From Desulfosporosinus acidiphilus SJ4 (lineage in GTDB: Bacteria > Bacillota > Desulfitobacteriia > Desulfitobacteriales > Desulfitobacteriaceae): a stretch of DNA of 64,000 nt. Made by a program: the position numbers and the translations under genes. The stretch's first letter is position 1; each line of letters starts with the position of its first letter. A model generated the notes under the pieces. It saw only the letters and a program-made list of their open reading frames with translations. It searched no databases and was not told where the DNA came from. The stretch spans positions 4,683,977-4,747,976 of the forward strand of contig NC_018068.1 in the NCBI RefSeq assembly GCF_000255115.2. The letters are read 5' to 3'. This document shows positions 1 through 64,000 of this stretch, piece by piece.

Positions 1-340
1 GGATAAGGTCGGTGAAATCCTTGATAAACTAGCTGATATCAGCGAGGTCAATGTCAATTCCGTTAACTATTCCATCCAGGATCCGGAAAAATACAAAGAG
101 CAGGTTATTTCTTCAGCTATTGCCGCCGCGAAGCAAAATATTCTTTACAGCGCAGATGCTATAGGCGTTAAACTTGACAAATTAGCCAACCTGAGGATAG
201 ATTTCAATTCCGATTCATCCATTCAGCCTTACCCACGAAATTCCCTTGCACTGTCAGGATCTGCCACTCCCCAACCGCAAAGTCCGGACAAAATAACAAT
301 ATCAGCCACAGCGACAATGTCCTATTCGGTCCAGCAATAA
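1..340 (+). CDS. SIMPL (DUF541/YggE-like) domain protein, C-terminal part
   Basis: Reading frame open from the left edge (codons begin at base 2) to TAA at 338-340, giving about 112 residues. The visible part holds the pattern typical of the end of SIMPL-domain proteins: a NYSIQDPEKYK segment, an alanine-rich helix with A-A-A-K-Q-N, the segment AIGVKLDKLANL, and a final beta strand ISATATMSYSV. SIMPL proteins are usually secreted or periplasmic-side proteins of uncertain function. The N-terminus with any signal peptide lies outside the window. A strong hairpin follows about 107 bases downstream, so the gene appears to be the last of its transcript. Confidence 0.75.
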   Translation, partial: DKVGEILDKLADISEVNVNSVNYSIQDPEKYKEQVISSAIAAAKQNILYSADAIGVKLDKLANLRIDFNSDSSIQPYPRNSLALSGSATPQPQSPDKITISATATMSYSVQQ

Positions 341-446
341 GCAGTTCATCTTCGCAAATTTAGCCTGGAACATATAATAGACAGGACATTGTTTCCAAAA
401 CAACGTATCTGTACTTATTCTGAGGAATGCTTATTTTTTACAAACA

Positions 447-480
447 AAGGCCGCCCTGCTTAATTAGGGCGGCCTTGTTT
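447..480 (+). terminator. Bidirectional intrinsic terminator between convergent genes
   Basis: Perfect 11-bp stem AAGGCCGCCCT / AGGGCGGCCTT (447-457 and 466-476) with an 8-base loop, followed by TTGTTT on the plus strand and TTTGTTTGT on the minus strand. It sits between the SIMPL gene (plus) and the giant CWB2 gene (minus), so it can serve both. The remainder of 341-631 shows no credible gene. Confidence 0.85.
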
Positions 481-631
481 ATTATAGATAAAAAGTTGCT
501 TCAGGACTTGTATTAATGTCGATTTTCCCATTATGCCGAGATAAAATACCATAACACACAGCTAATCCTAATCCCATATCCTGTTCCTGCGTTACTCTGA
601 GAATAGATGCCTTTAGTCGTTATTCCTATTC

Positions 632-3600
632 CTATTTTTCAATTAACCCATTAATCTTCTGCTCAATCATCTTGCTGATTACAGCTTCTCCACCGAAAAT
701 GGCTGCACTGGTAAGTTTTTTATTCAAAAGATAATTCTCCAGCTGATCAGACATACTGTCATCAACCAACAAAATGGAAGCATTGTGATTAGCCGCATAA
801 CTGCTTCCGGCCAGGGCATCCGGAAAATTCCCGCCGGTGGCTATACAAATCGTAGGGCTGGCTAAATTAAAGTATTTGGCTGCTGCCAGGGACGTTGCAT
901 AACGGTCTGCTCCCCATATTCTCACGATATTCGCCTGGGACAAACCGCTGAGTTGTTGAATCTGACTCTCAACCGTTGAACTAATAACCCCTTCTCCGCC
1001 GATAATATAGACTTTCGAGGGCTTGATAGATTGTATTTCCTGCCTGATGCTGTCACTGATTCCGTCGTTTGAAACTAACAGGATAGGTGCTTGCATCTGG
1101 GCCGCAATGCTGCTGATGGAGAGAGCGTCGGGATAGTTTTCGCCATAGGCCAGGACGATTGGTGTCCCAGTTTTAACAGCCAATTGATCGGCAATTTTGG
1201 CTGAGGTTTCATAACGGTCTGTTCCGCCTAAACGGGTTATCTTCGTAAAGCCGCAGGCTGTTACTTTACTCTCCACTGCACTGCTGACAGCAGCCGTACC
1301 ACCTAAGATATAGACGGTTCCCGAAGAATCCAGATCATTCTTCATATAGTCCAAAACTTTTTCTTGATCAGCATCTGTACTTCCAACCAAAAGAATCGGT
1401 GCATTCAGCTTATAGGCCAGTACGCTTCCGGCTAATGCATCCGGGTAGTTTTCGGCTGTGGTCAAGATGACACTGTTCACCTTTCCTGTATAACTGGCTT
1501 TCGCGATGGCCAAAGCCGTATCAACACAACTGTTTCCTGACAGTCTTGTAACGCCGGTCAGGGGCCTGCTCATTTTAAAATCCCACTTGACGATTTCTTG
1601 TTCCACTGCAATGGTCATGCTTTTGTAGCTTTCATAGCCATCTTTAGTTGCGACGATGTAATAATCTGAATTGGGGAAGACCATGAAACCATAGGCACCG
1701 CTTTTATCACTGTCCTGAGGATTTTTATTATCATTAGGCCCAAATCCGGAGATACCCGGCAGTGCGACAACGGCATCCGGGGTTTTTCCTGAAGCCTTAT
1801 TCCTCTCAGTATCGGCATAATACAGGGTAACATGAACGCTTTCCAAAGCCTTTCCTGTAGCCGCATCAGTGATAATGCCGTAGGGGTCAATTAAAGTTGT
1901 TGTCACAGTAACGTTACCGTTACTATCGACGTTGATATCCAGAGTTCCAATCGTTATCTTCTGACCATTACCTAAATCATACGTTATAGCAAAGTTATTA
2001 TCCGTCCCTTTCGCCAAATCCGACACTTGGATTGTTCCATCGGCAGATATGGCCGCAGTCATTCCATTATTACCGGTAACAGCAATTTTAGACAAGTCCG
2101 ATAGAGAGTCTGTGGTTCCATTCGATTGTTTATACATGACGGTTTGAGCTGCCTTCATAGAAATTGTTGTTTTGCCATTACTATCGGTCATAACAGTAAC
2201 CGCTGCATTAGCCAAAGTATCACCGGAAGTGCTGTCTATGACCTTGCCGCTGATTGTTGTGGAAGTGGAAGTCGAAGTAGAAACTGGTGATGAGGAGGAA
2301 TAGGAACCGCCTCGGTTATCAGAAGATACCCCCTGTGCAGGTGAGATGATCTCAAACTCTGCCGTTATTACAACATTTGCCGCCGGCATCGTGAAGCCGG
2401 TCCCGCTGATAACATAGTTTGTAATTCCATTATTATAGACTAGTGTCCCCGGTTTTAACTGCATCCCATTATCCGGAGTTATGGTGAGGCTGATGGCTGA
2501 GCCGGATGTCGCCAATGTTGGGCTGGCTGTGATATTGCCACCTGTCAAACTTCCAATGTCTACAGAATAATAGATTGCCCCTGATGTTGTTGCGGTTGCC
2601 TCAAACTCTGCCTTTACCACAACATTTGCTGCCGGCATCGTGAAGCTGGTGCCGTTGATGGAGTGATTTGTAATTCCGTCATTATAAACCAAAGTGCCTG
2701 GTTTCAACTGCATCCCATTATCTGGAGTTATGGCGAGGCTGATGGCAGAACCAGAAGTTGCTGACGATGAGATGGCTGTTATGCTTCCGCCTGTCAAAGG
2801 GGCGATATTGACAGTGTAATAGCTTAATGGGAGCTGTCCTGATTCAGCATTAAGAAGGGCCTGATAGATTGCACCATGACCTGCAGTTGTGGGATGCGGA
2901 TCAAGCTGTATTGCTCCCAGGTTAAAGGCGACGGCTCCTGAGGTATTTCTGAATTTCGTATAAACGTCGGCGACTCGATAGCCTAACCCTGCATTATTGC
3001 TGAGCACTTGATTGATCCCCCTGATCAAGGGATCAAAAACCGGATACAACGGATCCTGTTCGCCAAAAGGATTGTAGAGATTGAGGACGTAGATTTGAGC
3101 CTGCGGGGATAGAGTTTTTATGGCTGCTATAATCTGCGGAAAATCAGTGCCGAATTGGCCGACCCCAGATTGTAAAGCTTGGCGTAAGGCTGGGGAATTA
3201 GCCAAACTGGTCAGGATGGCATTTTTGTTAGGGTTCACAGCCATTGCCGCTGCCAAATCCGCTGTTAAATTGGGACTGGCGGGGTTAACACCAAAGGCTG
3301 TACAAACTGAAGCAATGACCGGGGAAAGCAAATTATCTCCGCCTATGCTTATGGTAATTACCTTAGCATTGCCAACAGCCGTGATATATTGGGGCGTTTG
3401 TAACCTCTGCAGCAAATCGCTGCTCTTATCTCCTGATACGGCCAGATTATTTAGGGTAAGTTGACTGAAGGCGGAGTCTGCCAGCAGATGGTTATAGAAT
3501 AGATGGGAATAATCACTTCCGGTTGCAGCACTCATGCCACAGGCAATGGAATCTCCCAGGGAGAGAAATGATGAAGAGGAAGATATGGGGGGAGTAATTG

Positions 3601-6022
3601 GGGGAATATACGCCGGAACAACTACATCAGCGGCAGTACCCGCATTAAACCCTGTTCTTGCCGCATATCTTACTTGATAGGTCCCTGCTGCCAAGTCGGT
3701 GATTTCTGTAGCCAAAGCCGTAACTGGGGTGAAAGTGGCCGCTCCCTGAAGACGGTATTCCATGCTGTCACTGACTCCGGTGATTTTGCCGTCATTGTTT
3801 GCTGCCGTAGTGGGGGTGATTCCGGTTAACCCTGTGGGAGCGCCTTGGTCCTGGTTGGGTACAAGGTAGGTAAATTGGTCATTGGGACTTGGAGCACTTG
3901 TTCCGCCGGGTCCGGTCACGGTGACATCGACAAGACCGCTTCCCGCCGGAGAGGTTACTGTGATTAAGGAATCATTGATGACAGTATAGCCCGTAACGGA
4001 GGTACTGCCGAATTTCACGTCGGTAGCTCCGCTGAAACCGCTGCCGGTAATTGATACTGAAGTCCCTCCGGCAGCCGATCCACTCATTGGGCTTAGGGAT
4101 GATATTCTTGGTTTTGGTACAAGCATAATTGATGATGAACCACTTAAGGCCCCGCCTGAACCTGTGTTTCCATTGTCATTTATGGTAATAGTCAATGACC
4201 CAGGCCCTGAGTTAATATTCATCGTAACACTAACATTATTGGCCGTGATGTATGCATTGATATTTGAAATAGTACCAGTTAATTCTAAGGAAGAGGTGCC
4301 AGTTCCGCTTGCAATGACTCCCCCGCCTGAAATAGCAGAGAACGTGCTGCTTGTCGCTGTAAAATCAACTGTCACGCTGCCGCTCCCGGCATCCGTATCA
4401 CTAAAGCTTATACCTGTCAAAGGAGTGGCTTGATTTTCGTACACGGTTATGCTCCCCGGTGCAGTGACACTGGGAGAATCATTAACTGCCATTACGGATA
4501 AATCTTTTGTTACAACAATACTATTATCAGTCCCATCATTCACCACAAAGCTAACAGTTCTCATTGAAATATCCGGACTTTCGGAACTATTATTATACGT
4601 TACGGAACGCAGGGCAGCCTGCCATTGGTTGAGTGTTGCCTTAGCTCCCGCTGAAGTCAAGGTTAGCACGCCTGTGGATGCATTGGAGAAGGCCGAAATA
4701 TCTCCAAAGGTTGCCGGATCAGTATTTATAAAGCTTAGAATATCTTCTCCGACCTGGAAACCCGCCCCCAGAGACACTGTGGCACTAGCCAATGTCGTAT
4801 TATCACTATCGTTTACCGTCAGCCCCGGATCAACTGCTACAGCTGATGAACCTTCTGTGAAGGAAGTTGTTCCGCCGGAGACAGTGACGACCGGCGCAGC
4901 ATTAGTATGGCTGGGTGTGACACTGTTAGAGGAAGCAGAAGCACCACTGGTACCCACTCCATTTGCCGCAGTCACTGTAAAACTATAAGAAGTTCCGTTG
5001 ACCAACCCGGAAATTGTTATTGGACTTGCTGAGCCGGTTGCGGTTAGGCCCCCGGGATTGGAAGTTACCGTGTAGGAAGCTATTGGGCTGCCTCCGTCTG
5101 AAACCGGGGCTGTAAAGTTTACAGTTGCCCAACTGTTTCCTGCTGTGGCTGACACTCCTGTAGGCGCTCCGGGCACCGTCGCCACGACGGTTGCGGTGGC
5201 AGGAGCGCTGACATCGTCACCTACTCCTTGAGCAGTAACGGAAATCGTATTGCCTGCGCTAAAGGAGGCTGCTGAACTATATGACCAGTTCCCGCCGGCA
5301 TCGGCGGTTGCTGTCCCCAGTAGAGATCCATTTTTGCTCAGAGTTATGGCTGCATTCGCAACAGCCGTACCGGACACAGCTTTTGACCCCGCTGTAATAG
5401 GTGTTGATATGGTCGGAGCCGCTGTTTGTCCCGGAATGTAGTTGATATTGCCGATTCCCAAAGAAATATCCGGACCCGTAATTCTGATCTCATCAATACC
5501 CGTCCAATTGTTAAAGGTTAGAGTTCCTGAGATTCCGCCACTGCAATCATAGGTAATGGACCCAGCAGATGTGCCCGACTTTGGAGTTTCAAAGTTAATG
5601 GTATCGGAATAACGCTGAGTACCATCGGCATATCCGGTAATGGTATAATTAGAACCCATAATGAAAAAATCTTCAGCCTGCATTGAACTAATCTGAAACT
5701 TCGTACTATCCGTTTTCCTGATTCTGAAGTCTACATTACCAGGTACGTATGACCCGCTTGTGTCTATATTAAACCCTAGCGCCGGAGCAATGCTGAACAA
5801 TGAACCATTCAAACACATGGGTCCGCCGCCCGGCGCGTTGACTGAAAATGTGAAGCCGTCATAACTAGCACCGCTAAATATATCTTGGGTTGATGCGGGT
5901 AAGTTAACAGTATTCGCCATTGCTATCCTGCTCCCAAGAATACTAAAAAGAAGCGTCAAGATAATTAGACCAGAGGCCTGCACCCATAGACGCACCGCCC
6001 CCTTTGCCCTGTTAAAAGTCAT
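632..6022 (-). CDS. Giant secreted CWB2 surface protein with embedded SGNH hydrolase
   Basis: About 1796 residues. Start chosen at the ATG at 6022, because GGAGG lies at 6034-6030 with 7-nt spacing; the longer reading from 6040 would place this ribosome site inside the gene. Order: signal peptide (1-37), an N-terminal beta-rich region, a fibronectin III-like domain (about 280-370), cadherin/VCBS-like stretches, an IPT/TIG domain (about 640-720), an SGNH/GDSL hydrolase (about 812-1065: SLGDS, GGDN, and D-P-H near the end as the catalytic Asp/His), two InlB-type B-repeats (about 1066-1225), a carboxypeptidase-regulatory-like region, and three CWB2 (PF04122) repeats (about 1489-1796). CWB2 repeats anchor proteins non-covalently to secondary wall polymers, so this is probably a wall-bound adhesin or esterase. 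The last about 540 residues resemble those of the second CWB2 protein in the window. Confidence 0.9.
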   Translation of the reverse strand: MTFNRAKGAVRLWVQASGLIILTLLFSILGSRIAMANTVNLPASTQDIFSGASYDGFTFSVNAPGGGPMCLNGSLFSIAPALGFNIDTSGSYVPGNVDFRIRKTDSTKFQISSMQAEDFFIMGSNYTITGYADGTQRYSDTINFETPKSGTSAGSITYDCSGGISGTLTFNNWTGIDEIRITGPDISLGIGNINYIPGQTAAPTISTPITAGSKAVSGTAVANAAITLSKNGSLLGTATADAGGNWSYSSAASFSAGNTISVTAQGVGDDVSAPATATVVATVPGAPTGVSATAGNSWATVNFTAPVSDGGSPIASYTVTSNPGGLTATGSASPITISGLVNGTSYSFTVTAANGVGTSGASASSNSVTPSHTNAAPVVTVSGGTTSFTEGSSAVAVDPGLTVNDSDNTTLASATVSLGAGFQVGEDILSFINTDPATFGDISAFSNASTGVLTLTSAGAKATLNQWQAALRSVTYNNSSESPDISMRTVSFVVNDGTDNSIVVTKDLSVMAVNDSPSVTAPGSITVYENQATPLTGISFSDTDAGSGSVTVDFTATSSTFSAISGGGVIASGTGTSSLELTGTISNINAYITANNVSVTMNINSGPGSLTITINDNGNTGSGGALSGSSSIMLVPKPRISSLSPMSGSAAGGTSVSITGSGFSGATDVKFGSTSVTGYTVINDSLITVTSPAGSGLVDVTVTGPGGTSAPSPNDQFTYLVPNQDQGAPTGLTGITPTTAANNDGKITGVSDSMEYRLQGAATFTPVTALATEITDLAAGTYQVRYAARTGFNAGTAADVVVPAYIPPITPPISSSSSFLSLGDSIACGMSAATGSDYSHLFYNHLLADSAFSQLTLNNLAVSGDKSSDLLQRLQTPQYITAVGNAKVITISIGGDNLLSPVIASVCTAFGVNPASPNLTADLAAAMAVNPNKNAILTSLANSPALRQALQSGVGQFGTDFPQIIAAIKTLSPQAQIYVLNLYNPFGEQDPLYPVFDPLIRGINQVLSNNAGLGYRVADVYTKFRNTSGAVAFNLGAIQLDPHPTTAGHGAIYQALLNAESGQLPLSYYTVNIAPLTGGSITAISSSATSGSAISLAITPDNGMQLKPGTLVYNDGITNHSINGTSFTMPAANVVVKAEFEATATTSGAIYYSVDIGSLTGGNITASPTLATSGSAISLTITPDNGMQLKPGTLVYNNGITNYVISGTGFTMPAANVVITAEFEIISPAQGVSSDNRGGSYSSSSPVSTSTSTSTTISGKVIDSTSGDTLANAAVTVMTDSNGKTTISMKAAQTVMYKQSNGTTDSLSDLSKIAVTGNNGMTAAISADGTIQVSDLAKGTDNNFAITYDLGNGQKITIGTLDINVDSNGNVTVTTTLIDPYGIITDAATGKALESVHVTLYYADTERNKASGKTPDAVVALPGISGFGPNDNKNPQDSDKSGAYGFMVFPNSDYYIVATKDGYESYKSMTIAVEQEIVKWDFKMSRPLTGVTRLSGNSCVDTALAIAKASYTGKVNSVILTTAENYPDALAGSVLAYKLNAPILLVGSTDADQEKVLDYMKNDLDSSGTVYILGGTAAVSSAVESKVTACGFTKITRLGGTDRYETSAKIADQLAVKTGTPIVLAYGENYPDALSISSIAAQMQAPILLVSNDGISDSIRQEIQSIKPSKVYIIGGEGVISSTVESQIQQLSGLSQANIVRIWGADRYATSLAAAKYFNLASPTICIATGGNFPDALAGSSYAANHNASILLVDDSMSDQLENYLLNKKLTSAAIFGGEAVISKMIEQKINGLIEK
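2350..2830 (-). repeat. Tandem InlB-type B-repeat coding duplication
   Basis: Two consecutive segments of about 230-245 bases encode near-identical units sharing TSGSAISL, ITPDNGMQLKPGTLVYN and FTMPAANVV. They lie between the SGNH hydrolase and the pre-CWB2 region. High identity indicates recent internal duplication, as is usual in wall-protein spacer regions. Confidence 0.8.
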
Positions 6023-6088
6023 ACTTTTTCCTCCATTCATGTTACTAATATGATTCGCACATTTATAAGCCTAGGTGATTGATATTAA

Positions 6089-6122
6089 ATTTTACCAAGG
6101 TCCTCTAACAGGATTCTAACAG
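6089..6122 (-). promoter_or_regulatory. 11-bp-period direct repeat plus -10 box: candidate SARP operator/promoter
   Basis: On the minus strand CTGTTAGA occurs at 6122-6115 and again at 6111-6104, an exact 11-base period. Nine bases further is TAAAAT (6094-6089), a plausible -10 box, about 67 bases before the CWB2 start at 6022. SARP-type activators are known to bind direct repeats of 11-bp period just upstream of -10. The gene immediately upstream encodes a SARP-like response regulator. Binding is inferred, not shown. The rest of 6123-6255 holds nothing clear. Confidence 0.5.
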
Positions 6123-6259
6123 TATCCCAAGGTAACATTAGAGCAATCTGCCAGAAACTTTTAGGGCAGGGAATAAGGAAAATTTGATTGCCTAGTTACA
6201 GTGATGCTAAGCGGAAAATATACATCCGAACGAAGGTTATTCTTTTTGAGAGTAAGAAA

Positions 6260-6295
6260 TAACCCGAGAGGCGTCTCCCGGGCTAATTTTTTATT
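6260..6295 (-). terminator. Hairpin between response regulator and CWB2 gene
   Basis: Imperfect stem formed by CCCGAGA and TCTCCCGGG with a short loop. A T-run follows on the plus strand and TTATTTCTT on the minus strand. It lies about 50 bases after the end of the response regulator gene, so it probably ends the kinase-regulator transcript and separates it from the CWB2 gene. Confidence 0.55.
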
Positions 6296-6345
6296 ACATA
6301 TTATTTTCTAAAAAGCTACAACAGACAGTCCCTTTGGAATCCATT

Positions 6346-7467
6346 CTATTTTATTTGATCATAGAAACTATTAACTACCCCTATGATCTGAGCCGAAGGA
6401 ACTGTGCCGTATTCCTCTCTGAGAATTCTTGTCAGCCATTGGTAATGGTTTGTAACTCCCCGATAATCACCTTGATCTGCAAGTAACGCTAACAGTCGGC
6501 AATTGATTTCTTCATCGTAAGGCTCTAAGCCGGCCAGGAGCTTCAAAACCCTTAATACCTTAACATTATTTCCCTCTATTAAATAGGCAGCCATAATCTC
6601 TTTCAGGCTCAGGGCAAGTCTCCTTCTCAATTCTTCATCCTTTTCCAAGCTCCATACATATCCCTGCCGGGGCAGAAAACCCCCGGCAAACTGCTTACAA
6701 GCCTTTTCCACCGCCTCATAAACTGCTTTATCCCCCGTCTTGTATTGGGATAAGACCTTTTCCGCTTCAAGGTAATCACATTCGGCCCGGGAAATAGAGA
6801 GGCAGTATTTTCCTCTGTTGAAATTCAGTGTCACCTCTCTTTTATTCCGAGAGAAGACACTCCTGATTTTACAAATAGAGGTTTGCAGGATCGCCAATGC
6901 TTTTGCATACTCATATCCCGGCCAGAGGTCTTGAATTATCGTATCTTTATGTATATACCTGCCATGGTTCATGAGGAGATAAGCAAAAAGTTCTTCAGCC
7001 TTAGCCCGCTCCCATTTCACAGGATTATCTCCGATGCTGACTTCCAATTGATCAAAACATTTAATTTTAAGGTCTGAAGAGGATTGAAGCGAAACCTTTA
7101 ATTGCACTTCCTTCTGAATCTTAGCAGCCATCCTTTGGAAACGTTCAAGTTTGATCGGTTTCATCACATAATCCAGGGCATTCAAATCAAAGGCTTGGAT
7201 AGCGTACTGATCCCAGGCAGTTATAAAAACAATCCTCATTGAAGGCTCCTTTTCCATAAGCTTTTCCGCAAGAGTTATCCCGTCCATTTCCAGCATCCCG
7301 ATATCAATAAACGCCACCTGGGGAGAGATAACTGTTACTTCTTCCAAGGCCCTAACCGGGTTTTGATACTTCCCTTCGACGGACATAAAACCCGTCTTTG
7401 CAACCAGCTTGCTTATTTCTTCGAGATTATACCATTCATCATCGACAATAATACATTTGATCATCAT
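6346..7467 (-). CDS. Response regulator with REC, winged-helix and BTAD (SARP-like) domains
   Basis: About 373 residues. Start taken at the ATG at 7467, since AAGGTG with 6-nt spacing precedes it and overlaps the alternative GTG at 7476. The N-terminal receiver (about 1-118) shows the acidic pocket VDDE, phosphoacceptor Asp in AFIDIG, Thr in FITAW and Lys in VMKPI. A Trans_reg_C-type winged helix follows (about 135-215: WERAKAEELFAYLLMN, DLWPG), then a bacterial transcriptional activation domain (about 220-370). This REC-wHTH-BTAD layout is a response-regulator version of Streptomyces antibiotic regulatory proteins. The kinase gene lies 50 bases upstream in the same direction. The giant CWB2 gene downstream is the likely target, since an 11-bp-period repeat precedes it. 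Confidence 0.85.
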   Translation of the reverse strand: MMIKCIIVDDEWYNLEEISKLVAKTGFMSVEGKYQNPVRALEEVTVISPQVAFIDIGMLEMDGITLAEKLMEKEPSMRIVFITAWDQYAIQAFDLNALDYVMKPIKLERFQRMAAKIQKEVQLKVSLQSSSDLKIKCFDQLEVSIGDNPVKWERAKAEELFAYLLMNHGRYIHKDTIIQDLWPGYEYAKALAILQTSICKIRSVFSRNKREVTLNFNRGKYCLSISRAECDYLEAEKVLSQYKTGDKAVYEAVEKACKQFAGGFLPRQGYVWSLEKDEELRRRLALSLKEIMAAYLIEGNNVKVLRVLKLLAGLEPYDEEINCRLLALLADQGDYRGVTNHYQWLTRILREEYGTVPSAQIIGVVNSFYDQIK

Positions 7468-7517
7468 ATCTTTCACCTTGCTTAAATTACTCTTTTGTCT
7501 CCAAGGACAAAGAATGC

Positions 7518-9257
7518 TTAGATACCGTTCAAAGACACTGTCATCGAACGAATTGGCTCTTCTTGCAGATCCAACTGATGGTTATTTTTTAATAGTACAG
7601 AAAAAGCCACTGAAGTACCCTGCCCTCTGACGCTGACGATATTCAGACCCTCGCCGTAACATTTTAAGAGCCGCTTATGGATATTGATCAGACCTACGCC
7701 GGTCTTTTGCTCATCATTGATTTCTAAAGCGTTGATTTGTTCTTCCCCCATCCCTACTCCGTCATCTTGAATTTCAAAGTTGATTTTTCCGCCTTCACAG
7801 CGAATTGTCAGCTTGACATTACCACCCTCAGACTTTTTCAGTATTCCATGCCGGATTGCATTTTCTACCAATGGCTGAAGGACAAGCCGGGGAATTTTAA
7901 GATCGGGAATTTTATCACAAATAACCTGGAAATTCAGCCGTTCCCCGAATCTGGCCTTTTCAATCGCCACATAAGTATTCACTATCTCTAGTTCCTTTTC
8001 CAACGCTGCCATTAATGAGGTACTGTCGAAGTAACAGCAGCTTGACAGGTATTCGCCAAGATTGCCGATAAGGTTTTTAGCCTCTTCCGGATTCACGGTG
8101 ATCATGGAGGCAATTACGCTGAGGGTATTATTCAAAAAGTGGGGCTTTATCTGAGCCTGGAGAAACGACATCTCGTTGGTTTCCGCTTTCGTTAGAGCCA
8201 TGGAAGCCATAGCTTCCAGCCTCTTTTGATGTTCCACAAACAATGTCACATCATTGATCGTAAGTATCTTGCCGATTTGAAGACCATCCTCCGTTAGAAT
8301 TTCCGTGATTTCAGCCGAGAAATAGCCCTCTTCTCCATTGATCATTCGTTGATATTGCAACTTATCATTGCCTTCCGAAAGGCCGTTCAGCTCCGGATGA
8401 GCCTGAATAAAAGAAGCAAAGGTATATTTATCGGATAGTTTATTTAACTCCGGATAAATCTTTAAAAAAGCATCATTAACATCAATGAGTCTGTCTGTCA
8501 AATCTATGAGTAAGGTCCCTTCCTTAGAATTTCGGAATACAATTTGCATAGCCAAGGGGATTGTCCTAAAGACTCTAAACTTAAAAATTCCAAAGGCATA
8601 TAAAAGACCGGAAAAAATTGAAACCACCGGATAGTAATCAATACCTAAATAACTTGTATTAGTTGCATCTAAATAGACAGAAAACCAGGGAAGCAAAGAA
8701 GCCAAGATCATAATGATATGACCGTAGCGATGCAGACGCGGTGAATGGAGATAAGCACGAATATAGAAAAACGTGGCTATCAAGCCCATCAAGGTGCCGG
8801 AAGCAACCATCAGTATGTAAAGCACACCTTTACTGGAAACGATCACTGGAAAATAATCATTACTTACAAACCGATAGACAGGAATATAGAGATGATGCCA
8901 ACGGTTTGTAAAATAAATTACAAGATAGGAAACCGGATGGTAAAGCATAATATACTTCGCCATTTTTAGAAACCTTTTGGGTGCACGGACATACTCTAGA
9001 CTCATCATCAGCCAGAAATAATGTTCAAGTGGAATGGCCAGGTGCTCAAGATCAAACCAAACCATTGCAGTCGAAAGACTTGCAGAATTAATTTCTCCGA
9101 TATATCCTCCGTTATAGACTATTGCCGCGAGCATCAGCAAGATAAAGTAATTGGCACCCGGCACGGTTCTTCTTTTGCAGGCATATCTTATCAGGAATAT
9201 GGCACAAGGCAATGATGCCGCAAGCAAAAAGGTATAGGCAATTCTTACAATATTCAT
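7518..9257 (-). CDS. LytS-type sensor histidine kinase, 7TM plus PAS
   Basis: 579 residues, ATG preceded by GAGGAT. The N-terminal about 215 residues form seven hydrophobic segments typical of the histidine-kinase 7TM sensor module. A PAS-like domain follows (about 225-330), then a His_kinase (PF06580) domain with the phosphoacceptor His in QAQIKPHFLNNTL (about residue 372), and an HATPase with N-box LVLQPLVENAIRHG (about 460) and glycine-rich DDGVGMG. It most likely phosphorylates the SARP-like regulator encoded 50 bases downstream. The ligand is unknown; the 7TM module suggests a membrane-soluble or extracellular signal. Confidence 0.88.
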   Translation of the reverse strand: MNIVRIAYTFLLAASLPCAIFLIRYACKRRTVPGANYFILLMLAAIVYNGGYIGEINSASLSTAMVWFDLEHLAIPLEHYFWLMMSLEYVRAPKRFLKMAKYIMLYHPVSYLVIYFTNRWHHLYIPVYRFVSNDYFPVIVSSKGVLYILMVASGTLMGLIATFFYIRAYLHSPRLHRYGHIIMILASLLPWFSVYLDATNTSYLGIDYYPVVSIFSGLLYAFGIFKFRVFRTIPLAMQIVFRNSKEGTLLIDLTDRLIDVNDAFLKIYPELNKLSDKYTFASFIQAHPELNGLSEGNDKLQYQRMINGEEGYFSAEITEILTEDGLQIGKILTINDVTLFVEHQKRLEAMASMALTKAETNEMSFLQAQIKPHFLNNTLSVIASMITVNPEEAKNLIGNLGEYLSSCCYFDSTSLMAALEKELEIVNTYVAIEKARFGERLNFQVICDKIPDLKIPRLVLQPLVENAIRHGILKKSEGGNVKLTIRCEGGKINFEIQDDGVGMGEEQINALEINDEQKTGVGLINIHKRLLKCYGEGLNIVSVRGQGTSVAFSVLLKNNHQLDLQEEPIRSMTVSLNGI

Positions 9258-9421
9258 AAGACTGATCCTCTATTTTAATCAGAATGTACATTTATTTGGG
9301 ATCACTAAAAATACTACCTACTATATTAAATTCTACAGCTTCCCTGCATATCCTTTATAAGTCCCTGGCAAATTCCAAAATAAAGCAAATAAGGACAAAA
9401 GTCCTATTCAGAGACCCATCC

Positions 9422-10006
9422 TTAATGCAATTGAACTCTCCCCCGACAAACCTGAAGGCACTCAGAGCATCCCCGTATAGCCTTTGGGAAACAACGCATT
9501 TTATGAAACCTGTTATTCTGAAATGCTTTTGCCGGGCATGCATCAATACACAGTGTGCAGTTGTCACAAGACTCATTGATCAAACCTGAGTTCCCTGTAA
9601 GACTGACTTGCAAGGGCGCGTTTGTAAAAACCGCTGCAAATAAAAGTCTTGAACCATAGTTTGTGTTTGTGACCAGACCGTTTTTCCCCCAGTTTCCCAA
9701 TCCCGCAGCAACTGCCAAGGGTCGAAAATCCCCGAATACCGAAAGCGGGGTTTTAAGGTCTGCGGAATACCCCTCACTGCGTAAAACCTGAGTAACATCC
9801 CTTAGCAGTTTCCAGCTCGTCCATACCTCTTCTCCGAACCTTTTCGTAATGTAAAAAGGGTGATTCAAAATCCATTGATCTGAGAAGGGGAAACCAATTA
9901 CGATAACAGGTTCTTTCTGCCTTATTATCGTATAGCCCACGACTAACGCTCCCTGTTGCAATATTTTATTTGTAAGGTGATTCTGAATTTCTGCAGTATT
10001 TTCCAT
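9422..10006 (-). CDS. QueG-like double [4Fe-4S] cluster protein
   Basis: About 194 residues. ATG at 10006 is preferred, as AAGGA sits 8 bases ahead; the upstream in-frame ATG at 10015 overlaps that site. The C-terminal part has a ferredoxin-like CDNCTLCIDACP motif and then a further Cys and CSECLQVC, enough for two [4Fe-4S] clusters. The middle part (LSVFGDFRPLAVAAGLGNWGKNG) resembles epoxyqueuosine reductase family proteins, but the length is about half that of QueG, so it is a paralogue of unknown substrate. It lies upstream of the kinase, separated by 164 bases. A link to the sensor system is not evident. Confidence 0.6.
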   Translation of the reverse strand: MENTAEIQNHLTNKILQQGALVVGYTIIRQKEPVIVIGFPFSDQWILNHPFYITKRFGEEVWTSWKLLRDVTQVLRSEGYSADLKTPLSVFGDFRPLAVAAGLGNWGKNGLVTNTNYGSRLLFAAVFTNAPLQVSLTGNSGLINESCDNCTLCIDACPAKAFQNNRFHKMRCFPKAIRGCSECLQVCRGRVQLH

Positions 10007-10209
10007 TATATACATCCTTTCTTATGAGATCGTTTGGTGCCTTCAACCACTTTTTATTTTCTCGGGAACTCTGAAGGATATATCGCATAACTTGAAAAAC
10101 AGACCATAGTTAACTTTCCACAAAATAGCCAAACCATCCGGATACCTGAAAAATACCCTGAACATTTAAGTAAATTGTCAAAAATACAAAAAACGGGACC
10201 TTATGCCCA

Positions 10210-10238
10210 TTGATATTGTCATAAGATAATAATAAAAT
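10210..10238 (+). promoter_or_regulatory. Sigma-A type promoter of the Spo0E-like gene
   Basis: TTGATA (10210-10215), 17-base spacer, TAAAAT (10233-10238). Transcription would begin near 10245, about 26 bases before the Spo0E-like reading frame. Confidence 0.5.
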
Positions 10239-10270
10239 CGTCGAGTATAGAGATAAAAAATCGAAAGAAG

Positions 10271-10444
10271 ATGCTTCAGTTGAAAGTCTCAGTCATAATT
10301 AGAATTGAAGAATTGAGATTACAAATGCATAAGATTGCTTCGAATAGGGATCTTACCGATTCAAAGGTATTGAATGTCAGTGAGAGACTTGATGAGTTAA
10401 TCAACGAGTTTTATTCGAGAAAAAAATGCGAGCTTAAAAATTAG
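10271..10444 (+). CDS. Spo0E-family aspartyl-phosphate phosphatase (small)
   Basis: 57 residues from ATG at 10271. An alternative TTG at 10280, with GAAG 9 bases upstream, would give 54 residues and has better ribosome-site spacing. The sequence carries the family signature IEELRLQMHKIA, then VLNVSERLDELINEFY. The SxxLDxLI segment is characteristic of Spo0E-like phosphatases, which remove phosphate from Spo0A in the sporulation phosphorelay. Length matches the family. It is monocistronic, with a promoter at 10210-10238 and a hairpin at 10575-10620. No phosphorelay partner is adjacent. Confidence 0.75.
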   Translation: MLQLKVSVIIRIEELRLQMHKIASNRDLTDSKVLNVSERLDELINEFYSRKKCELKN

Positions 10445-10574
10445 AAGGCAGGAGTTAGTCTTAGGAATACTCGGATACCTAATCTCAGGGTAATACAGAC
10501 TTTCAAAATTCTATTATCTTACTGAATTTTAAGGAGCATCTTTAGGAAAAATGCATCCCTTTATAGTTTCATAT

Positions 10575-10620
10575 ACGAAAACAGGCTCTGCGAATGAACT
10601 TCCGCTGAGCCTGTTTTCGT
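10575..10620. terminator. 14-bp perfect hairpin between convergent genes
   Basis: ACGAAAACAGGCTC (10575-10588) pairs perfectly with GAGCCTGTTTTCGT (10607-10620) around an 18-base loop. It lies between the Spo0E-like gene (plus) and the MBL hydrolase gene (minus). U residues lie inside the stem ends, so it may act on both transcripts. Confidence 0.65.
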
Positions 10621-10654
10621 TAGATTATATTAAAGCCTATTTTATGCCAATCAT

Positions 10655-11389
10655 TTATAACGCGATCTGCCGAATTCTGTTTTGTACATCTTCTTTAATC
10701 ACGCCCCCATGGTAACAGATAACTGTTTGAATATCGTATTGAGCTAATTTCTTAACTGACTTTCTCGCTTCATCTAAATCATAAGTAGCCGATGGATTGG
10801 GGCCCGTTAACTCACCGTCATTAGCAGTAAGGGCATCTCCAGTGACCAACGTCTTACTTGATTTATGATATAAACAAATGTGACCTGGAGTATGTCCCGG
10901 TGTAAAGATAACAATTATCCCACCGCAGTCTGCAATCTCTTCTCCATCGTCAATAGTTCTGTCAACGTTTGCTTTTGGCGGGTTGGCAAATACCGCCTGC
11001 AAACGTTTTCGTTGTTCCTCCGGCAACGTTTCAAACGTTTTTGAGTTCTTGGCTGTTTCTGCTTTGATCAGTGGCTTATCACCTTGAATGTAAGGTTTCT
11101 CTGCCTTATGAGCCAATACTTCAATTTTCTGTTGTGACTTGACAAGGATCTCCGGCAAACTGCCAATGTGATCAATGTCCTGGTGGGTTATGATTACTTT
11201 ATTTAATCTAGCGTAGGGAACTCCTGCTTTTTCAATGACTGCCCTAATTTGTTGTTCTAAACCTGGGAAACCTGCATCAACTAGTATTACAGATTTTTCA
11301 TCCCAAAATAACGTGGGATAAATTGTTGTTTGGCGTCCCATCAAATTTACAGTGAGTTCTAGTGCTTCGACACCATTAGCTATTTTCAT
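10655..11389 (-). CDS. Metallo-beta-lactamase fold hydrolase
   Basis: 244 residues, ATG with GGAGG 9 bases upstream. Metal ligands are visible: THQDIDH (HxDxDH, about residues 67-72), a further His in TPGHTPGH (about 165), Asp in VTGDAL and a late His in CYHGG. It belongs to the broad glyoxalase II/hydrolase branch of the MBL superfamily, and probably hydrolyses a thioester or phosphoester in the cytoplasm. The substrate cannot be told from sequence. It is divergent from the M48 protease gene, with about 78 bases between. Confidence 0.8.
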   Translation of the reverse strand: MKIANGVEALELTVNLMGRQTTIYPTLFWDEKSVILVDAGFPGLEQQIRAVIEKAGVPYARLNKVIITHQDIDHIGSLPEILVKSQQKIEVLAHKAEKPYIQGDKPLIKAETAKNSKTFETLPEEQRKRLQAVFANPPKANVDRTIDDGEEIADCGGIIVIFTPGHTPGHICLYHKSSKTLVTGDALTANDGELTGPNPSATYDLDEARKSVKKLAQYDIQTVICYHGGVIKEDVQNRIRQIAL

Positions 11390-11467
11390 TCTAATCTGCC
11401 TCCATAGTTAACTCATTTGGATCTATAATAATGATTAACGAGAAAAGCTGCAAGGGGGACATTAAAA

Positions 11468-12709
11468 ATGATCAACTATGAATCTCGCCATGTATCACTC
11501 GCCTGGCTAATTATCCTGGGTTTAACCGTAATTTTTGCGTTTTTATATCTTGTTTCTGCCCTCTTTCCTGCCCCAATCGATCCTTCCGTGGCCAAATATT
11601 TCTCCATAACTCTGGCTGAGAAAGCAAGAACTTACAATTATACTCCGCGTATTCTCTTTATAGTCAACTTTTGTTTACAAGTTGTTCTTTTATCCTGGCT
11701 GCTCTTTAGCTCGAAAGGGAGATCTCTCTTTCAGAGCATCCAGAAGTTCACTAAAAATTACTGGTTAGTTACTCTCCTTTCCGTCTTGGGTATATGGCTT
11801 ATAAGCACCTTAATATCACTGCCCTTTACTTATTTTTCTGGATACTATTGGCAAAAAATCTGGGGGTTTAGTACCCAAAGTTCAGCAGCCTGGTGGATGG
11901 ATTATTGGAAAACTACCGGAATTGATTTATGTATCTCACTGGCAGGAGGAATTATCTTCTTTATGTTAGTCAACAAGGCGTCCCGATCTTGGTGGCTGAT
12001 TGGCTCGCTGTTATTCAGTATTTGGCTTGTAGCGGAATATTTCTTTTGGCCCATTATCGTCTCTCCGATTTTCAACCATTTTAAACCGGTACCTGACTCA
12101 GCTATCGTATCTATGGTCAATGATCTTGCCCATAAGGCTGGGTTAAACGTAGGCGCTGTTCTTGAGATGGATGCCAGTAGACAGACGACCTTTGCTAATG
12201 CCTATTTTACCGGAGTTGGTACATCTAAGCGGATTGTTATTTACGATACCCTTTTACATAATTATTCGTTGCCGGAAATCAAAGCCGTTATCGCTCATGA
12301 AATGGGGCATTGGCGCCACAACGATGTTATCCACGGGCTCTTATTGGGAATGGCAGGCGGTTTTATAGTTTTTGGTCTCCTGACTATCCTTCTAAAACCA
12401 TGGCTGCCTAAAAACAGCAACAAGCCGCCTCAACTCTGGGCAGCCCTGCAATTAGCGGTTATCCTGCTCCTTTTTGTAACCAGCCCAATTCAAAATGCTG
12501 TATCCCGACAAATGGAACAAAATGCCGACTACTTCTCGCTGCAGCTCACAGGCAACCTCCCGGCGGAAATCCAGCTCCAGGAAGACCTGGCTCGCAATAG
12601 TTTAGCCGATTTAACCCCTCCTGCGTTCATCGTCTGGTTCAGCTATGATCACCCACCGACCTTAGCCCGAATTCAAGACCTGGTACAAGAGTATCATTCG
12701 TATCATTAA
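11468..12709 (+). CDS. M48-family membrane metalloprotease, Ste24/CAAX protease type
   Basis: 413 residues, ATG preceded by AAGGGGG. The N-terminal about 200 residues contain five hydrophobic helices in the style of the CAAX prenyl protease N-terminal domain (PF16491). The catalytic domain has the zinc motif HEMGHW (about residue 277), and the third ligand Glu is likely in MEQNADYFS (about 348). Bacterial members cut membrane or exported proteins. No prenylation is expected here, so the substrate is unknown. The gene appears monocistronic. Confidence 0.85.
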   Translation: MINYESRHVSLAWLIILGLTVIFAFLYLVSALFPAPIDPSVAKYFSITLAEKARTYNYTPRILFIVNFCLQVVLLSWLLFSSKGRSLFQSIQKFTKNYWLVTLLSVLGIWLISTLISLPFTYFSGYYWQKIWGFSTQSSAAWWMDYWKTTGIDLCISLAGGIIFFMLVNKASRSWWLIGSLLFSIWLVAEYFFWPIIVSPIFNHFKPVPDSAIVSMVNDLAHKAGLNVGAVLEMDASRQTTFANAYFTGVGTSKRIVIYDTLLHNYSLPEIKAVIAHEMGHWRHNDVIHGLLLGMAGGFIVFGLLTILLKPWLPKNSNKPPQLWAALQLAVILLLFVTSPIQNAVSRQMEQNADYFSLQLTGNLPAEIQLQEDLARNSLADLTPPAFIVWFSYDHPPTLARIQDLVQEYHSYH

Positions 12710-12891
12710 TATCATCCGTATTATTAGTATTACTGGTTCAATATAAATGCATATTGCCTGTTTAGCTGCTAACAAAAAAGTTCTGGAAATAATCGTAGTT
12801 TTATTCCTGTGAACATTTAAAGGACAAGGTGAATACAATATCTCATACTCGCCTCCTAGCTCTTATGTATTCTAATGAAGGGGATGAAGTA

Positions 12892-12993
12892 ATGTTAATA
12901 GGAATTATTGGTATTTTAACAGCTTTAATTATTATAATTGGTTTATTGCTAGTCATCATATCCAGACTTACAACTGCCGCAACTGCAGCTTAG
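12892..12993 (+). CDS. 33-residue single-span membrane peptide
   Basis: ATG at 12892 is preceded by AGGGGATGAAGTA, a good ribosome site. The product is almost entirely one hydrophobic helix (IIGILTALIIIIGLLLVIIS) with a short RLTTAATAA tail. An in-frame ATG at 12865 has no ribosome site. A hairpin follows at 13049-13092. Expression is not shown; composition and signals make a small membrane protein plausible. Function unknown. Confidence 0.5.
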   Translation: MLIGIIGILTALIIIIGLLLVIISRLTTAATAA

Positions 12994-13048
12994 ATCTGTT
13001 GTTCCCTGGGGCTGCTGCAAAATGCATAAGCGCCCCTCATTAAACAAA

Positions 13049-13092
13049 ACCCTGCATAAATAGTGGTTTAAATCATCCACTTAATGCAGGGT
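13049..13092 (+). terminator. Hairpin after the small membrane peptide gene
   Basis: ACCCTGCAT (13049-13057) pairs with ATGCAGGGT (13084-13092). An inner GTGG/CCAC pairing extends the fold, and ATTATCTATAAAAA follows. No credible gene is visible between 13093 and 13283. Confidence 0.55.
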
Positions 13093-13283
13093 ATTATCTA
13101 TAAAAACGTATAAATACTCATTATGCAACGGCCTTTATATTTAAACCTTGATCAAGTTACAACTTGTTTTCAGCAAATCTTAAGTTATCTCTAAGCTGAC
13201 ATTCCGTTTTCTTTCAGCGTAAATTTATCCTCCCTTGCTATGATTACATCACTTAATTGATTGTGATTTGAGGAGGAATTAGG

Positions 13284-13490
13284 TTGATAGAAATTTTTAA
13301 ACCAAACACTGAGCACGCGGATATTATTAATTACCTTTCGACGGTCATTATTGTAACAGGTAGCATATTGCTAAATATAGATGTTACGCCATACATAACC
13401 CCATTTATGATTGCTGCTCAAAACTTTCTCACTCTTCATAAAGAAAAAGTTTCTTTACCCGTCACCGGGCTTAGTCAATTTCCTTATTAA
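13284..13490 (+). CDS. 68-residue hypothetical membrane protein
   Basis: TTG start supported by AGGAGG centred 7 bases upstream (about 13271-13276). One hydrophobic helix (YLSTVIIVTGSILLNI) and a second weakly hydrophobic stretch precede a polar C-terminus. I do not recognise a family. It stands alone, convergent with the livF end 36 bases away. Confidence 0.5.
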   Translation: MIEIFKPNTEHADIINYLSTVIIVTGSILLNIDVTPYITPFMIAAQNFLTLHKEKVSLPVTGLSQFPY

Positions 13491-13526
13491 GATTAAGGAA
13501 AGCCCTGAATCCTCATCCGTAGCTAT

Positions 13527-14249
13527 CTAGTCATTGACAATGGCTTTGGAGCCCCCTAAATAAGCTTCCTTCACACGCGGGTTTTGGGCAATTTCTTGGG
13601 CTGAACCATGCAGCACAATTTTCCCTGTCTCCAACACGTAGGCGTAATGAGCAATCTTCAAGGCTTGGCGTACATTTTGTTCCACCAGGAGTACCGTCGT
13701 TCCCTCTTGATTGATCTCTTGAATAACCCGGAAGATTTCTGCAACAACCAAGGGAGCCAAACCCATTGACGGTTCATCTAGAAGAAGGAGCTTAGGCCTA
13801 GCCATTAAAGCCCGGCTTATCGCCAGCATTTGCTGCTGGCCGCCCGAAAGCGTCCCCCCGGCCTGGTGTTTCCGTTCGGAAAGTATCGGGAAACGGCTGA
13901 ACACCTTTTCTAAATCCTGGGCTATCTCCTTATCCTTTCGTTGGTAAGCCCCCATTTCTAAGTTCTCCAATACCGTCATGCGTGCGAGGATCTGTCTGCC
14001 TTCCGGAACCAAGGACATACCCAAGCCAACAATTTTATGGGACGGCCAACCCTGAATCGCTTTTCCCTGGAAAGTAATCTTACCTTCCTGGGGTTTAATA
14101 ATTCCAGCTATAGACTTCATTGCCGTAGTCTTTCCGGCCCCGTTGGCACCGATCAAAGAAACAATAGAACCCTCCGGAACCTCCAGATCAATACCCTTAA
14201 GCGCCTTAATACTGCCATAGCTCGTCACTAACGATGTTACACTCAGCAT
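13527..14249 (-). CDS. livF: Branched-chain-type ABC importer ATPase LivF
   Basis: 240 residues. Walker A GANGAGKTT, signature LSGGQQQMLAISRAL and Walker B LLLLDEPSMGL are intact. LivF and LivG together power the HAAT (hydrophobic amino acid) importer. Its stop is the last of the lut-liv run, and its start lies directly after the livG stop with no gap, indicating translational coupling. Substrate could be branched-chain amino acids, but the whole liv set is downstream of lactate-oxidation genes, so another small carboxylate is possible. Confidence 0.93.
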   Translation of the reverse strand: MLSVTSLVTSYGSIKALKGIDLEVPEGSIVSLIGANGAGKTTAMKSIAGIIKPQEGKITFQGKAIQGWPSHKIVGLGMSLVPEGRQILARMTVLENLEMGAYQRKDKEIAQDLEKVFSRFPILSERKHQAGGTLSGGQQQMLAISRALMARPKLLLLDEPSMGLAPLVVAEIFRVIQEINQEGTTVLLVEQNVRQALKIAHYAYVLETGKIVLHGSAQEIAQNPRVKEAYLGGSKAIVND

Positions 14250-15008
14250 CTAGTCTTCCTCCTTTCCGAGGTAGGCTTCGATAACTTCGGAGTTCGTCTG
14301 GATTTCTTCAGGATTCCCCTCTGCGATTTTAGAGCCGAAATTAATCACCGCTAGACGATTGCAGGTGTTCATGACTAAATTCATATCGTGCTCAATGAGG
14401 ATAATCGTTTTTCCCATGTCCCGAATCTGAGTAATTAAGCGCATTAAATCTTCAGTCTCGCTCTCATTCATTCCGGCCGCCGGTTCGTCCAGCAGCAAGA
14501 TCTCCGGATCAGCGGCTAAGGCCCGGGCAATCTCCAGCCTTCTTTGCTGCCCGTAGGCCAACGCGCCTGAAAGCTCGAAAATGGCTTTAATACCTACCAA
14601 AGCCAATAGTTCTTTTGCCCGATCTGTCACGGCTTTCTCTTCGCGTCGTTGTTTTGGGGTCCGCCAAATCCCCTGCCAGATGCTGGCTTTCATATGAGAA
14701 TGCGCTCCAACCATGACATTCTCCAAAACAGTTAAGTTGTCAAACAGACGAATATTTTGGAATGTCCGCGCAATCCCCAAAGCCGTTACCTTGTAGGGTT
14801 TTAAGCCTATTATTTCTGTGCCATTAAAGATGATATTTCCGCTTGTCGGAGGAAAAATTCCGGTAATCAGATTGAAAAGTGTCGTCTTACCCGCTCCATT
14901 GGGGCCAATAACCCCAAAAACGTCTCCCTTGTTCACCGTAAAACTTATATCTGATAAGGCTTTAAGTCCCCCGAATTCTTTGCTCACTTGGTCGAGAGTT
15001 AAAATCAT
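14250..15008 (-). CDS. livG: Branched-chain-type ABC importer ATPase LivG
   Basis: About 252 residues from the ATG at 15008; a GTG one codon earlier (15011) is also in frame. The start overlaps the livM stop (TGATG arrangement), showing coupling. Walker A GPNGAGKTT, signature-like LAYGQQRRLEIARAL and Walker B ILLLDEPAAGM are present, plus the LivG-type C-terminal extension (EIQTNSEVIEAYLG). It pairs with LivF at the LivHM permease. Confidence 0.93.
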   Translation of the reverse strand: MILTLDQVSKEFGGLKALSDISFTVNKGDVFGVIGPNGAGKTTLFNLITGIFPPTSGNIIFNGTEIIGLKPYKVTALGIARTFQNIRLFDNLTVLENVMVGAHSHMKASIWQGIWRTPKQRREEKAVTDRAKELLALVGIKAIFELSGALAYGQQRRLEIARALAADPEILLLDEPAAGMNESETEDLMRLITQIRDMGKTIILIEHDMNLVMNTCNRLAVINFGSKIAEGNPEEIQTNSEVIEAYLGKEED

Positions 15009-15949
15009 CACTTTTCTTCCCTCCCAAGTTTCCCCTTCCAGAAGCGGAGAGTTTCTTCACTAATTAGACCCTGGGGACGAAAGGCCATCATAAGAACCAA
15101 TATGGCCCCATAAATCATCATCCGATAGTCTGAAGCCGCTCTGAGAATTTCGGGCAGCAAGGTAAGCAAAAACGCGCCGAGGATCGGTCCCCAGACAAGA
15201 TTACTGCCCCCCAGAACAGCAAAGATCAGAATTTCTACCGTGCGGTGATAATCAAAATCCACAGGTCCGATATAGAAGGTCAAATGTGCTGACAAAGCTC
15301 CTGCTACTCCGGCAATGAAGGCGCCGAGGAGAAAGGCGAGAAGCTTGTAATAGGTAGTATTGATTCCCATCGCTTCAGCAGCGGTTTCATCCGTCTTAAT
15401 GGCTGCAAAAGCGCGACCCGCCCGGCACCTGCTCAAACGCAGACAGGCGAAAACAAGCAAAGCCACGATTAAGATGAGGAAAAACAGAATAAGCACGCTG
15501 CTCAACTGTTGAAGAGTTACGCCGCCAATACCAGAACCTAAGCCAAGAGAAGACAATGTCTTGCCTAAAAGTATCGTCATAGACGGAATACCTGATAGCC
15601 CCAAAGCCCCGTTTGTGATCTTTAAGTTTAAGAATATTACCCTGACAACTTCCCCAAAACCAAGAGTAGCAATAGCCAAGTACAATCCCTTCAGCCGCAA
15701 GGCCGGAAAACCAATCACGACAGAGACAGCTGCAGCAACGAACCCGGCTAGGGGAACGGCCAGTAACACAGAAAACCCTGCCTTTAAAGTCAACAAAGCC
15801 GAGGTATACGCTCCTATGCTCATGAAGCCGGCATTACCCAGGGAAAGCTGACCTGTGGCAAGAGTTAAGTATATACTGACACCTAAAATAGCATTAAGCA
15901 TAATGAACGTGCCAATCTGCAGATAGTAAGGATTTAATAGTATATCCAT
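15008..15949 (-). CDS. livM: Branched-chain-type ABC importer permease LivM
   Basis: 313 residues from ATG at 15949, chosen because GGGAGGG stands 7 bases upstream and the start follows the livH stop directly. A longer frame from 15982 would overlap livH. It has about eight to ten membrane helices and LivM-typical segments (GQLSLGNAGFMSIGAYTSALL, LRLKGLYLAIATLGFGE). It forms the permease dimer with LivH. Confidence 0.92.
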   Translation of the reverse strand: MDILLNPYYLQIGTFIMLNAILGVSIYLTLATGQLSLGNAGFMSIGAYTSALLTLKAGFSVLLAVPLAGFVAAAVSVVIGFPALRLKGLYLAIATLGFGEVVRVIFLNLKITNGALGLSGIPSMTILLGKTLSSLGLGSGIGGVTLQQLSSVLILFFLILIVALLVFACLRLSRCRAGRAFAAIKTDETAAEAMGINTTYYKLLAFLLGAFIAGVAGALSAHLTFYIGPVDFDYHRTVEILIFAVLGGSNLVWGPILGAFLLTLLPEILRAASDYRMMIYGAILVLMMAFRPQGLISEETLRFWKGKLGREEK

Positions 15950-15950
15950 A

Positions 15951-16841
15951 TTAGCGCCCTCCCGTCTGGTCCTTAGCTCCAAATAAGCCTTGAGGACGCA
16001 AAAAGAGTATAAGAATAATCATGCCAAAAGCAACAGCGTCTCTGTAAGACGAGGCCCCGTAAGCCACACTGAATACTTCCGCCACACCTAAGACCAGGCC
16101 TCCGAACATGGCTCCTGTAATATTGCCCATACCGCCAAGAATGAGAACAGCTAAACCTTTAAGCCCCATGGAAATACCCATCGTTGGTTCCACGGCGTTA
16201 AATGTCAGGCCAACCAAAACCCCGGCGATTCCTCCTAACCCTGAAGCCAGGGAAACTGTAAGCACGATAATTAGGTTGGTGTTCACCCCAAGAATCCCTG
16301 CGGTTTCAGTACTCTCTGCCGTTGCCCGCAGGGCCTTGCCGATTTTAGTCCTGGCAAGCCAAAACCTGAGAACCAACATGAGCCCGAAAGCCACAGCCAG
16401 GATGACGACTTGGACGAGAGAGATCTTCATGGGGCCGATGGTATAGATGGTATTGGAAAACGTCTGGGGAAAAGCCTGTGTCTGGGGGCCAAAGAGTTTT
16501 AAGGCCAGGCTCTCAAGAAAGATGGAGACTCCTATGGTAGAGATTAGCGGGGCTAAATGGGAAATGCCCGAACCGTTTTTTCGCCGCAGCGGGCGCAAGG
16601 CAACTCTTTCCAAGAGAATCCCAAGAAGAGCACTAACAATCGCTGCCCCAAGCATGGCCACAAAGATATTACAATGAAAATTAGTAACTAGGATGAGTCC
16701 GACAAATGCTCCAAACATAAACACTTCACCGTGGGCCATATTGACAATGTCCAATACGCCCATTATTAAGGTATATCCTAAGGCTACCAGTGAATAAGTA
16801 CTTCCTAAAGTCAGCCCGTTAACTAATTGCTGCCAAAACAC
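15951..16841 (-). CDS. livH: Branched-chain-type ABC importer permease LivH
   Basis: About 296 residues. The frame opens at GTG 16850, but GAGGA lies directly against that codon. GTG at 16841, three codons later, has about 9-base spacing and is preferred. Typical LivH features: QQLVNGLTLGSTYSLVALGY at the N-terminus and NMAHGEVFMFGAF. A strong hairpin stands between livK and this gene, which may lower permease expression relative to the binding protein. Confidence 0.92.
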   Translation of the reverse strand: MFWQQLVNGLTLGSTYSLVALGYTLIMGVLDIVNMAHGEVFMFGAFVGLILVTNFHCNIFVAMLGAAIVSALLGILLERVALRPLRRKNGSGISHLAPLISTIGVSIFLESLALKLFGPQTQAFPQTFSNTIYTIGPMKISLVQVVILAVAFGLMLVLRFWLARTKIGKALRATAESTETAGILGVNTNLIIVLTVSLASGLGGIAGVLVGLTFNAVEPTMGISMGLKGLAVLILGGMGNITGAMFGGLVLGVAEVFSVAYGASSYRDAVAFGMIILILFLRPQGLFGAKDQTGGR

Positions 16842-16903
16842 ATGCTTCACTCCTCAAGGTTTTTGCCTTTCCTAACCAATCTGCCGTAAGGAAAGAAAAC
16901 CCC

Positions 16904-16931
16904 AAGGCCGGTTTTAGGCAAAACCGGCCTT
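16904..16931 (-). terminator. Intra-operon hairpin between livK and livH
   Basis: Perfect 12-bp stem AAGGCCGGTTTT / AAAACCGGCCTT (16904-16915, 16920-16931) with a 4-base loop. On the minus strand it is followed by GGGGTTTTCTTTCC, a poor U-tract. It probably acts as a partial terminator or 3' stabiliser, a common way to make more binding protein than permease. Confidence 0.7.
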
Positions 16932-16958
16932 AGAGTAGTTCGCCCCTTCATATTATGA

Positions 16959-18137
16959 CTATTTTAATTCGGTGAATTGGCCATCTTTAACAATTAGTAC
17001 GGTGGCATCCATTTTCGGATTCCGCTTCTCGTCAAAAGCGAACTTACCGGTAACTCCTTGGAAATCCTTAATTGTGGCTAAACTGTCTCGCAGTTTCTTA
17101 CGATCTGTCGTGCTGCCTGCTTTCTCCAAGGCAGTGGACATAATCTTCAAAGCATCATACGCCTGAGCTGCAAATTGGTCCGGTATCTCGTTGTACTTAG
17201 CTTTATAGTCAGATACAAACTTCTGAACCGCCGCATCGTCTTTGTTGGGGAACCATGGGCTGGCTACAATTGCGCCTTCCGCAGCTTTGCCAGCTATTTT
17301 GATTAACTGGGGTGAATTAAATCCGTTGCCGCCGATAAAAGGTACATTCAGACCGATTTCCCGGGCCTTTTTCAGAATAAGAGCCGCCTCCTGGTAGAGT
17401 CCTGACACTAACACTGCGTCGGGTTTAAGGGAGGCAATCTTGGTTAGCTGTGCAGAAAAATCGGTATCTTTATCAGCGAAGGTTTCTGTGGTCAGAACCT
17501 CTAAACCATCGTCCTTGACTGCTTGAGCCATCGTTTTATACCCTGACACTGCAAAATCGTCGTTGTTGGAGTACATAAGTGCAACTTTTTTAAGATTATA
17601 TTTTTCTTGGGCCTTTTTGATGGCCGTCGGTATGGCTAGGGATTCCGGAAGAGCATTTCGGAAAACGTATTCTCCGATATCTGTAACTCCCTCTGCCGTC
17701 GTAGAAGTACCCATAATTGGCACCCCAGCCTGATTAACAATGGGTCCGACAGCAAACATTTCACCGCTCAATGTTGGTCCGATGATACCAACCACATTAT
17801 CTTTATTGATCAGCTTATTTGCGGCATTAATGGCATCTGTTTTCTCGCCGCGGGAATCCTCAAACTGCAAGTCGATTTTAAGCTTGCCTTGAGCATTAAT
17901 CTCGCTTTGCGCCATCTCTAAACCCTGCTTGATTGATTTCCCATAAGCAGCTCCTCCACCCGTCAGAAAGGAAATCACTCCTATTTTAGCAGTTCCCAGA
18001 GAACCGCTCTGCGCGTTACCAGCACCTGATGCTGGTGCGGAAGCATTTGTACCGCAGCCGGCAGTGCTTAAAAACAGGCCGGCTATCGCTAATCCTGCAA
18101 TCCATTTGCTTACCCGTTTCTGTGAAAAAAACCCCAT
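16959..18137 (-). CDS. livK: Lipoprotein substrate-binding protein of the Liv-type importer
   Basis: 392 residues from ATG at 18137, supported by AGAGGTGG 7 bases upstream; the frame extends further upstream but without a usable site. Signal peptide with lipobox LSTAGC, so the mature protein is lipid-anchored outside the membrane. The body is a Peripla_BP_6 type-I fold (IGVISFLTGGGAAYGKSIKQG, IGPTLSGEMFAVGPIVNQAGVP). These proteins bind leucine, isoleucine and valine, but relatives bind amides, urea or aromatic acids. It lies 101 bases after lutC with no terminator visible in the gap. Confidence 0.9.
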   Translation of the reverse strand: MGFFSQKRVSKWIAGLAIAGLFLSTAGCGTNASAPASGAGNAQSGSLGTAKIGVISFLTGGGAAYGKSIKQGLEMAQSEINAQGKLKIDLQFEDSRGEKTDAINAANKLINKDNVVGIIGPTLSGEMFAVGPIVNQAGVPIMGTSTTAEGVTDIGEYVFRNALPESLAIPTAIKKAQEKYNLKKVALMYSNNDDFAVSGYKTMAQAVKDDGLEVLTTETFADKDTDFSAQLTKIASLKPDAVLVSGLYQEAALILKKAREIGLNVPFIGGNGFNSPQLIKIAGKAAEGAIVASPWFPNKDDAAVQKFVSDYKAKYNEIPDQFAAQAYDALKIMSTALEKAGSTTDRKKLRDSLATIKDFQGVTGKFAFDEKRNPKMDATVLIVKDGQFTELK

Positions 18138-18238
18138 TCTGTTACCACCTCTCGCAACTTTATACAATGTGTTACATAATAGGTTTATTCGCCGTTTTCT
18201 AATGTTTTCCTTCTTGCTCCTTGATAATATTTTCATTT

Positions 18239-19081
18239 TTAGGCATTTATTACTATGGCAAAGACTCTTTTAGGTCCGTGAACTCCATTTACCATTTTAA
18301 ACTCAATATCAGCGGTCCGGCTTGGTCCACTGATAATGGACAAGTATGTTTCAATATCCCGGCCAAATCTGTTGATTGCCTGGGCGCGAAGCAAATGAAC
18401 CGCATCGTCCAGCGTTGGTACGATTTGCTGAGAATCTATGACGGCAATATGGAATGGGGGCAGGTTTGATACAGCCCGCATATACCCTGTGTCCTCACTC
18501 AGAACAATAGAGCCGTGTTCAGCAATGACCGCGGAAACTCCACTGATTCCATACTCAGCCTTTGCAGCTTTTGCTCGAAGGTATTGACGCAGGGCCAAAA
18601 AGACCTCCCGTCTCTCCGGCTGTACACCTGCCTGAATGCCCTCCAGAACTTGCAGCTTTTTAGAAAAAGTCTCTAATATTTCTCCTTCTTCGAGATTGCC
18701 CGCCGGAAAATCGGGATGAGCCGCATCGATTTCTGCCCATTCTGCTGCCAAGGCCCCAAAGTGCATTTCTGTAACGTCCAGCCCTTTTTGCCGCAGTCTT
18801 TTCGGCAAACCGCAGCTCATAAGCAAAGGGGAATAGGCATGAACGACAGAGCCTTTCCCAACCAAATCTTCCACGATCTCCCCGGCATCTTCGGGACTCG
18901 CAGCCTCAATGACATCACAGCCTTTTTGAGCCAGGCTTTTCTTAGCTTTATCCAGCCATGAGGGCAGATCATTTTTCTGAGCTCGCCAGAGGGCTTCAAC
19001 CTCTTCACGCAGTACCTGATTTTTTTGCCAAAGAGCATTGCGACGCTCTTCAATCGTTGCCAATATAGTTTCCAAAGCCAT
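18239..19081 (-). CDS. lutC: LutC-type LUD-domain protein, lactate oxidation
   Basis: 280 residues from ATG at 19081, two bases after the lutAB stop and preceded by GGAAGGGGAGAG. A LUD (YkgG/LutC) domain fills residues about 60-275; key segments are HGSIVLSEDTGYMRAVSNLPPFHIAV and ISGPSRTADIE. LutABC/LldEFG complexes oxidise L-lactate to pyruvate. Longer readings would overlap the preceding gene. Translational coupling with lutAB is likely. Confidence 0.88.
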   Translation of the reverse strand: MALETILATIEERRNALWQKNQVLREEVEALWRAQKNDLPSWLDKAKKSLAQKGCDVIEAASPEDAGEIVEDLVGKGSVVHAYSPLLMSCGLPKRLRQKGLDVTEMHFGALAAEWAEIDAAHPDFPAGNLEEGEILETFSKKLQVLEGIQAGVQPERREVFLALRQYLRAKAAKAEYGISGVSAVIAEHGSIVLSEDTGYMRAVSNLPPFHIAVIDSQQIVPTLDDAVHLLRAQAINRFGRDIETYLSIISGPSRTADIEFKMVNGVHGPKRVFAIVINA

Positions 19082-19083
19082 AG

Positions 19084-21348
19084 TTACTCTCTCCCCTTCC
19101 AACCATAGGACATAGCAAGCAGTTCTACGGGATGATAAGCTTTCACTGACATCCCTTCCTGCTTTAACCCATCTTGGATATGGAGCAGACAGCCGGGACA
19201 TCCAGCTGCAACAGCTTGAGCCTTCGTCTCTCGGATCGAGTTTAGTTTTCGTTTTCGTACGCGCTCACTGATCTCATACTGTTTAAAACTGCAGGTTCCA
19301 CCGAACCCGCAGCAGGTATCTGCATCAGCCATCTCCGTAAGTTCTATCCCGGCAATCCTTTGCAAAATATCCCTGGGCGCTTGCTTTACTCCCTGTCCTC
19401 TGTTGAGATGACAAGGATCATGATAAGTGAGACTAAGAGAAATTGGTTTATTACCCTGGGATGACAAATCTAAACCTTCGGCTTGGCTTGCAGACTGATT
19501 CAAAAACTGAGAAATGTCTTCAACCTTAGCGGCAACTAATTCTGCTTTTGCCCGCCACGGATCTCCTTCCGAAAAGAGATCAATCATAGAGTGAGAAAGA
19601 TGTGAGCCGCAGGTGGCGCAGGCGACAACAATCTTTTCTCCGGGACAGTCCAACAGACTTTTAATATTTGCCTTCGCCGCTTCTCTTGCCTTTTCTACAT
19701 CTCCGTTGATATAAATGGGAAGCCCGCAGCAGCCTTGCCCGCGGGGAATATCCACGGTGAACCCATGCTTGCCCAAAACAGCCAGAACGGCATCACCGAT
19801 ATGTGTGAAGGCATAATTTATCATGCACCCGGTAAAGAAGGTCACTCGCTTATTAGCTGCAGTGGGCTTAACCGGCGGCTTGCTCAAATTATCTTTACCC
19901 TGCTGCCCTTTGAGACGATTGTTGTCCTGCAGCCAAAGCCTCTCACTGGTTTCCGGGGTGACAACCGCAGGCCATAGATCATAAAAGGACTTTGCGGCCA
20001 AAGTAGGTAAAACCCTCCGATAAGGCAAGCCCACCATTGGAAAACGAGTCTTTTGTCCATCTCCTTCCCGGGAAAAAACAAGGCTCTGAAACTTGCTTCC
20101 TAGGTTTGCATACCAATGAAGTCTTGCTTGTTTGGACATCACCTTGAACGCTGTATTCCAGAGCGGGGCTATACCATTTTCCATAAAAGACTGCGCGCGC
20201 AGTCTGTTCAGCATTTCGGGCGTACTTATTTGCGAAGGGCAGGCTTCTGTACAATTCTTGCAGTTCAGACACAGGGAAAGCCCGCTGACGTCCGCTGTTT
20301 TTAAGCCTTTTTGGATTGCAGCCGTGATGATTCCTCTCCCGCCTAAGTATTTATCCCCATATTGTTCGCCTACTTCGCGATAGATGGGGCAAAAGTTTAA
20401 GCAGCTTCCACAGTTGATACAGTACAAAGTCTCAGCAAAGCCCCGTTCTTTTGCTTCCCACCGTCCATGTTCCAAAAGAACAACATGCACTTCCTCAGGG
20501 CCCAGTCCTGTCAGAAACTCCTCGCCATCAAGGTCAAAGGTGCGGCTTGGGCCGCTGATCACAGAAGCATAGGTGCCAAAATCTTGCCCAACCCCAAAGA
20601 CAGACGCCGCTCTAACAACTGTCAGTGCATCTTCCAGCGTGGGGACAATCTTTTCAATCCCGGCAATCGCAATATGAACACGGGGTAAGCTGGTTACCGC
20701 GCGAATATTCCCTTCGTTTTCCATAACAATAATAGAGCCTGTGTCTGCGGCGATGGCATTGGCACCTGAAAGGCCTACATCGGCAGTGAGCAGGTAATTT
20801 CGCAGCGACACTCGCGCGGCTTCCACCAAAACCTCTTCATCGGCGGGAAACGTCCGTCCAAGGTCATTACTAAAAATCTCGGCCACGCGGTTTACGGTCA
20901 TATGAATCGCCGGAGCAAGGGAATGGCTGGCGTGGCTGCCTGCCAATTGAACAATCCGATCACCTAAATCAGTCTCCACAACCTTTGCGCCTTGGTTCTG
21001 CAGGGTTTGGACAAGGTCAATTTCCTTAGCCGCATTGGATTTTGATTTTACGACCAAGCCTTGGCCGACAATCTCCGCAACATGACGCAAGGCTTCCTCC
21101 GGCGTCTTTGCTCTAAAAACCTTCACCCCTTTTTGGGTTAGGACGCTAGTCGCCTGCTCCAGAAGACTTTCCAGATTTTCTATGGAATTCGACTTAATGC
21201 CACGCAAACGATTCGATAACTCGGGGTACCGAGGCACCATCTTCCTCATACCTCCGCGGATAAATCCCAAAGCACGTTCCCGTCCGAGAGCAGCCTCTTT
21301 ATCATCCAGCCCGCTTCGAACCCTCATATCCAACTCTTTATTAGCCAT
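19084..21348 (-). CDS. Fused LutB-LutA iron-sulfur lactate dehydrogenase subunit
   Basis: 754 residues from ATG at 21348 (GAGGAGTG just upstream). Residues about 50-295 form a LUD domain as in LutB. Two ferredoxin clusters follow: CINCGSCLNFCP (about 310) and CLNCKNCTEACP (about 360). The C-terminal half has two CCG (cysteine-rich) domains as in LutA: FFTGCM...QGCCGLP and DPCHLNRG...DTCCGFGG. LutB and LutA are thus one polypeptide. Fused LldEF proteins paired with an LldG partner are known in sulfate reducers such as Desulfovibrio. It is expected to bind several clusters and pass electrons from L-lactate to the membrane or an electron carrier. It is first in the lut-liv run. Confidence 0.88.
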   Translation of the reverse strand: MANKELDMRVRSGLDDKEAALGRERALGFIRGGMRKMVPRYPELSNRLRGIKSNSIENLESLLEQATSVLTQKGVKVFRAKTPEEALRHVAEIVGQGLVVKSKSNAAKEIDLVQTLQNQGAKVVETDLGDRIVQLAGSHASHSLAPAIHMTVNRVAEIFSNDLGRTFPADEEVLVEAARVSLRNYLLTADVGLSGANAIAADTGSIIVMENEGNIRAVTSLPRVHIAIAGIEKIVPTLEDALTVVRAASVFGVGQDFGTYASVISGPSRTFDLDGEEFLTGLGPEEVHVVLLEHGRWEAKERGFAETLYCINCGSCLNFCPIYREVGEQYGDKYLGGRGIITAAIQKGLKTADVSGLSLCLNCKNCTEACPSQISTPEMLNRLRAQSFMENGIAPLWNTAFKVMSKQARLHWYANLGSKFQSLVFSREGDGQKTRFPMVGLPYRRVLPTLAAKSFYDLWPAVVTPETSERLWLQDNNRLKGQQGKDNLSKPPVKPTAANKRVTFFTGCMINYAFTHIGDAVLAVLGKHGFTVDIPRGQGCCGLPIYINGDVEKAREAAKANIKSLLDCPGEKIVVACATCGSHLSHSMIDLFSEGDPWRAKAELVAAKVEDISQFLNQSASQAEGLDLSSQGNKPISLSLTYHDPCHLNRGQGVKQAPRDILQRIAGIELTEMADADTCCGFGGTCSFKQYEISERVRKRKLNSIRETKAQAVAAGCPGCLLHIQDGLKQEGMSVKAYHPVELLAMSYGWKGRE

Positions 21349-21630
21349 ATTCACTCCTCGTTTCATAATCAAAACTATTTATGGAAAAACCAGCCGAAAA
21401 ACAGATATTCAACAAGGCGCATGTTTTTCCTTCTTTTCTAGTACAGAAATTTCGCCCCTTACTCCTGATAACCCCCCAGCCGCCGAGAGCAGAATGGATT
21501 TGGCAAAAAAAAGCGAGCTTATACATGATGTTAATTTGTAACATCTGAACAAGCTCCGTCTTATTGGAAAGCGTTTAGACTATCGGCAATATTAATAGAA
21601 AACATAGCCGGCCTTTTCCTTAATGATTCC

Positions 21631-22869
21631 TTATTCTAACTCATGAATAAATAATCCGCTCCTGAGTTTCGGCTCAAACCACGTCGACTTTGGCGGCATT
21701 AATTGACCGGCATCGGATACAGCAAACAGCTCATTGATTGAGGTCGGATACATTGAGAAGGCGACCTTCATATCCGTTTTGACTCTTTGTTCCAATTCTT
21801 CGAGGCCTCTTATTCCACCCACGAAGTCGACCCTTTTATCGGTTCTTATATCTATTATATTGAGAACAGGGGTCAATAAATAATTTTGCAGCAAAGAGAC
21901 ATCAAGGCCTTCCACAGGATCATTGGAGCGAATCTCCTTCTTGGCAATTAACTTATACCATACTCCTTCCAGGTACATCCCAAAGGTTCCTTTTTCCGTG
22001 GGCTTATAGGGTTTTTCACCCCTATCTTCAATTAAAAAGGATTCTTTTACTTCTTTTAGGAATTCCTCTTTCCCTAAACCATTTAAATCTTTAACCACCC
22101 GGTTGTAGTCCAAGATCCTCAACTGATCATGGGGAAACAGCACGGAGAGAAAATAATTAAACTCCTCTTTCCCGGTATAACCTGGATTTGCTTCTCTGCG
22201 CTTTAACCCAACTTTAACCGCCGAAGCCGTTCGATGATGGCCATCCGCGATATAGACATTTTGGATTTTCTGAAACTCAGTATAGATTGTTTCTACGTCG
22301 GCCCTGTCGTCAATTTTCCATACGGTATGATGAACTCCGTCCGGAGCGACAAAATCATATAAGGGAGTTCCTTCTTTTATCCTATCGACGACTTCGTTAA
22401 TAGCTTTTTGTGAACGGTAGGCCAAAAAGATCGGCCCGGTTTGAGCATTACAAACATCTACATGCTTAATCCGGTCTATTTCTTTGTCCTCCCGGGTCTT
22501 CTCGTGCTTCTTTATGACATTATCCAGATAGTCATCAATGGAAGCGCATCCTACTATACCTGCCTGGGAACGGCCATCCATGGTCAACTCATAGATATAG
22601 TAGCAATTCTTGCCTTCCCTGATGAAAATTCCGTCTCGGATCATTTCCTGAAGCAGATCTCTTGCTTTTTCATAGACCTGTGCATCATAAGGATTGAAGT
22701 TTTGGTCAAATTGGGTTTCGGCACGGTCAATTTTCAAAAATGAGAACGGTTCCTTTAAGACTTCGGCTAGTGCTTCATCGCGGTTATACACATCATAAGG
22801 AAGTGCCGCGACGTTGCCTGCTGCATCTTCCCGCGGTCTCAAAGCGTTAAAAGGTCTTATCGTAGCCAA
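21631..22869 (-). CDS. DUF1015 family protein
   Basis: 412 residues, TTG start with GGAGG about 10 bases upstream. The sequence fits DUF1015 (PF06245) over its length: IRPFNALRP at the N-terminus, AALPYDVYN, ADGHHRTASA and a C-terminal AFSMYPTSINELFAVSDAGQ. The biochemical role of the family is not settled; its frequent neighbourhood with serA and serC suggests a link to serine metabolism. It follows serA by 104 bases. Confidence 0.88.
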   Translation of the reverse strand: MATIRPFNALRPREDAAGNVAALPYDVYNRDEALAEVLKEPFSFLKIDRAETQFDQNFNPYDAQVYEKARDLLQEMIRDGIFIREGKNCYYIYELTMDGRSQAGIVGCASIDDYLDNVIKKHEKTREDKEIDRIKHVDVCNAQTGPIFLAYRSQKAINEVVDRIKEGTPLYDFVAPDGVHHTVWKIDDRADVETIYTEFQKIQNVYIADGHHRTASAVKVGLKRREANPGYTGKEEFNYFLSVLFPHDQLRILDYNRVVKDLNGLGKEEFLKEVKESFLIEDRGEKPYKPTEKGTFGMYLEGVWYKLIAKKEIRSNDPVEGLDVSLLQNYLLTPVLNIIDIRTDKRVDFVGGIRGLEELEQRVKTDMKVAFSMYPTSINELFAVSDAGQLMPPKSTWFEPKLRSGLFIHELE

Positions 22870-22973
22870 AGTTACTCTTCCTCCATTCCCTTAAATTATC
22901 TCTAAAATCTCATAATAAGGAGTATTCGAGGGGACCATACTAGTGCTCCCCCCGAACGTAATTTTAAGTTGAT

Positions 22974-24137
22974 TTATTTGATAACCCTTATTCTTAAAAC
23001 CCCATCAATCTCTTCAATTCTCTTGATGATGTCAGGAGTTGAAGGCGGTTCGATATCGAGCATAGTATACGCCCACTGTCCCTTACTCCTATTCATCATA
23101 TCCGAAATATTAATGTTTTCTTTGGCAAAGGCAGAAGTGAATTGACTCAGCATGTTAGGAACATTGCGATGGTGAATGGCGATACGCTCCGCTTGAGTAC
23201 ATACCCCCATGTCACAGTTGGGGAAGTTTACCGAGTTCCTGATATTTCCGTTCTCCAGATAGTCCATTAATTGCACAACCGCCATGACGGCACAGTTATC
23301 TTCAGATTCATTGGTGGATGCCCCTAAATGAGGTATTGCGATGACTCCTTCATGTCCTACCACGTCTGGATTAGGAAAATCCGTCACATATTTACCGACT
23401 TTTCCGGACTTTAAGGCGTCTATCATATCGCCATCATTCACTAAAGTATCTCTTGAAAAGTTGAGAATTTTAACTCCATCTTTCATAAGTGCGAAAGCCT
23501 CTTGATTGAACATACCCTTTGTGGAATCTGTTAAGGGGACATGGACCGTAATAAAATCACATTCTCGGTAGATCTCTTCCAATGATTTACTTGGCTTAAT
23601 ATATTTTGAGAGCTTCCAGGCAGCCCCCACCGAAATAAAGGGGTCGTATCCGTAAACATCCATCTCCAGTTTAATGGCCATATTGGCAACCAAAACCCCA
23701 ATAGCTCCAAGTCCTATAACACCGAGCTTCTTGCCTTTGATTTCTGTTCCCACAAACTTAGCTTTATTCTTTTCAACAAGTTTGGCTACCTCCGGCTCCT
23801 CTTTAACCGAATTCACCCAGTTCACTCCCCCAATGAGGTCGCGGGAAGCCAGAATCATTCCAGCCAGTACGATCTCTTTTACCCCGTTGGCATTGGCCCC
23901 CGGCGTATTAAAGACCACAATTCCTTTTTCAGCGCATTTATCGAGGGGGATGTTGTTAACCCCTGCTCCCGCTCTGGCGATAGCCTTTAAAGAACTCGGC
24001 AGCTCCAGCTCATGAACATTTGCGCTTCTGACGATGGCGGCATCGGCATCTTTGAGGCTCTCCACCAGCTCATAATTGTCTGTGAGCATATCCAATCCCA
24101 CATTGGCTATGGGGTTTAAACGGTTAATTTTAAACAT
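22974..24137 (-). CDS. serA: D-3-phosphoglycerate dehydrogenase
   Basis: 387 residues. NAD-binding Rossmann motif GLGAIGVLVANMA. Catalytic Arg in NFSRDTLVND and catalytic His in IPHLGASTNES are present. The C-terminal about 70 residues resemble an ACT domain (NMLSQFTSAFAKENINISDM), which in this family allows serine feedback. It is the short type lacking the extra intervening domain. It catalyses the first step of serine synthesis. It lies 58 bases after serC and shares the T-box leader. Confidence 0.93.
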   Translation of the reverse strand: MFKINRLNPIANVGLDMLTDNYELVESLKDADAAIVRSANVHELELPSSLKAIARAGAGVNNIPLDKCAEKGIVVFNTPGANANGVKEIVLAGMILASRDLIGGVNWVNSVKEEPEVAKLVEKNKAKFVGTEIKGKKLGVIGLGAIGVLVANMAIKLEMDVYGYDPFISVGAAWKLSKYIKPSKSLEEIYRECDFITVHVPLTDSTKGMFNQEAFALMKDGVKILNFSRDTLVNDGDMIDALKSGKVGKYVTDFPNPDVVGHEGVIAIPHLGASTNESEDNCAVMAVVQLMDYLENGNIRNSVNFPNCDMGVCTQAERIAIHHRNVPNMLSQFTSAFAKENINISDMMNRSKGQWAYTMLDIEPPSTPDIIKRIEEIDGVLRIRVIK

Positions 24138-24195
24138 CTGTATCTACTCCTTAATCTAGTTGTTTTATCCATGGTTCAGCTTTAGCTGAACGATT

Positions 24196-25278
24196 TCACT
24201 GATTTTCCTCTTCAAACTTTTTCATAAAGTCAACTAAACGCTGAACACCTTCTATTGGCATGGCGTTATAAATACTCGCTCTCATCCCGCCTACAGTTCT
24301 ATGCCCCTTTAAGTTCTCAAATCCGGCAGCTTTTGACTCTTTAACAAATTTAGCATCAAGTTCCTCCGAACCCGTAACAAAGGGTACATTCATTAAGGAA
24401 CGATCCTTCTTGGCAACCGTTCCCTTGAACAGCTTGCTCGAATCAAGGTAATCGTAGAGGACCGCAGCCTTCTCTTCATTCCTTTTCTTCATAGCCTCGA
24501 GGCCACCCAGCCGTTGCACCCACTGAAATACTTTGCCGCAAATATAGATGCCATAAGCCGGAGGAGTATTATAGAGTGATTTATTGTCGGCATGAGTTTT
24601 ATATTTTAACATGGTCGGCGTTCCGGGTAAGACGTCGTCAGTGATTAAGTCTTCCCGAATAATAACAACAACGACTCCTGCGGGGCCAATGTTCTTCTGC
24701 GCACCGGCAAAAATGATCCCATACTTCGTCACATCCACCGGTTCAGAAAGTATATCTGAGGACATATCTGCAACTAAAGTTTTGCCGCAGGTTTCCGGCA
24801 AATCGTTAAATTTTGTTCCATAGATTGTGTTGTTATGGCAGATATACACATAATCAGCATCATCAGAAATTTTTAAGTTCTTGAGATCAGGGATATAAGA
24901 AAAGGTCTTATCTTCTGATGAGGCAATGACATTGATTCGGCCATAGATTTTTCCTTCAGCAATGGCCTTTTTCGCCCATTGGCCCGTATTAATGTGATCG
25001 GCCGCTCTGTTTTTCATCAAGTTCATAGGAATCATAGCGAACTGTTGGGAGGCTCCGCCTTGCAGAAACAATACCTTGTAATTATCTGGAATGTGCATCA
25101 AATCTCGTAATGTTTTTTCGGCCTCGCCAATGATTTCTTCAAAAGCTTTGGAGCGGTGACTCATTTCCATAACGGACATACCTGTATTTCTAAAGTCTAA
25201 CATCTCCTCTGCTGCTTCCTTTAACACCTCTTCTGGCAGTACGGCAGGGCCTGCTGAAAAATTATATATTCTTGCCAT
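24196..25278 (-). CDS. serC: Phosphoserine aminotransferase
   Basis: 360 residues, ATG preceded by AAGGAGG. Class V aminotransferase fold: NFSAGPAVLPEEVL at the N-terminus, FLQGGASQQFAMIPMN, and the PLP lysine in GAQKNIGPAG. It converts 3-phosphohydroxypyruvate to phosphoserine using glutamate. First gene of serC-serA-DUF1015, placed directly behind a serine-type T-box leader. Confidence 0.95.
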   Translation of the reverse strand: MARIYNFSAGPAVLPEEVLKEAAEEMLDFRNTGMSVMEMSHRSKAFEEIIGEAEKTLRDLMHIPDNYKVLFLQGGASQQFAMIPMNLMKNRAADHINTGQWAKKAIAEGKIYGRINVIASSEDKTFSYIPDLKNLKISDDADYVYICHNNTIYGTKFNDLPETCGKTLVADMSSDILSEPVDVTKYGIIFAGAQKNIGPAGVVVVIIREDLITDDVLPGTPTMLKYKTHADNKSLYNTPPAYGIYICGKVFQWVQRLGGLEAMKKRNEEKAAVLYDYLDSSKLFKGTVAKKDRSLMNVPFVTGSEELDAKFVKESKAAGFENLKGHRTVGGMRASIYNAMPIEGVQRLVDFMKKFEEENQ

Positions 25279-25402
25279 GATTAATCCTCCTTCTAATTTA
25301 TAACTTTCTGGAACAACTCTTGTTAAATTATTTACATCTATCTCCTTTTTATGAATTATTTTGCTATATTGTTATTTAATGGATGATCGTGAGAATACAA
25401 AA

Positions 25403-25423
25403 CCCGCCCCTATTTGGGGCGGG
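25403..25423 (-). terminator. T-box terminator 2
   Basis: Perfect 8-bp GC stem CCCGCCCC / GGGGCGGG with a 5-base loop, then TTTTGTATT on the minus strand. The left arm overlaps the second T-box sequence region, as expected for a T-box switch. Confidence 0.85.
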
Positions 25424-25489
25424 AATTCCGCGGTGCCACCCAAGTTCCAGCCAGATTAAAGCACATGATAAAGGCTTGAAAATAAAACA

Positions 25490-25519
25490 AACCTCTCATC
25501 CCTTTAGGGACGAGAGGTT
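25490..25519 (-). terminator. T-box terminator 1
   Basis: Stem AACCTCTCGTCCCT against AGGGATGAGAGGTT with one mismatch, then TTGTTTTATTTT on the minus strand. It is mutually exclusive with the first T-box antiterminator. Confidence 0.85.
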
Positions 25520-25729
25520 ATTCCCGCGTTGCCACCCATGTTGCCAAAATCGGCCAACTTATGTCCGCGTTATCGGGCGGAACCCGTCACAATTCATCAT
25601 TGGCCACTCCAGGATGGAATCCTTCGGCTTAGCAGACTGACTTACACCGACCGCCAGCTCTCTAAACAACTTGAGCCCAGGACTTCCCTTCATTGTGTTC
25701 AAAGGTATTACTAAGTTTTATTGAAGTTG

Positions 25730-25758
25730 ATTTTAATCCATAAACGTCAGCGTGTCAA
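25730..25758 (-). promoter_or_regulatory. Sigma-A promoter of the serC leader
   Basis: TTGACA (25758-25753), 17-base spacer, TAAAAT (25735-25730) on the minus strand. It starts the T-box leader RNA near 25723, giving a leader of about 445 bases. Confidence 0.75.
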
Positions 25759-25791
25759 GGACTTTTGTATTTTTCTCGAAAAAAACTATAA

Positions 25792-26097
25792 TCAGCAGAG
25801 GTTCCATCCTTCGATGACCAATTTCTCTCTGCGGAAAAAGCGCGTCAAGTCAACCACGAGATTCATGTTGCTCAAATGGGAAGGAACGTTAATTCTAATC
25901 CCTTGTACTTCGATAACTGTATAGGATCCCGGCGCCGTCTCTAACCCTTTTCTCACTTTGAGCTCACCCAAATGCACAAGGGGAGGCTCAGAAATCTGGA
26001 GACAACATCCGTTAATGATCACCGGCATATCCACCGAAATCGTCTTAACTCCGCTTTTCTCAAGAAAATCGAAAGCCTCCGGAGAGATTGTCCACAT
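25792..26097 (-). CDS. Small CC-motif protein, HesB/IscA-like (uncertain)
   Basis: 101 residues from ATG at 26097, with GGAGG 8 bases upstream; the GTG at 26106 overlaps that site. The N-terminus ISPEAFDFLEKSGVKTISVD resembles HesB/IscA-like folds, and a vicinal cysteine pair stands in INGCCLQISEPP. Short proteins of this shape with CC (or C-selenocysteine) motifs are known, but I cannot prove membership. It follows cstA by 97 bases in the same direction and may be co-transcribed. A redox or metal-handling role is inference only. Confidence 0.45.
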   Translation of the reverse strand: MWTISPEAFDFLEKSGVKTISVDMPVIINGCCLQISEPPLVHLGELKVRKGLETAPGSYTVIEVQGIRINVPSHLSNMNLVVDLTRFFRREKLVIEGWNLC

Positions 26098-26194
26098 CCA
26101 CTGCACCTCCCAAAATTAATCCAAGGCTTAAAAAACCCTGCCTAACAATTTACCTTCGAGTTCACTGTCACACAAAGCCAAGCATACGTTGAGC

Positions 26195-28015
26195 TTACTT
26201 CGCTGCCAGATCTTTAAGGATTTCTTTATGACGAGCTTTTTGTATCTCAAGAGTTTGCTTGTCTCTGATGAGAGCAGTCCATTTTACAAAGGCATCTGCT
26301 ACGATGATCAGAGCTAAAATCGCCATAATGACGGAAAGAATAACATTTAAGGTCATGTGTTGAGGTAAATAAACCTTTGTGACATTAAAGTAGGAGGCAT
26401 CTAAGGTGGTCACGAAGAGAAAGACGAAAGGAATAAAGGTGGTAAGGGCATAGGAGATTCGACCGGTGCTCTTTAAAATGATTGAAGTACCCACCACCAT
26501 GGCCAATGAAGCAAGCAATTGGTTCGAAACTCCAAAGAGCGGCCAAACCGTGGAGATATTCCCTCCATACAAGAGATAACCCCAAGCGAAAGAGACGAGA
26601 GCTGCACTGATCACTGCACCCGGCCACCAGTTAATCTTTTTGAAAGGTTTAATTACAACTCCGATCATGTCCTGAACAACATAGCGGGCTGCCCTGGTTC
26701 CGGCATCAACAGCAGTGAGGATAAATACGGCTTCAAACATAATAGCAAATTGATACCAGTAAGCAACTAAATGACTGAGTCCGGGTATGCTGCTAAAAAC
26801 ATAAGACATTCCAACGGCTAAAGAAACTGAACCGCCGGGACGGCCTGCCACATTCAGCCCAATAAGCTTCGATAGCATAGGGAGCTTGTCGACATGCATG
26901 CCAAGGTGAGCAAAAACTGCCGGTGTGGTGTTGATGGCGAAATAATCACCCACCGGGAGTACGGAAGCCGCAATCATTGCCATGATGGCAACAAAGGATT
27001 CCATAAGCATTGCACCAAAGCCAACGATCTTAATATCTTTTTCATTTTCCAGCATTTTGGGCGTCGTACCAGCCGCAATTAAACTGTGGAAACCGGACAT
27101 TGCCCCACAGGCAATTGTGATAAATACAAAGGGCCAGACTTTACCGGCAATAATGGGGCCGCCGCCGTTGATAAACTTGGTTACCGGCGGCATCTGCAAT
27201 ACCGGATTTACAAAGATAATCCCCAGAGCCAAGGCACCGATTGTACCAATTTTAAGATAAGAACTCAAATAGTCACGCGGCGCCAAGAGGAGCCAAACGG
27301 GAAGTGCTGCGGCAATAAAGGCATAAACAGGAAGAGCAATTTCTATGGCATGAACACTGTAATTGAAGAAAGGAGCTAAAGCTGAGCTCTTGATTGTGGG
27401 TCCTAAAGCCACGGCCAAGAGAATAAGAGCGACCCCGATTATGGAGGCCTCGCCTAATTTACCCGGACGCAGGAAACGCATATAAATACCTATAAAGATT
27501 GCGATGGGAATCGTCATGGCGACTGTAAAGGCTCCCCAGGGGTTGGTATTCAAGGAACTGACAATAACAATTGACAAACCTGCCATAGTGATAATCAGAA
27601 TGAATAAGACCGCTAATGATGCTGCTGCTCCTGTGACAGGCCCTATTTCTTTTTTAGCAATCTGAGCCAGGGATTTGCCGTCGTGGCGTACGGAAGCAAA
27701 CAGCACCACCATATCATGGACTGCTCCTCCCAGAACTCCTCCAATAAGAATCCACAAGGTACCGGGAAGATAACCGAATTGAGCTGCTAAAACCGGTCCA
27801 ACCAAAGGCCCGGCGGCAGCGATCGCGGCGAAATGATGTCCAAAAGTTACCCAACGGTTGGTGGGGACAAAATCATGTCCATCTTCCAGACGTTTAGCCG
27901 GTGTAATTATGCGCGGATCAACCGCCAACACTTTTGTAGCCATAAACGTTCCATAGAGGCGGTAGCCAATCAGTAATACACAGACGGCAGCAATAACTAA
28001 ATAGATCGCATGCAT
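26195..28015 (-). CDS. cstA: CstA-family carbon-starvation transporter (peptide/pyruvate)
   Basis: 606 residues with about 16 membrane helices. CstA hallmarks are present: an N-terminal region with RIITPAKRLEDGHDFVPTNRWVTFGHHFAAIAAAGPLVGPVLAAQFGYLPG and conserved HDMVVLFASVRHDGKSL. In E. coli CstA and BtsT import pyruvate or peptides, and BtsT is controlled by the BtsS/BtsR pair. Here a LytS/LytTR pair lies immediately upstream, so pyruvate or a similar carboxylate is the likely substrate (inference). RBS AAAGGTAGG. A candidate -10 TATAAT lies near 28073 with a weak -35, fitting activator control. Confidence 0.9.
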   Translation of the reverse strand: MHAIYLVIAAVCVLLIGYRLYGTFMATKVLAVDPRIITPAKRLEDGHDFVPTNRWVTFGHHFAAIAAAGPLVGPVLAAQFGYLPGTLWILIGGVLGGAVHDMVVLFASVRHDGKSLAQIAKKEIGPVTGAAASLAVLFILIITMAGLSIVIVSSLNTNPWGAFTVAMTIPIAIFIGIYMRFLRPGKLGEASIIGVALILLAVALGPTIKSSALAPFFNYSVHAIEIALPVYAFIAAALPVWLLLAPRDYLSSYLKIGTIGALALGIIFVNPVLQMPPVTKFINGGGPIIAGKVWPFVFITIACGAMSGFHSLIAAGTTPKMLENEKDIKIVGFGAMLMESFVAIMAMIAASVLPVGDYFAINTTPAVFAHLGMHVDKLPMLSKLIGLNVAGRPGGSVSLAVGMSYVFSSIPGLSHLVAYWYQFAIMFEAVFILTAVDAGTRAARYVVQDMIGVVIKPFKKINWWPGAVISAALVSFAWGYLLYGGNISTVWPLFGVSNQLLASLAMVVGTSIILKSTGRISYALTTFIPFVFLFVTTLDASYFNVTKVYLPQHMTLNVILSVIMAILALIIVADAFVKWTALIRDKQTLEIQKARHKEILKDLAAK

Positions 28016-28142
28016 AGTTAATCCTACCTTTCTTAAGTTTTTAACGTAACGTAAAACAAATTAAGCATTATACAGCGGCCACTGCATGTTCATCATATCA
28101 GACACGTTTAAAAAAGTGGGAAATCTTTGTACAAGACGCAGA

Positions 28143-28167
28143 AAAACGCGCCTAAGGGGCGCGTTTT
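28143..28167 (-). terminator. Terminator between LytTR regulator and cstA
   Basis: 10-bp stem AAAACGCGCC / GGCGCGTTTT (28143-28152, 28158-28167) with TTTC continuing on both sides. It ends the lytS-lytTR transcript, so cstA needs its own promoter. Confidence 0.75.
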
Positions 28168-28216
28168 CTTTGTTAAAATTCAAAATCTCCGGTTCACAGA
28201 CTATAGGGTGTATTTT

Positions 28217-28984
28217 TTAAAATTTTAGCGCGGAACGCACAGATTTCACATAGGTTCGACTTACCGGCACTTGTGACTTTTGAGGGTCAGACATGATCAA
28301 GTTGTAAGTCCCATTAAACCAAGGCACAATTTCTCGAACCATATCCTTGTTCACCAAATAACTCTTATGCGTCTGCAGTAAACCCAACTTAGTTTCCAGT
28401 TCACTCAAACTATAACTGGTTTTATAAGAAGCCGTATCTGTCTTCACTAAAACGCGGCGATCCTCCGCCCAGGCATAAATAATCTTCTCCGCTTCCAAAA
28501 GTATAATCCGTTCATTCTCTTCTACCGGAAGTTTTGCTTGATTCGAAGGATTCTCCAGAAGATTTAAAATTCGATCAAGTTTATCCTTTTTCAGCTTCTC
28601 GGAATCCCCGGTCCTCTCCAAGAGCCCGCGCAAGCGCTCGAGTGTATTTTGCAAGCGCTCAGCGCTGAAGGGCTTAAGGATGTAATCAATGGCACTGACC
28701 TCAAAGGCTTCCAGGGCATGCTCGTCAAAAGCTGTGGCAAAGACAAACAGAGGAGCACTATTCGATGGCATCGCAGCAAACAGTTCGCGCGCCACAACCA
28801 AACCCGATAAATCCGGCATCTGAATATCCAAAAAAACAACATCGGGACGCATTTGGGGAATCAGCTGCAATGCTTCGCTCCCGTTTCGAGCCATCCCCAC
28901 GACCGAGACATCGGCCGCTTGTTCCAGCAGATACTTCAGTTCGTCCCGTGATAGAGCCTCGTCATCAACAATAAACGCCCGCAT
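28217..28984 (-). CDS. LytTR-family response regulator
   Basis: 255 residues. The receiver (about 1-120) has VDDE, phosphoacceptor Asp in VVFLDIQMPD, Thr in FATAFD and Lys in LKPFS. The LytTR DNA-binding domain (about 155-250) shows EKIIYAWAEDRRVLVKT, LSELETKL, LLQTHKSYLVNKDMV and VPVSRTYVK. It is encoded 18 bases after the LytS-like kinase and next to cstA, the likely target. Similar to BtsR/YpdB in arrangement. Confidence 0.9.
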   Translation of the reverse strand: MRAFIVDDEALSRDELKYLLEQAADVSVVGMARNGSEALQLIPQMRPDVVFLDIQMPDLSGLVVARELFAAMPSNSAPLFVFATAFDEHALEAFEVSAIDYILKPFSAERLQNTLERLRGLLERTGDSEKLKKDKLDRILNLLENPSNQAKLPVEENERIILLEAEKIIYAWAEDRRVLVKTDTASYKTSYSLSELETKLGLLQTHKSYLVNKDMVREIVPWFNGTYNLIMSDPQKSQVPVSRTYVKSVRSALKF

Positions 28985-29002
28985 TATCTTTCACCTCACC
29001 TT

Positions 29003-30679
29003 TCAGCCGGGAATACTAAACATAACCCGTGTTCCCATACCGTGCTCACTTTCTATGAGAAGGCCGGAACCGTAAAGATATTTCAGGCGGTCATTCACAT
29101 TGCTAAGCCCCACTCCCAGTCCCTGACTGGAATTGCCCTTTTGGTGATAGATTTTTTCCAGCCTCTCCGCTTCAATGCCCACCCCATCGTCACTTATGAC
29201 AACCTGTAAGGTATTGTCTTCAACCCGGCAGCTAATATCGACGGTACCGCCATCAATTTTCGGGTAAATGCCATGTTTGATCGCATTTTCAACCAACGGT
29301 TGTAACGTTAAGGCCGGCAGCTGCCAATCTTCCGCTTCGGATTGGATGTTTTCAACCACTCTCAGACTATCCCCAAAACGTGCCTGTTCAATGCTTAGAT
29401 AAGCCCGAATATGCTCAAGTTCTTGCCTTAGGGTTACAAACTTATCTCCGCCTTGAATATTTTTCCGAAAAAATTCACCTAACTGAATAAGCAGCTTTCT
29501 TGCCTTTTCACCATCTGTCCGGATAAGGGCAACAATCGTGTTTAAGGCATTAAAAAGGAAGTGCGGGTTAATTTGAGCCTGCAGAGCCTTGAGCTCAGCC
29601 TTAGTAACTAACTTTGCCTGCTCCTCCAGAACGGCCAATTCCAACTGGGTTGAGAACAGACCTGCCAGTCCCTGAGCCAGCTGAATCTCAACGCTGCCAA
29701 TACCTCGCTCACGATCCTGATAGAGCTTTAAGGACCCGCTCACTGCACCGCGACTAAATAAAGGAACAATCACTGCTGAGCGCAAAGTACAGTTCTTATT
29801 CAGGCAGCCGATTTGCTCTTTGTCCAGGGCCAACTTCATTTCGCCGGAAACCAAGGCTTCCTTTGTAGCTTCAGTCATGATCGGAGTACCTGCCAAATGG
29901 TGAGAGCAGCCATTCCCCACATGAGCCAAAATGACGTCTTTATTCGTCAAGGCCACTGCCTCAACATCCACTCGCTCAAAAATGATCTGGGCAACTTGTT
30001 TGGCTGTATCAACATTTAATCCTTTGCTCAAAATTGGCAAGGTAATTTTAGCAATCTCCAAAGCCTTTTGGGCTTGTAAAGCCCCGGCTCTTTCCTCTTC
30101 TTCAAGAGAGTTGCGGGCTATGACAACAAAGATGGCGATTCCTACAGAATTCATAATGATCATGGGAAGGCCAATGGCTCTGACCAAATCCCAGGCAGCC
30201 GCGAAAGGGCGGGCCATAGCTAAGATAATCAACATTTGCAGGGTTTCCGTCACGACTCCTATGGCAAGCCCAAACTTCCAAGAAAATTCTTTAGGACTTC
30301 TGTTTCGACAGTACCAAACCGCCGTGCAGGCCTCCGCCACTGTGGCTACGCCGCAGGGAAACGCTGTAAACCCTCCAATTAAATAACGGTGGAGCCCTGC
30401 TATGATCCCCGCTCCAATTCCCACAACCGGTCCACCGATCAAAGCCCCTACCACAACCCCGACAACCCGGGAATTAGCCAAGGCTCCCTTGATGGAAACT
30501 CCGGTGTATGTACCCATGATGCCAATAGCACTAAAAATAGAAATTAAGAGAAGCTTCTCCCAGAGATCGTTTTTGAGACGCATGGCCTTCTTGAAAACCC
30601 GGGTTTTACTTAAAAGAAAGGAAATAGTAACGATGACACTTATATTTTGGGCCAATTTCAGAAAAAGCTGTAGAAGCAT
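29003..30679 (-). CDS. LytS-family sensor histidine kinase, 5TM plus GAF
   Basis: 558 residues, GAGGTGG 7 bases before ATG. The N-terminus is a 5TM-5TMR_LYT sensor (about 1-185) with GVSIKGALANSRVVGVVVGALIGGPVVG. A GAF domain follows (about 210-345), then His_kinase with the phosphoacceptor in QAQINPHFLFNALNT (about residue 372) and an HATPase with LQPLVENAIKHG. BtsS of E. coli, which binds pyruvate, has this layout. It is partnered with the LytTR regulator downstream. Confidence 0.9.
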   Translation of the reverse strand: MLLQLFLKLAQNISVIVTISFLLSKTRVFKKAMRLKNDLWEKLLLISIFSAIGIMGTYTGVSIKGALANSRVVGVVVGALIGGPVVGIGAGIIAGLHRYLIGGFTAFPCGVATVAEACTAVWYCRNRSPKEFSWKFGLAIGVVTETLQMLIILAMARPFAAAWDLVRAIGLPMIIMNSVGIAIFVVIARNSLEEEERAGALQAQKALEIAKITLPILSKGLNVDTAKQVAQIIFERVDVEAVALTNKDVILAHVGNGCSHHLAGTPIMTEATKEALVSGEMKLALDKEQIGCLNKNCTLRSAVIVPLFSRGAVSGSLKLYQDRERGIGSVEIQLAQGLAGLFSTQLELAVLEEQAKLVTKAELKALQAQINPHFLFNALNTIVALIRTDGEKARKLLIQLGEFFRKNIQGGDKFVTLRQELEHIRAYLSIEQARFGDSLRVVENIQSEAEDWQLPALTLQPLVENAIKHGIYPKIDGGTVDISCRVEDNTLQVVISDDGVGIEAERLEKIYHQKGNSSQGLGVGLSNVNDRLKYLYGSGLLIESEHGMGTRVMFSIPG

Positions 30680-30892
30680 TCAATTTCCACCTCAGCAAAA
30701 CTAGCAACGAACTTTTTAACCTGCAAAGTTCCGTATATGTAACTACATCTTGTCAACTCTGAATATAAGTATAGATCAACTTTTCCCTAGTGTCTAATGA
30801 ATCCGGCTGCCAACCCTTATGAATAGATTCCTACGGCGAACAGGTTATATCTCGTCGGTTGGGGGCTTCTGCTTCGCTCGAGGGATGCACAA

Positions 30893-32263
30893 TTACCGAG
30901 GGTATATGCCATTAAAATTATGGTCAGGATTGGTCTTCTTGATTTTTTCCTTAAACTTAAAAAAGAAGGAAAGAAAATATACCATTGGGAAGCTATACAA
31001 GTAAAATGCATAGGGAATAAAACCGTATAGGCTGACACCCAGCGTTGTAGTACAAAGCAGAGCCGCTACGTTCCAGGGAATCAGCGCAGATGTAAGTATA
31101 CAGGAATTTTCAATATCTAAGGCAAACCGGTAGTTTTCTTGCAAATAGCAATCCTTCATTATTTGGTTCGTCATGACTACGGCTATGGACTGTGAGCATC
31201 CCAAAGCAGCCGTCAGTGTACTTAACATCGCTGTAATTCCATAGAGCAGGGGCCCGGTTGGTTTTTTACTATGAAGGACATTTTTAATACCGTCGAAGGC
31301 ATTTATCCCTTCAAGAATCCCTGCAAGGCAGCAAGCTATAAAGACTATGACACAGGCTTTGACCATGGATATTACTCCGCCTCCTGCGAGGATATTCTGC
31401 AGGAAGCTATGAGAATTGAGCTTGAAACCAAATAGTATATCCTTCATCACTTCCAGGGGGGGATAACCTTGGACTATTACAGCAATGACGAAGGCGGCAA
31501 ATACGCTTAAAAACATAGAGTACTTGATACTTATCTTACGAAAGGAGAGCACCAGTATTACGACGATCGGAATAAGTACCAAGTATTCGATTTTAAACGT
31601 TCTCAGAATTTCCTGAGGCAAATTGTTATTCCCAACTTTTAAGGGGTTTAATCTCGACAATTCATAATAAAAACCTAAAGACAAGATAAAAGGAGCAAGC
31701 GAAGAATAAAGCATATTTCTTATATTTTGGAAAAGATTTGTATCCGTCAGGTTCGCTACCAAAGCCGCACTGGAGGACATGGGAGAGCATCTGTCGCCGA
31801 AATAAACACCGGCAATAATTGCTCCCGCCGCGATATTTAAGTTAACATCTCCGCCTCTTGCTATAATAATCAGCGGCAGGCCCACAACGCTGGCAGTTCC
31901 CGTGGCGGAACCTAGCAAAAATGAAACAGCACAACAAATTATGAATGTCAGCAGGATAAAGGTATTGGGTTGAATAAAGTGAAGGCTATAATATACGATT
32001 CCGGGAATTGTTCCTGAGACCATCCAGGCACCTGTCACAGCGCCGATAAGGAGAAGTATTTCAACAACAACGAATGATTTTCTTCCTCCCAGGATAGACA
32101 TCTCAAAAATACTCTTGATGCTATAACCTTTAGTTAGGCTAATTATTACAAAGAGCAGCCAACAAGCCATTAACAAGATACCCACCGATATGTTTTGGGA
32201 AACACCCAGAATAATGATGATTGCAGAAGCAATAATGCCGAGATTAATACCCGTATATATCAT
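30893..32263 (-). CDS. NhaC-family Na+/H+ (or organic acid) antiporter
   Basis: 456 residues, about 11 membrane helices. Family segments include GALTGAWMVSGTIP-like VTGAWMVSGTIPGIVYY, SFLLGSATGTASVVGLPLI and GDRCSPMSSSAALVANLT. NhaC members exchange Na+ for protons; MleN of Bacillus swaps malate for lactate. The divergent LysR regulator gene 121 bases away suggests control by a small metabolite. The start codon follows GAAAGG with almost no spacing, so the true start could lie slightly further in. Confidence 0.85.
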   Translation of the reverse strand: MIYTGINLGIIASAIIIILGVSQNISVGILLMACWLLFVIISLTKGYSIKSIFEMSILGGRKSFVVVEILLLIGAVTGAWMVSGTIPGIVYYSLHFIQPNTFILLTFIICCAVSFLLGSATGTASVVGLPLIIIARGGDVNLNIAAGAIIAGVYFGDRCSPMSSSAALVANLTDTNLFQNIRNMLYSSLAPFILSLGFYYELSRLNPLKVGNNNLPQEILRTFKIEYLVLIPIVVILVLSFRKISIKYSMFLSVFAAFVIAVIVQGYPPLEVMKDILFGFKLNSHSFLQNILAGGGVISMVKACVIVFIACCLAGILEGINAFDGIKNVLHSKKPTGPLLYGITAMLSTLTAALGCSQSIAVVMTNQIMKDCYLQENYRFALDIENSCILTSALIPWNVAALLCTTTLGVSLYGFIPYAFYLYSFPMVYFLSFFFKFKEKIKKTNPDHNFNGIYPR

Positions 32264-32384
32264 CCTTTCGAAAGTTAAGACTCTTAATAATTTCCGAGTT
32301 TTATTATAATAAGGTATGATATATATGAGAAATATCTAAAATATATTATATTTATACTAATAACATATAAATTAGGGTGATGAT

Positions 32385-33251
32385 ATGGATATACGACAAC
32401 TATCCTATTTTTTAGCTATTGCAGAAGAGGGAAATATTACAAGAGCTTCAGAAAGGCTGCACATAGCCCAACCTCCTTTGAGCCAACAGCTCAAACTTCT
32501 GGAGGAGGAATTCGGGGTCGTTCTGGCAGAACGCAGCACGCGCAAAATACAGATCACGGACGCAGGGCGGCTTCTCCAGAAAAGGGCAAAACAAATATTA
32601 GAACTAACGGAGAAAACCGCTAAAGAACTAAAGGATTTAAAAGAGGGGCTTCAAGGGACGCTTGCCATTGGAACTATATCCTCAGCCGGAGAAATGCTCT
32701 TGCCTTTAAAGATACAATGCTTTCATAAAAACTACCCAAATGTTGATTTTTATATTAGAGAGAGCGGTACATTTGAGATTCTTGAATTGATCAAGAGCGG
32801 CATTGTCGAGATAGGACTTATTAGGACGCCCTTCAATCAGGATATTTTTGAAGCTATACACCTGTCCAAAGAACCCATGGTAGCCGGTGCTCTTAAAGAG
32901 GTTTTCTGGGACAACCATAGTGGAATTCTGGAACTAACGGAACTTGAAGGCAAACCCTTGCTTATGCACAACAGGTATACCGGCAACATTAAAGAGGCCT
33001 GCCGCAAGGCAGGCTTTGAACCAAACATAATATGTAGAATTGATGATACCCGGTTTATGCTTAACTGGGCGAATACCGGCATGGGGATTGTTATTATACC
33101 CAGGGACATGATTGGACTGGTACCCGATGCGAAACTTCTGTACAGGGAGATCAAGGAAGAGTCATTGGCAACTAGAATCGTAATAATATGGATGAAGAAT
33201 CGTTACCTATCGGCTCCTGCCAGACATTTTCTTGAGTTATTTAAATCGTGA
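32385..33251 (+). CDS. LysR-type transcriptional regulator
   Basis: 288 residues, ATG with GGGTGATGAT upstream. The N-terminal winged HTH (MDIRQLSYFLAIAEEGNITRASERLHIAQPPLSQQLKLLEEE) is classical, followed by a LysR substrate-binding domain. It is divergent from the NhaC antiporter gene over an AT-rich 121-base gap, which is the usual place for a LysR operator. Effector unknown. Confidence 0.92.
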   Translation: MDIRQLSYFLAIAEEGNITRASERLHIAQPPLSQQLKLLEEEFGVVLAERSTRKIQITDAGRLLQKRAKQILELTEKTAKELKDLKEGLQGTLAIGTISSAGEMLLPLKIQCFHKNYPNVDFYIRESGTFEILELIKSGIVEIGLIRTPFNQDIFEAIHLSKEPMVAGALKEVFWDNHSGILELTELEGKPLLMHNRYTGNIKEACRKAGFEPNIICRIDDTRFMLNWANTGMGIVIIPRDMIGLVPDAKLLYREIKEESLATRIVIIWMKNRYLSAPARHFLELFKS

Positions 33252-33305
33252 ATTCCTTCAACCATGTTGAACCTCGCGACATAATAATTCGGAACTCAAA
33301 AATTA

Positions 33306-34817
33306 TCACATGAGTCGCTGGACCTTTTTCCTTTTCTTTTCTTCATACATGAGGTTATCCGCTTCTGCTATCAAATCATCAGCACTTGTATTATCTTTGG
33401 ATAATAGATGTACAGTACCTATGCTCAGGCTCATATTGTAGGGTTTCTCAAACTCAATTTTTTTACGTTCTATGGAGTTATTAATTCTCTTGACAATTAT
33501 TCGAGACTTCTCTTCATCACAGTTATTAAAGATAAGAATTAGCTCATCTCCTCCATATCTGAAAGCAAAATCGCCTTTACGTAAATTTGACGTAATAGCC
33601 TCTGCAATGGCAATTATGTACCAATCCCCTTCTTCATGACCAAAGGTATCATTTACATATTTAAGACCATCAATATCACAAAACGAAACCGCCAGGTCGG
33701 TGTTTTCTGCTTTAGCTCTTTCAATTGCATTATCCAAAATGATCTTACCGGAACGCCGATTCAATAGTCCGGTTAATTCATCTGTCGATGCGTACTTTTT
33801 AAGAATTTCCTCCGCATTTTTCCGCCTGGAAATATCCATCATACTGAGAATCATAGCGGGATTATTCTCGTAATGAAAAGTGCTGGCGGAAACTAATACC
33901 GCCTTTACTGAATCCTCTGTTTTAAAAACAGCTTCCTCATCGGCGAAAGCGATGCCCTCAACCATTTTTTCAACCAAGTTACTGTCATTTTCTAAGTTTT
34001 CCTCCAAATACTTTAAGAGTGAGTCCGATTCATTACTTTCAAATGAAGTCCCGGTAAATTGTTCAGCAAGACTGTTCATCCGCAAAACTTTAAGGTCAGG
34101 CAAGCGCATTAAAAAAAGTGCCGCAGGTGCCAGTTCAAATAGTTTTTCAATATTTTCATTATTATCACTGATACTATTAAATGAATCGTCAATAATACGT
34201 TCCGCCGGCCTAAAGATGAACCGGACTTCCAACATCAGAACGATAAAGGTGAGCAGCATCAAAGCAACTCCTGTAGTTCGGATGACAGAAATCTTGTTAT
34301 TAGCTTCTGTCGTATACTGAAAAACTATGGCATCCATTACCTTGAGGAATGATTCTTCATTAGCTTGGATTGTTGCAAGATTATTGTCAGAGAGCGGTTC
34401 CTTTGTATTCCCGCCCACAATAATGTCTTGGGCGGCAGTTAAGATCTTCTGATAATATGGATCTAACTTTGCATAGAGTGATATGATTGCAGCGCTATTC
34501 TGACCCGAAAGTCCGGTGACTTGATCTCCATATAATAGTTTGTCGCGAGAAGATTCCCATTCGTCTACCGATTCCTTAAGCTCCTCGAGGTAATGAGTTC
34601 TATCGGAAGCATTATGGTCCAGTTCATACCCCAAAGCACACTTTGTAATACGCTGGCTTAACATCCTCTGTCTTCCGGCAATATTAATAACCATAGAATA
34701 TCCCGATTCCTGCTGGATAGTGTATTGAATAACACACTGGCCCAGCAATACTAAAAAGGCAATGAGGGAAAGGCCAATAATATATCGTTTCCGCAAGACT
34801 TTTCCAATCTCAGTCAT
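33306..34817 (-). CDS. PilJ-type sensor diguanylate cyclase
   Basis: 503 residues, GAGGAG 5 bases before ATG. TM helix, then a PilJ/NarX-like extracellular four-helix domain with NIAGRQRMLSQRI (about 42-175), a second TM (about 180-200), a PAS-like region (about 225-335) and a GGDEF domain (about 340-500). The active-site loop reads GGDEL instead of GGDEF. An RxxD inhibitory site (RKGD) lies five residues before it. Cyclase activity is likely but the Phe-to-Leu change leaves doubt. The PilJ domain points to sensing of an outside ligand. Confidence 0.85.
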   Translation of the reverse strand: MTEIGKVLRKRYIIGLSLIAFLVLLGQCVIQYTIQQESGYSMVINIAGRQRMLSQRITKCALGYELDHNASDRTHYLEELKESVDEWESSRDKLLYGDQVTGLSGQNSAAIISLYAKLDPYYQKILTAAQDIIVGGNTKEPLSDNNLATIQANEESFLKVMDAIVFQYTTEANNKISVIRTTGVALMLLTFIVLMLEVRFIFRPAERIIDDSFNSISDNNENIEKLFELAPAALFLMRLPDLKVLRMNSLAEQFTGTSFESNESDSLLKYLEENLENDSNLVEKMVEGIAFADEEAVFKTEDSVKAVLVSASTFHYENNPAMILSMMDISRRKNAEEILKKYASTDELTGLLNRRSGKIILDNAIERAKAENTDLAVSFCDIDGLKYVNDTFGHEEGDWYIIAIAEAITSNLRKGDFAFRYGGDELILIFNNCDEEKSRIIVKRINNSIERKKIEFEKPYNMSLSIGTVHLLSKDNTSADDLIAEADNLMYEEKKRKKVQRLM

Positions 34818-35140
34818 AGGAACTCCTCAATCTACTCCGAAAAGTTATTATTGTAATTTGTATTAAATTTGATTACAATACAGGAAGAAAATACTAAATA
34901 CTAGCATACTAACAACAAAATATTATCTAGGGCAAATTGTTCGAAAGAACAAGACGCAAAGCTATAGGGTCTAACTTCCCATGGAATATGACAGCCTGGC
35001 TGCAAACTATTAAATGTGAGCAGCTATTTTGTTGCTTTCTTTTTGTTTGCGTGAAATTGTTTGCCTCGAGATGGCATACCTTAATATCGGTTGATTTATC
35101 AAAATCTTTAAACAAATTATTGAAAGAGAGATGGATTGGC
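34818..35140. other. Intergenic region before Spo0F-like receiver
   Basis: About 320 bases between the divergent diguanylate cyclase and receiver genes. The receiver frame stays open upstream but shows no receiver-like sequence or ribosome site until 35141. AT-rich promoter-like stretches occur, but none could be assigned with confidence. Confidence 0.3.
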
Positions 35141-35521
35141 TTGAATCAAGGTTCTTTGCTAATTGTTGATGATAATCTGGGAATTCGCAGTCTCTTAAAA
35201 GCTCTTTTTTCTTCGAAAGGGTATGTTGTAAGCACTGCCACTACAGGGATTGAAGCATTATCATTGGCTAAAACCCAGTCACCAGATCTCATAATATCAG
35301 ATATTAAAATGCCAGGCATCAATGGATTAGAACTTCGGGAGAGATTACTTGGTTACAATCCCAACACTCGAATCATTTTAATATCAGCCTATGCAGATCA
35401 AAAAGAAATTAACGAGTTAATTCACAATGGCAATATCGATTTTGTAATGACTAAGCCCTTTGATTTAGAAAAGCTCGGTATTGTTGTAGATAACCTGTTA
35501 TCCGAAGAGCAGCTGCAGTGA
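35141..35521 (+). CDS. Single-domain receiver, Spo0F/CheY-like
   Basis: About 126 residues from a TTG at 35141. The frame is open from 34937, but the extra 68 residues do not look like protein and the receiver begins right here. Acidic pair in LLIVDDN, phosphoacceptor Asp in LIISDIKMPG, Ser in LISAYAD and Lys in VMTKPFD. No output domain, so it acts in a phosphorelay or by binding. GAGAGATGG stands about 10 bases upstream. Convergent with comFB; a hairpin follows. Confidence 0.8.
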   Translation: MNQGSLLIVDDNLGIRSLLKALFSSKGYVVSTATTGIEALSLAKTQSPDLIISDIKMPGINGLELRERLLGYNPNTRIILISAYADQKEINELIHNGNIDFVMTKPFDLEKLGIVVDNLLSEEQLQ

Positions 35522-35529
35522 TATTCTTC

Positions 35530-35570
35530 AAGCCAAAGCCCTCATTTAACGAGCGCTTTGGCTTTGCTTT
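35530..35570 (+). terminator. Terminator of the receiver gene
   Basis: 10-bp stem AAGCCAAAGC / GCTTTGGCTT (35530-35539, 35555-35564) followed by TGCTTTTT. It overlaps the 3' end of the convergent comFB-like gene. Confidence 0.75.
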
Positions 35571-35887
35571 TTAACTTCCTCTGTCTCGGTTATAGGCTTG
35601 CTAAGTTCATGTGAAGGCTTTGCGCCAACTTGTTGCACTGCATGAGCAACAATTGACATAAGACGCACTTGTTCTGCGAGGTCTTCTGATTGTGATTTTA
35701 TAATTACTTCGCCAAGTGAAGTAACATAATACCGAGCTGGTAAACAATTTAAAGCAAGTGCCATAATATCTGCAAGACAGCGTTGACAAGTACAGACTAT
35801 AACATTATCACGAAGGTATTCTTCTAATGCTTGGTTAACTAAAATTTCCGAGTAGTTTTTAACCTGATGATCCGTAATTTGCAGCAC
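35546..35887 (-). CDS. ComFB-like late competence protein
   Basis: 113 residues, GTG start with AAAGGAG 8 bases upstream. Fits ComFB (PF10719): a helical N-terminus NYSEILVNQALEEYL, Cys cluster CTCQRCLADIMALALN, and LPARYYVTSLGEV. ComFB is encoded in the Bacillus competence operon but its role is unclear; in other bacteria relatives are linked to c-di-GMP. Here it stands beside a GGDEF protein and a receiver rather than comFA/comFC. Confidence 0.8.
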   Translation of the reverse strand: MLQITDHQVKNYSEILVNQALEEYLRDNVIVCTCQRCLADIMALALNCLPARYYVTSLGEVIIKSQSEDLAEQVRLMSIVAHAVQQVGAKPSHELSKPITETEEVKKQSQSAR

Positions 35888-36112
35888 TCTCTTAACTCCT
35901 TTGATCTTTTAACTTAAGCAATTAGCTTCTCAATTTTATATTATTCTAACTTGGTAACTTATACTAGTGTCAATCAGCACGAAACGACGTGCCAAAAGCA
36001 CATTATTGCTTCTTTTTTCCTAATTCTTTAGGGCAAACTCCCAACCACGTTTAGAAAATTAGATATTGCAAAGACTAATGCTGAAGATTATCAAAAAGGA
36101 GAATACTGCAAT

Positions 36113-36193
36113 ATGAATGCTCAAGGAAATCCCCCATCTTCTCCCCGAAAAGGCACTCCAACTCCTCAAGTCAGACCACCTCAACCTAAATAA
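36113..36193 (+). CDS. 26-residue proline-rich peptide
   Basis: ATG at 36113 with AAAGGAG about 11 bases upstream, stop at 36191. The product is rich in Pro, Ser and Gln (NPPSSPRKGTPTPQVRPPQP) and followed directly by a clean terminator, which suggests a genuine small gene. Function unknown; it could also be a leader peptide. Confidence 0.45.
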   Translation: MNAQGNPPSSPRKGTPTPQVRPPQPK

Positions 36194-36204
36194 AAACTTA
36201 AGTT

Positions 36205-36232
36205 TAGCAGGATGGACTGAGCCATCCTGCTA
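36205..36232 (+). terminator. Terminator after the proline-rich peptide gene
   Basis: 11-bp perfect stem TAGCAGGATGG / CCATCCTGCTA with a 6-base loop, followed by TTCAATTTG. Confidence 0.7.
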
Positions 36233-36258
36233 TTCAATTTGAAAAGGAGGGCTTTATC

Positions 36259-36402
36259 ATGACTAACATAAATAAGAAAACCGCAGCCCCTCTAGGTAAG
36301 ACTATTAAGGCAGGAACTTTCATACCGGAGACAAAAGCAATTGCGAAAAAAATAGGAGATATTCTGGAACATAAGATCTTCAACGATCCGACTTCAGATT
36401 GA
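36259..36402 (+). CDS. 47-residue hypothetical protein
   Basis: ATG at 36259 with a near-perfect AAAGGAGGG eight to nine bases upstream. The product is hydrophilic, Lys/Ile-rich, with TIKAGTFIPETKAIAKKIGDIL, no membrane segment and no cysteines. A hairpin with U-tract follows at 36427. It is too short for family assignment. Signals around it make expression likely. Confidence 0.6.
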   Translation: MTNINKKTAAPLGKTIKAGTFIPETKAIAKKIGDILEHKIFNDPTSD

Positions 36403-36426
36403 TTGCATTTTTATAGCTGCTTATGG

Positions 36427-36460
36427 CAGAAGGGCCCTTTTAAGGGTCTTTCTTTTTTTG
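36427..36460 (+). terminator. Terminator after the 47-residue gene
   Basis: Imperfect stem AAGGGCCC / GGGTCTT around UUUUAA, followed by TCTTTTTTT on the plus strand. Confidence 0.65.
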
Positions 36461-36580
36461 GGGATATCGTGCTGATCGTAGATCTAGTAACGTCTTTTTG
36501 CGGGACAACTCTTTAGGTTTGTTTTAATGACTATTAGGCAATGATGATAGCATAGATATCTCTAAAAAGGGAGGAAATAT

Positions 36581-36871
36581 ATGCCCGTTCATAAACTATT
36601 ACACTTAATCGGGCCAATCATCGTGTTAGCTTGTTGTTTTAAAGTACTTAAGCTTAGCACCTTGCAAGCCGTCTCAATAACTATTCTTTTAGGATTAAGC
36701 AAGGAACTATATGATGTAATTATAGTAGGAGATAGCATTATACGTTCCTTGTTGGATATGGTTGAAAATGTAATCGGAACAGCGGTCGGTTTCCAGATGC
36801 TAAGAATCCATAAAGATAATCTTTTGATATACAAAAATAGGTTTAGCAGATTTTTAATACGTCACCGATGA
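36581..36871 (+). CDS. 96-residue small membrane protein, VanZ/YfiM-like pattern
   Basis: ATG with GGGAGG 6 bases upstream. Two to three hydrophobic segments, with a pattern K-E-x-x-D...N-x-x-G (GLSKELYDVI, MVENVIGTAVG) seen in small VanZ- or YfiM-like membrane proteins. That relation is only a pattern match. It stands alone upstream of the alcohol dehydrogenase. Confidence 0.6.
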   Translation: MPVHKLLHLIGPIIVLACCFKVLKLSTLQAVSITILLGLSKELYDVIIVGDSIIRSLLDMVENVIGTAVGFQMLRIHKDNLLIYKNRFSRFLIRHR

Positions 36872-37075
36872 TACGCCTGATTGTGATAGACTACCTTCTA
36901 TGGAAAGAACCTCTTTTAGTTGTTTATATACTCATGTCAAACCATTGAGCATACCTCCTTGAACTGTTTATTTGAGCCAAGCTAGTCCTAGCGTGAATAA
37001 TTAATTCCAAATGAAAATAGTATTTAAGCGGTAATCATCATAAAGATATTACGTTTAAAGGGAGGAATATATTAG

Positions 37076-38254
37076 ATGGCTCTGCAGTGGTTTAGGGTAC
37101 CGAGAGACGTGGTCTTTGGTACGGGTACTATTGAGTATGTAAAACAATTAAAAGGGTCTAGGGCATTTATCTCAACAGGCAAAGGCTCGATGAAGACCAA
37201 TGGTGTACTGGACAAAGTGATCAGTTATCTAGAAGAAGTTGGTATCGAATCTACCGTTTTTGACGGAGTTGAAGGAGACCCTTCGATTGCCACTGTATAT
37301 CGCGGGGTAGAAAAAATGAAAGAGTTCGCCCCTGATTTAATCATTGGTCTTGGTGGCTGCTCTGCTATTGATGCAGCTAAAACAATGTGGGTTTTTTATG
37401 AATACCCGAATCTTTCGTTTAATGATATTAAAGATCCATTTACGATTCCAGAACTACGCAAGAAAGCTAAATTTGTTGCGATTCCCTCAACGAGTGGTAC
37501 CGGCACAGAGGTAACTTGTGTCGCCGTCATTACTGATAATCAAACGGGTATCAAATATCCATTAGCCTCTTATGAAATAACTCCGGATATAGCCATTGTT
37601 GACCCAGAAATTTGTAAGACCATGCCTCCCAACGTGACTGCTGATACAGGGATGGACGCTTTATCTCATTCCTTTGAAGCCTATGTTTCTACCATGGCCA
37701 ACGAGTATACAGATACTTTTTCCTTAGAATCAATTAAAATGATTTCTGAATGGCTTCCAAAAGCATTCGCTGACGGTGAAGACATTGAAGCAAGAACTAA
37801 AATGCATATTGCCCAGAACTTTGCTGGTATAGCATTTAGCAATGCCATTTTGGGTCTCGTGCATAGCATGTCTCATAAATGTAACACGAAAGTTCCGCTT
37901 ACTCATGGGCGTTGTAATGCCCTGCTTATGCCGGCCGTAATTCAATATAACGCTAAAACGGCAGGGGCTCGCTACGCAAAAATAGCTAGAACATTAGGAC
38001 TAGCGGGTAATATTGATGAGGACTTGGTTAAGGCTTTAGTTGAAAAGGTCAGAGATATGAATAAGTCTTTTGGCATTCCATTAACCCTCAAAGAAGCCGG
38101 ATTATCCGAAGAGAGCTTTTTAGCGGAGCTCAAAGCAACTTCAGAAGCTGCATTAAATGATCCCTGCACCGGAACCAATCCAAGAAAACCAACCGTAGAA
38201 GACATCATGGAACTATACAAAGCCGCCTACTACGGAAGCGATGTCACAATTTAG
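37076..38254 (+). CDS. Iron-containing alcohol dehydrogenase
   Basis: 392 residues, ATG with GGGAGG upstream. Group III Fe-ADH fold: nucleotide motif GLGGCSAID, PSTSGTGTEVT, and metal ligands Asp/His in DALSHSFEAY and two His in GLVHSMSHKCNTKVPLTHGRCN. It oxidises or forms short-chain alcohols with NAD(P)(H). The next gene encodes a PocR-domain kinase; PocR domains sense small alcohols such as propanediol, so this ADH may belong to that response (inference). Confidence 0.92.
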   Translation: MALQWFRVPRDVVFGTGTIEYVKQLKGSRAFISTGKGSMKTNGVLDKVISYLEEVGIESTVFDGVEGDPSIATVYRGVEKMKEFAPDLIIGLGGCSAIDAAKTMWVFYEYPNLSFNDIKDPFTIPELRKKAKFVAIPSTSGTGTEVTCVAVITDNQTGIKYPLASYEITPDIAIVDPEICKTMPPNVTADTGMDALSHSFEAYVSTMANEYTDTFSLESIKMISEWLPKAFADGEDIEARTKMHIAQNFAGIAFSNAILGLVHSMSHKCNTKVPLTHGRCNALLMPAVIQYNAKTAGARYAKIARTLGLAGNIDEDLVKALVEKVRDMNKSFGIPLTLKEAGLSEESFLAELKATSEAALNDPCTGTNPRKPTVEDIMELYKAAYYGSDVTI

Positions 38255-38282
38255 TCATAAATAAAAATAGAAAATTGCCAAG

Positions 38283-38318
38283 AACGACCTTCATTCACTG
38301 TGAATAAAGGTCGTTTTA
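38283..38318 (+). terminator. Terminator of the alcohol dehydrogenase gene
   Basis: AACGACCTT (38283-38291) pairs with AAGGTCGTT (38307-38315), with an inner ATTCA/TGAAT helix, followed by TTAG. Confidence 0.75.
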
Positions 38319-38513
38319 GCGATTCGTTAAAATTTGGCCAGAGTAAGTTTTCTTATGTCATCTCTGCCTCTATGCACCAAAAATTGACATGTAATTCAAC
38401 TCAAATTTGAGTGGCGAAAAACGGGTGGTTAAGTCTATAATTAAAAAGGGATTATATACAGTCAAAAATGACGTTATCGATAACTACATAAGAACTTGGC
38501 AGGAGAGGAACAT

Positions 38514-39740
38514 ATGGACCATAAACCAAAGAGTCTTTTTCAACTCATTGAAGAAGACAAGCTGGTTCGAATCATTGAAACATTTACCAAAGCCACTGAT
38601 ATCACCATTGATATTAATGATGCCATGGGTTTTCCTGTAGTACAGCATGATTACTTTTATGGATTTTGTCGCAGCATCCGCTCTACTGAGGCTGGATTAA
38701 ACAGATGTATTGATTCCAATGCCCAGCTAGGGTTTAAGAGCATTGAACAGGGTAACTCCTGTATTGGAAAGTGCCATGCCGGTGTTATGCTCATGTCCGT
38801 ACCGATTATGGTGGATGATCAGTTCTATGGGTCTATTACCTGCGGACAGATGCACCTCAAAAAACCGACAATGCAAGAAATTGAAGAAATGCTTAAAGCC
38901 ACTGCTGACTTAGGACTTAATCAAGCAGACCTGGAGCAAACGTTTCAGAAAATCCAGGTTATAAGTATGGATAAGTGCCAAGCAGCAGGCGGACTCATTC
39001 AATTTGTCGTCAGTTATATCGTCGAACTGATCTATCGTGCTAAAATGCAGGAAGAGTTAAGCAGGGAAAAGATAAAAGCCGCCGAAGATGCGCGAATTAT
39101 ACTAGAACTTGAGCACACGCTGCATAAAGCGGAGTTGAGAAACCTTCAAGCTCAAATCAAACCCCACTTTTTATTCAATACCCTAAACACAATTATCAGT
39201 TTAATCACTCTTTCCAAAAACACAGAAGGGTTGAATACTCTCTTTGCTCTCTCAAATTTAATTAGGCATAATTTTGATCATCCAGGTGAACTTGTATCAT
39301 TGCGTGAAGAATTGCATTATGTCGAAAGCTACCTACTGATTCAAAAAACCAGATTCGGAAATAGGCTGGAACTGTTAATTGAGGTTCCGGAAGAACTGCA
39401 AAATACTCAGATTCCTTTTTTAAGCTTACAGCCTTTAGTAGAGAATGCCTGTATTCACGGACTCGAACCTAAAGAAGGAGTTGGTCACCTCTGGATAAAG
39501 GGCAAAGAGGTAGACGACCATGTGGAACTTTCGGTTATCGATAATGGCGTGGGCATGCCTTCACACTATGCAGCTCTCGATTTTAACGCGGATCAAAGCA
39601 GCATTGCCGGCATTGGTCTGCGTAATGTTCATAAGCGCCTGCAGCTGCAATTTGGTAAAGAATTCGGCGTCAAGCTCCTACCCAAACAAGGTCTTACAAC
39701 AGTCAGTATATTAATCCCTCAATCTAAAATGCAGGGATGA
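38514..39740 (+). CDS. PocR-domain sensor histidine kinase
   Basis: 408 residues from ATG at 38514, preceded by AGGAGAGG; an earlier in-frame start at 38496 overlaps that site. Residues about 10-175 form a PocR ligand-binding domain with several Cys (GFCRSIRST, NRCIDSN, CIGKCHAG), no membrane helix, then a coiled linker, His_kinase (QAQIKPHFLFNTLNT, His about residue 215) and HATPase (LQPLVENACIHGL). It is a cytoplasmic sensor of a small hydrophobic or alcohol-type metabolite. No regulator is adjacent; the nearest on the same strand is the AraC-type one at 43531, beyond ald and an IS. Confidence 0.9.
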   Translation: MDHKPKSLFQLIEEDKLVRIIETFTKATDITIDINDAMGFPVVQHDYFYGFCRSIRSTEAGLNRCIDSNAQLGFKSIEQGNSCIGKCHAGVMLMSVPIMVDDQFYGSITCGQMHLKKPTMQEIEEMLKATADLGLNQADLEQTFQKIQVISMDKCQAAGGLIQFVVSYIVELIYRAKMQEELSREKIKAAEDARIILELEHTLHKAELRNLQAQIKPHFLFNTLNTIISLITLSKNTEGLNTLFALSNLIRHNFDHPGELVSLREELHYVESYLLIQKTRFGNRLELLIEVPEELQNTQIPFLSLQPLVENACIHGLEPKEGVGHLWIKGKEVDDHVELSVIDNGVGMPSHYAALDFNADQSSIAGIGLRNVHKRLQLQFGKEFGVKLLPKQGLTTVSILIPQSKMQG

Positions 39741-39870
39741 AACATCTTAATTTGACACGCTATATCATTTGGGAAATTAGGAAATAAAGAGAACTTAGCT
39801 GGTGCTCGAAAACATTGTCTTCGAACATTTTAACTCTTCTTGCAGTAATTAATCGAAAGTTATGCTTTCT

Positions 39871-39926
39871 GATAGTACAAGCAAAAGAGGACCTGCTTGA
39901 GCAGGTCCTCTTTTGCTTGTACTATC
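39871..39926. terminator. 26-bp perfect hairpin between convergent genes
   Basis: Left arm 39871-39896 (GATAGTACAAGCAAAAGAGG plus ACCTGC), loop TTGA, right arm 39901-39926, with no mismatch. It lies between the PocR kinase gene and ald, and can end both. The arm is unusually long for a terminator. Confidence 0.8.
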
Positions 39927-39988
39927 ACTGGGCAATTTCAGAAACGTTTCTTGATCCAGTGAAATAATAATTACTTTACTTTTATCCA

Positions 39989-41122
39989 TTAAAAATTGGC
40001 TGGAACTTCAGTAACATCTCCTAAAAAGGTGTACTTAAGGTTGAGAGCCTCAGCTACGGCTTTATACGTGAGTTTACCGTGAATTACGTTCACTCCGCGG
40101 GCCAGAGCGAGGTCCGTTCTGATTGCTTCGGCATAACCTAAGTTAGCGAGCTTGAGCGCATAGGGTAAGGTCGCATTAGTCAATGCGAAAGTTGATGTTC
40201 GCGCTACTGCCCCAGGCATATTGGCAACACTATAGTGAACAACCCCATACTTTTCATAAGTTGGTTCTGCATGAGTTGTTACGTGATCTACCGTTTCTAC
40301 ACTGCCCCCTTGATCAATGGCAACATCAACGATTACCGAGCCCGGCTTCATTGCTTTAACCATGGTCTCAGTCACAAGTTTGGGAGCCTTCGCACCGGGT
40401 ATAAGAACTGCACCTACCAACAAGTCGGCATCAGCAACCGCTTGGGCAATATTATAACTATTAGACATTAAAGTTTTGATACGTGCACCAAAGATTTCAT
40501 CTAAATAACGAAGGCGGGCATTGCTGACATCCAGAATGGTTACATCTGCTCCCATACCCATTGCCATTTTAGCGGCATTGATACCAACGATACCACCACC
40601 GACAATGGTTACTTTAGCAGATGAGACCCCAGGAACCCCGCCTAAGAGAATTCCTTTTCCACCGCTCGGTTTTTCCAGGATATGTGCACCCACTTGAATG
40701 GACATCCGACCGGCCACCTCACTCATGGGTATAAGAAGAGGCAGGCTGCCGTCGGCAGGTTGAACTGTTTCATAAGCGATACCAACAACATTTTTCTTGA
40801 GCAACGCAGCCGTCAAGGCTGGCTCAGGGGCCAAATGCAGATAAGTAAATAACAGTTGGCCGTCTTTGAAAAGCTCATATTCTGAAGCGAGAGGCTCTTT
40901 AACTTTCATAATCATATCAGCACTGCTGAAAACTTCTTGCGGAGTGGCTAAAATTTTAGCGCCGGACGCAATGTATTCCTCATCACTGATCCCGCTGCCG
41001 ACACCGGCCTTCATTTCAATGACGACTTCATGACCGGCATTGATGAAAGACACGACGCCTGCGGGAGTTAAGGCAACACGATTTTCATTGTTCTTAATCT
41101 CTTTTGGTACTCCGATAATCAT
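39989..41122 (-). CDS. ald: Alanine dehydrogenase
   Basis: 377 residues, ATG with AAAGGAG upstream. Active-site features of the family: Arg in NRVALTP, Lys in MKVKEPL, His in YLHLAPEP, nucleotide motif [13 protein letters not shown] and Asp in VDVAIDQGG. It converts L-alanine to pyruvate and ammonia reversibly with NAD. In endospore formers it also supports germination and sporulation. It is monocistronic, ended by the 26-bp hairpin. Confidence 0.95.
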
Positions 41123-41654
41123 TTTAAGTATTCTCCTTTCAATTTTAGAAGGTAATTAGCGAGTTTCATCGTCTCAAAAATTTTGCCGTTTGACTCAATA
41201 GAACAGTAGAGTTAATTACAGAATACTGATTAAAATTCCTCAATTAATTTGCTACATTTTTACCTAAAGTATTAAAATATAAATTAATATAGCGAAAATA
41301 AAACTTAATCTCCTAAACAAGCGGATCTAAAAAGATAACGCTAATCTCCAATTTATTATAGGCTTGCTATACTTAAGGGAAAATTAACGGAGATCCATTT
41401 CACAAACTATGCTTCGATTTACTCTTAAATTCGATTAAATAAATTACGAATTACTATTGTTGATATTAATTTTCCCGACAATTCTCCTTTCTCTGTCATG
41501 TATGATTTAAGTAATAAAATTATCTCACAATTCTATTATTTAACCATGCAAATCGATATTCATTTCTTGCAGGATATTGTCAGATATTTCGTACTAGTCA
41601 TTAAATTATTTACGCCCAATATTAATATTTTTACCAATCGAGAACTAGTGGGCA
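41123..41654. other. AT-rich intergenic region left of the IS
   Basis: About 530 bases, strongly AT-rich, with no convincing frame, hairpin or repeat. The ald promoter must lie near its left end. It was presumably continuous with 43302-43530 before the IS inserted. Confidence 0.4.
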
Positions 41655-41660
41655 TAAATA

Positions 41661-43295
41661 GGGATTACTGAATAACCTCGAAACCTGCATGGGAGTAGGA
41701 ACTAAGGCCATTTTCGTGGTATAATAAAGCAAGATAAAGGATGAATATGGTCGAAAAACCTTGCAGATGGGGGACGAAAATGTACCGAAAACCTACAGGT
41801 CAAATTAGCTTACTCGAAGACTTCAGATTTTTTGCAGGCGGCAAACTTGATGCGAATAACCGTTGGGTCAAGATGGCCGATTTGATTCCCTGGAACGTTG
41901 TTGAAGAGCGATATGCTTCTCATTTCCCAAAGCATACTGGAAATGTTGCGAAACCAGTTCGTGTCGCATTGGGTGCCCTCATCATCAAAGAAAAGTGTGG
42001 ATTTTCCGACGAAGAAACCGTCCAACAAATCATGGAAAACCCCTATTTGCAATACTTCATCGGGCTGGAGGAATTTCAAACCACTCCACCGTTCGATTCA
42101 TCGAGTATGGTCCATTTTCGGAAACGCCTCGACGCTAAGGTAATTGCTGAACTGAACGAAGCCTTATGTAAGGGAGAAACAAAGACGGAAACTGAAGATC
42201 ATAAAGATCAAAACACTCCCCCACCAAGTTCAGGTTGTACAGACGACAATCGTCGTGAAGATCAAGCAAGCAGTGAGCAACCACCCCAACAAAACCACGG
42301 AAAACTCATTTTGGATGCCACATGCACCCCGGCCGATGTGAAATATCCCACGGATTTTTCTCTACTAAATGACGCACGGGAAAAGTTAGAGGCCATGGTG
42401 GACACCTTGCATGAGAATCAAATAGGGAAAGAGCTCAAGCCAAGAACCTATCGACAAAAGGCACGTAAACTCTATCTGAAGTTAGAAAAGAATCGGAAAC
42501 CCAGAAGTCGTGAAATCCGCAAGGCCATTCGGAAACAGCTGAGCTTCGTTACAAGAGACCTTCAGATCGTCTTGAAACTATCAGCCAAGTACCCAGAAGG
42601 ACTCAGTAAACGGCAGCAAAAAGACTTAGAAACCATACAAACACTCTTTGAACAGCAAAAAACCATGTATGACAAACGAGTCCACACTATAGAAGAGCGT
42701 ATCGTGAGCATTAGCCAACCGCATGTTCGCCCGATTGTGAGGGGTAAAAAAACAGCAGCCACAGAATTTGGAGCGAAAGTTGCCATAAGTATCGTCAACG
42801 GATTTGCTTGGATCGAGAAGTTGAGTTGGGAAGCCTTTAATGAGGGCACCACCCTGATTGATTCGGTAGAAACCTATAAGGAGCGCCATGGAAACTATCC
42901 TGAATCCGTGATTGCCGATAAAATATATCGGAACCGAGACAACCTGCAGTACTGCAAGTTACATGGCATTCGGCTTAACGGGCCCAAACTAGGTCGACCC
43001 TCGAAGGATAAAAAAGAGCATTTAGAACAAAGGCGGCTAGAGAAACAAGAGGCAGGCCTAAGAAATGCAGTCGAGGCGAAATTCGGTGAAGGAAAACGTC
43101 GTTATGGACTAGGTCGAATAATGGTACGTCTCAAAGAAACGAGTGAGACGGTCATTGGCTTACAGTTCATCATCATGAACCTGGGGAAGCGCCTCCGGGA
43201 TCTTTTGTACCTTTTTTGGGAAACGCCTTTTTTCGAGTTGGGAGATTTTGTTTGTTGCCTAGAAACTAAAAATATGGGGACTGTTCAGTAATCCC
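41661..43295 (+). mobile_element. Complete insertion sequence, IS5/IS1182-like
   Basis: 1635 bp with perfect 12-bp terminal inverted repeats GGGATTACTGAA (41661-41672) and TTCAGTAATCCC (43284-43295). It is flanked by a 6-bp direct repeat TAAATA (41655-41660 and 43296-43301), the target duplication. One intact transposase gene fills it, and the transposase stop codon lies inside the right inverted repeat. Everything needed for mobility seems intact, so insertion was recent. Confidence 0.9.
41780..43291 (+). CDS. IS5/IS1182-like DDE transposase
   Basis: 503 residues from ATG at 41780 (GGGGG 6 bases upstream); the frame opens 13 codons earlier without a site. N-terminal InsH-type domain (MYRKPTGQISLLED, NRWVKMADLIPW). 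Likely DDE residues: Asp in LILDATCTPAD, Asp in VIADKIYRNRDN, and Glu in VEAKFGEGKRRYGL. A Gln/Pro/Glu-rich linker (about 145-185) separates the domains. No frameshift or stop. Confidence 0.92.
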   Translation: MYRKPTGQISLLEDFRFFAGGKLDANNRWVKMADLIPWNVVEERYASHFPKHTGNVAKPVRVALGALIIKEKCGFSDEETVQQIMENPYLQYFIGLEEFQTTPPFDSSSMVHFRKRLDAKVIAELNEALCKGETKTETEDHKDQNTPPPSSGCTDDNRREDQASSEQPPQQNHGKLILDATCTPADVKYPTDFSLLNDAREKLEAMVDTLHENQIGKELKPRTYRQKARKLYLKLEKNRKPRSREIRKAIRKQLSFVTRDLQIVLKLSAKYPEGLSKRQQKDLETIQTLFEQQKTMYDKRVHTIEERIVSISQPHVRPIVRGKKTAATEFGAKVAISIVNGFAWIEKLSWEAFNEGTTLIDSVETYKERHGNYPESVIADKIYRNRDNLQYCKLHGIRLNGPKLGRPSKDKKEHLEQRRLEKQEAGLRNAVEAKFGEGKRRYGLGRIMVRLKETSETVIGLQFIIMNLGKRLRDLLYLFWETPFFELGDFVCCLETKNMGTVQ

Positions 43296-43530
43296 TAAAT
43301 ACAAAAATCAATTATAATTTGAACATATATAAGATCTCTAAATTAAAGAAGTAAGTGAACTCGTTCAGTTAAAGCTGAACATCGTGGCTACGGTGGGGGA
43401 TTCAGGATTGGTTCTATTTTTCCCTTATAGGTAGTTGCAGCTTATAAGATCTATAGCTTCCAGTGGATACAATAAAGCAAATTATAGTGACAAAACCTAT
43501 AACTTGCTTTACATCATGGGGTGATAATGG

Positions 43531-44574
43531 ATGTATAAAATTTTACTGGTTGACGATGAGGAATTAGAGCGCAAAATATTATGGTTTACCTTACAAAATT
43601 CGGGTCTGCCAATAACTCTCTTGGCGGAGGCAGCCAGCGGAAGGGAAGCGTTAGAAAAAGTTCGTGAAACTCGTCCTGATTTAATCATTATGGATATTAA
43701 AATGCCAGGCATTGACGGTATCGAGGCAACAAGGCAAATTAAGGATCTTAACCCTGCTACTGAGGTCCTTATTTTAACTGCCTATGGAAAGTTCTCCTAT
43801 TCTCAGCAGGCTATCAAAGCCCAAGCCACAGATTATTTACTCAAACCAATTCAGCCCCAACAACTCATCGCAGCAGTTAGCCAAGCTCTGGACAGACTTT
43901 CTCGCAAAAGATTTCAACCCGGACCTTCCATGGATTTGACTAAGCTCGAAGAGCAAGTGAAAACCGGAAACCTTATTGAAAGTAAGCGACAGTTAGATCT
44001 TCTCCTTGAGCATTTGGCAGATACCTCTTCACCTCTGCCTTCTTTGCTGAATTCTTTCGGGCTGCGCCTGATGGTCATTGTCGTACAAGCTGCTTTATCC
44101 GCTGGAGCAGACCCCACCAAATTAACTGCCATAGAAAATGAAATGGCCCAAAATTTAACTCATTTAGCATCCCTCGACGGGCTTAAGTCTTGGGGAGAAA
44201 ATCTATTGGAAAAATGCATCGGTCTATGGGCTGCAAGTCAACAAACCAGTCAAGTTCAGATCATGGTACGGAAAGCTATGGACTATATTGAATTAAACTT
44301 TGCCAATAATATCTCATTGAACACAGTCGCATCTCATATCCACCTCAGTCCGGCCTATCTAAGCAGGATATTTAATGAGAAAACAGGTGTTGGTTTTACG
44401 GAATATTTATCTGAAGTACGGCTAAAAAAGGCCAAACAACTACTGCGTATGTCAACGGATACAATTGATCAAATAGCTGCTGCCACAGGTTTCAGTTCCA
44501 GTAGTTATTTTTCTGCTATTTTTAAAAAGCATGAAGGTATTACCCCTTCTGAATTTCGCGCTAATAATCGATAG
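43531..44574 (+). CDS. AraC-family response regulator
   Basis: 347 residues, ATG with GGGGTGATAATGG upstream. The receiver (about 1-120) has VDDEE, phosphoacceptor Asp in IIMDIKMPG, Thr in ILTAYG and Lys in LLKPIQ. A middle helical region (about 135-240) precedes an AraC HTH pair (NISLNTVASHIHLSPAYLSRIF; TIDQIAAATGFSSSSYFSAIFKKHEG). The domain order matches regulators partnered with LytS-like or PocR-domain kinases. The PocR kinase at 38514 is the only partnerless kinase nearby. Confidence 0.9.
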   Translation: MYKILLVDDEELERKILWFTLQNSGLPITLLAEAASGREALEKVRETRPDLIIMDIKMPGIDGIEATRQIKDLNPATEVLILTAYGKFSYSQQAIKAQATDYLLKPIQPQQLIAAVSQALDRLSRKRFQPGPSMDLTKLEEQVKTGNLIESKRQLDLLLEHLADTSSPLPSLLNSFGLRLMVIVVQAALSAGADPTKLTAIENEMAQNLTHLASLDGLKSWGENLLEKCIGLWAASQQTSQVQIMVRKAMDYIELNFANNISLNTVASHIHLSPAYLSRIFNEKTGVGFTEYLSEVRLKKAKQLLRMSTDTIDQIAAATGFSSSSYFSAIFKKHEGITPSEFRANNR

Positions 44575-44594
44575 AATAGTAATATTGCAATCTC

Positions 44595-45695
44595 CTACTT
44601 CACTCTAAATTTCCGATTCAGTCGACCGATGGTTTCGATACGTCTTTCAACCATTACATCCGCAGCTTTATATGTAGGGATGTGTTCCTTTTTCGAGGTG
44701 GCATAGACTTGTAGGAGAATATCATAGATCAGACTGGCATTTTTAAAGGCCCGCTCCTTATTATAGCCCTTAAGTTCATCGGCAACCTGAATTAAGCCAC
44801 CGGCATTTGCAATATAATCAGGTGCATATAAAATTCCTTTTGCTTGCAAAAGATCTCCATGACGAGGTTCAGCTAACTGATTGTTGGCGGCACCGCAAAC
44901 AGCTTTAGCCTTGAGTTGAGGTATTGTTTCGTCGTTGAGGCAGGCTCCCAAAGCATTAGGGGAAAAAATATCGCATTCTACACTGAAAATTTCATCCGGT
45001 TTGACAACCGTCACCTCCGGGAACTCTTTCTTTACTCGGATGACACTTTCTTCAAACACATCCGTCACGAATAACTTTGCGCCCTCTTCGTGCAAACGCC
45101 GAACGAGATCATACCCCACTTTTCCCAACCCTTGAACAGCAATAGTGAGACCTTCCAATCGATCGGTTCCAAATGCCTCCTTCGCCGTTGCTTTAATTGC
45201 TCGCCAAACTCCATAAGCAGTGATTATGGCCGAGTTTCCACTTCCGGCATACTCTTCCGGAAGTCCGACGAAATACTTGGATTGTTTGGCAGCGGAAACA
45301 AAGTCCATGCCTACCGTACCTACATCTGTTCCGGTATAATAACGGCCCTTTAAGGTTTCAATAAAGGTTCCCAAAGCCTGGAAAAGTTCGTCCGATTTTT
45401 GGGTGCGATGGTCCCCAAGAATAACAGTTTTACCTCCACCGTGAGTTACTCCAGCAACGGCACACTTATAGGTCATCCCGCGGGAAAGGCGAAGTGCGTC
45501 ATTTAAGGCCTCTTGCTCCGTTTGATAATCCCACATCCGGCAACCACCCAATGCCGGTCCAAGTGTTGTATCATGGATAGCGACAATCGCTTTCAACCCA
45601 GTAGCCTTATCGTAATTGAAAATCACCTGCTCATGACCATACTTCTCCATTTCCTCGAAGATATTTAAGATTGCATCTTTATCCGCTTTTGACAT
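44595..45695 (-). CDS. Leucine (Glu/Leu/Phe/Val family) dehydrogenase
   Basis: 366 residues, ATG with AAGGAGG upstream. Active-site Lys in GMTYKCAVAG, GGGK glycine-rich loop and NAD motif VQGLGKVG. Length and sequence fit leucine dehydrogenase, which deaminates branched-chain amino acids to 2-oxo acids. A -24/-12 promoter lies about 110 bases upstream and a sigma-54 activator gene follows upstream on the same strand, so expression is very likely sigma-54 dependent. Confidence 0.9.
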   Translation of the reverse strand: MSKADKDAILNIFEEMEKYGHEQVIFNYDKATGLKAIVAIHDTTLGPALGGCRMWDYQTEQEALNDALRLSRGMTYKCAVAGVTHGGGKTVILGDHRTQKSDELFQALGTFIETLKGRYYTGTDVGTVGMDFVSAAKQSKYFVGLPEEYAGSGNSAIITAYGVWRAIKATAKEAFGTDRLEGLTIAVQGLGKVGYDLVRRLHEEGAKLFVTDVFEESVIRVKKEFPEVTVVKPDEIFSVECDIFSPNALGACLNDETIPQLKAKAVCGAANNQLAEPRHGDLLQAKGILYAPDYIANAGGLIQVADELKGYNKERAFKNASLIYDILLQVYATSKKEHIPTYKAADVMVERRIETIGRLNRKFRVK

Positions 45696-45802
45696 TGTTT
45701 TTCCCTCCTTGATATTAACCTGACAGATAATTTGACCCTCCGACTTGTTCCAGACTTTCCTTGTTGTGGCCTATCATTGACGTTCTTTAACAGCAATAGA
45801 AT

Positions 45803-45818
45803 AGCAATAATAATGCCA
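45803..45818 (-). promoter_or_regulatory. Sigma-54 (-24/-12) promoter of leucine dehydrogenase
   Basis: On the minus strand TGGCATTATTATTGCT: TGGCA at -24, TTGC at -12 with the invariant GG-GC spacing. Transcription would start near 45791, leaving a leader of about 95 bases. The remainder of 45696-46046 holds an upstream region that should contain activator sites but none could be defined. Confidence 0.75.
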
Positions 45819-46046
45819 GTTTATAAACTTCCGGAATCATTCCTTAAAAGTCCACTGTAATTCAAAATTATCTGAGTTAATCCACATAACCGGGCTTCTC
45901 CGGGCCTTAGCGAGAGCGAAACTATTGGTTGCACCCTTATGCCGGAAGAAAGTAGGAAACGAGCTTATACTTTCAACACTAAAAAAGGCTGACAACCTTT
46001 CGAAGCAAAGTGATCAAGAAAGTTATCAGCCTGCACACAAATCGTA

Positions 46047-47759
46047 TCACTTGTCCTCATCGTCGCATTTAATCTCAATCCCATATCCTTTCATTTTATT
46101 CAAAATGGTTGTGCTCGATACGGACAATACTTTTCCCGCCTTACGAGATGTTGGGTATTTTTCTAATACTTCAAGCAGAATTTGTTTTTCCACTTCGTTA
46201 ACCATCAACTTTAATGGCGGCCATTTTTTTGAAAGTGGAATCGGTATTTTTATATGAACATTATATTTCTCACGCTTCACCTGAGGCTTTTCTAAAGCAT
46301 GCTCTTTTAAATTCCACCCAAGAACTGTCTTCCCTTTCACAGGCTGCTCTTCAACCGACTGATTTGCCGTTAATAGGGCCCACTCTAAAGCATCATCCGT
46401 ATTCATTGCCTGAATATCCATAACATTAATAATTCGCTCTAAAACGTTTTCCAGCTGCCGAACATTACCCGGCCAAGGCATTTCCATCAGAAGCTGCATA
46501 CTCTCCTGGGTCAGACACACCTCTGGCCGTTTCAATTTTGTACAAATCTTACTCACAAGATGCTGGACAATGAGCGGAATATCCTCGCTGCGCTCCCGGA
46601 GTGACGGAATACAGATGGGAATGACATTAAGCCGATAATACAAGTCCTCGCGAAAATCTCCTCGTTGAATCAAATGTTCAAGGTTTCGATGAGTTGCTGC
46701 AATGATTCTTACATCGACCGGTATTTCGTATGAACCTCCGACCCGGCGAAATGTACCCTCCTGCAAAACTCTAAGCAAACTTACTTGAACCTGTAAGGAT
46801 ATTTCCCCAATCTCATCCAGAAAAAGAGTTCCCCCGTTTGCCTGCTCAAAAAGCCCTTTTCGCCCGCCCTTCGCTGCACCAGTAAACGCTCCTTCTTCAT
46901 AGCCGAATAATTCACTTTCCAACAAAGTATTCGGCAATGCAGAACAGTTGATCGCAATAAAAGGTTCCTGTGAGCGACTACTTTCCATATGTATCGCCCG
47001 AGCAAATAATTCCTTCCCCGTGCCGCTTTCACCCCGCAGCAAAATCGTCGAATTTCCTTTGGCCACGGTCTTAGCCGTTTCCACAACTCTTCTCATCTTG
47101 CGGCTTTGATAGATAATATCATCAAATGTGGTGAGACGCCGTTGACCACCTACTTTATTTATCAACGCCTCCACTTGTTTGAAATCATGAACTGTTGCCA
47201 CTGCCCCAATAATTCGCCCTTTTTCATCCAGTACGGGGACTCCGCTTGTTAAATAATGGATTACACTATTCTCTCGTTTAAAACGTACTTCCTTCAAATG
47301 ATAGGGTTTTCCAGTTCTAATAATCTCCTGAATCGGCATTCTGACCTGAAAATAATCCCCGATATCGTGCCCCACGACCGTTTCTCGTGTACAGTGCATA
47401 ATTTGTGTCGCTACATCATTGATATGCGTAATACACCCTTTGACATCGACAGCGATAACTCCCTCGTTCACTGAATTTAGGATCGTCTTCAGCTCATGTT
47501 CCCTTTTTTCATACAGCAAATGGTTTCTAAGGGAAACAAACGTTACCCCTTGAATCGCCCTGAATTCATTCATGAGCATTTGGGTTATTTTTTCCGGCGG
47601 GGTACTAAGTTTTATCATGATTCCTTTATTAGGAGTCGCTTCCATTCCTAAGAGATTGATTCCGTGCTTTTTGAGAACCTCAAAAACTTCATACCCTAAC
47701 CCTATACGATCCACAAAATCGATTTGTATCACACACTCTTGCTGCTGCACGTTATTCAT
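46047..47759 (-). CDS. Sigma-54-dependent TyrR/BkdR-like transcriptional activator
   Basis: 570 residues. An ACT-like N-terminal domain (about 5-80), a PAS domain (about 85-195), an AAA+ domain (about 215-440) with Walker A GESGTGKE (about 241) and the sigma-54 contact loop GAFTGA (about 287), and a TyrR-type HTH (about 525-565). The ACT domain suggests direct amino acid sensing. It should activate the -24/-12 promoter of the leucine dehydrogenase gene just downstream, as BkdR does for branched-chain amino acid catabolism in Bacillus. Confidence 0.9.
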   Translation of the reverse strand: MNNVQQQECVIQIDFVDRIGLGYEVFEVLKKHGINLLGMEATPNKGIMIKLSTPPEKITQMLMNEFRAIQGVTFVSLRNHLLYEKREHELKTILNSVNEGVIAVDVKGCITHINDVATQIMHCTRETVVGHDIGDYFQVRMPIQEIIRTGKPYHLKEVRFKRENSVIHYLTSGVPVLDEKGRIIGAVATVHDFKQVEALINKVGGQRRLTTFDDIIYQSRKMRRVVETAKTVAKGNSTILLRGESGTGKELFARAIHMESSRSQEPFIAINCSALPNTLLESELFGYEEGAFTGAAKGGRKGLFEQANGGTLFLDEIGEISLQVQVSLLRVLQEGTFRRVGGSYEIPVDVRIIAATHRNLEHLIQRGDFREDLYYRLNVIPICIPSLRERSEDIPLIVQHLVSKICTKLKRPEVCLTQESMQLLMEMPWPGNVRQLENVLERIINVMDIQAMNTDDALEWALLTANQSVEEQPVKGKTVLGWNLKEHALEKPQVKREKYNVHIKIPIPLSKKWPPLKLMVNEVEKQILLEVLEKYPTSRKAGKVLSVSSTTILNKMKGYGIEIKCDDEDK

Positions 47760-47876
47760 CCTTTCAACAACCTCTTATTTCCAGGATACTCCAAACATTA
47801 TTATGAATGGAGGGGTAAAAAGATCCGTAATTGCCCTCACAAGAAGATGCTCACTGCTATTTAAGATCAAGCTAAT

Positions 47877-47908
47877 ACACCCTACGATAGATGTCTATCA
47901 TAGGGTGT
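47877..47908 (-). terminator. Terminator after the APC permease
   Basis: 15-bp stem ACACCCTACGATAGA / TCTATCATAGGGTGT with one mismatch (47877-47891, 47894-47908). It lies between the permease end and the start of the sigma-54 activator gene, so the two are separate transcripts. Confidence 0.65.
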
Positions 47909-47974
47909 TTGTGTACATGTCCGTTTTACAGGTTAAAACAATCGATTTTGGAACAAGCAATTAATTTGAGTCTA

Positions 47975-49588
47975 CTATTGTTTATCCTTTGCCTGTTCTT
48001 TAACTACTTCTACTATTTCCTCAGTCTGGAATGCGCTGGCACTACCCCAGAAGTAGAAAATAACTGCTCCAATAATCGCAACAAATTGGTCCATAGGATA
48101 TTTGATGAAATCTTTGCCGCCGAACTTTGAGCTCCCGAAGTAACTGATCGCGATCATGAACACCATATAAACCACAAGCCAGATACCAGCTTTAATATGC
48201 TTGCCAATATTTGTTCGTAAATCAGGCCGAACTGCCAGAAAACCGACAAAAAGTATAAGACCAAAGAGATTGGCAATCATTACGACTGAATCGGTTGACC
48301 AACCGCTCCAATAGATAATCAGAGTGCTGACGATAAAAGCAATTCCGGTCACGAAGGTAACGCCTTTAAGAACAAATGGGCGATGCAGTTCGGGAGCAGT
48401 TCTCCGCAGGGCTAAAACGCTGATCGGACCAATCATATATGTGAATACAACTGCCCCTGATACAACTCCGACTAATTTCCCCCATGAAGGGAAAGGGGCT
48501 GTCCAAACCAAGGCTAACACCATAGTAAGCCAGAGCGCCGGCCGGGGAACTCCCGATTCAGCATGAATCTTCTTAAATATTTTCCACCAAAAACCATTTT
48601 CTGACTGAGCCATAATCAAGCGGGAGGTGGTTCCCATGTATATATTACCAGTTCCGGCCGGTGAGATAACCGCATCTGCAAAGAGGATTGCGGCCAGCCA
48701 ATTGAGGTTAAGAAGCATAGCTAATTGGGCAAAAGGAGAACGGAAATTGATATGCCCCCAGCCCTTTGCAAGTTCACTAGCGGGTAAGGCCCCAATAAAG
48801 ACAGTTTGTAATAAAATATATAAAATAACACCCAAACCAATTGCGAGACCAATAGCTAACGGAACATCACGCTGGGGATTTTTGGCTTCCCCCGACATTA
48901 CTACTGCTTGCCGGAAGCCAAAATAGGAGAAAATGATCCCACCGGAAGAAATAGCTGCAAACACTCCAGGTACACCAAAGGGAGCGAAACCGCCCGTTGC
49001 CATGTTTCCTCCATGGAACTGTGTTAGAAGAACAATAACAGTTAAAGCGGGGGTAAAGAATTTTAGAGCGGTTATGATGGTATTACTTTTGGCAAAGGCC
49101 TTTGCACTAAGATAATTGAGGAAGAAAAAGATGACAATTAAGATTGCTGCCAAAAACCATCCGCTGGGCGTCATCGCGCCAGCAGTGTTATTATATAGCG
49201 ATGGTATATAATAACTGGCATACTGCACAACTGCTTCGGCTTCGATTGCAATAACCGTTGAATCTGCAAGTATGAGAGCAAAAGCCATCATGTAACTGAC
49301 AAAACTTCCATGAGAGTACTGGCAATAACGTACAAGTCCTCCGGATTCGGGAAGCGCGGCACCTAGTTCGGCATACACTAAGGCTATAAACATAACCGCA
49401 ATGCCACCGCCGAGCCAAGCGAAAATTGCCGCAGGGCCAGCGAGATTACCCGCCTTCTGCGCAGCATACAGCCATCCGGAACCGATTATGGCCCCCAACC
49501 CCATCATAGTTAAATCAAGCAGACCAAGTTCTCGTTTTAGCCCTTGCTTCATACAGCCGCTTTGTCCGGTAATTTGCGAACAAAGCAA
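47975..49588 (-). CDS. APC-superfamily amino acid permease
   Basis: 537 residues with about 12-14 membrane helices. The APC core helix 1 motif GLGAIIGSGWLYAA is clear, as are ALVYAELGAALPESGG and FSYFGFRQAVVMSGEAKNP. The start is uncertain: TTG at 49588 has GGAGG only 4 bases upstream, while ATG at 49552 lacks a good site. Given the leucine dehydrogenase and ACT-domain regulator beside it, the cargo may be branched-chain or related amino acids (inference). Confidence 0.88.
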   Translation of the reverse strand: MLCSQITGQSGCMKQGLKRELGLLDLTMMGLGAIIGSGWLYAAQKAGNLAGPAAIFAWLGGGIAVMFIALVYAELGAALPESGGLVRYCQYSHGSFVSYMMAFALILADSTVIAIEAEAVVQYASYYIPSLYNNTAGAMTPSGWFLAAILIVIFFFLNYLSAKAFAKSNTIITALKFFTPALTVIVLLTQFHGGNMATGGFAPFGVPGVFAAISSGGIIFSYFGFRQAVVMSGEAKNPQRDVPLAIGLAIGLGVILYILLQTVFIGALPASELAKGWGHINFRSPFAQLAMLLNLNWLAAILFADAVISPAGTGNIYMGTTSRLIMAQSENGFWWKIFKKIHAESGVPRPALWLTMVLALVWTAPFPSWGKLVGVVSGAVVFTYMIGPISVLALRRTAPELHRPFVLKGVTFVTGIAFIVSTLIIYWSGWSTDSVVMIANLFGLILFVGFLAVRPDLRTNIGKHIKAGIWLVVYMVFMIAISYFGSSKFGGKDFIKYPMDQFVAIIGAVIFYFWGSASAFQTEEIVEVVKEQAKDKQ

Positions 49589-50241
49589 TTCACCTCCACT
49601 TTTTTTGAGTTGTGTTGTATTTAAATCATTATAAAAAAATTTGGAAATTAAATTATAATAAAAATTATCCGTAATTTTAGACTATTATACAGTTTTAATT
49701 TAAATAAAGAAATATGTTTGTAATCCCCTTTTTTTATTGATATAAATTGTCTAAATTGTAAATATAACTTTAAAAAATAACAATTTACACATTGTAATAA
49801 TATAATTATTTGAATTAAACCCAGATTATGGTTACCATTAATTAAATATTTTAACCAACTAATATATAACAAAGCAATTATGTTAAAACTTATTATAATG
49901 GAGAGTTATAATCTGGATATATTTGAGATTAGAAAACAATATCGGAGAACCATGGATCATAATATTACTAAATTCAAAAGCAGAACAGATTGCCGTCTTC
50001 CTCAAGGTGTTGACTGAAACCTGTACGATTTCTTTTCTCTCTTTGCATAGCTGAGATCGTTTTTGTTTTTGCATGTCAAATTCCTTCTCGTAATTTTTAG
50101 TTAATTCGCTAAAACATCACCGAACGTCCGGAATTCCAAAGAACCACGAGAAGGATTTATTTTATCCAACACGGAATATTTATCCACATTGGTTAAATGC
50201 GGTTTATACAATAAATAAGAAAGTGAAGTGAGGTTAGGACT
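49589..50241. other. AT-rich intergenic region with an inverted repeat
   Basis: About 650 bases, very AT-rich in its left half. No convincing gene: a 21-codon frame at 49950 (GGAG four bases ahead) is too short to judge. A perfect 10-bp inverted repeat TCCTTCTCGT / ACGAGAAGGA lies at 50082-50091 and 50146-50155, upstream of the CoA-transferase gene. Confidence 0.4.
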
Positions 50242-51423
50242 ATGGCTTTACCCTTAGAAGGTATTAAGGTATTAGACTTATCTAGGTACTTGCCCGGCCC
50301 TTTGGCAACCCAAATCTTAGCTGATTTCGGGGCAGAGGTTATTAAAATCGAGGAGCCTAAAGGCGAATTAGGTCGATACTTACCTCCATTGATAAACGAT
50401 ACAAGTGCTCGATTTTATACGGTAAACCGCAATAAAAAAAGTGTAAGTTTAAATTTAAAACATCCGGAAGGGAAAAAGATATTTAAAAAAATGGTAGCCA
50501 ATGCTGATGTTGTTTTAGACCAATTCAGACCTGATGTCATGAATAAGCTTGGTCTGGGGTATGAGAGTTTAAAGGAGATAAATCCTCGTATCATTTATTG
50601 TATTCTTACAGGCTATGGTTTAACTGGTCCGATGCGTAACGCAGCTGGTCACGATATAAACTATCTTAATACCGCCGGGGTTACGGAGTTAATGGGTACA
50701 ACCGGTGGACCTCCTGCAATGTGCGGAGTACAAATAGCTGATACCGCTGGAGGCAGCCTTTATTCTGTGATAGCCATTTTGCTTGCTCTAGCAGCTAGAG
50801 GAAAAACGGGTAAAGGTCAGCTTTGTGACGTAGCCATGATGGACGGAGCTATTAGTCTTTTAGCCTACACTATAGGTGAATGGTCGGGGGGGAATGGAGA
50901 CCTGCCGATACGCGGTGGGGAATTGTTGACCGGTGGATATGCGACTTACAATAATTATAAGTGCAAAGATAGTAAATTTGTAAGTTTAGGAGCAGTCGAG
51001 AGCAAATTTTGGGCTGGATTCTGTAAGAAGCTTGGCCTTGAGGAATTTATTCCTTTGCAGCTGGAAAAATCCAGTCAAACGAAAGTTAAGAATTCCATTG
51101 AAAAGATAATGCTCACAAAGACTCGTGACGAATGGGTAGAATTTTTCTCCGATTCTGATATATGTTTTACTCCAATACTGACTCTGGATGAAATGGTCAA
51201 ACACCCTCAAGTTTTGGCGCGAAAGATGGTTCACACTTTGGCTGATTTCCAAGGATCAGGTAAAGACATCGTATGTACAGGAGTTCCCATAAAACTTTCT
51301 GAGACCCCTGGTGAAGCTAAAATGAATTTCGCTAGAATTGGAGAAAATACTGATGAACTCTTACAAGCTATAGGTTATGGCCTCGAACAGATTGAACAAC
51401 TTCGAAGAGAGGGTATAGTCTAA
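50242..51423 (+). CDS. Class III CoA-transferase (CaiB/BaiF family)
   Basis: 393 residues, RBS GAGGTTAGGACT. Family I/III segments: LEGIKVLDLSRYLPGPLATQILADFGAEVIKIE at the N-terminus and the catalytic Asp in VQIADTAGG (about residue 167). These enzymes move CoA between carboxylic acids through a glutamyl or aspartyl anhydride. The acid is not identifiable; adjacency to amino acid catabolism and the GH3 enzyme may hint at aromatic or branched acids. Confidence 0.9.
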   Translation: MALPLEGIKVLDLSRYLPGPLATQILADFGAEVIKIEEPKGELGRYLPPLINDTSARFYTVNRNKKSVSLNLKHPEGKKIFKKMVANADVVLDQFRPDVMNKLGLGYESLKEINPRIIYCILTGYGLTGPMRNAAGHDINYLNTAGVTELMGTTGGPPAMCGVQIADTAGGSLYSVIAILLALAARGKTGKGQLCDVAMMDGAISLLAYTIGEWSGGNGDLPIRGGELLTGGYATYNNYKCKDSKFVSLGAVESKFWAGFCKKLGLEEFIPLQLEKSSQTKVKNSIEKIMLTKTRDEWVEFFSDSDICFTPILTLDEMVKHPQVLARKMVHTLADFQGSGKDIVCTGVPIKLSETPGEAKMNFARIGENTDELLQAIGYGLEQIEQLRREGIV

Positions 51424-51503
51424 GCTTCCAATTTCGACTAAACTGACCAAATCATGTGATTTTCTGATATCCATAGTCGTTATAATCGGTCCTACATAGC
51501 TAT

Positions 51504-51522
51504 GCCGCTCATGAAGAGCGGC
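51504..51522 (+). terminator. Terminator after the CoA-transferase gene
   Basis: 7-bp GC-rich stem GCCGCTC / GAGCGGC with a 5-base loop, followed by TATTACTTCT. A second small stem (CTTAGCCCT / AGGGTTAAG, 51586-51607) lies further on. The remaining bases up to 51947 show no gene. Confidence 0.5.
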
Positions 51523-51947
51523 TATTACTTCTACCATATTTATTACAGACTCAGACCCCCCATGAACTTAATTTTCTATCATATTCTTAGCCCTCCAAAG
51601 GGTTAAGAAATATTTTATCCCCCTCCCCCTCTAAAAATCTGCATTTTAGCAACCACTCTTTATATCGCACAGTGTAATCTTTTGGCAAATGCAATTTAAT
51701 TCAGATTTTATTTTTTGCATATACGCTTCAAAGAGAATCTCAATATCCTCAGCCTTTAGCAAGACCAGATCCCCACGGTCCACTCGGATGATAATAAATA
51801 ACTCCTATTCGAAAAGCACTTTTTCTAAGCTAACAAATCCTAATTATTTCCGTAACATTAAGGCATTCAAGGAGGAAATTTCCATTAATTGTGGAAAGAG
51901 TAGAAAACGAAATCTTTATCAAATTAATTGGCATGAGGAGATAAAGA

Positions 51948-53618
51948 ATGAATATAATTAACCCAAACACTGGGAGGGATTTTGTAACGGATGCAATATC
52001 CTTCAAAGCGAAATTCGAAAAGGAAACAATGGCTGTAGAACAAACATGTAAAGAGGTTTTAAAGGAAATCATTGAAATCAATAAAAACACTCAATTTGGA
52101 AAAGGTCATAACTTTTCATGCATTAAAGATGAAGAGCAATACAAAAGTAATGTTCCATTATCCGTATATAGTGATTTTCAATCCTATGTGGAGCGAATGG
52201 CCAGTGGAGAGGAAAATTTACTAACATCGGAAGCCGTTGTTTTCTTCGGCCTTTCATCGGGAACGACGGGAAATCAAAAGCTTATACCGATTACTGAACG
52301 TGCCAGAAAGATTCGGGCAATGCATATGAGTCTTTTAACAAATGGAGTACTCTTTGAGAAATTCCCTCAAACACAACAATTCAATAAAGGATTAATGATG
52401 ATGAGCTTATCTGCCGTGAGAAAATCGAAATCCGGTATTCCGATGGGGGCGGGATCGTCCGGTAATATGAGGGCCTTACAGTGGCTTGCTTCGATTACTG
52501 GGACTTCGCCTGTTGAAATATTCGAAGAACCAAACCAACAAACAGCAAATTATATACATCTTCTATTTGCATTAAAGGAAAGGGATTTATTATTTCTTAA
52601 TGCCCCACTTGCACCAACGCTATTAGCATTGCTTCATCAATTAGAGCATGATTGGCCGAGTTTAATAGAAGATATTAGAACAGGAAAAATCGACAGGTCC
52701 ATAGAATTAACGGATCAATTACGGGAAAATCTCGAACATCGCATTGAACCTGACGAAGAACGAGCTGAGGAACTAACTAAACTATTCAAAGAAGGCTTCG
52801 AGCAAATTGCCCCTAAGATCTGGCCCAAATTATTGTACGTTCAATGTATTGCCGGTGGTAGCTTTTCGGTCTATATCCAGAAGTTACAATTCTATGTAGG
52901 CAATACCCCTATTTTTACACCAGCCTATAATTCCACAGAGGCCTTAATAGGTTCGTGCCTTTGGCCGGGTAAACAGTATTATGTTCTTACACCAAGAACA
53001 GCCTATTTTGAATTCATCCCAACAGATAACAACGCCGGAATAGAAGCATTACCAATTTATAAATTGGAGCTTGGAAACACGTATGAAATCGTTTTGACGA
53101 ATTACTGCGGTCTATATCGGTATCGTCTAGGTGATGTGGTTAAAGTTGTAGATTTCTATCATCAGTGTCCGGTAATCGAGTTTCAGTATAGACATGGCCA
53201 ATTATTGAATATTGCCGGAGAGAAAAGTTCCGAACATGCAGTTTTTAATGCCCTTTTAGAGACTTCAATGAAATTGGATTGCTTGTTAATAGACTTTACG
53301 ACAACTGTTAACTACGATATGCATCCAGGAAACTATGATTTCTTTGTCGAAATCGAAACCACCAATAATTCTTACTTAACTAGTTTCAGGGAGATACTTG
53401 ATGAATCCATGAAAGAAGCAAACCCTATCTACAAAATCATGAGGGATACTGGGAAAATCAACCCCATTAACGTTAAAATTGTAAAGAATGGTACGTTTGA
53501 AGAATTTTCCAAAGCACTAAGGAAAAAGATTGGATCAAAAGGACCAGTAAAAATTCCTAGATTGATAAGTGATAATACGTTAATTTGTTTTTTAGAAGAA
53601 TCTGAAATTATAAAATAA
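51948..53618 (+). CDS. GH3 auxin-responsive-promoter family protein (ANL adenylating fold)
   Basis: 556 residues, ATG with GAGGAG 7 bases upstream. Fits the GH3 family along its length: ATP/Mg loop FGLSSGTTGNQKLIPIT (about residue 100), QCIAGGSF, TPAYNSTEALIG (second motif) and YRYRLGDVVKV. Plant GH3 enzymes adenylate carboxylic acids and link them to amino acids; the bacterial members are largely uncharacterised. Here it could conjugate an organic acid with an amino acid or act in an unknown biosynthesis. The neighbour upstream is a CoA-transferase, 524 bases away and separately terminated. Confidence 0.85.
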   Translation: MNIINPNTGRDFVTDAISFKAKFEKETMAVEQTCKEVLKEIIEINKNTQFGKGHNFSCIKDEEQYKSNVPLSVYSDFQSYVERMASGEENLLTSEAVVFFGLSSGTTGNQKLIPITERARKIRAMHMSLLTNGVLFEKFPQTQQFNKGLMMMSLSAVRKSKSGIPMGAGSSGNMRALQWLASITGTSPVEIFEEPNQQTANYIHLLFALKERDLLFLNAPLAPTLLALLHQLEHDWPSLIEDIRTGKIDRSIELTDQLRENLEHRIEPDEERAEELTKLFKEGFEQIAPKIWPKLLYVQCIAGGSFSVYIQKLQFYVGNTPIFTPAYNSTEALIGSCLWPGKQYYVLTPRTAYFEFIPTDNNAGIEALPIYKLELGNTYEIVLTNYCGLYRYRLGDVVKVVDFYHQCPVIEFQYRHGQLLNIAGEKSSEHAVFNALLETSMKLDCLLIDFTTTVNYDMHPGNYDFFVEIETTNNSYLTSFREILDESMKEANPIYKIMRDTGKINPINVKIVKNGTFEEFSKALRKKIGSKGPVKIPRLISDNTLICFLEESEIIK

Positions 53619-53752
53619 AGGGCAATTAATTACTACCTTGCTTAGTTGTGACCAGAATCCTCAATCGAACCATACGTGCTCTGTTAAGGTGTTATATGAA
53701 TCGGCGGTCCAAGCGAGATGCTGGGCCTTTATTATACGCTTACCTAAAACAA

Positions 53753-53818
53753 AGGGGTTCAACCATGGCATACAAAAAGCCTTCACAGCGAAGGCTTTCA
53801 TTACCACGTTGAACCCCT
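53753..53818 (+). terminator. Nested hairpin downstream of the GH3 gene
   Basis: Outer 11-bp stem AGGGGTTCAAC / GTTGAACCCCT (53753-53763, 53808-53818) encloses an inner 9-bp stem AAAGCCTTC / GAAGGCTTT (53776-53784, 53790-53798). It could end the GH3 transcript or be a remnant of a small palindromic element. Confidence 0.45.
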
Positions 53819-53858
53819 ACTTCTTATGATGCTCCTCTGCTTCGAAGGCTTAATGAAC

Positions 53859-54181
53859 ATGACCAAGGAATATCTAGACGGTAAGATCGACAGCATGACC
53901 TACAGCCTGGATTTTCTCTAAGAGCTTGATCTGCGATACAAAAAAGCGCATCGTGAGGATGATGATTACTGTGAACTGATTTATGAGTATCTTTATGAAG
54001 AAGGAATAGTCATGTTGTATAATGAGCTATCCGATGGGGAATTCAAAAAGCTGATACGGAAACAGTATAACTACATCAAAAAAATTGCCCGAGAAGGACT
54101 TTATTATAAACAGCTTCACTTCAAACAGTGGGGCTGTTTTTATCCCACACGGTATGTGTTCCACCGCTTACCCATAATATG
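53859..54181 (+). pseudogene. Small hypothetical gene broken by an in-frame stop
   Basis: The frame from ATG 53859 gives MTKEYLDGKIDSMTYSLDFL, then TAA at 53919, then continues with plausible protein (ELDLRYKKAHRED, IYEYLYEEGIVMLYNEL, KKLIRKQYNYIKKI). The charged helical style is the same on both sides, so this is likely one decayed gene. The last about 25 codons before TGA look like non-coding read-through. I do not recognise the family. Confidence 0.45.
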
Positions 54182-54254
54182 AGAAAGATGGCAGCCTTCA
54201 GTATAGATAGGCAGCCATTTCTCTTTTTCTGTACATTTATTAATCAAAACGGCG

Positions 54255-54292
54255 GGGGTGTGCCAAAAACTTTTAAAGTTTCGGCACACCCC
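54255..54292 (-). terminator. Terminator of the second CWB2 gene
   Basis: Perfect 10-bp stem GGGGTGTGCC / GGCACACCCC (54255-54264, 54283-54292) with an inner AAACTTTAAAAGTTT helix. It lies just after the CWB2 stop on the minus strand; the U-tract is poor. Confidence 0.6.
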
Positions 54293-54310
54293 AAACTTAA
54301 TAATTTTCTT

Positions 54311-57300
54311 TTATTGCCCTACGAGCTTTGACAATTCCTGCTGTATTTCCTGGCTTATTACAGCGTCTCCACCAAATATAGTTACCCCAGATAATTTTCT
54401 ACTCTTTAAATAATTTATTTGATCATCTGACAAGGTTTTATCTGCAAGAATAACAGGCGCATTATAGTTTGATGCATAGATACTACCCGCTAAAGCGTCG
54501 GGAAAATTATTTCCAGTAGCAATACATATGCTTTGACCTGATAAATTAAAGTATTTTCCTACTGCTAATGAAGTTTCATACCTATCTATTCCGCCTAATC
54601 TGATGATATTGTTATTAGCCAAAGACGTTAAATCAGCTATCTGATTTTTAATACCATCACTTATTGCACCTGTACCCCCTATAATATATACCTTACTTGG
54701 TTTTATTTTTGCAAATTCTGCTTTAACTAAATCATTAAATCCATCTTTACCAACGAGAAGAATTGGAAACTGATTTATAGATGCTGCGCTACTTACTGAT
54801 AAAGCATCAGGATAATTTTCGCCTAATGCAACTACAACAGGAGTTCTTTCGGGCACATCCAAGTAATCCACTATTTTTGCATCAGTTTCATATCTATCGT
54901 AACCACCAAGCCTTTTTATATTATAGAACCCTGCTGCATTGACTTTTTGAACAAATGCCTCACTCACAACAGCAGTTTGCCCGAGAATGAAGACATTTAC
55001 TGACGTATCAGCATAACTTTTTAAATAATCTATTACTTTATCTTGATCCGATTGTGAATCTCCAACAAGAAGTATAGGGGCATTCTGTTGATATGCTAAT
55101 ACACTTCCTACCAAAGCATCAGGGTAGTTATCCGCTGTTGCCAGGACGACACTTTTAACTTTTTCACTAAACTCTGATTTTGCAAGTTCTATAGCAGTAT
55201 CTACTCTAGACTCTCCACCTAATCTTAATATCCCTGTGACTGGGTGATTCATTTTAGCAGAGTACTTAACTTGTTTGTCAGCAACGGAAATCGTAGGACT
55301 AGTCAATGTATCATAGTCTTCTTTGACTGCGACTATATAGTAATCGGTATTAGGATATACCAAAAAGCCATATGTTCCGTAAATATCAGTTGTCTGTGGA
55401 TTTTGATTATTATTAGGTTTAAATCCATTAATAGCTGGAAGTTTAACTGCTGTGTTTGGAATTATTCCTGCTGCTATATTTCTAGATGTGTCAGCATAAT
55501 AAAGAGTTACATTTACCCCACTTATAACTTTGCCGGATACTGAATCCGTCAACGTTCCATAAGGGTCTATCAAATTAGAAGTCATATTTACGTTACCAGC
55601 ACCATCGACTGATATATGCATATTGCCAATCATAATTTTCTGACCATTACCCATATCATAAGTTACAGGAACGTCATAACTGCTGCCTTTTACCAAATTA
55701 CTAACTTGAACAGTTCCATCCGAATTAATAATTACAGGTACATTTGAAGGTGCAATATACCCAATTTTTGAGTAATCCTCAAAAGGAGCAATGCTGCCAT
55801 CTGGCTGCTTTATTACTACAGCGTCTGACTGCTTTACACTGATAGTATCCGTGCCATCTGTGTTGACTGCTACCATTGCATTAATTGAAGCTACAGGGCT
55901 ACTGTTATTGATATTACCATTTGATTCATCCACAACATTAGCTGTAATTGTCGCTCCTGATGAAGAACCTGTCCCAGATCCAGGTGAGCCTCCATTTTCA
56001 TGTGAATTTGACGGAGCTGTTGGTGTTACTGCATTTGTCGCACTTGATGCCGCGCTATTGCCGACACTATTCGCAGCTTTTACGTCAAATGTATATGCGG
56101 TTCCATTGGTAAGTCCGGTTATCGCTGCTGAAGTTGTTGTTGAACCTGTATTCACTGTATTTACTAAAGTAGTGTTTTTATAAACATCTACTAAGTAATC
56201 TGTGATAGGACTTCCTCCGTCATTGGCCGGAGCCGTCCAGGTTACTGAGGCACTGGCATTTCCTGCTGTTGCGCTCACATTTGTCGGTGCATCGGGTACT
56301 GTAGCTGCTGCTGTTGGTGTCACTGCACTTGTCGCACTTGATGCCGCGCTATTGCCGACACTATTTACAGCTTTTACGTCAAATGTATATGCGGTTCCAT
56401 TGGTAAGTCCGGTTATCGCTGCTGAGGTTGTTGTTGAACCTGTATTCACTGTATTTACTAAAGTAGTGTTTTTATAAACATCTACTAAGTAATCTGTGAT
56501 AGGACTTCCTCCGTCACTGGCTGGAGCCGTCCAGGTTACTGAAGCACTGGCATTTCCTGCTGTTGCTCTTACATTTGTTGGTGCATCGGGTACTGTAGCT
56601 GCTGCTGTTGGGGTTACTGCACTTGTCGCACTTGATGCCGCGCTATTGCCGACACTATTTACAGCTTTTACGTCAAATGTATATGCGGTTCCATTGGTAA
56701 GTCCGGTTATCGCTGCTGAAGTTGTTGTTGAACCTGTATTCACTGTATTTACTAAAGTAGTGTTTTTATAAACATCTACTAAGTAATCTGTGATAGGACT
56801 TCCTCCGTCACTGGCTGGAGCCGTCCAGGTTACTGAGGCACTGGCATTTCCTGCTGTTGCTCTTACATTTGTTGGTGCATCGGGTACTGTTACTGGTGCC
56901 CATTGCGCATACAATGCTAAATTTACCGTCAAATTAAAGGTTTCACCTGCTGCATAGGCTGTTCCGCTTCCATTAGCTTCTGTGTTCCATCCTGTAAAAT
57001 TATACCCTGATTTCACAAGATGTCCTGTGTTGCCTGATACCGTTACTTGAGAACCTAAACTAACATTAAAACTGCTGGGTACAGTCCCTCCCGTGCTGCC
57101 ATTATCAATATAAGTAACGGACTTGGTGCTTGTAGCTCTAAAAACAGGAATAAGCGTTGTATTCTGTGTTACGGATAATGGATATGGATTGCTTGTTGAT
57201 GCAGTACCGGTACCTCCGTCCACATAATCCCACTCACTAAACATATACCCGTCATTGGGAATAGCTGTAAGGGTAACATTAGTCCCTGACGCATATGCGT

Positions 57301-58780
57301 CACCATAGATTGTACCCCCATTTACAGTACCTCCAGTTGCCGCATTAACTTTCAGCATATAAATCGTTGAGGAAGCAGTTTCTAATGCTCCCACAGTTGG
57401 TGTTGCTGTTCTGGAAATATTATCTTGATCTGTGGTTACCTCGTAGCCTGTAGAATTACTGCCAATCAGGTCTACCCAATTTGTCCCATTATTATATCCT
57501 ATGACAGGGCTGCCATTCCCATCTGTAAAGCCTGTTTTGGCACCCTTGAATAAGGCGAAACTACCTGTTTTAAGTAGTGCTGTAGGTGTATTAATACCAT
57601 TTGCCTTTGCTAATATTGGCTGAAAGATGGTTTTAGTTCCGATTGTCTGTCCATTGCCGTTTAACACCAGCGCGTTAATGCCGTTGGTAAATATGCTATT
57701 GTCCGAGCCATCGGCATTCCCGGAGTATTGAGTATTTCCTATAACATTATTGATTTTTGTGGCACCCATTGGAGCATGGAAAATGCAGTAATATGAATTT
57801 ATGGGGACACATGAAGAATAATCCGATATATCATTTAGAACATAATTTGTGCCATTAAATTGATAATTATAAGCAAACAAACAGTTTAAAGCAGTTGAAG
57901 TACCACCGTTATTCGCAATAGCCCCACCATCAAAACCAGTTCCATAGGCTACATTTCCTGTAAATGTACTATTTACGAAGTATGCAACTGAGCCTGGCCT
58001 ATTATTTATGGCTCCTCCCAGTTCAGTACTTTTATTATTGGAAAATGTTGAATTATTAACATAGAGGGTCCCATTATTTTGCCCGCCTCCGCCTCCACCT
58101 TGTGCACTTGTACTTCTATTCTCGCTTATGGTGCTATTTTCAATAAACATAGTAGAACCTGATGTATTTAAAAACCCGCCGCCGAATTCTGCAGCATTTC
58201 TACTGATATTACTATCCTTAAGATAAACAGTGCCTCCATTATTTACAATTCCACCGCCATAAGTACCACTACCGTAACTGCTACTATCGTAAGCCCTTGA
58301 ATTTGAAACATCAATATTGTTAAGCTCAAGAACTGTACCAGTGTTATTAAGTATACCTGCTCCTTTACCGGTTGTTGCTGTAGATCCATTATAGCTAATG
58401 CAACCGCCCTTAATCGTCAAATCGTTAATTTCAACAGTTTTTCCAGGTACATTGATATTAAAAACTCTAAAAGTAGATGGGTTAGTATTATAAATACCCG
58501 AATCATCCAGCCCTGGAACAGGTACAGTAATGATATGATTATTACCTTCAATATTTAAAGCCTTGCTGATATCGACTTCTGATGTAATAGTGACATTGTT
58601 TGTAAAGTTTATCGTATCACCATCCACTGCATTATTAATTGCGGCTGTCAATGATGAGTTATCTGATACATTATGGATTACAGCTGCCTGTACCTTATTT
58701 GTTACCCCACCAATCATCGTTAAAATCATACAAATCATTACAATTAACGAAATGATTCTTTTTTGCTTTTTTCCCTTCAT
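54311..58780 (-). CDS. Second giant CWB2 surface protein, beta-helix and FN3 type
   Basis: 1489 residues. Signal peptide (1-32), a right-handed parallel beta-helix region (about 35-470) with repeated NNGGTVYL- and NNSTFSNN-like turns as in Pmp/pectate-lyase-like passenger proteins, an InlB-like B-repeat (about 473-550), a second Flg_new-type repeat ending in YAQW (about 553-630), three nearly identical fibronectin III domains (about 633-925), a conserved pre-CWB2 region (about 945-1175) and three CWB2 repeats (about 1180-1489). The last about 540 residues resemble the other CWB2 protein; the N-terminal halves differ. Probably wall-anchored adhesin. The best ribosome site (GGGGGG) is about 14 bases before ATG. 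Confidence 0.9.
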   Translation of the reverse strand: MKGKKQKRIISLIVMICMILTMIGGVTNKVQAAVIHNVSDNSSLTAAINNAVDGDTINFTNNVTITSEVDISKALNIEGNNHIITVPVPGLDDSGIYNTNPSTFRVFNINVPGKTVEINDLTIKGGCISYNGSTATTGKGAGILNNTGTVLELNNIDVSNSRAYDSSSYGSGTYGGGIVNNGGTVYLKDSNISRNAAEFGGGFLNTSGSTMFIENSTISENRSTSAQGGGGGGQNNGTLYVNNSTFSNNKSTELGGAINNRPGSVAYFVNSTFTGNVAYGTGFDGGAIANNGGTSTALNCLFAYNYQFNGTNYVLNDISDYSSCVPINSYYCIFHAPMGATKINNVIGNTQYSGNADGSDNSIFTNGINALVLNGNGQTIGTKTIFQPILAKANGINTPTALLKTGSFALFKGAKTGFTDGNGSPVIGYNNGTNWVDLIGSNSTGYEVTTDQDNISRTATPTVGALETASSTIYMLKVNAATGGTVNGGTIYGDAYASGTNVTLTAIPNDGYMFSEWDYVDGGTGTASTSNPYPLSVTQNTTLIPVFRATSTKSVTYIDNGSTGGTVPSSFNVSLGSQVTVSGNTGHLVKSGYNFTGWNTEANGSGTAYAAGETFNLTVNLALYAQWAPVTVPDAPTNVRATAGNASASVTWTAPASDGGSPITDYLVDVYKNTTLVNTVNTGSTTTSAAITGLTNGTAYTFDVKAVNSVGNSAASSATSAVTPTAAATVPDAPTNVRATAGNASASVTWTAPASDGGSPITDYLVDVYKNTTLVNTVNTGSTTTSAAITGLTNGTAYTFDVKAVNSVGNSAASSATSAVTPTAAATVPDAPTNVSATAGNASASVTWTAPANDGGSPITDYLVDVYKNTTLVNTVNTGSTTTSAAITGLTNGTAYTFDVKAANSVGNSAASSATNAVTPTAPSNSHENGGSPGSGTGSSSGATITANVVDESNGNINNSSPVASINAMVAVNTDGTDTISVKQSDAVVIKQPDGSIAPFEDYSKIGYIAPSNVPVIINSDGTVQVSNLVKGSSYDVPVTYDMGNGQKIMIGNMHISVDGAGNVNMTSNLIDPYGTLTDSVSGKVISGVNVTLYYADTSRNIAAGIIPNTAVKLPAINGFKPNNNQNPQTTDIYGTYGFLVYPNTDYYIVAVKEDYDTLTSPTISVADKQVKYSAKMNHPVTGILRLGGESRVDTAIELAKSEFSEKVKSVVLATADNYPDALVGSVLAYQQNAPILLVGDSQSDQDKVIDYLKSYADTSVNVFILGQTAVVSEAFVQKVNAAGFYNIKRLGGYDRYETDAKIVDYLDVPERTPVVVALGENYPDALSVSSAASINQFPILLVGKDGFNDLVKAEFAKIKPSKVYIIGGTGAISDGIKNQIADLTSLANNNIIRLGGIDRYETSLAVGKYFNLSGQSICIATGNNFPDALAGSIYASNYNAPVILADKTLSDDQINYLKSRKLSGVTIFGGDAVISQEIQQELSKLVGQ
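56007..56888 (-). repeat. Three 294-bp tandem repeats encoding FN3 domains
   Basis: The unit boundary GTGCATCGGGTACTGT recurs at 56875, 56581 and 56287, exactly 294 bases apart (98 codons). Units are almost identical at DNA level, which favours copy-number change by recombination. Open frames on the opposite strand repeat with the same period and are shadows. Confidence 0.92.
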
Positions 58781-58853
58781 AATTAAGAAGTGTTCCCCCC
58801 ATTTCTATTTACATTATAATTCCTACAAACTTGTTACATTGCGTATTATTTCT

Positions 58854-59202
58854 TCATTCTAAATTCTGTTGCAGAAGTTGCCCAATTTTCTTTTTATTGA
58901 AAGGTATCAATATAAAACCATCAGCTTCGTACTCAAAAGCTTCCACAGCATCTTCTCTCTGACTGCTGATAAAAATAACTTTAGAGAGCAGGTTTCGTTC
59001 CTTGATTGCCGCGGCAAGCCTGAAAGCATTCAGCTCCGCTTTGCCCAGCCGGATAAATGCGATATCGGGCAGATGTTCAAGGCTATTTTTTTCCGCCGCG
59101 CTGAATGTTGTATAGATTCCCTGAAAATCCAATAATCCATAGCCATATTTTTTTTAGTTCCATACCGTTTTGTCTATCCGGATCGACAATGATATATTTC
59201 AT
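58854..59202 (-). pseudogene. Degenerate receiver-domain gene, frameshifted in an A8 run
   Basis: ATG at 59202 has GGAGGT upstream and begins MKYIIVDPDRQNGMELKK. An 8-base A run (T8 at 59148-59155) then shifts the frame. One base fewer would join it to YGYGLLDFQ... and the rest of a receiver (about 112 residues in all). The receiver lacks the phosphoacceptor Asp (FIRLG where FLDIE is expected) and the conserved Lys (LIPF for LKPF). It may be dead, slippage-corrected or phase-variable. It lies between the SARP-like regulator and the CWB2 gene, on the CWB2 transcript. Confidence 0.6.
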
Positions 59203-59236
59203 GCATACCTCCACCTCCATAAACAACTTTTTCTTC

Positions 59237-59270
59237 ATATTAAAACAATTACCCTAAATGAACCCTAAAT
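59237..59270 (-). promoter_or_regulatory. 11-bp-period direct repeat plus -10 box: candidate SARP operator/promoter 2
   Basis: On the minus strand ATTTAGGGT occurs at 59270-59262 and 59259-59251, an exact 11-base period. Eight bases further is TAATAT (59242-59237), a candidate -10. The ribosome site of the degenerate receiver gene starts about 25 bases later. The geometry matches the repeat before the first CWB2 gene, and both share a TTAG core. Confidence 0.5.
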
Positions 59271-59271
59271 C

Positions 59272-59312
59272 AGAAGCGGCCTATAGGAACGATTCTCCTA
59301 CAGGCCGCTTCT
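59272..59312 (-). terminator. Terminator of the second kinase-regulator transcript
   Basis: AGAAGCGGCCT (59272-59282) pairs with AGGCCGCTTCT (59302-59312) and the stem continues inward imperfectly (AGGAACGATTCTCCT). It lies after the SARP-like regulator gene and just before the operator repeats. Confidence 0.7.
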
Positions 59313-59373
59313 CTCAAAGTCTTATATTTCATGGGTTTTCGCCATTTTGTTATATATTTACAAAAAATATTTT

Positions 59374-60222
59374 TTATTCCGCCAATACTTTTCTGCACAA
59401 ATCATCAAGTTCGGCCGCTCTCGGGTAGGCCCAGCCATACCCGCTGGCTTCCATATATCCTTTCAGCACCAGCTCTTCTAGCAAGCGCAAGCCTGCATTG
59501 CTTTTTAGCTGACTGTTTTTGAGCATCTCTTCAAGACGGTAAACATCACAATCGAATTTGTCCGCCACAATTCTGTAATTGCCCCGTTCGCTTTTCAGAA
59601 TCTGAGCCAGTCCTGCTTCCGCCAGCCTTTTCCGCAGTAAATAGTTGGTGGCATGAAAGTTCGCCTGGGCCTTTTCGGAGTTAAAGTCCGGCCAAACAGC
59701 ATCCGTGATCTTTTCCCAACCCACCGGCACTCCTTTTTTATATACTAAAAACGCCAATACTTCCTTGGCTTTAGAGCTCTTCCAGGTCAGCGCTTTACCG
59801 TTTAAAAACACATCAAAACCGCCCAGGCATTGAATAAATGGTTTTTCCTGAGGCCTTGCCCTCCTCTTGGTTTTTAATAAGCGCTTGATGGTTTTACCCA
59901 GTCTTTCTTCCGTCATGGGCTTCATGATGTAATCCATGGCCTGTAATTCAAAAGCCTCAACCGCATATTGATTAAATGCCGTGACAAAAATGATGTCTAT
60001 GTTTTCATTTAGGTTTTGGATTTGCTCAGATAATTCAAGACCGCTCACGCCCGGCATCTCGATATCCAGGAAAACGGCATCCAGGGGGTTCTTCCTTAAA
60101 TAGGCCAGCAGCTGTTCTCCGGTTTCAAACAAACCGCACACACTGAGCTCCGGCACACCTGCAGCCATCCTGGCGAATCGTTCCAGCACATGTGTTTCAT
60201 CGTCTACTGCCGCAATCCTCAT
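59374..60222 (-). CDS. SARP-like response regulator, short form
   Basis: 282 residues from ATG at 60222 (GGAGG upstream), overlapping the kinase stop as ATGA. The receiver (about 1-115) has VDDE, phosphoacceptor Asp in AVFLDIEMPG, Thr in FVTAFN and Lys in IMKPMT. The winged helix (about 128-220) has LTWKSSKAKEVLAFLVYKKG and VWPDF. The following BTAD-like part is cut to about 60 residues, far shorter than in the regulator at 6346. It should respond to the overlapping kinase and act on the CWB2 unit downstream. Confidence 0.85.
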   Translation of the reverse strand: MRIAAVDDETHVLERFARMAAGVPELSVCGLFETGEQLLAYLRKNPLDAVFLDIEMPGVSGLELSEQIQNLNENIDIIFVTAFNQYAVEAFELQAMDYIMKPMTEERLGKTIKRLLKTKRRARPQEKPFIQCLGGFDVFLNGKALTWKSSKAKEVLAFLVYKKGVPVGWEKITDAVWPDFNSEKAQANFHATNYLLRKRLAEAGLAQILKSERGNYRIVADKFDCDVYRLEEMLKNSQLKSNAGLRLLEELVLKGYMEASGYGWAYPRAAELDDLCRKVLAE

Positions 60223-62156
60223 TGTAATCCAACCTCCGGTATCCATAATTTTACGCAGGTACGTCCTGGCTCACTACTTATTTCCAGACCTCTACCATAT
60301 AATTTGAGCAACCGGTTGTGAATATTAAGCAGTCCTACCCCTTGAGCCGATCCGAAATCGGTGAAGAGCACGGCCAGCTTTTCGCTGTTGATGCCAGGAC
60401 CGTCGTCTTCAATCTCTATGTAAATACTCTCATCTTGCTGCATCATCCGCACGCTTACTCTACCGCCGCCCGGCTGTTTGGAAATACCGTGCCTGACGGC
60501 ATTTTCAACCAGCGGCTGGAGAATAAGCACCGGTATTTGCACATCCAAAGGTATTTCCACCTTTTTCTGCAGCTGGATCTTGTGTCCGAAACGCGCCTGC
60601 TCAATATGGAAGTATGTATCGATAAATTCCAGTTCTTTTTCGATCGTCGCCATTTTGTCCATATTGTTAAACTGCAGACTGCCCCGCAAATAGAGAGCCA
60701 AGTCGATGATCAGCTTGCCTGCCTGCCTCCCGTCCTTTTCACATACATTGGCAATGGCGCTGAGCGCATTGTAGAGAAAATGCGGCTTGATCTGAGCCTG
60801 TAAGAACGACATCTCTGTCGCCATGATCTGATCTTTCAGGCTGTCCGCCTCAAGCAGCTTTTCATTGTACAAAATAAGCTTTTTGTGGTTCACGGCCTGC
60901 TGTCGCGCCAGTACATAGGACATGGCCAAAATGACCGCGAAATTCCCGAGTAAGAACATACAAGATAAATTCATGCTGCCAAGCGATATGAAATCGATGA
61001 TATCCTCATTCATAGTCCAAATCAGGAGGCAGATGGCAATGAACATTAAAATCGCATTGTCTCTTTTCCGGAGTACGGCCTTCACCAGCACACCCAGAAT
61101 ATAAAGCATTTGTAAAAGCAAAAGAATGTATAGAACATTCGTGTAAAATGACATTAACTCAGGGCTCTTAATCAAAAGGAATATATCAAAATCAAGACTG
61201 GGAAGCAGGAGCAGGCCCATTATCTTTTTATTAAATTCCAATGGGTATAAGCTGTAAACAAACAACATCACAATCGCCGCAAAATTATAGCCCGTAAAAT
61301 AGTTCAGATACATTCGCAGGTTCACGGACGCGTTGGGCATGAGTATCAACAGAGGGATTTCACCCCATCCCAGGGAACGCAAGGCCGTTACAAAACAGAA
61401 AATGGCCAAAAGCAGGGATGTCTTGTCTTTGGTCTGAAGGAGAAACAGAAACAAATAATGAATGGCAAATATTAAGATGCCGCCGATGAAGAGCATCTGC
61501 AAGATGATCAAAATCATTCTCTGCCGCTCCAAAGTCTGCTTTGAACCAAACACAGGGACAACGCGAAGCCCTCCGGTGGCACAATTCAAATTGCCCACCT
61601 GAAATATTAGGTCAATCTTCTGGGTATCCTTCGGCAAATCAATAATGATGATTTTGTCATCGTTTTTGAAGTTGGCCCTGCTGTCCAAGCCGCTTCCAGC
61701 CGCTGCCATCAGTTGTCCGTTGACATATAACTTATAAGCATTGGCAACACCTGAAATGCGCAGAGCAGGTTCCTTCAAGGTCGAGGGATACTCAAAGGAC
61801 AGCCTGTAGGTGGCGAAACCCTGAGCTGTATAATGGGTGCCGACATTATTAGACCAGACGCCCGGAACTTTCATGAATGAATCCATTTTTGGCCTTTGTC
61901 CGGAATTAAAATCTTCCGGCGCCAGCAGTTTGTTCCAATAGAATTCCCACTGTCCATTTAATGAAACTAATTTATCGTGAGTGAAATCGACTCCTGACAA
62001 ATCCGCCCTGCCGTTTTGGACAATGAACGGGGTGGGTGATAACAGCATAAGCAGCGTATAAAGCATTATGGCCGGAACGATTATGACGAGCAGTATCCGC
62101 CATTTTAAGCTGGGTTTTATCCATCCCTTTTTTAGATTCACAATTCTGCCATTCAC
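60219..62156 (-). CDS. LytS-type histidine kinase with extracellular jelly-roll and 7TM module
   Basis: 645 residues. One TM (about 20-42), an extracellular beta-rich domain (about 45-205: LSGVDF, SLNGQWEFYWNKLL, GFATYRLSFEYP, LYVNGQLMAAAG) resembling galactose-binding-like 7TMR-DISM ectodomains, seven TM helices (about 212-415), a coiled linker, His_kinase (QAQIKPHFLYNALSA, His about 457) and HATPase (LQPLVENAVRHGI, about 555). The ectodomain suggests an outside ligand, perhaps a sugar or wall fragment. It is translationally coupled to the regulator by a 4-base overlap. Confidence 0.88.
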   Translation of the reverse strand: MNGRIVNLKKGWIKPSLKWRILLVIIVPAIMLYTLLMLLSPTPFIVQNGRADLSGVDFTHDKLVSLNGQWEFYWNKLLAPEDFNSGQRPKMDSFMKVPGVWSNNVGTHYTAQGFATYRLSFEYPSTLKEPALRISGVANAYKLYVNGQLMAAAGSGLDSRANFKNDDKIIIIDLPKDTQKIDLIFQVGNLNCATGGLRVVPVFGSKQTLERQRMILIILQMLFIGGILIFAIHYLFLFLLQTKDKTSLLLAIFCFVTALRSLGWGEIPLLILMPNASVNLRMYLNYFTGYNFAAIVMLFVYSLYPLEFNKKIMGLLLLPSLDFDIFLLIKSPELMSFYTNVLYILLLLQMLYILGVLVKAVLRKRDNAILMFIAICLLIWTMNEDIIDFISLGSMNLSCMFLLGNFAVILAMSYVLARQQAVNHKKLILYNEKLLEADSLKDQIMATEMSFLQAQIKPHFLYNALSAIANVCEKDGRQAGKLIIDLALYLRGSLQFNNMDKMATIEKELEFIDTYFHIEQARFGHKIQLQKKVEIPLDVQIPVLILQPLVENAVRHGISKQPGGGRVSVRMMQQDESIYIEIEDDGPGINSEKLAVLFTDFGSAQGVGLLNIHNRLLKLYGRGLEISSEPGRTCVKLWIPEVGLQ

Positions 62157-62465
62157 TTTCGTTTAACTTTTATATACTCAATTTACTCAAGAAAAGTACT
62201 ATTTAACCCAGTCTACACAGACAGTAAAGCACCTTTCCAGTTGGTGTAATATTGTGTCAATCAAATCAAACAATCCCAAACCAGAAAGGTGTATATACTA
62301 TATGTTACAACACAACTCACTGTCTGAACAGCGTCAAAATTAACTTAATTTTTCCTTTGCTCAAAATCAGTAACACGAATTATTAAACCCCATCATCGAA
62401 CTAACATGCAACTTAGCGATGGCCATGCATTCATATTATTTGAAAAATGCCATCAGTAGGCAGTA
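62157..62465. other. Intergenic region with possible transposon debris
   Basis: Contains CACCTTTCCAG near 62230 and CCAGAAAGGTG near 62282 as an imperfect inverted repeat, and a 13-codon frame (ATG 62301, MLQHNSLSEQRQN then stop) behind AAAGGTG that looks like the beginning of a lost gene. No intact gene. Confidence 0.3.
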
Positions 62466-62678
62466 ATGCCTTTGGTATCCAAAAATCAGGAGTTCAAGGA
62501 AAACCGCCAATATTACACTAGCAGGGCGAAGAATCCTTTGAAGAAAAAACAGTCGCTCATTGCCCTGAGCTGCAAGTTGATCCGAGTGTTTTACGCACTG
62601 TTAACCAAGGGCTGTGCATATGATCCTGTTAAGTTTGTAACAGATATTAACCGGCCAGTGGATAGATTAGCGGCTTAA
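62466..62678 (+). pseudogene. C-terminal remnant of an IS110-like transposase
   Basis: About 70 codons ending KKKQSLIALSCKLIRVFYALLTKGCAYDPVKFV and PVDRLAA, which resembles the closing segment of IS110-family transposases. The front part is missing. It has no ribosome site of its own. Together with 62157-62465 this marks a decayed insertion beside the second surface-protein module. Confidence 0.5.
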
Positions 62679-63544
62679 CTTCAGGTACAAGGGATGTTTT
62701 CTGAAAGCGTCGCAGAAAACGGATATCCCGATGAAATAGCAATCACACAGATAAGAGAGCCGGTAGTCAGTCTTTATCACCTCCATCAGAGCAACGACTC
62801 GGGACGAAAGCATTACTGACACCTATTTTATGGATAGGCAGAACGAAGGAATTGAGGGCCGGGGCCTCCCGTGACCCTGTTAGATGTGAGAGGTTTGCTG
62901 CCATGAGATGTATGGGTTACCAATGGCCGACAGAGAAAAATCATATGATGCTTTGTTTGCTGTACCCATTTTCTCTGAATCCGTCACTTGATGCCGATTC
63001 TGTCCGTATGAGGCTCTTCTGGTTTGTACGAGATACTGCGATATCGAGAGATATCCGATAAAAAACGAGAAATTATTAGAGAGGTAGTAATCGTTAAAAA
63101 GTAGGGTGCATCATTAAACAATTTGGGTTCAAAAACAAAGAAAGCACCGCCCTAAACGTTGCTTTACTTTACCCTAAATAGCCGAAAAGACCAGCATTGC
63201 TGGACTTTTTTATGTTCATTAATTGTATCAATTATTGAGTACTTATTATGGCGGAGGCGAGCTGACACTATTAAAAACCCTGTATGTCAAATTTTCATCT
63301 TCTTTCTTAGGGGGCTAGCATTCTTTTTAAAATGCTGGACGCTCCCTAGTTAATAACTTATAGCTTCTGGCATGAAATCAAAAGATAAGCTTTACCCTTA
63401 ATGAAAGGGAGGGTTGTTTATAATTAGTTAATTGGTGTTAAAACACAAGGATTCCAGTATATGGGTAGTGCTAACCTGCAATTTATCAAAATAACACACG
63501 TATTTACCTACGAAACTAATTATTGAATTCACCTGACTATGTAG
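62679..63544. other. Gene-poor region with hairpins
   Basis: About 870 bases without a convincing gene. A compact hairpin with U-tract (AAAGACCAGCATTGCTGGACTTTTTT-like, stems AAAG/CTTT and CCAGC/GCTGG, 63187-63210) can act as a plus-strand terminator. A second imperfect hairpin (about 63308-63348) pairs TAGGGG with CTCCCTA and AGCATT with AATGCT. Confidence 0.4.
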
Positions 63545-64000
63545 CTATATTCTCCCATTTAGTCGAGGAATTGCTAAACCATTTGCATCAAAGCAATCCA
63601 AGGCAGTGCCTTCGAATTCGTGAATTAATGCAACACGTATAATCGGCTCGTTCTTATATACATTCATCCAAACTGAGAAGAATCCCATAGCTTTTGCCGC
63701 TATGCAAATAATTCGCTTGAAATGATCTTCATAAATAGTACCTTTTGCCCTATCCCAACCGGAAAGCGTTTCTTTTGCACGGTTATAGGCATTGATGCGG
63801 CTTTTGTATCGACGATCTTTATCACTTGCGCTACACGGGATATTATCAAGCTTTAAGTCCTCAAGCATTTGTTTAGCTTGAGCATAAATTGTTTGCCCAT
63901 TTTTGCACAAGTATTCCTCGTTTATTTTGGGAATTCCACCATCATATGTAAAAGCTAAAAAAGTATTGTCTTCATCTGGCCATATCCACCTATCTTTAGG
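63545..64000 (-). CDS. Hypothetical protein, N-terminus beyond window
   Basis: The frame is open from the right edge of the window (codons PKDRWIWPDEDN...) to TAG at 63545, giving at least 151 residues. An internal TTG at 63908-63910 is unlikely to be the start since the protein-like reading continues to the edge. Soluble, mixed alpha/beta, with GWDRAKGTIYEDHFKRIICIAAKAMGFF. I do not recognise the family. Confidence 0.6.
   Translation of the reverse strand, partial: PKDRWIWPDEDNTFLAFTYDGGIPKINEEYLCKNGQTIYAQAKQMLEDLKLDNIPCSASDKDRRYKSRINAYNRAKETLSGWDRAKGTIYEDHFKRIICIAAKAMGFFSVWMNVYKNEPIIRVALIHEFEGTALDCFDANGLAIPRLNGRI

Follow-up and report, generated by a model that had tools for sequence, protein, structure and literature searches.

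A direct repeat with an 11-bp step as the probable SARP-type operator of a surface-protein operon beside a two-component system in Desulfosporosinus acidiphilus

In Desulfosporosinus acidiphilus SJ4, a pair of direct repeats lying just upstream of a -10-like hexamer is very probably the SARP-type operator of an activator-dependent promoter, which drives an operon for a CWB2 surface protein through the adjacent receiver-SARP regulator. The site was examined within a stretch of 64,000 nucleotides, here called the window, and the layout that it exemplifies is found again downstream of numerous related regulators among Clostridia-type bacteria.

Read on the minus strand from 59270 to 59237, the site consists of ATTTAGGGT-TC-ATTTAGGGT-AATTGTTT-TAATAT, with AATTGTTT forming the 8 bp between the downstream repeat and the -10 (Table 1). 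An earlier, sequence-only reading of the window had pointed to a repeat with an 11-base step and to a TAATAT located 8 bases beyond it; the repeat proved to be exact, with both copies of ATTTAGGGT present on the minus strand, and the hexamer was found where described, at 59242-59237. The TAATAT of the window agrees with TATAAT at only four of six positions, and relatives carry TATAAT, TATGAT or TAAGAT in its place, giving the hexamer pattern TAnnnT. No -35 hexamer was seen 16-18 bp away at the three sites checked, where one or two of six positions matched. Reckoned from the -10, the upstream repeat spans approximately -40 to -32.

Table 1. Features of the window that bear on the site and on module 1
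Feature	Coordinates	Strand	Basis
Upstream direct repeat ATTTAGGGT, overlapping the -35 position	59262..59270	-	Unchanged in 16/16 homologous sites
Downstream direct repeat ATTTAGGGT, 11-bp step	59251..59259	-	Identical in 12/16 sites; others with 1-2 changes
-10-like hexamer TAATAT, 8 bp past repeat	59237..59242	-	8-bp spacing in 16/16 sites
Hairpin with 13-bp stem, its end exactly 5 nt from box	59276..59308	-	Compensatory changes, pairing
Conserved block GAAAACC.nTTGATATATAAGGcTTT (relatives), also read GAAAACC..TTGATATATAAGG	59316..59342	-	Alignments
Response regulator: receiver, SARP-type winged helix, truncated BTAD; presumed activator	59374..60246	-	Pfam REC, profile, fold
LytS-type sensor histidine kinase (7TMR-DISM, His_kinase, HATPase_c)	60219..62156	-	Pfam
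Receiver-like ORF, frameshifted in window, intact in L035 and L036	58854..59202	-	Three-frame translation, relatives
Target: secreted 1489-aa protein with 3 fn3, InlB-type repeats, 3 CWB2 repeats	54311..58780	-	Pfam
Module 1 box: CTGTTAGA twice, 11-bp step, 9 bp, TAAAAT	6089..6122	-	Sequence, background scan
Module 1 response regulator: receiver, SARP winged helix, full BTAD	6346..7476	-	Pfam
Module 1 sensor histidine kinase	7518..9257	-	Pfam
Module 1 target: 1802-aa CWB2 surface protein	632..6040	-	Pfam

The site keeps company with its regulator. Seven of the 82 genomes of the class, that of the window included, have the regulator, and six of the 82, all of them among those seven, carry the site with one mismatch or none (hypergeometric P 2e-8), while the seventh regulator-bearing genome has a diverged copy of the site in the same place. 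Desulfosporosinus acididurans, Clostridium thailandense, Clostridium tagluense and two MAGs have orthologues of the regulator with 67-77% identity, and in every relative examined, whether Desulfosporosinus, Clostridium or MAG, the site lies downstream of the orthologous response-regulator gene; in one MAG and in another genome of this genus the site has diverged. Extending the search to 225 genomes around C. tagluense brought in two more genomes, each having two sites that lie upstream of secreted proteins. A further site with one mismatch, at L089, falls within a coding region and was taken as chance. Altogether, 16 sites give a gap-free alignment that runs from a hairpin's 3' arm through the -10 hexamer, and in every one of them the repeats have the 11-bp step. 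At one locus, L092, the copy comes after a CWB2 gene rather than after the regulator, and in D. acididurans (L035, positions 2260 and 6978) the promoter cassette and the start of a pseudo-receiver gene are duplicated, flanking the kinase-regulator operon. The L092 copy and the two L035 copies argue that hairpin and box travel together.

In all 16 sites exactly 5 nt separate the end of that hairpin from the first repeat. Nine of its 13 pairs have changed on both sides and 97.4% of cells are paired, versus 34-51% when the arms are slid, so that pairing itself appears, from the alignment, to be under selection. Approximately 12 nt upstream of the stem, at a near-fixed distance and in nearly all copies, is the GAAAACC block, which by eye has only a partial resemblance to Spo0A boxes and to sigma-D type promoters and is possibly a second promoter or regulator site. 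An operator alone does not account for the conserved hairpin and upstream block. These elements lend themselves to a rival explanation, which we consider improbable, namely that the hairpin, the upstream block and the AUUUAGGGU repeats make up an RNA element, a leader or terminator transcribed from an upstream promoter, in which the repeats are no DNA operator at all. The strong covariation of the hairpin, its invariant 5 nt to the repeat and the conservation of the block all speak for such an element, as does the L092 copy, which by following a CWB2 gene shows that the element is something other than just the regulator operon's 3' end; however, in each of the 16 sites a -10 follows the repeats at promoter spacing, receiver-SARP genes that are not orthologues retain a repeat and a -10 with other repeat sequences and mostly without the hairpin, and a search of five relatives brought up no Rfam family here at the gathering cut-off. 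The simplest idea for the hairpin beside a SARP-type operator is a terminator that shields the promoter from readthrough; a terminator scan made no call at the hairpin, and its T-tract is weak.

The identity of the protein that would bind the repeat is suggested by the neighbouring genes. The kinase and regulator genes overlap, and a profile search with the effector domain of the regulator gave EmbR as the best PDB match (E 8e-8), ahead of OmpR-type proteins. An AlphaFold2 model of the regulator (mean pLDDT 80) had as its best PDB matches AfsR, with a Z of 14.3 (147 residues, 2.8 A), and EmbR, with a Z of 13.7. Based on these fold and profile matches, the SARP domain starts with an OmpR-type winged helix. 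Its BTAD part is shorter than that of AfsR or of the module 1 regulator, with only the first part present; this part aligns structurally to AfsR and EmbR, and Pfam gives no BTAD score there. No Pfam match to a LytTR domain was found in the regulator.

Repeat geometry alone is no proof of SARP binding, since OmpR/PhoB-type activators use a similar one; because the geometry of the pho box is similar, it is the regulator, and not the repeat alone, that supports the SARP assignment. There is a second rival, as improbable as the RNA element, in which a different regulator with an OmpR/PhoB-type winged helix binds the 11-bp repeats upstream of the -10. It draws on the shared winged-helix fold and on the general knowledge that a pho box has two 11-bp repeats in place of a -35, but the site is found only where the receiver-SARP gene occurs, and adjoining it, and in the fold comparison AfsR and EmbR alone cover the whole effector, BTAD part included, whereas OmpR-type proteins cover the winged helix only.

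At one mismatch or fewer, the 20-bp site has a single occurrence in the 5-Mb genome. A background scan of 464 kb on both strands, made up of 400 kb of sampled stretches of this genome plus the window, sought repeats of at least 8 bases with an 11-bp step and a -10-like hexamer 7-10 bp downstream. It returned five matches, four of them at three receiver-SARP genes (the ATTTAGGGT site, module 1, the mirror image of module 1 and, in a sampled stretch, the site of a third regulator) and one unrelated. The sequence-only reading had named, as grounds for giving up its view, such repeats being common upstream of unrelated genes, and the scan of 464 kb, with its one unrelated match, did not refute that view. 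A mere chance repeat beside a fortuitous -10 can practically be dismissed, for short 11-bp repeats are found elsewhere (24 in 928 kb of strand) but conservation across genera and co-occurrence with the regulator refute this reading. A wider regulon of the ATTTAGGGT box was also sought in the genome, by allowing three mismatches and demanding a -10; the one weak extra match, of which a near-identical copy exists in a relative as well, was taken as background.

Module 1, the other unit of the window, has CTGTTAGA at 6122-6115 and 6111-6104 and TAAAAT at 6094-6089, and the BTAD of its regulator scores above the Pfam cut-off. The one orthologue of module 1 in the genus has neither box nor CWB2 gene downstream, so the module 1 box is without phylogenetic support. 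A third receiver-SARP regulator of the genome is followed by two copies of TTTGTTGAG; the three such regulators found in the genome therefore all have a downstream repeat (3/3), in each case of a different sequence. Finding the same geometry twice downstream of SARP-like regulators had been held to make chance less likely, and this is borne out, the third regulator having it too. The distance from a TTAG core to the -10, given earlier as 10-11 bases, is indeed 11 bp at the ATTTAGGGT site and 10 bp in module 1; the core is present in both modules, as claimed, but its being shared is incidental, every regulator having its own box sequence. One box common to both modules was considered and is ruled out by the differences among ATTTAGGGT, CTGTTAGA and TTTGTTGAG. 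With a separate box for each regulator, one would not expect either to bind the box of the other, and mutual regulation of the two modules seems, judging from the sequences, unlikely.

Downstream regions in the class were scored for the layout at a shuffle P of <=0.02, and it was present at seven of 17 non-orthologous receiver-SARP genes versus none of 12 LytTR-type controls (P 0.012). In an out-of-sample set from the Clostridiales, drawn after the criterion had been fixed and containing several members that are mutually orthologous, it was present in 14/29 versus 5/145 with control spacings (P 4e-9). This enrichment, across the class and in the Clostridiales, makes the case for a non-chance layout stronger than originally stated. 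Frequent boxes among the receiver-SARP genes are TTTGTCAGA, TTTGTGAGA, TTGTTTAGA and TTTGGTGAA, and the genes downstream of the layout are mostly secreted or surface proteins, including collagen-binding adhesins, a lectin-like protein and CWB2 proteins, with a GGDEF protein as an exception. No publication on receiver-SARP operators in Firmicutes was found in a search of largely open-access literature.

The first ORF past the promoter, ahead of the CWB2 gene, is the receiver-like one, in which Arg or Trp occupies the position of the phospho-accepting Asp, marking it as a pseudo-receiver. The description of the repeat as preceding a CWB2 unit needs one correction, in that the frameshifted receiver-like ORF intervenes. 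Within the gene for the CWB2 protein, the three fn3 repeats (56000-56900 of the window, minus strand) are near-identical at the DNA level. Across the orthologue group, the downstream genes encode a CWB2 protein, an NHL-propeller protein, a secreted deacetylase-like protein, csrA followed by flagellin, or flagellin directly, several of these family names having been assigned by reading the sequence and not by profile search. At L038 and L082 (G028), csrA is present in two and three tandem copies between the box and the flagellin genes, and at L039 a c-di-GMP-I riboswitch (3641-3736) lies approximately 350 bp upstream of a kinase-regulator operon with a flagellin target. Control of an antibiotic biosynthesis cluster is not indicated, as the neighbours are surface proteins, flagellin and csrA.

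We infer activation and, by analogy with AfsR, regulator binding, its dependence on phosphorylation and a contact with polymerase or sigma. The LytS-type kinase would phosphorylate the adjacent receiver-SARP response regulator, two protomers of which would bind head to tail on the same face of the DNA, one on the repeat that overlaps the missing -35 and the other on the repeat located 8 bp before the -10, within the spacer. Once bound, the protomers may recruit RNA polymerase through its sigma region 4, in the manner of AfsR, which would turn on the downstream operon for the CWB2 surface protein.

SARP activators are known mainly from actinomycetes, and SARP-type operators have so far been described for antibiotic regulators of Streptomyces; here, two-component systems that neighbour surface-protein and adhesin genes of Firmicutes would have the SARP operator code as their output. 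The arrangement can be put as a sequence rule, i.e., regulator gene, 11-bp repeat, 8-9 bp and -10, which predicts the target and the box of uncharacterised regulators. Across the orthologues a single box is followed by many different genes, which shows one promoter cassette reused for different targets. There is about an even chance that the receiver-SARPs of the class of Desulfosporosinus and of the Clostridiales form one large two-component family with private 11-bp-repeat operators beside their own surface-protein or adhesin operons and that, in the branch studied here, operator, hairpin and upstream block move together as one cassette with a second layer of control.

In published SARP operators the repeats are spaced by 11 or 22 bp, and 8 bp separate the 3' repeat from the -10 (PMC10936776). 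Among the closest known systems, the afs box of AfsR and the operators of the Streptomyces SARPs ActII-ORF4, DnrI and RedD resemble the present site in having direct repeats one DNA turn apart, and they further resemble it in the 8 bp between 3' repeat and -10, in an upstream repeat lying over the -35, in a poor -35 and in an activator of SARP fold (PMC10936776). Unlike in Streptomyces, a two-component receiver with its own kinase here has the SARP domain as its output, the BTAD of that domain is truncated, the organism is a Firmicute of the Desulfosporosinus type, a surface protein is the target and the box has a covarying hairpin right beside it. The mycobacterial EmbR shares the SARP winged helix and the BTAD fold; it has an FHA domain at its C terminus, responds to Ser/Thr kinases and, unlike the regulator at this site, has no receiver. 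PhoB is a winged-helix response regulator that acts on two 11-bp direct repeats, the pho box, in place of a -35, but it has no BTAD part, recognizes a different box and governs a global phosphate regulon as opposed to one adjacent operon. Response regulators of the VirR/LytTR type, such as VirR of Clostridium perfringens with its VirR boxes, likewise use direct repeats upstream of promoters; VirR differs from the regulator at this site in its LytTR DNA-binding domain, and the 12 LytTR-type regulators tested were without the 11-bp layout downstream.
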